The position numbers and the translations under genes are program-made. This document shows positions 1 to 14,046 of a stretch of DNA of 14,046 bases, piece by piece (the stretch's first letter is position 1; the number at the start of each line of letters is the position of its first letter). The notes under the pieces were generated by a model. It ran no database searches. It was given only the letters and a program-made list of their open reading frames with translations, and was not told the DNA's origin. The stretch is from an uncultured Collinsella sp. (GTDB lineage: Bacteria > Actinomycetota > Coriobacteriia > Coriobacteriales > Coriobacteriaceae), in contig URGY01000025.1 of the NCBI GenBank assembly GCA_900547505.1, positions 1-14,046 of the forward strand, written 5' to 3'.

Positions 1-47
1 GAGATGCAGCGTAGTCTCGTGGGCTCGGAGATGTGTATAAGAGACAG
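1..47 (+). other. Nextera adapter with index (assembly artefact)
   Basis: This is synthetic sequence. Bases 29-47 are the 19-bp Tn5 mosaic end AGATGTGTATAAGAGACAG, preceded at 14-28 by the Nextera read-2 stem GTCTCGTGGGCTCGG. Bases 6-13 (GCAGCGTA) sit where the i7 index goes, and 1-5 (GAGAT) match the end of the flow-cell primer. The reverse complement of the same index recurs at the other end of the contig. Any reading frame through here gives the familiar contaminant peptide containing VGSEMCIRDR. Genomic DNA starts at about 48. Confidence 0.98.
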
Positions 48-1089
48 GGATATCCGCCGCGATCGTGCGTTTGCGGTCGAGCGCGCTGCCCAGCACCAGG
101 CCCAGGCCCACCAGGGCGTTCTCGGGCGTGGTGACCATCTCGATGCGCTTGTACTCGCAGGTCACGGGCGCCTGCACGCCCAGCGGATTGGGTGCCAGCG
201 TGGACGGGTCCTCGCCGGCGGCGACGGCTGCGTCCATGCGGCGGCTCGCGGCACTCGGCTGCGACAGATAGCGCTCGTCCAAAAAGGCCAGCGCGCGGTC
301 CACGTCCAAGTCGCCGTAGAGCGTGATGTAGGAGTTGGAAGGATTGTAGTGGCGCGCATGCGTGTCCAGGAACTGCTCGTAGGTGAGCGCGGGAATCGCG
401 CGCGGGTCGCCGCCGCTCTCGTGCGCATAGGCGGTGTCGGGATAGAGCGCGGCGTTGACGGCGTCGTCCAGCACGCTCATGGGGTCGGACAGCGCGCCCT
501 TCATCTCGTTGAACACCACGCCGTTATAGCGTAGCGTGCCCTCGCGCAGGCTCGCGGAGCTGCCGCTGCCCTCGCCCTCGGCGCCCTCCGGCAGGTCCAG
601 CTCGTAGTGCCAGCCCTCCTGCTCAAAAATGGTGGGCTTGGTATAGATGGCCGGGTTGAACACCGCGTCCAGGTACACGTCCATCAGGTTGTACAGATCT
701 TGCTCGTTGGTGGTGGCGACAGGGTAGATGGTTTTGTCGGGGTAGGTCATGGCGTTGAGGAACGTCTGCATGGAGCTCTTGATTAGGTCGACAAACGGCT
801 CCTTGACGGGAAACTTGGCCGATCCGCACAGCACCGAGTGCTCAAGGATATGGAACACGCCGGTGGAATCGGCCGGCGGCGTCTTAAAGCCAATGGCAAA
901 AGCCTTGTTTTCGTCGTCGCACGCCAGGTACAGCAGGCGGGCGCCCGAGGCGGTGTGGCGCAGCACGTAGGCGTCCGAGTCGAGCTCGGGCACGGTCTCG
1001 CAGCGCTCGACGGCAAAACCGTGGCAGGTGGTGCCGGGCACCAGCAGCGCGGCGGCAGCGGCGCGCGGGTCGGTTGAGGTGGTGGGCAT
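48..1089 (-). CDS. Insulinase-family (M16C, PreP-like) zinc metallopeptidase, N-terminal part
   Basis: This is the first 347 codons of a peptidase; the rest lies beyond the contig end. The inverted zinc motif HxxEH is at residues 80-84 (HILEH), with E83 as the expected general base. The distal zinc ligand is probably E195 in FNEMKGALSDP, a signature shared with presequence proteases (M16C). Further family blocks are FLNAMTYPDKTIYPVA near 110-125 and EGWHYEL near 158-164. Family members are usually around 950-1000 residues and form a two-half chamber that degrades short peptides. There is no signal peptide, so it is probably cytoplasmic. A Gly/Ser/Glu-rich insertion at 169-178 separates the last two blocks. 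The ATG at 1089 has AAAGGAG seven bases upstream on the minus strand. It is transcribed away from the neighbouring GntR gene. Family assignment is firm; the physiological substrate is unknown. Confidence 0.93.
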
Positions 1090-1141
1090 ATGCAGTCTCC
1101 TTTGACGCCCCAGCGGGGGCGAATCGAGTCGAATCCTCGTG

Positions 1142-1147
1142 AGTATA
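1142..1147 (-). promoter_or_regulatory. Possible -10 element of the peptidase gene
   Basis: On the minus strand the hexamer reads TATACT (5 of 6 to TATAAT), about 50 bases upstream of the start codon. I see no convincing -35 hexamer 16-18 bases further upstream, so this is only a candidate. Confidence 0.3.
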
Positions 1148-1313
1148 CCCATATGGGGCCGCGGCTCTGCGGCGAACTGGAGACGATGTGGGTGGACTAA
1201 CCTAGCTAGGTTGATAACGAATGCCGCGGGTAGCCGCTGCACCCCGCTAAAGTGAAATAACACCCCGTTTACCGAATCATTTAGGAAATATATGGACTCC
1301 TAAAAAGTTCTAA

Positions 1314-1325
1314 TACAATATAAGT
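1314..1325 (+). promoter_or_regulatory. Possible -10 and operator element before the GntR gene
   Basis: TACAAT at 1314-1319 is a plausible -10, with a weak -35-like TGGACT at 1293-1298 (15-base spacer). The overlapping string ACAATATA (1315-1322) recurs exactly at 2190-2197 over the likely -10 of the PTS EIIA gene. That fits a shared operator for the locus regulator, including autoregulation. Both promoter and operator are inferred from position and similarity only. Confidence 0.35.
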
Positions 1326-1369
1326 CATCTATCTATAAGCTGCTGATTCCTTGTAAAGGTATGGTTGAT

Positions 1370-2074
1370 ATGGTTGAAGCAAATAGCGTTATCCCCCTGT
1401 ACAAACAGATTGTTCGTGCGCTTTCTGATTCGATCGCCAACGGCACGTACCGCCCGGGAGATAAGCTCCCGACCGAGGCGGAGCTCATCGAGCAATTTGG
1501 CGTGAGCCGAATAACGGTTCGCTCCGCAATTAAAGAAATGGAAGATGCTGGGCTTGTTGAGAGGGCCCGCGGCAAGGGCACGTTCGTTTCGTCGGACACA
1601 CAGATGTATGCCGCGGACGACCGTGAGAGCTTTACCCATTCGTGCCAGCTTGCTGGAAAACAGGCGTCTACCAGGGTTCTCGCAATGGGCTGGGACTTCC
1701 CAAGCCTGCGAGACGCGAAGTTCCTAGGCGTAGACGATACCCAAAAGGTATTGCGTAGTCGTCGTCTGCGCCTTGTGGATGACAAGCCCACGATGCTGGA
1801 AACCAATAGCTATTCCGCTGCGCTTTCTTTTTTGGAGCATGAATCCCTCGAGGATTCGCTGATGGCGGTACTCGATCGCCAGGGGATCAAGATGGGCCCC
1901 AACACGCGTACGCTCGAGGTCTGCTATGCGAGCGAGCTCGAAGCGACATACCTTAACGTGGAGCTGGACTCTGCGCTGCTTCTGTTTGTCGATAGACGTT
2001 ATGCTCCAAGCGGCGAGCCGCTTTTCATCTCCCGTCAGGTGTACTGCACCGAGCGACTGAAGTTCTATCTGTAA
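1370..2074 (+). CDS. GntR-family transcriptional regulator with UTRA domain
   Basis: This 234-residue protein is a DNA-binding repressor or activator of the GntR/HutC type. Residues 8-73 are a classic GntR winged helix (PLYKQI, GTYRPGDKLPTEAEL, VSRITVRSAI, LVERARGKGTFV). Residues of roughly 95-230 match the UTRA effector-binding fold, which in relatives binds phosphorylated sugars or similar small metabolites. I chose the ATG at 1370 because AAAGG (1355-1359) is ten bases ahead of it; the in-frame ATG at 1361 sits one base after that ribosome site. It precedes the PTS genes in the same direction but has its own terminator. FrlR of the E. coli fructoselysine operon is also GntR/UTRA, which fits the FrlB-like enzyme downstream. 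It probably controls the PTS locus and itself. Family is certain; effector and targets are inferred. Confidence 0.93.
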   Translation: MVEANSVIPLYKQIVRALSDSIANGTYRPGDKLPTEAELIEQFGVSRITVRSAIKEMEDAGLVERARGKGTFVSSDTQMYAADDRESFTHSCQLAGKQASTRVLAMGWDFPSLRDAKFLGVDDTQKVLRSRRLRLVDDKPTMLETNSYSAALSFLEHESLEDSLMAVLDRQGIKMGPNTRTLEVCYASELEATYLNVELDSALLLFVDRRYAPSGEPLFISRQVYCTERLKFYL

Positions 2075-2081
2075 GCAAGGG

Positions 2082-2111
2082 CGGCCGTTCTGTAAAAGGA
2101 GCGGCCGTTTT
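2082..2111 (+). terminator. Probable intrinsic terminator after the GntR gene
   Basis: A 10-bp stem (2082-2091 with 2098-2107, including two G-T pairs) has a six-base loop GTAAAA and is followed by TTTT at 2108-2111. The core of each arm is CGGCCG. It starts eight bases after the stop codon. The T run is short, so termination may be partial, leaving some read-through into the PTS genes. Confidence 0.6.
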
Positions 2112-2168
2112 ACCGACCAATTGTTACCGTTCGCGGAATTAGAGAATTAACGCACCGCAAAAAGGAAA

Positions 2169-2200
2169 TTGCTTATATACTTTGTTATGACAATATAGTA
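2169..2200 (+). promoter_or_regulatory. Promoter region with imperfect palindrome before PTS EIIA
   Basis: A 23-base imperfect inverted repeat spans 2178-2200. Its arms start TACTTTG and end ATAGTA, and 8 of 11 positions pair. It covers a likely -10 (TATAGT, 2194-2199); the best -35 candidate is TTGCTT at 2169-2174 with a long 19-base spacer. Placement of a palindrome over the -10 is typical of a repressor operator, and the nearest candidate repressor is the GntR protein encoded just upstream. Confidence 0.42.
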
Positions 2201-2223
2201 CGTCTTATTGATATTGGAGAACT

Positions 2224-2643
2224 ATGAATAAGATATTGCTAGCGAGTCATGGTTATCTCGCCCAAGGTATGAAAAGCTCTCTGGAGATTCTGATGGGCGC
2301 CAACGACCGAATCGAGTGTCTGTGCGCCTATGTCGATGACGACACGAGGGATGTCGCAGCGCTTATCGATGCTTGGATGGAGTCGAAGGATCCGGCCGAC
2401 ACGTGGTTTGTCGTAACTGACATCTTTGGCGGTTCCGTAAACAACGAGTTCATCCAGAGGCAGGCCGCCGGATCGTTTACGTTGATCGCCGGAATGAACT
2501 TGCCGCTGCTGGTGGAAATGGTTACACAGCTGGACTCCCTGGATGCGGACAAGGCCAAAGCCGCGGTCGAGGGATCGCGTTCGTTTATCCAGCTTTGCGA
2601 GGCGGCGGATATGCTCGCCGATGTCGAAGAAGAAGAGTTCTAG
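2224..2643 (+). CDS. PTS mannose/fructose/sorbose-family EIIA component
   Basis: This 139-residue soluble domain accepts phosphate from HPr and passes it to EIIB. The N-terminus (KILLASHGYLAQGM) carries the phosphorylated histidine H9 in SHG, and TDIFGGS at 65-71 is the conserved loop of the EIIA-Man fold (PF03610). Length is normal for a free-standing EIIA. GGAGA at 2216-2220 lies just upstream of the ATG. The acidic C-terminus (DVEEEEF) is unusual but unremarkable for a soluble domain. It opens the PTS set and is followed 62 bases later by EIIB, with which it is probably co-transcribed. In this PTS family A and B can be fused; here they are separate genes. The transported sugar cannot be read from this component. 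Confidence 0.95.
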   Translation: MNKILLASHGYLAQGMKSSLEILMGANDRIECLCAYVDDDTRDVAALIDAWMESKDPADTWFVVTDIFGGSVNNEFIQRQAAGSFTLIAGMNLPLLVEMVTQLDSLDADKAKAAVEGSRSFIQLCEAADMLADVEEEEF

Positions 2644-2705
2644 CTCAAGCTTCAACGAATAATTCAACCCTGTCATTACCTTTATTACGCGCGGAGATGG
2701 TTACG

Positions 2706-3179
2706 ATGATTAAGCTTACGAGGGTCGATTACCGATTGATTCACGGCCAGGTCGCCATGTCCTGGACGCATGCGCTGGATGTAGATTGCATCCTGTGTGC
2801 CAGCGACGCCGTGGCAAAAGACGACATGAGAAAAGCCGCTTTGAGGCTGGCTCGTCCCAATGGCGTGAAGCTCGTCATAAAAGACGTAAACGCGGCCATC
2901 GAGGCGCTCAACAGCGGCGTCACCGACAAGTATTCGCTGTTTATCATTGTCGAGACGATCGAGGATGCCTATCGCCTTGCTAAGGGTTGCAAAGACATCA
3001 AGGAGATCAATTTGGGCGGAACTCGAAAGTCTCCCGAGACCACGCTTCATCCGACCCCCGCGATCTTTGCGACCGAAACCGATGCCGAGCATATCCAAGA
3101 GCTTGTCAACGATGGCGTGGTTATCGAAATCCGTCAGGTTCCCAATGACTCAAAGGTATTTGCCAAGGACGTTTTCTAG
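2706..3179 (+). CDS. PTS mannose/fructose/sorbose-family EIIB component
   Basis: This 157-residue cytoplasmic phosphotransfer domain (PF03830) moves phosphate from EIIA to the incoming sugar. The family signature DYRLIHGQV is at residues 8-16, with H13 the phosphorylated histidine. GGTRKSPETTLHPTPAIF further on matches the conserved ligand loop. I chose the ATG at 2706 because GGAG (2693-2696) is nine bases upstream and homologues begin shortly before the DxRLIHGQ motif. An in-frame ATG at 2697 overlaps the ribosome site, and a much longer frame opening at 2595 would run into the EIIA gene. A terminator and a new promoter follow, so the A/B pair may form one transcript and SIS/C/D another. 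Confidence 0.95.
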   Translation: MIKLTRVDYRLIHGQVAMSWTHALDVDCILCASDAVAKDDMRKAALRLARPNGVKLVIKDVNAAIEALNSGVTDKYSLFIIVETIEDAYRLAKGCKDIKEINLGGTRKSPETTLHPTPAIFATETDAEHIQELVNDGVVIEIRQVPNDSKVFAKDVF

Positions 3180-3229
3180 CTGGAAACATGCCATTGTCTA
3201 GCATTTATTAACTAGATCCTCCTTTCTTT

Positions 3230-3264
3230 AGCCCGTCGTTCATTTGATCGGCGGGCTTTTTATT
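3230..3264 (+). terminator. Intrinsic terminator between EIIB and the SIS gene
   Basis: AGCCCGTCG (3230-3238) pairs with CGGCGGGCT (3249-3257) as a 9-bp stem with one G-T pair and a ten-base loop, followed by TTTTTATT. This is a good factor-independent terminator placed inside the PTS gene set, about 50 bases after the EIIB stop. Confidence 0.85.
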
Positions 3265-3295
3265 AAAGAAAAATCAAAAAAATCTGAAATAGTTC

Positions 3296-3323
3296 TTGCA
3301 TAGTTAGTTATATAAAGTATTAT
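3296..3323 (+). promoter_or_regulatory. Probable promoter of the SIS-EIIC-EIID unit
   Basis: TTGCAT (3296-3301) and TATTAT (3318-3323) are separated by 16 bases in a strongly AT-rich stretch directly after the terminator. Aligned on the ACGTC that follows in both cases, the region resembles the EIIA promoter region (10 of 18 bases). Initiation here would explain why a terminator precedes the gene. Confidence 0.45.
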
Positions 3324-3332
3324 AACGTCATG

Positions 3333-3353
3333 GGATGAATGAAGGGTTCATCC
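3333..3353 (+). promoter_or_regulatory. Leader hairpin before the SIS gene
   Basis: GGATGAA (3333-3339) and TTCATCC (3347-3353) form a perfect 7-bp inverted repeat with a seven-base loop. It lies between the likely promoter and the ribosome site AGGAG (3363-3367), so it would form a small stem in the 5' leader of the mRNA. A role in mRNA stability or as an operator are both possible. Confidence 0.4.
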
Positions 3354-3373
3354 AAGTGAGTTAGGAGTAAGGG

Positions 3374-4408
3374 ATGTTCAATTTCGATGAGCCTCGTTAC
3401 GAGAAGGTTGTGAGCGATGCCCTCGCTCTCCGTCCTCAGATTGAGGCTGCCGTGGACAAGGTCTGCGAGCAGGGTTATTCCAACATCTTCTTCATCGGCT
3501 GCGGCGGCACCTGGGCCCACACGCTCCCGATGAAGTATTGGGTCGAGACCACCACGGCCGACGTCGATGTCCACTGCGAGATTGCCGCTGAGTTCCTCGC
3601 ATGCCCGCCCAAGACCTTCAACAAGGACTCTGTCTGCGTCTTCTCCACCCGTACCGGCACCACCCCCGAGATCATTGAGGCTGCCAAGTTCTGCCAGGAG
3701 CAGGGCGCCCGCACGCTGATGTATGTCTCCAACGACAACACCCCGGCCACCGAGTACGCCGATTACAAGTTCTTCAGCTTCGCCGAGGACGACGTCCTGT
3801 GCGAGGCCATCTACACCTACCAGATCACGCTGGTCGCCCGCTTCCTCAAGAACGCCGGCGCCTTCCCCAAGTACGACACCTTCATGGAGGAGTTCGGCAA
3901 CATCGCTCCGTACCTCATCAAGGCCAAGGACGCTCAGGACGAGCGCTGCGCCGCCATGGCCGAGGACTTCAAGGACACCGATTACCACATGGTGATTGGC
4001 TCCGGCATGCTCTGGGGTGAGGCCTACGACTACGCCATGTGCATCCTCGAGGAGATGCAGTGGATCAAGACCAAGTCTATCCACGCCGCCGAGTTCTTCC
4101 ACGGCACCATCGAGCTGTGCGAGGAGGGCACGAGCCTCATCATGCTCTACGGCGAGGACGACACCCGTAAGCTCATGGACCGCGTGGACAACTTCACCCA
4201 CATGCTCGCCGACGAGAAGGGCGTTAACGTCCGCGTGAACAAGTTTGACACCGCCAAGGTCGAGCTGCCGTTCAGCGACCCTGAGTTCCGCAAGATCGTC
4301 TCCCCGATGGTTACCTACACCATCACCGAACGTCTGAGCTGCCATCTCGAGCACGTCCGTAACCACCCGCTCACCACGCGTCGTTACTATCACCAGATGA
4401 ACTACTAA
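3374..4408 (+). CDS. SIS-domain sugar-phosphate enzyme, FrlB-like deglycase
   Basis: This 344-residue protein has two SIS domains in the manner of AgaS/FrlB/GlmS-isomerase proteins (COG2222). Visible features are the glycine-rich loop IGCGGT at 41-46, the phosphate-binding Ser/Thr loop STRTGTTPE at 91-99, and AAEFFHG at 238-244, whose E240 and H243 match the catalytic region of FrlB-type deglycases. The C-terminus RRYYHQMNY resembles the RRYY end of E. coli FrlB, and the length (FrlB about 340) agrees. FrlB-type enzymes split 6-phosphofructoselysine to glucose-6-phosphate and lysine. The position between PTS EIIB and EIIC says the substrate is the PTS product. AGGAG is six bases before the ATG. 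Codons are strikingly C- or G-ending compared with the PTS genes, suggesting high expression. SIS family is certain; deglycase is likely; the amine partner is unknown. Confidence 0.88.
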   Translation: MFNFDEPRYEKVVSDALALRPQIEAAVDKVCEQGYSNIFFIGCGGTWAHTLPMKYWVETTTADVDVHCEIAAEFLACPPKTFNKDSVCVFSTRTGTTPEIIEAAKFCQEQGARTLMYVSNDNTPATEYADYKFFSFAEDDVLCEAIYTYQITLVARFLKNAGAFPKYDTFMEEFGNIAPYLIKAKDAQDERCAAMAEDFKDTDYHMVIGSGMLWGEAYDYAMCILEEMQWIKTKSIHAAEFFHGTIELCEEGTSLIMLYGEDDTRKLMDRVDNFTHMLADEKGVNVRVNKFDTAKVELPFSDPEFRKIVSPMVTYTITERLSCHLEHVRNHPLTTRRYYHQMNY

Positions 4409-4429
4409 TCCTCTCAAATTGCTTCGGTT

Positions 4430-4468
4430 GTCTGCAGGCGAGCTGCACAGAATGCCTCGCCTGCAGAC
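4430..4468 (+). promoter_or_regulatory. Perfect 13-bp intercistronic hairpin without T run
   Basis: GTCTGCAGGCGAG (4430-4442) and its exact reverse complement (4456-4468) flank a 13-base loop. No T run follows, so it is not a normal intrinsic terminator. It starts 22 bases after the SIS stop and ends 21 bases before the EIIC start. Such stems often protect the upstream message from 3' exonucleases and so let an enzyme be made in excess over membrane components; that role is inferred here. Confidence 0.8.
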
Positions 4469-4489
4469 CTGTTCCTGGGGTTGATCGAA

Positions 4490-5263
4490 ATGGTTGTCCA
4501 GTATCTTCTAATTGCACTGGTCGCATTTATTGCGTCCATGGACGAGCAATTATTTGGCATTACGATGCTTGGCCGTCCGCTGTTTACGAGCCTGTTTGTC
4601 GGCCTGATTCTTGGCGATGTCCAGCAGGGCGTTATCGTCGGCGCTGCTTTGGAGTCCATGTTCATGGGCGCCATCATGGTCGGCGCGGCGGTTCCTCCCG
4701 AGGTCTATGCCTCCGGCGTGCTTGGCTGCGCGTTTGCCGTCATTACGGGTACGGGCACGGCAACTGCCGTCGCGCTCGCCCTTCCTGTCTCCGTCTTCCT
4801 TCAGGTGTGGCGCAACTTCTGCTACGCCGTTCCGGGTGCTTTTGCCTGTAAGAAGATTGAGACCGCTCTGGCAAATCGCGATCTTGCCAAGGCGAATCTG
4901 TACCATCTGACCATCGTGCCGCTGTCGATTGGCATTCCGTCTGCACTGCTGGTGTTTGGCTCGCTGTTCTTTGGTGCCGACCTCATCAACAATGCGCTCA
5001 ACGCGATTCCGCAGTTTGTGATGGACGGCCTCAACGTTGCGTCCGGCGTAATGGTCTGCATCGGCTTCGCTCTTCTTATTAGGACCATGGGCGACAACAA
5101 GCTTCTTCCTTGGCTGTTCATCGGCTTCATTATGGTCATTTACCTCAAGATGGACGTGGTCGGCGTCGCCGCAGCTGCCATTTGTGTCGCGTTGCTCCTG
5201 GCCTTCCGCGAGGGCTCGTCCGGTCCGCAGGCGGTTGCTGCAGATGAAGAGAAGGACTTCTAA
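4490..5263 (+). CDS. PTS mannose/fructose/sorbose-family EIIC membrane component
   Basis: This 257-residue polytopic membrane protein forms the sugar channel with EIID. Most of the sequence is hydrophobic helices. The family block GDVQQGVIVGAALE (42-55) followed by GAAVPPE is characteristic of EIIC-Man (PF03609). The C-terminus is short, acidic and cytoplasmic (ADEEKDF). I chose the ATG at 4490, which has TGGGG nine bases upstream; an in-frame TTG at 4481 directly abuts that site and is less likely. The stop overlaps the start of the next gene (TAATG), so EIIC and EIID are translationally coupled. It follows a strong hairpin that may set its expression below that of the SIS enzyme. Confidence 0.95.
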   Translation: MVVQYLLIALVAFIASMDEQLFGITMLGRPLFTSLFVGLILGDVQQGVIVGAALESMFMGAIMVGAAVPPEVYASGVLGCAFAVITGTGTATAVALALPVSVFLQVWRNFCYAVPGAFACKKIETALANRDLAKANLYHLTIVPLSIGIPSALLVFGSLFFGADLINNALNAIPQFVMDGLNVASGVMVCIGFALLIRTMGDNKLLPWLFIGFIMVIYLKMDVVGVAAAAICVALLLAFREGSSGPQAVAADEEKDF

Positions 5264-6111
5264 TGGCTACCCAGAACACCGACCTCAAAGAGGCCAAGAA
5301 GGATGCGATTATGACTCCCGATATGTATCGGAGCATGTTCCTTCGCCAGTTTACGAGCCAGTGCTCGCAGTCGTACGACAAGATGATGGCAATGGGCTTC
5401 ATGTACACCATTCAGAAGCCCCTGCGAAAGATCTATCCCAACGACGACGATTACTATGCGGCGCTCGATCGCCATACTGAGTTCTTTAACATCACGCCTC
5501 ATGTGCTTCCGTTTGTAGCCGGCCTAACGGTTTCGATGGAAGAGCAGGCGGCTGCCGATAAGAACTTCGACACGTCCTCGATTAACGCCATGAAGGTCGG
5601 CCTCATGGGACCGCTTTCCGGCATTGGCGATTCGTTCTACTGGGGTACGTTCCGCGTGGTCGCTGCTGGCATTGGTATTGGTATCGCTTCGACGGGCAAC
5701 CCGCTCGGCCCCATCGTGTACGCGCTCATTTACTCCGTGATTAACTTTGCAACGCGTATCGTCGCAGCCCATCTGGGGTACGACCTGGGAACCAAGTTTT
5801 TGGAGCAGTCCGAAGAGAACAACCTTATGTCTCGCATGACGCATGCTGCCGGTGTCCTCGGAATGACCGTTATCGGCGCCATGATTGCGGCACAGGTCTC
5901 ACTGTCCACTGCTTTGACCTTTGACGTGGGTGGTTCGGAGATTGTCCTGCAGGATCTGTTCGATTCGATCTTCCCCGGTCTGCTGCCCTTGCTGGCAACC
6001 TTTGCCTGCGTCGCCCTGTACAAAAGGGGCGTCAAGACCATTTGGATCATCTTGGGCATCTTTGCAGTCTGCATCATCGGAACGGGCTTGGGAGTGTTCG
6101 CGGCGGCGTAA
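5263..6111 (+). CDS. PTS mannose/fructose/sorbose-family EIID membrane component
   Basis: This 282-residue protein is the second membrane subunit of the mannose-type permease (PF03613), a component found only in this PTS family. The hallmark GPLSGIGDSFYWGTFR starts at residue 116, and the N-terminal part (MFLRQFTSQCSQSYDKMMAMGFMYTI) matches the amphipathic region typical of EIID. Hydrophobic segments lie near 125-175 and 190-215, and two more C-terminal helices span about 235-282. Its ATG overlaps the EIIC stop by one base. With this gene the permease is complete (A, B, C and D), so the locus should be able to transport and phosphorylate its sugar. A strong terminator follows. Confidence 0.95.
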   Translation: MATQNTDLKEAKKDAIMTPDMYRSMFLRQFTSQCSQSYDKMMAMGFMYTIQKPLRKIYPNDDDYYAALDRHTEFFNITPHVLPFVAGLTVSMEEQAAADKNFDTSSINAMKVGLMGPLSGIGDSFYWGTFRVVAAGIGIGIASTGNPLGPIVYALIYSVINFATRIVAAHLGYDLGTKFLEQSEENNLMSRMTHAAGVLGMTVIGAMIAAQVSLSTALTFDVGGSEIVLQDLFDSIFPGLLPLLATFACVALYKRGVKTIWIILGIFAVCIIGTGLGVFAAA

Positions 6112-6156
6112 TGTTGACTGCTATGCTCGCGCGCTGGATAACTAACTGACCGTTTG

Positions 6157-6193
6157 AAAACGGGGCTCGGCGTAAGGCCGGCCCCGTTTTTTG
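6157..6193 (+). terminator. Strong intrinsic terminator ending the PTS operon
   Basis: AAAACGGGGC (6157-6166) pairs with GCCCCGTTTT (6181-6190). An inner CGGC/GCCG stem extends it apart from one unpaired T, with a five-base loop, and T residues continue to 6192. The A run ahead of the stem could also let it act on transcripts from the opposite strand. Confidence 0.92.
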
Positions 6194-6342
6194 TTTGAGG
6201 GATTTTACGACCGTCCAATAGTCCAGGCTCGTCCATCACTCACGTATCTCTCATCTCTCATTCGTCACTAATACGAGAGATAACAGAAAGATGAGAGATA
6301 AATATGAGAGATAACTGAGCAGCAAAGAGACAAGAAATCACG

Positions 6343-6357
6343 GTATTGTATCAATAC
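6343..6357 (+). repeat. Short perfect inverted repeat inside the array
   Basis: GTATTG and CAATAC flank the three bases TAT. The repeat lies between the two copies of the 51-bp direct repeat, just ahead of the best promoter candidate, and is unlike the GAGAGATAA units, so a second factor could bind here. Confidence 0.4.
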
Positions 6358-6360
6358 TGA

Positions 6361-6389
6361 TTGTTCTACCAGCAAAAACATGTTTAAAT
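6361..6389 (+). promoter_or_regulatory. Possible promoter of the AlbA_2 regulator gene
   Basis: TTGTTC (6361-6366) and TTAAAT (6384-6389) are separated by 17 bases, and a TG one base before the -10 gives an extended -10 form. It lies between the two repeat blocks. Initiation here would place the second block within the transcript leader, and the first block upstream of the promoter, a layout suited to autorepression. Confidence 0.35.
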
Positions 6390-6541
6390 GAAACAGATGG
6401 TAGATATCTTATCTCTCATCTTTCACTCATCTCTAATACGAGAGATAACAGAGAGACAAGAGATAATTACGAGAGATAACTGAGAGACGAAGGAAATCTA
6501 TTCGCGGCATTCTCCGCCGGACCGAGCGAAAGGACGTGCAG

Positions 6542-8008
6542 ATGAACGAGAACGAACTGATCGGTCTGCTCGAGTCTTTAAGGCGCATGGGCTCGGACGA
6601 TCTTAGCGTCGAGGTCAAGGAGAGCGCCACGACGCTTTCTCGCGACGTATGGGAAACGGTTAGCGCATTCGCGAATACCGCCGGCGGAATTATCGTGCTC
6701 GGCGTGAGCGAGCGCGCGGGCTTTGTCCCGGTTGAGGACTTTGAGACCGAGAAGGTGCTCAACCAATTTGTCGCAGGCATGGGTGATGCCGGCGGTCGCG
6801 GAAAACTGGCCAATCCGCCCAAATACACTATTGAGCGCGTGGAGCTTCGGGGCACCGTGGTTCTCGTTATCACGATTGAGGAGCTCGACCCGTCGAGCAA
6901 GCCCTGCTATGTAATAGAACGCGGCGCCCAGGGCGGCAGCTACAAGCGCATTGATGACAAAGACGTGCCACTTTCATCGACCGAGGTCTTGGCACTGTCG
7001 TCATACGAGCGGACGAGTCCTAGCGATCGCGATGCAGTGCCCGGCGCGGTTGCAGGCGATCTTGACGAGGCACTGGTCGATCGCACGATAGAGCGTGCTT
7101 TCTCGCTGACACCTCGGGCAATGCGCGGCGCGCTGGACAAGAAAACGAAGCTGGAGCGCCTGAATTTCCTCGACTCCCAGGGCAAAGTTACTAAGGCCGG
7201 GCTCCTGGCTGCGGGTGCCTATCCTCAGCAGTTCTATCCTAAGCTCTTTATCGATGTGGCGGTCTATGCCGGAACGCAGAAGGGCGCGGCGGGGTCGTTG
7301 AGGTTCATGGACCGTACGATCTGCGAGGGAACGTTGGGCGAAATGATCTCGGATGCCGTCGCGGCAGTCGCCAAGAATTTGCGGCGAACCTCGACGATCC
7401 AAGGCGTCTCGCGTGTCGACTCGCTGGAGATTCCCGAGGAGGTCCTGCGCGAGGCAATCGCCAACGCCGTAATCCACCGAGAATACGGAGATCGGTTCTG
7501 TGGGCAGTCGATCGCTGTTGACGTCTTTGATGACCGTATCGAAGTGACGAACCCCGGCGGCCTATACGGAGGAAAGACTCGCGAGAACTTGTTTGACGGC
7601 AGCTCCCGGTGCCGCAACGCGACGCTCATGAAACTCATGTCGATTGTTCCGCTGCCGGATGGCGCAGGTTCGCCGGCTGAGGGCAATGGCTCGGGCATTC
7701 CGATGATGATCGACGCCATGTGTGCTCATGGTTTGGCCGAGCCCCTGTTCTGCCCGGGATTCGATCGGTTCAAAGTGGTTCTCTATCGCTCAAAGGTCGA
7801 GCCGGTCGACCACGGCGGTGACTTAATTGTGGCGGCACTTAAGCGTTGCGGTGAGCTGGGTACGCGCGAGTTGGCGGAGCACACAGGGCTCACAATTTCC
7901 CAGGTTAGGTCGCGCGTCAACACACTCATTGCTCAAGGCGAGCTTGAGCCCACAGCGCCGGCGACGAGTCGCAACCGCAAGTATCGACTGTCGGAGCGTG
8001 CGGAATAA
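6542..8008 (+). CDS. AlbA_2 (Schlafen-type) / HATPase / winged-helix regulator
   Basis: This 488-residue protein has the three-part layout of a large, poorly understood family of putative transcriptional regulators. The N-terminal AlbA_2 domain shows VEVKES (23-28) and FANTAGGIIVLGV (43-55). A GHKL-type ATP-binding module (HATPase_c_4) shows AIANAVIHREY with N308, DDRIEVTNPGGL (330-341) and the glycine loop EGNGSGIP (380-387). The C-terminus (about 425-485) looks like a winged helix (ELGTRELAEHTGLTISQVRSRVNTLIAQGEL). It is presumably cytoplasmic and DNA-binding. The ATG at 6542 has AAAGGA seven bases upstream; the in-frame GTG at 6536 is too close to that site. The gene stands alone behind an array of GAGAGATAA repeats, which suggests autoregulation. 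Domain calls are strong; the signal it senses is unknown. Confidence 0.9.
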   Translation: MNENELIGLLESLRRMGSDDLSVEVKESATTLSRDVWETVSAFANTAGGIIVLGVSERAGFVPVEDFETEKVLNQFVAGMGDAGGRGKLANPPKYTIERVELRGTVVLVITIEELDPSSKPCYVIERGAQGGSYKRIDDKDVPLSSTEVLALSSYERTSPSDRDAVPGAVAGDLDEALVDRTIERAFSLTPRAMRGALDKKTKLERLNFLDSQGKVTKAGLLAAGAYPQQFYPKLFIDVAVYAGTQKGAAGSLRFMDRTICEGTLGEMISDAVAAVAKNLRRTSTIQGVSRVDSLEIPEEVLREAIANAVIHREYGDRFCGQSIAVDVFDDRIEVTNPGGLYGGKTRENLFDGSSRCRNATLMKLMSIVPLPDGAGSPAEGNGSGIPMMIDAMCAHGLAEPLFCPGFDRFKVVLYRSKVEPVDHGGDLIVAALKRCGELGTRELAEHTGLTISQVRSRVNTLIAQGELEPTAPATSRNRKYRLSERAE

Positions 8009-8108
8009 ATGCGCCAGCGGACGAGGTGACCCAATAATCGACTCTCGATTGGCGCCCGCTAAGGTAAGGCGGTTGTTGCCCAGTCGACGGCGAAGTTAAA
8101 AATCCGGT

Positions 8109-8600
8109 TTACGCTGGCATAGTCCCGAACCCATCCATCAAGAACAGCCTAAGAACCAGTTTGATGACATTTCCCGGTTTGATTTCTGCCGCGCCAAAGA
8201 CGTGGCGCTCGGCGAGCTCGCTGCAGTATGCGTAGATGTCGCGGATAAGGTCCGCGCCCGAAAGCGTAAACATGTAGCCCGCGTCCGAAAGCGCATTGGG
8301 CGCGGCGGGCAACTTGGCCATGTGGCAGAACGTTTGCAGGTCGGGCGCCATAACATTCTGGTAGTCGAGGTGGCCGCTGGCATCCTGTGCGGCAAGCTCC
8401 AATTGGCGCACAAAATCCAGCGCCGCCGCTAACACAAAGCTCGGCGTAGGCGCATTGACGTCCTGAGTGGTCGCCACAAGCCTGCCCGCCGCTTGCGTGA
8501 CAAGCCAAGCGACCTCGCGCTGGCAACGCACGGCCTTGCGCGTAACCGGCTTGATGGACGAAGAAGAAACGCTCCCCTTAGGCGGATTCGAAGCAGCCAT
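8109..8600 (-). CDS. Hypothetical protein, function not recognised
   Basis: I do not recognise this 163-residue protein. It has no signal peptide, no membrane helix and no cysteine pairs. After a basic, Ser-rich N-terminus (about 1-30) it looks like a soluble alpha-helical protein, with RQLELAAQDASGHLDYQNVMAPDLQTFCHMAKLPAA in the middle and DLIRDIYAYCSELAERHVFG towards the end. The start is well supported: GGGAGGG lies a few bases before the ATG on the minus strand. It is convergent with the AlbA_2 regulator (100 bases apart) and divergent from the HNH gene. G+C content is typical of the window. It is probably a real gene because of the ribosome site and the absence of a better frame. Confidence 0.72.
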   Translation of the reverse strand: MAASNPPKGSVSSSSIKPVTRKAVRCQREVAWLVTQAAGRLVATTQDVNAPTPSFVLAAALDFVRQLELAAQDASGHLDYQNVMAPDLQTFCHMAKLPAAPNALSDAGYMFTLSGADLIRDIYAYCSELAERHVFGAAEIKPGNVIKLVLRLFLMDGFGTMPA

Positions 8601-8642
8601 AAGACCCTCCCATGAACAATCCGGCCCAACAAGCCTGGATGA

Positions 8643-8663
8643 AACACGTGTTACATCAGTATA
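8643..8663 (-). promoter_or_regulatory. Possible -10 and palindrome before the 8109-8600 gene
   Basis: On the minus strand TATACT (8663-8658) is a good -10 hexamer about 60 bases ahead of the start. Just downstream is the perfect 10-base palindrome AACACGTGTT (8643-8652). No convincing -35 is seen. Confidence 0.3.
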
Positions 8664-8814
8664 CAGGGGAGTGGGATAGCGGGGTACGAGCGCGCCAGCG
8701 GCAAACCGAGAGCATCAACGATGTGCCGATCGCGAATAAGATCTCGTAATACTTGACTTCCGGCCATATTATTGAGGGGCATGACTCGCGTTCGTATGGT
8801 TGTAGGTGCTGGCG

Positions 8815-9897
8815 ATGAACGACATTGACCTTGCTGTTCCGTTGATGGATGGACCAAGCTATGACCGTGCCTGCAGTCTCGTGCCTTCCGAATACGTTGA
8901 GGCATGGGAGTGGTTTCTGGGTGAGGAGCAGCGCGGCGGCGTTTGGACCAGCCTTCCGCACCGCACCAAGGAAGATAGCCCTCAGTATCAGTATCGTTTG
9001 AGAATTGGCGCGGACTTCTTTCCCGTAACGCGGGATTCAGGGATCTTCTGGCCGGGCCAGGATCGGGTGAAGCAAGATCCCAATAAGATCTTTGCGCTTT
9101 CGGTCCATAACTCTAAAAAGAGCTTTTACACCGATGTTCCTCCGCTCTATTTGGATGACGGTACGTGGGTCATTAAGTATTCGGTTCAAGCGCCAGGCGT
9201 CGTTGGTTCTCGAGACCAGAATTACAACCGTAAAATGCTCAACTGCATGGAATATGGCGTTCCAGTTGGAGTCATATTTGCAACCGAGGTGGGCTATAAG
9301 GTGCTCGGCCTTGCGTTTGTTGAACGGTTTGAGCCCGAAAACGGCTGGTTTGTTCTGCATGGTCCCGTTCATAAAGGCGGGCCTGATCCTCGTTTTGCGT
9401 CCGACATGAGCTATCTGAAGCACATGCCAGCCGACATTGAGTTTGCCGGACAGAGTGCGACCGATGACGAAAAAGTTCGCTATGCGTTGAGACGCGAGCG
9501 ATTGGGGCAGCAATGGTTCCGCAAGCAGCTCATTGCCGCCTATGATGGTCGCTGCGCGGTGTCGGGTTGTGGGGTTAACGAGGCACTGGAGGCTGCACAT
9601 ATCGAGAATTACTCGGGACCCAAATCGCAGGTTGCCAGCAACGGCATTCTGCTTCGGCGCGACTTTCATGCTCTATTCGATGCTCATCTGATTTCGTTTG
9701 AGCCTGTTTGCGGCGAATATCGACTGTGCGGATCGTACCTGCTGGATAAGACCGACTACGCTTCCTTTGCAGGTGCGACGCTAAGGCAGCCGAATGAGCG
9801 TCAGTGGCGACCCAATGCGGTGTTTCTCGAGGCCCATCGCATTGAGTTTGATCGCTCGGAAAAGAAGCGTGAAAAGGCGGGGCTTCTGCCGTATTAG
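8815..9897 (+). CDS. HNH endonuclease with possible SRA/PUA-like N-terminal domain
   Basis: This is a 360-residue protein. The C-terminal half has a clear HNH nuclease: CAVSGC (247-252), then H262 in EAAHI, N276 in NGILLRRD and H285 in FHALFD. This arrangement is typical of restriction-like and HNH_2-type nucleases. The N-terminal 220 residues contain a block (about 120-165) with DDGTWVIKYSVQAPG, DQNYNRKMLNCMEYGVPVGVI and a following YKVLGLAFVERF. Its order resembles the SRA/YDG-type modified-base-binding fold (DQ, then N and a short loop ending in PVxVI). I regard that as a hypothesis. SRA-HNH fusions are known modification-dependent restriction enzymes. AGGTG lies before the ATG at 8815. 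The gene is followed by a small zinc-ribbon gene. Nuclease domain is strong; substrate is unknown. Confidence 0.85.
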   Translation: MNDIDLAVPLMDGPSYDRACSLVPSEYVEAWEWFLGEEQRGGVWTSLPHRTKEDSPQYQYRLRIGADFFPVTRDSGIFWPGQDRVKQDPNKIFALSVHNSKKSFYTDVPPLYLDDGTWVIKYSVQAPGVVGSRDQNYNRKMLNCMEYGVPVGVIFATEVGYKVLGLAFVERFEPENGWFVLHGPVHKGGPDPRFASDMSYLKHMPADIEFAGQSATDDEKVRYALRRERLGQQWFRKQLIAAYDGRCAVSGCGVNEALEAAHIENYSGPKSQVASNGILLRRDFHALFDAHLISFEPVCGEYRLCGSYLLDKTDYASFAGATLRQPNERQWRPNAVFLEAHRIEFDRSEKKREKAGLLPY

Positions 9898-10019
9898 CGT
9901 ATTTGGCTTTGGCGGTCTTTTACGATCGTGTTGTTTGATCGGATCGCGTGGCGATGCAATCTCGCGCCCGTCCGCCGGTGCATGCTCTTCCTGATTTGTA
10001 TAGCGAGAGAGGAGCGCGT

Positions 10020-10304
10020 GTGAGCTGGCGAGGCGATATTGCGATGGGGAAGTACGGAAAACTGCCGTGTGCCCTTATAGACAACAATATGTTTCCGGGC
10101 GTAGAGGTTGATTGCGGGTCATTTGCCGTCGCCTGTCCTTGTTGCGGCTCGCAAATACCGTGTCTCGATATTCGGTTCATCGATGCGCGTGACAGACTCA
10201 GCGACGAAGTGAGAAAACGGACAGGCGTTCATATGCCGGTGTATCCGGAGAAATGCCCTGTTTGTGGCCTCGATATCGTGTACGACGTCGGCGACGAGGG
10301 ATAG
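10020..10304 (+). CDS. Small zinc-ribbon protein
   Basis: This 94-residue protein has two CxxC pairs, C39-C42 (CPCCG) and C79-C82 (CPVCG), spaced as in a split zinc ribbon, with additional cysteines at 17, 32, 41 and 48. I do not recognise a specific family. I chose the GTG start at 10020 because GGAG (10011-10014) is five bases upstream. An open frame reaching back to 9948 would add a 24-residue extension without a ribosome site, and an ATG at 10044 is a shorter alternative. It lies 122 bases after the HNH nuclease gene in the same direction and could be co-transcribed. Its 3' end faces the DUF5710 gene. Zinc binding is inferred from the cysteines; a nucleic-acid or protein-binding adaptor role is possible. 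Confidence 0.65.
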   Translation: MSWRGDIAMGKYGKLPCALIDNNMFPGVEVDCGSFAVACPCCGSQIPCLDIRFIDARDRLSDEVRKRTGVHMPVYPEKCPVCGLDIVYDVGDEG

Positions 10305-10310
10305 GCGATG

Positions 10311-10342
10311 CGGAGGAGCTGGCTGTGAAGGCTTCTCCGTTT
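10311..10342 (+). terminator. Hairpin between the convergent zinc-ribbon and DUF5710 genes
   Basis: CGGAGGAGC (10311-10319) pairs with GCTTCTCCG (10331-10339) with one G-T pair and an 11-base loop, followed by only TTTC. The T run is weak, so termination may be partial. It occupies almost the whole gap between the two stop codons. Confidence 0.5.
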
Positions 10343-11029
10343 CTACAAATAAACCCCCTCACCGAGCTTCTTGTGGAACTCGGCGTGATGGTCGCGTGCC
10401 CAGGTAAAGAGTGCCTGGTCAAAGTCGGTGCGCGTGGCCGGGACGCCAAAGACGCCGGCAACTTCGACGCGCACAAACTCCAGTGCCGGCAGCTTGTTGA
10501 TGGCAGTGAGGGCAAATGGGGACGAGGGCTCCTCGAACAGATAGCGGCTGCCTTGCAGCGCGTCGCAACTGGTGCACGTGTTGCCGAGCGACGGGGCTTT
10601 GGAGGCTCGCGCGCCTACGGGCTTGTAGCCGCAGCGCTTATGAAGGTAGTCGCGGATCTCGCCCGGCACGCAGCCAAGAGCGGGCACGATGGCGAGTGCG
10701 TTAGCGTTGGCCGTGTCGATGGCAATGTGCCCGGCTTCGTTGGGCGCGTGCGCGATGGCGATGCTCTCGTCGTTATCGGCTCGATAGGGAATGCCGAAGG
10801 CCGCGACCGAGGTCTCTTTGTGACACTTCCAGCACTCGCGCTTGCCCAGTACTAGATATATATACGGCGCTGAGGGGTCGGATCGGTCAACACCGGGCAG
10901 CCACTCGGCAAAGGGCTCGGGGTTGACGCCGCTGGGTACATACCAGATCTTCTTGGTCCGGTCCCATTTGGCGCCCAGCGCCTTGGCTTCTTCTTTGTGC
11001 GAAAAGGGGACATCGAGCTCGGTGCGCAT
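10343..11029 (-). CDS. DUF5710-domain protein with two CxxC pairs
   Basis: This 228-residue protein begins with a DUF5710 segment (residues 4-35, LDVPFSHKEEAKALGAKWDRTKKIWYVPSG), a short domain found in many phage, plasmid and DNA-metabolism proteins, often next to topoisomerase- or primase-like modules. C66-C69 (CWKC) and C152-C155 (CTSC, followed by DALQGSRYLFEE) probably form one zinc site around a middle domain of unknown fold. I use the ATG at 11029 because AAGGAG lies five bases upstream on the minus strand and the DUF5710 match starts right there; a longer open frame to 11233 has no support. It is convergent with the zinc-ribbon gene. DUF5710 assignment is confident; the role is unknown. 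Confidence 0.82.
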   Translation of the reverse strand: MRTELDVPFSHKEEAKALGAKWDRTKKIWYVPSGVNPEPFAEWLPGVDRSDPSAPYIYLVLGKRECWKCHKETSVAAFGIPYRADNDESIAIAHAPNEAGHIAIDTANANALAIVPALGCVPGEIRDYLHKRCGYKPVGARASKAPSLGNTCTSCDALQGSRYLFEEPSSPFALTAINKLPALEFVRVEVAGVFGVPATRTDFDQALFTWARDHHAEFHKKLGEGVYL

Positions 11030-11210
11030 GGCGGCTCCTTGGTGCTGCAGGTGCAAGTGGCTCAAGGATACCGCAGGGCGCAGACATCGCGGCGTTTTGC
11101 CGAGAAGCTGCGGTGCGGACTGATTGGTTATGCCGATGGATAGATCGACAAGTAGATGGTCGGCATTTGGCCAGTTGGGCGGTTGGAGCTGCCAGCGGAT
11201 TTGGCGACAT

Positions 11211-11246
11211 AAAACAAAACAGCCCAGAGACATAGCCTCTGAGCTG
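11211..11246 (-). terminator. Intrinsic terminator of tRNA-Val
   Basis: On the minus strand CAGCTCAGAG (11246-11237) pairs with CTCTGGGCTG (11229-11220), a 10-bp stem with one G-T pair and a seven-base loop, followed by TTTTGTTTT. It begins nine bases after the tRNA CCA end. Confidence 0.92.
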
Positions 11247-11254
11247 CGAACATT

Positions 11255-11329
11255 TGGTGGGCGTTAGAAGATTTGAACTTCTGACCTCTTCCGTGTCAGG
11301 GAAGCGCTCTCCCCCTGAGCTAAACGCCC
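11255..11329 (-). tRNA. tRNA-Val (anticodon GAC), CCA encoded
   Basis: The minus strand folds into a full cloverleaf. The acceptor is GGGCGTT with AACGCCC; the D arm is GCTC/GAGC; the anticodon stem CTTCC/GGAAG holds the loop CTGACAC, with GAC at 11297-11295; the T arm is AGAAG/CTTCT with loop TTCAAAT. Discriminator A and genome-encoded CCA (11255-11257 on the plus strand read TGG) complete it. It decodes GUC and GUU valine codons. Promoter and terminator are both close, so it is a single-gene transcript. Confidence 0.97.
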
Positions 11330-11358
11330 GATCAAGGGTGCGCAAGTGCGCAAGGGAT

Positions 11359-11387
11359 AATATAACGGAGCCTGAACTCGGTGGCAA
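11359..11387 (-). promoter_or_regulatory. Sigma-70-type promoter of tRNA-Val
   Basis: On the minus strand TTGCCA (11387-11382) is separated by exactly 17 bases from TATATT (11364-11359), each matching consensus at 5 of 6 positions. Transcription would start about 20-25 bases before the mature tRNA 5' end. Confidence 0.75.
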
Positions 11388-11526
11388 GAACATTTTTAAA
11401 AATCGCTTACATTGTGGAATTCGGAGGCTTTGTCATATCCATTTCAAAAGAGTCTGCTGCCGCGATTTGGCTGTCGACTAATGCAAGGCCATTGCGGTAT
11501 CGAGCTATGGAAAGACGCCTGCGGAA

Positions 11527-11549
11527 TTGTCCTACCGATAAGCGGACAA
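11527..11549 (+). repeat. Short inverted repeat before the DMT transporter
   Basis: TTGTCC (11527-11532) and GGACAA (11544-11549) form a 6-bp inverted repeat with an 11-base spacer, 70 bases before the transporter start. It could be an operator. The remaining sequence from 11388 to 11618 shows no clear promoter, gene or terminator. Confidence 0.3.
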
Positions 11550-11618
11550 GCCTCCAGCTGGTGACTTCGCCGTGGTAAGGTAAGCCGAATTGCTTCCAGA
11601 CTGTTTCGGGGGAGTGGA

Positions 11619-12641
11619 ATGAGCAAAGAGTGTGTCGAGCAGGTCGAAGGTGCAGAGGCTTCGGTGCCGATGACCGATATATCGAACATTGATGTGCCCG
11701 AGGGCACCGACGAGCTCAGCCGTAGCACCCGCCGCGCTTGGCGCGAGCGCCTTAACGATGCGTCGTCGCGCAAGATGATCACGGGCGTCTTGGCTACGCT
11801 GGTGGGCGGTTCGTTTTGGGGCTTCTCGGGCACCAGCGCGAGCTTTCTGTTCGATACCTACCACGTCGATACCTTGTGGCTTATGAGCGTGCGTCAGATT
11901 CTCGCCGGTCTACTCTTTATGGCCGTGGTTGTTACGCGCGACCGCGAGCGCCTGATTAAGCTCTGGACCACACCCGCCGATCGCAAGCAGCTGCTGCTCT
12001 TTACCGCCTTTGGCCTGCTGTTCAACCAGTTTTGCTATCTTTCGGCCGTGCGCCTGACGAACGCCGGAACCGCGACGGTGCTCCAGTGCCTGCAGCTCGT
12101 TATCATCATGGGCTACACCTGCGCGATCGATCGCCGCATGCCGCGTACTCGCGAAGTCATCGGCATTGGCCTGGCTCTGGGTGGAACCTTTTTAATCGCC
12201 ACCGGCGGCGACCCCACCAGCCTGAATATCTCGCCGCTTGGCCTGGCAGCAGGTCTTATGTGTGCGGTCAGCGCCGCGTGTATGGCGGTGATTCCCGCCA
12301 AGATCCTGCCCGAATACGGCAGCCCCATCGTCACGGGCTCGGCAATGCTCACGGCGGGCGTGATCTCATGTGTCTTCGTGCAGCCCTGGGCGCATATGCC
12401 GGCACTCGACGCTGCCGGCGTCGAGGCGCTCGCGGTGTTCGTGGTTATCGGCTCGTTTTTTGCTTACATGCTCTATATGCAGGGCGTTAAGGACATCGGC
12501 TCGGTGCGTGCGAGTCTCATCGGAACCGTGGAGCCCGTCTCGGCGACCATCACCAGCGCCGTTATGCTGGGCACGGTGTTTTTGCCGACCGACCTTATCG
12601 GCTTTGCCATGATCATCGTGATGATGTTCCTCACGGTGTAG
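11619..12641 (+). CDS. DMT-superfamily (EamA) transporter
   Basis: This 340-residue membrane permease has two EamA repeats. After a hydrophilic, acidic and basic N-terminus (about 1-50, longer than usual), ten hydrophobic helices follow. Repeat 1 begins GVLATLVGGSFWGFSGTSASFL and includes LTNAGTATVLQCLQLVIIMGY; repeat 2 includes LGLAAGLMCAVSAACMAVIPAKIL and ends VRASLIGTVEPVSATITSAVMLGTVFLP, the usual final EamA signature. Family members export metabolites such as amino acids, or import small molecules; the substrate cannot be read from sequence. GGAG (11611-11614) is four bases before the chosen ATG. The protein ends immediately after the last helix (MFLTV), with none of the cytoplasmic tail common in relatives. 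It stands alone between tRNA-Val and the DUF4012 gene. Confidence 0.92.
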   Translation: MSKECVEQVEGAEASVPMTDISNIDVPEGTDELSRSTRRAWRERLNDASSRKMITGVLATLVGGSFWGFSGTSASFLFDTYHVDTLWLMSVRQILAGLLFMAVVVTRDRERLIKLWTTPADRKQLLLFTAFGLLFNQFCYLSAVRLTNAGTATVLQCLQLVIIMGYTCAIDRRMPRTREVIGIGLALGGTFLIATGGDPTSLNISPLGLAAGLMCAVSAACMAVIPAKILPEYGSPIVTGSAMLTAGVISCVFVQPWAHMPALDAAGVEALAVFVVIGSFFAYMLYMQGVKDIGSVRASLIGTVEPVSATITSAVMLGTVFLPTDLIGFAMIIVMMFLTV

Positions 12642-12735
12642 CTGGCGCCGCTGCCAAGACGGAAAAGGTGTTGTGCCGCATTTTCGCCAATTGATGTCCG
12701 TGTCTGGAGTTTAGCTGTCGATGCTCAAAATGCCA

Positions 12736-12741
12736 TAAACT
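12736..12741 (+). promoter_or_regulatory. Possible -10 element before the DUF4012 gene
   Basis: TAAACT lies 49 bases ahead of the start codon in the most AT-rich part of the intergenic gap. No clear -35 hexamer is seen at the right distance. Confidence 0.25.
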
Positions 12742-12790
12742 AGTAACGTTATGGACTTTTTCATTGCGACTCAATTGCGAGGATTTCTTT

Positions 12791-13993
12791 ATGGCTGGTA
12801 ATCACTTTAAGGGCAGCGATAGCGGCCGTCCTGCAGTTCCGCCGCGTCCGAACGGGGCTGGTAAGGCTGGCACGCCGGGCGGCGCTGGACAGGGCGGTTC
12901 CGGTAAGCGCGTGTCCCCGGGCGAGACGGCGATGTTTACCGCTCTGTACGAGCAGTCTCAAAAGGCAAAAAAGACCGGCCGTGCAAGAGGGAATGTCTTT
13001 GCGGGCGGTGCAACCTCCACGTCGCAGCCGAGCGGGGCTCCTTCGGTACCCGCGAACAACGCAGGTGCTGCCAACGCCGCGAATGCCGCCGGCAACGTTA
13101 ATGCCGACAAGGCCGCCAACAATACTCCCTCTGCCGGTGGCGCGGGGCTTACGGGTAACCTTGGCACGATTTACACCGGCGCCTCCGAGACTGGCACGTT
13201 CGCCCGCCTGGATGATAGCGGTGCCGAGTTTGCGGGCTCGGGTTCCAAGGAAGATTATTACGATTTTGGCTTGAACTACGGTAGCGACGCTTCGTCGAGT
13301 TCGACCTCTGACGGTCTGGTCCGTCATCGCCATCGCAAGGGCGAGCGCAAAAAGCGTCACACCGGCGCCATTATTGCCGCTGTAGCCGCGGTGCTTCTCG
13401 TTGCGCTTGGCGCAAGCGGCTTTATGCTGCTTAACTCGGCAAAGACCGTAAAGAGCGAAGCGAAGGAGGCTGTCGAGATCGTCGGTGGCCTTAAGGACAA
13501 GGTCACGTCGGGCGATTTTTCGACGCTGCCTGACGACGCGAAGAAGATCGATGAACTCTGCGACAGCATGAAGGCGGAGACTTCGAGCCCGCTGTGGACG
13601 GCGGCTTCGTTTATCCCGGTGTATGGCAGTGACATCAACGCAGCCCGCACCATGATTGATGCCCTGTCCGATGTCTCGAGCAACGCGCTGGTTCCCATGG
13701 CCGACAACCTTTCGCAGGCCACGCCCGGCAAGCTGTTCCAGGACGGCATGATTAACGTGTCCGCGCTGCAGGCGGTCGCCGATTCGCTTTCCAGCAGCTC
13801 AAAGGTGTTCAAGAGCGCCAACGAGAAGGTCCAGGGCATTGGCGATACTCATATTTCCCAGGTGACCGAGCTGGTCGATAAGGCCAAGGACGGCTTTGCT
13901 ACCCTCAACGGTGCGGTCGACGCGGCGGAGAAGGTCGCCCCCGTCCTTCCCCAGATGCTCGGCGCCAACGGCCAGACGCGCAACTACCTTATG
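12791..13993 (+). CDS. DUF4012-domain membrane protein, N-terminal part
   Basis: The first 401 codons are genomic; the frame then enters adapter at 13994. Residues 1-175 are a low-complexity cytoplasmic region rich in Gly, Ala, Ser, Asn and Pro, ending in a basic stretch (RHRHRKGERKKRH, about 178-190). One membrane helix follows (about 193-214). The outer part matches DUF4012: WTAASFIPVYGSDINAARTMIDAL, then APVLPQMLGANGQTRNYLM, just short of the usual YLxLxQN block. Such proteins are common in actinobacteria, often near cell-envelope genes; the activity is not established. GAGGA (12779-12783) is seven bases before the ATG. Residues beyond M401 (LSLIHISEPT...) are adapter translation and must not be annotated. 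Confidence 0.87.
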
Positions 13994-14046
13994 CTGTCTC
14001 TTATACACATCTCCGAGCCCACGAGCCTACGCTGCATCTCGTATGC
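13994..14046 (+). other. Nextera adapter with index (assembly artefact)
   Basis: Bases 13994-14012 are the reverse complement of the Tn5 mosaic end, followed by the Nextera stem CCGAGCCCACGAG with one mismatch at 14026 (C for A). Then come the 8-base index TACGCTGC (14028-14035) and ATCTCGTATGC of the flow-cell primer. The index is the exact reverse complement of the one at the left end, so both come from the same library. Confidence 0.98.

Follow-up and report, generated by a model that had tools for sequence, protein, structure and literature searches.

A private array of short repeats before a Schlafen-type regulator gene in Collinsella, probably an autoregulatory operator

What are the short repeats that crowd the gap in front of a 490-residue AlbA_2 protein gene in Collinsella, and which protein reads them? 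The window, as we call the whole 14,046-nucleotide stretch analysed here, has Collinsella aerofaciens as its closest match (ortholog L001, 99% protein identity). Between the end of a PTS IID gene at 6111 and the regulator start at 6536 (GTG) or 6542 (ATG) lies a 424-bp gap, and the array that it holds ends about 50 bp upstream of the regulator gene. With at most one mismatch allowed, the word GAGAGATAA is matched 13 times in the whole window when 1.95 matches are expected, a number that none of 200 dinucleotide shuffles reached. Ten of the 13 matches fall within 6244-6479, six of them exact and four with one mismatch. The elements referred to below are the following:

6244..6319, no strand: array module 1, with reverse sites at 6244-6252 and 6251-6259, and exact forward sites at 6275-6283, 6293-6301 and 6306-6314
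6320..6408, no strand: inter-module region, with 61 of 94 columns invariant in an alignment of 17 upstream regions
6409..6484, no strand: array module 2, with an exact reverse site at 6409-6417, exact forward sites at 6440-6448 and 6471-6479, and one-mismatch forward sites at 6451-6459 and 6458-6466
6275, 6293, 6306, 6440 and 6471, forward strand: exact GAGAGATAA sites
6409, reverse strand: exact GAGAGATAA site
6244 and 6251, reverse strand, and 6451 and 6458, forward strand: one-mismatch GAGAGATAA sites
6361-6366 and 6384-6389: candidate promoter between the modules (TTGTTC, 17 bp, TTAAAT), spotted by eye
6536..8008, forward strand: regulator gene, 490 aa, with SLFN_AlbA_2 at residues 22-146, HATPase_c_4 at 323-416 and a C-terminal winged helix at about 425-490

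An earlier note on this DNA had placed a repeat array in a gene-free gap directly upstream of an AlbA_2 regulator, and both the gap and the Pfam domains bear this out. Its six exact copies, five forward and one reverse, stand as well, while the three one-mismatch copies that it counted become four. The duplicated block that it gave as 51 bp proves to be 75 bp long and 88% identical (6245-6319 and 6410-6484), the two copies lying 165 bp apart as it had said. In module 1 the reverse sites are gene-distal and the forward sites gene-proximal, and module 2 keeps the same order. The placement of the promoter between the modules is a guess, because a promoter scan of 6100-6560 returned no sigma-70-like match. 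In the single-module homologues L020, L021, L026 and L079, a -10-like TATAMT was seen by eye within or beside the array. The region between the modules also holds a 15-bp dyad, GTATTG-TAT-CAATAC (6343-6357), which is near-conserved in the 17 aligned upstream regions and may be a site for another factor.

The array is kept together with the gene. Each of the 17 loci of close orthologues (91-99% identity) has it, with three to six exact GAGAGATAA sites and an inter-module distance of 164-167 bp, so that the earlier expectation of the same array upstream of orthologous genes holds. Among these close orthologues the site columns within the modules are not clearly more conserved than the other columns (58/87 invariant against 38/65), and with such similar invariance no purifying selection on the sites is demonstrated at this distance. 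Two partial losses were encountered: in L017 the 5′ part of the ortholog is gone and the array is kept, and a paralogue in G004 (L181, 2108-2262) is matched only over its last 32 residues, directly after an array that is likewise kept. The window ends themselves (1-43 and 13994-14046) do not align to orthologous genomes, whose matches extend at most from 44 to 13993; their translations resemble the peptides that adapter read-through gives in metagenome assemblies, and adapter contamination is probable.

The word is private to one gene: it forms no clusters elsewhere in the searched genomes, and same-genome paralogues use other words. Across five relatives' genomes the exact GAGAGATAA nonamer occurs 38 times, 22 times in the array, five times in paralogue-type arrays and 11 times elsewhere, against eight occurrences of a reversed control word in the same genomes. 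Of the 21 close direct pairs found there, 20 precede the orthologous gene and the remaining one precedes a paralogue. In these five genomes, then, the nonamer is not scattered genome-wide, which the earlier note had named as a refutation of the link to the regulator. Direct pairs of three further words, searched in seven other genomes, occur only before the matching gene (3/3, 4/4 and 6/6), which brings to 34 of 34 the direct-pair matches of tested words that precede family members in the 12 genomes combined. Where two paralogues share a genome (11 pairs in 9 genomes), their words differ in 11/11, with own counts of 3-10 and cross counts of 0-3, some arrays in this comparison being weak (that of L063 and, marginally, those of L065 and L118). 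Five genomes were also searched for a second target of the regulator, through ATCTCTC-N2-30-GAGAGAT. Of the 17 distinct places matched, 11 lie in the array, four carry the paralogue word TTAGAGAGAT (G001:C42 being judged by its letters only), and the two others (G003 and G005) are an identical sequence inside an open reading frame.

Would the same word then serve the whole family? The array does raise the question of which DNA the family recognises. The binding code that the earlier note thought it could reveal is not GAGAGATAA, however, since the members' words differ. Homologues down to about 28-30% identity often carry arrays, each in its own word: TTAGAGAGAT in L079, TGACTGAGATAA in L023, GAGTGATGAGT in L020, TTGTCAGTGACA in L067, CGTCGCAG in L080, GTGGAAAGTT in L095, TAGGGAACT in L106, TTACGGTA in L107, and TTTGTACTT in both L120 and L122. 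They come from a survey of 296 Coriobacteriia genomes, of which 182 gave a match and from which 80 stretches were fetched, and from a first scan, skipping Collinsella close orthologues already sampled, several partial matches and several sequences with internal stops. The 113 loci scored were reduced to 76 representatives at 80% identity, and loci L143-L172 were read by eye, outside the scoring. As array score, the number of times that the commonest 8-mer occurs within 200 bp was compared with that in 60 dinucleotide shuffles. Homologues with at least 140 BLAST bits beat all 60 shuffles in 33 of 59 cases and were reached by at most three in 43 of 59, the cut having been set after the upstream sequences had been read (without it, 34/76 and 45/76). 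For control promoters taken from ten of the same loci, the corresponding counts are 0/45 and 3/45. The array is not universal, as 16 of the 59 were reached by more than three shuffles, and homologues below 140 bits gave 1/17 and 2/17; some best words, such as those of L081 and L100, are likely chance. A previous 7-mer pair statistic gave a weaker contrast (47/59 homologues at no more than one of 100 shuffles versus 13/66 controls), and was replaced by the single-word copy count because hairpins such as terminators score in it. Among the three control regions, repetition is strongest in the 200 bp before offset 3907 on the minus strand of L024. This region contains a two-fold direct repeat of TGTCAAGATTAATCA type, about 20 bp in length, and precedes another gene that, judged by its sequence and not by a domain scan, resembles the AlbA_2/HATPase/wHTH type.

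Outside the class, 12 of 42 loci on phages, plasmids and viral contigs beat all 60 shuffles, four of the 12 being near-identical copies. Tandem repeats of 11 bp stand before the gene in the homologues that phages or prophages carry in L199, L201, L202, L214, L216 and L224; by eye, the repeats of L201, L202, L214 and L224 form two gapped blocks as in the window, and L201 and L202 start next to an end sequence that is tRNA-like. Viral contigs scanned with one of the phage-borne homologues gave no match. A Gordonia phage homologue (gene 38) was considered as a phage immunity repressor and dropped, gene 44 carrying that annotation. Another arrangement was met in L021, where the upstream array recurs behind the regulator (about 7568-7620), inverted and nearly identical, so that array copies flank the gene on both sides.

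The regulator contains all three domains of the AlbA_2/HATPase_c_4/winged-helix (DIP2311-like) family. SLFN_AlbA_2 (Pfam PF04326) scores 52 bits for a cut-off of 25.3, and HATPase_c_4, of GHKL type (PF13749), 74.5 bits for a cut-off of 26. Its AlphaFold model (mean pLDDT 84.4) matches DIP2311 (PDB 3LMM) across the whole chain by structure comparison, with SLFN11, SLFN13 and SLFN14 among the other fold matches. Residues 422-490 match winged helices of MarR/IclR type, some solved with DNA (TtgV, HpaR), and also Z-alpha domains. An alignment of 45 sequences shows invariant GHKL-like residues (among them E306, N310, G341, G383, G385 and G387), as would suit a putative ATP-binding domain. AlbA_2 is a nucleic-acid domain of Schlafen RNases, and SLFN13 has a three-carboxylate active site, E205/E210/D248 (PMC5862951). 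In the same 45 sequences, the candidate acidic residues are E26, which is invariant, and D21 and E59, conserved at 90% or more. PADLOC gave only weak pAgo/SIR2 matches for the regulator, NCBIfam no match, and Pfam no helicase domain. A full-length match of the protein and of two phage-borne homologues to phrog_12156 carries the label ‘DNA helicase,’ which is probably misleading, the members of that family matched here being AlbA_2/HATPase/wHTH proteins, and which probably stems from the ‘RecG C-terminal’ label of HATPase_c_4. Covariation was tried as proof that the winged helix reads the word, and did not point to it. In a Mantel comparison of motif similarity with domain identity (43 loci), Spearman coefficients were low for every domain, with 0.31 for HATPase, 0.27 for AlbA_2, 0.23 for the middle region and 0.21 for the winged helix. 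In a column scan, the top 50 word-associated columns were spread over AlbA_2, middle and HATPase, and included 4/62 winged-helix columns versus 21/129 of AlbA_2. Clade structure confounds both tests.

Is the array read as DNA or as RNA? The spacing of sites was analysed in the 43 loci reached by at most three of 60 shuffles, 42 of which had usable pairs, and was weighted by locus. Same-strand distances cluster at 11-12, 20-21, 30-33 and 40-42 bp, with a best period of 10.25 bp and a vector strength of 0.52 over the 42 loci, which none of 1000 randomisations reached (maximum 0.29); for opposite-strand pairs the strength is 0.18. Judging from this same-strand period, the copies of the protein probably read one face of double-stranded DNA, and the cooperative binding suggested by the earlier note is compatible with such phasing. 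The repeats could also act as RNA, as parts of a folded 5′ leader to which the AlbA_2 domain binds, a reading encouraged by the kinship of this domain with Schlafen RNases, by the Schlafen fold matches, by the NCBI name of the protein type (‘RNA-binding domain-containing protein’) and by the inverted repeats present within a module. We hold it to be improbable, as RNA has no need of a helical period, as nearly all sites are direct repeats in several homologues (8/8 in L086, 8/8 in L120 and 5/5 in L106) and so form no hairpins, and as Rfam matches nothing in the window except a tRNA at another place.

The sites might instead belong to another regulator, for example that of the neighbouring PTS operon, their position before the AlbA_2 gene being fortuitous; the array does also lie downstream of that operon, which has its own GntR gene. 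Yet the PTS stretch (window about 1188-6208) is absent here in 12 of the 16 informative orthologous loci, L004 being left aside as its contig begins too close, while array and gene stay together. Regulator homologues in other contexts, moreover, have arrays in other words, and the chance that the sites serve such a third party appears very slim. Just as slight is the prospect that the arrays are iteron- or centromere-like sites for the replication or partition of mobile elements, with the protein as a maintenance factor: the locus of the window lies on the chromosome and is retained at 17 Collinsella loci, and Pfam finds no Rep, ParA or TubZ domain in the 10 window proteins scanned. The surroundings of the gene are themselves variable. 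The sugar operon at about 1188-6208, with its GntR regulator, mannose-type PTS and SIS domain, is a strain-variable cargo beside the conserved regulator. An HNH_2 endonuclease gene (8806-9897), which weakly matches restriction enzymes for phosphorothioate DNA, also lies in a strain-variable part of the locus.

The explanation that we favour, with a probability of roughly 0.78, is that the array is an autoregulatory operator, bound cooperatively by the product of its own gene and most likely repressing it. The AlbA_2/HATPase/winged-helix protein would occupy the short sites, probably as a row of adjacent copies on one face of the helix, and would thereby most likely repress its own promoter. 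The nucleotide state of the GHKL ATPase may gate this binding. The two modules, flanking the candidate promoter, are arranged in a way that suits looping or spreading, through which they might act jointly; looping between modules 1 and 2 is possible from their layout. A more elaborate proposal, which we regard as rather unlikely, makes the protein a DNA-docked effector: the phased private array would hold a row of proteins on their own promoter and keep both the gene and an RNase activity low, until the row was released, either through a signal read by the GHKL domain or because a phage infection removed or altered the array DNA, and gene and enzyme were switched on together. The member-specific words would keep paralogues and incoming elements from cross-talking.

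Autoregulated winged-helix repressors of MarR/IclR type with multiple operator sites are well known. The window family shares with them the C-terminal winged helix, the repeated sites before its own gene and the phasing of these sites on the helix. It differs in the multitude of its short sites, of which 200 bp can hold up to 10, and in their being nearly private to a single gene in each genome. Its chain also includes a GHKL ATPase and an AlbA_2 domain, and the word varies between members. DIP2311 of Corynebacterium diphtheriae is a structural-genomics entry of unknown function (PMC8780604), for which Pfam has the family PF22168, ‘transcriptional regulator DIP2311-like.’ A 2026 study of phage defence describes bacterial Schlafen - minimal histidine kinase - wHTH proteins, by this description of the same domain architecture as our regulator, and calls them RNases and backup effectors of BREX (PMC12839542). 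The accessible portions of that article treat such proteins as effectors and mention no operator; for the window protein, RNase activity is putative. A search of openly accessible journal literature found no operator described for the AlbA_2/HATPase_c_4/winged-helix family in the portions available (including PMC12839542, PMC7641849, PMC8780604, PMC6299218 and PMC5862951).

Autoregulatory operator arrays are thus known as such, and what is unusual here is an array in its own word, with many sites, that recurs across a Schlafen-type family. Dozens of proteins thereby receive predicted DNA sites, in a widespread family whose members are labelled helicase, RNA-binding protein or RNase in the databases. 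Since each array has its own word, the question of binding is reduced to a simple gel-shift matrix, and natural sets of mutually different repressor-operator pairs are on offer. For the biology of the family, the arrays suggest that Schlafen-type effectors near BREX systems are possibly under their own transcriptional control.
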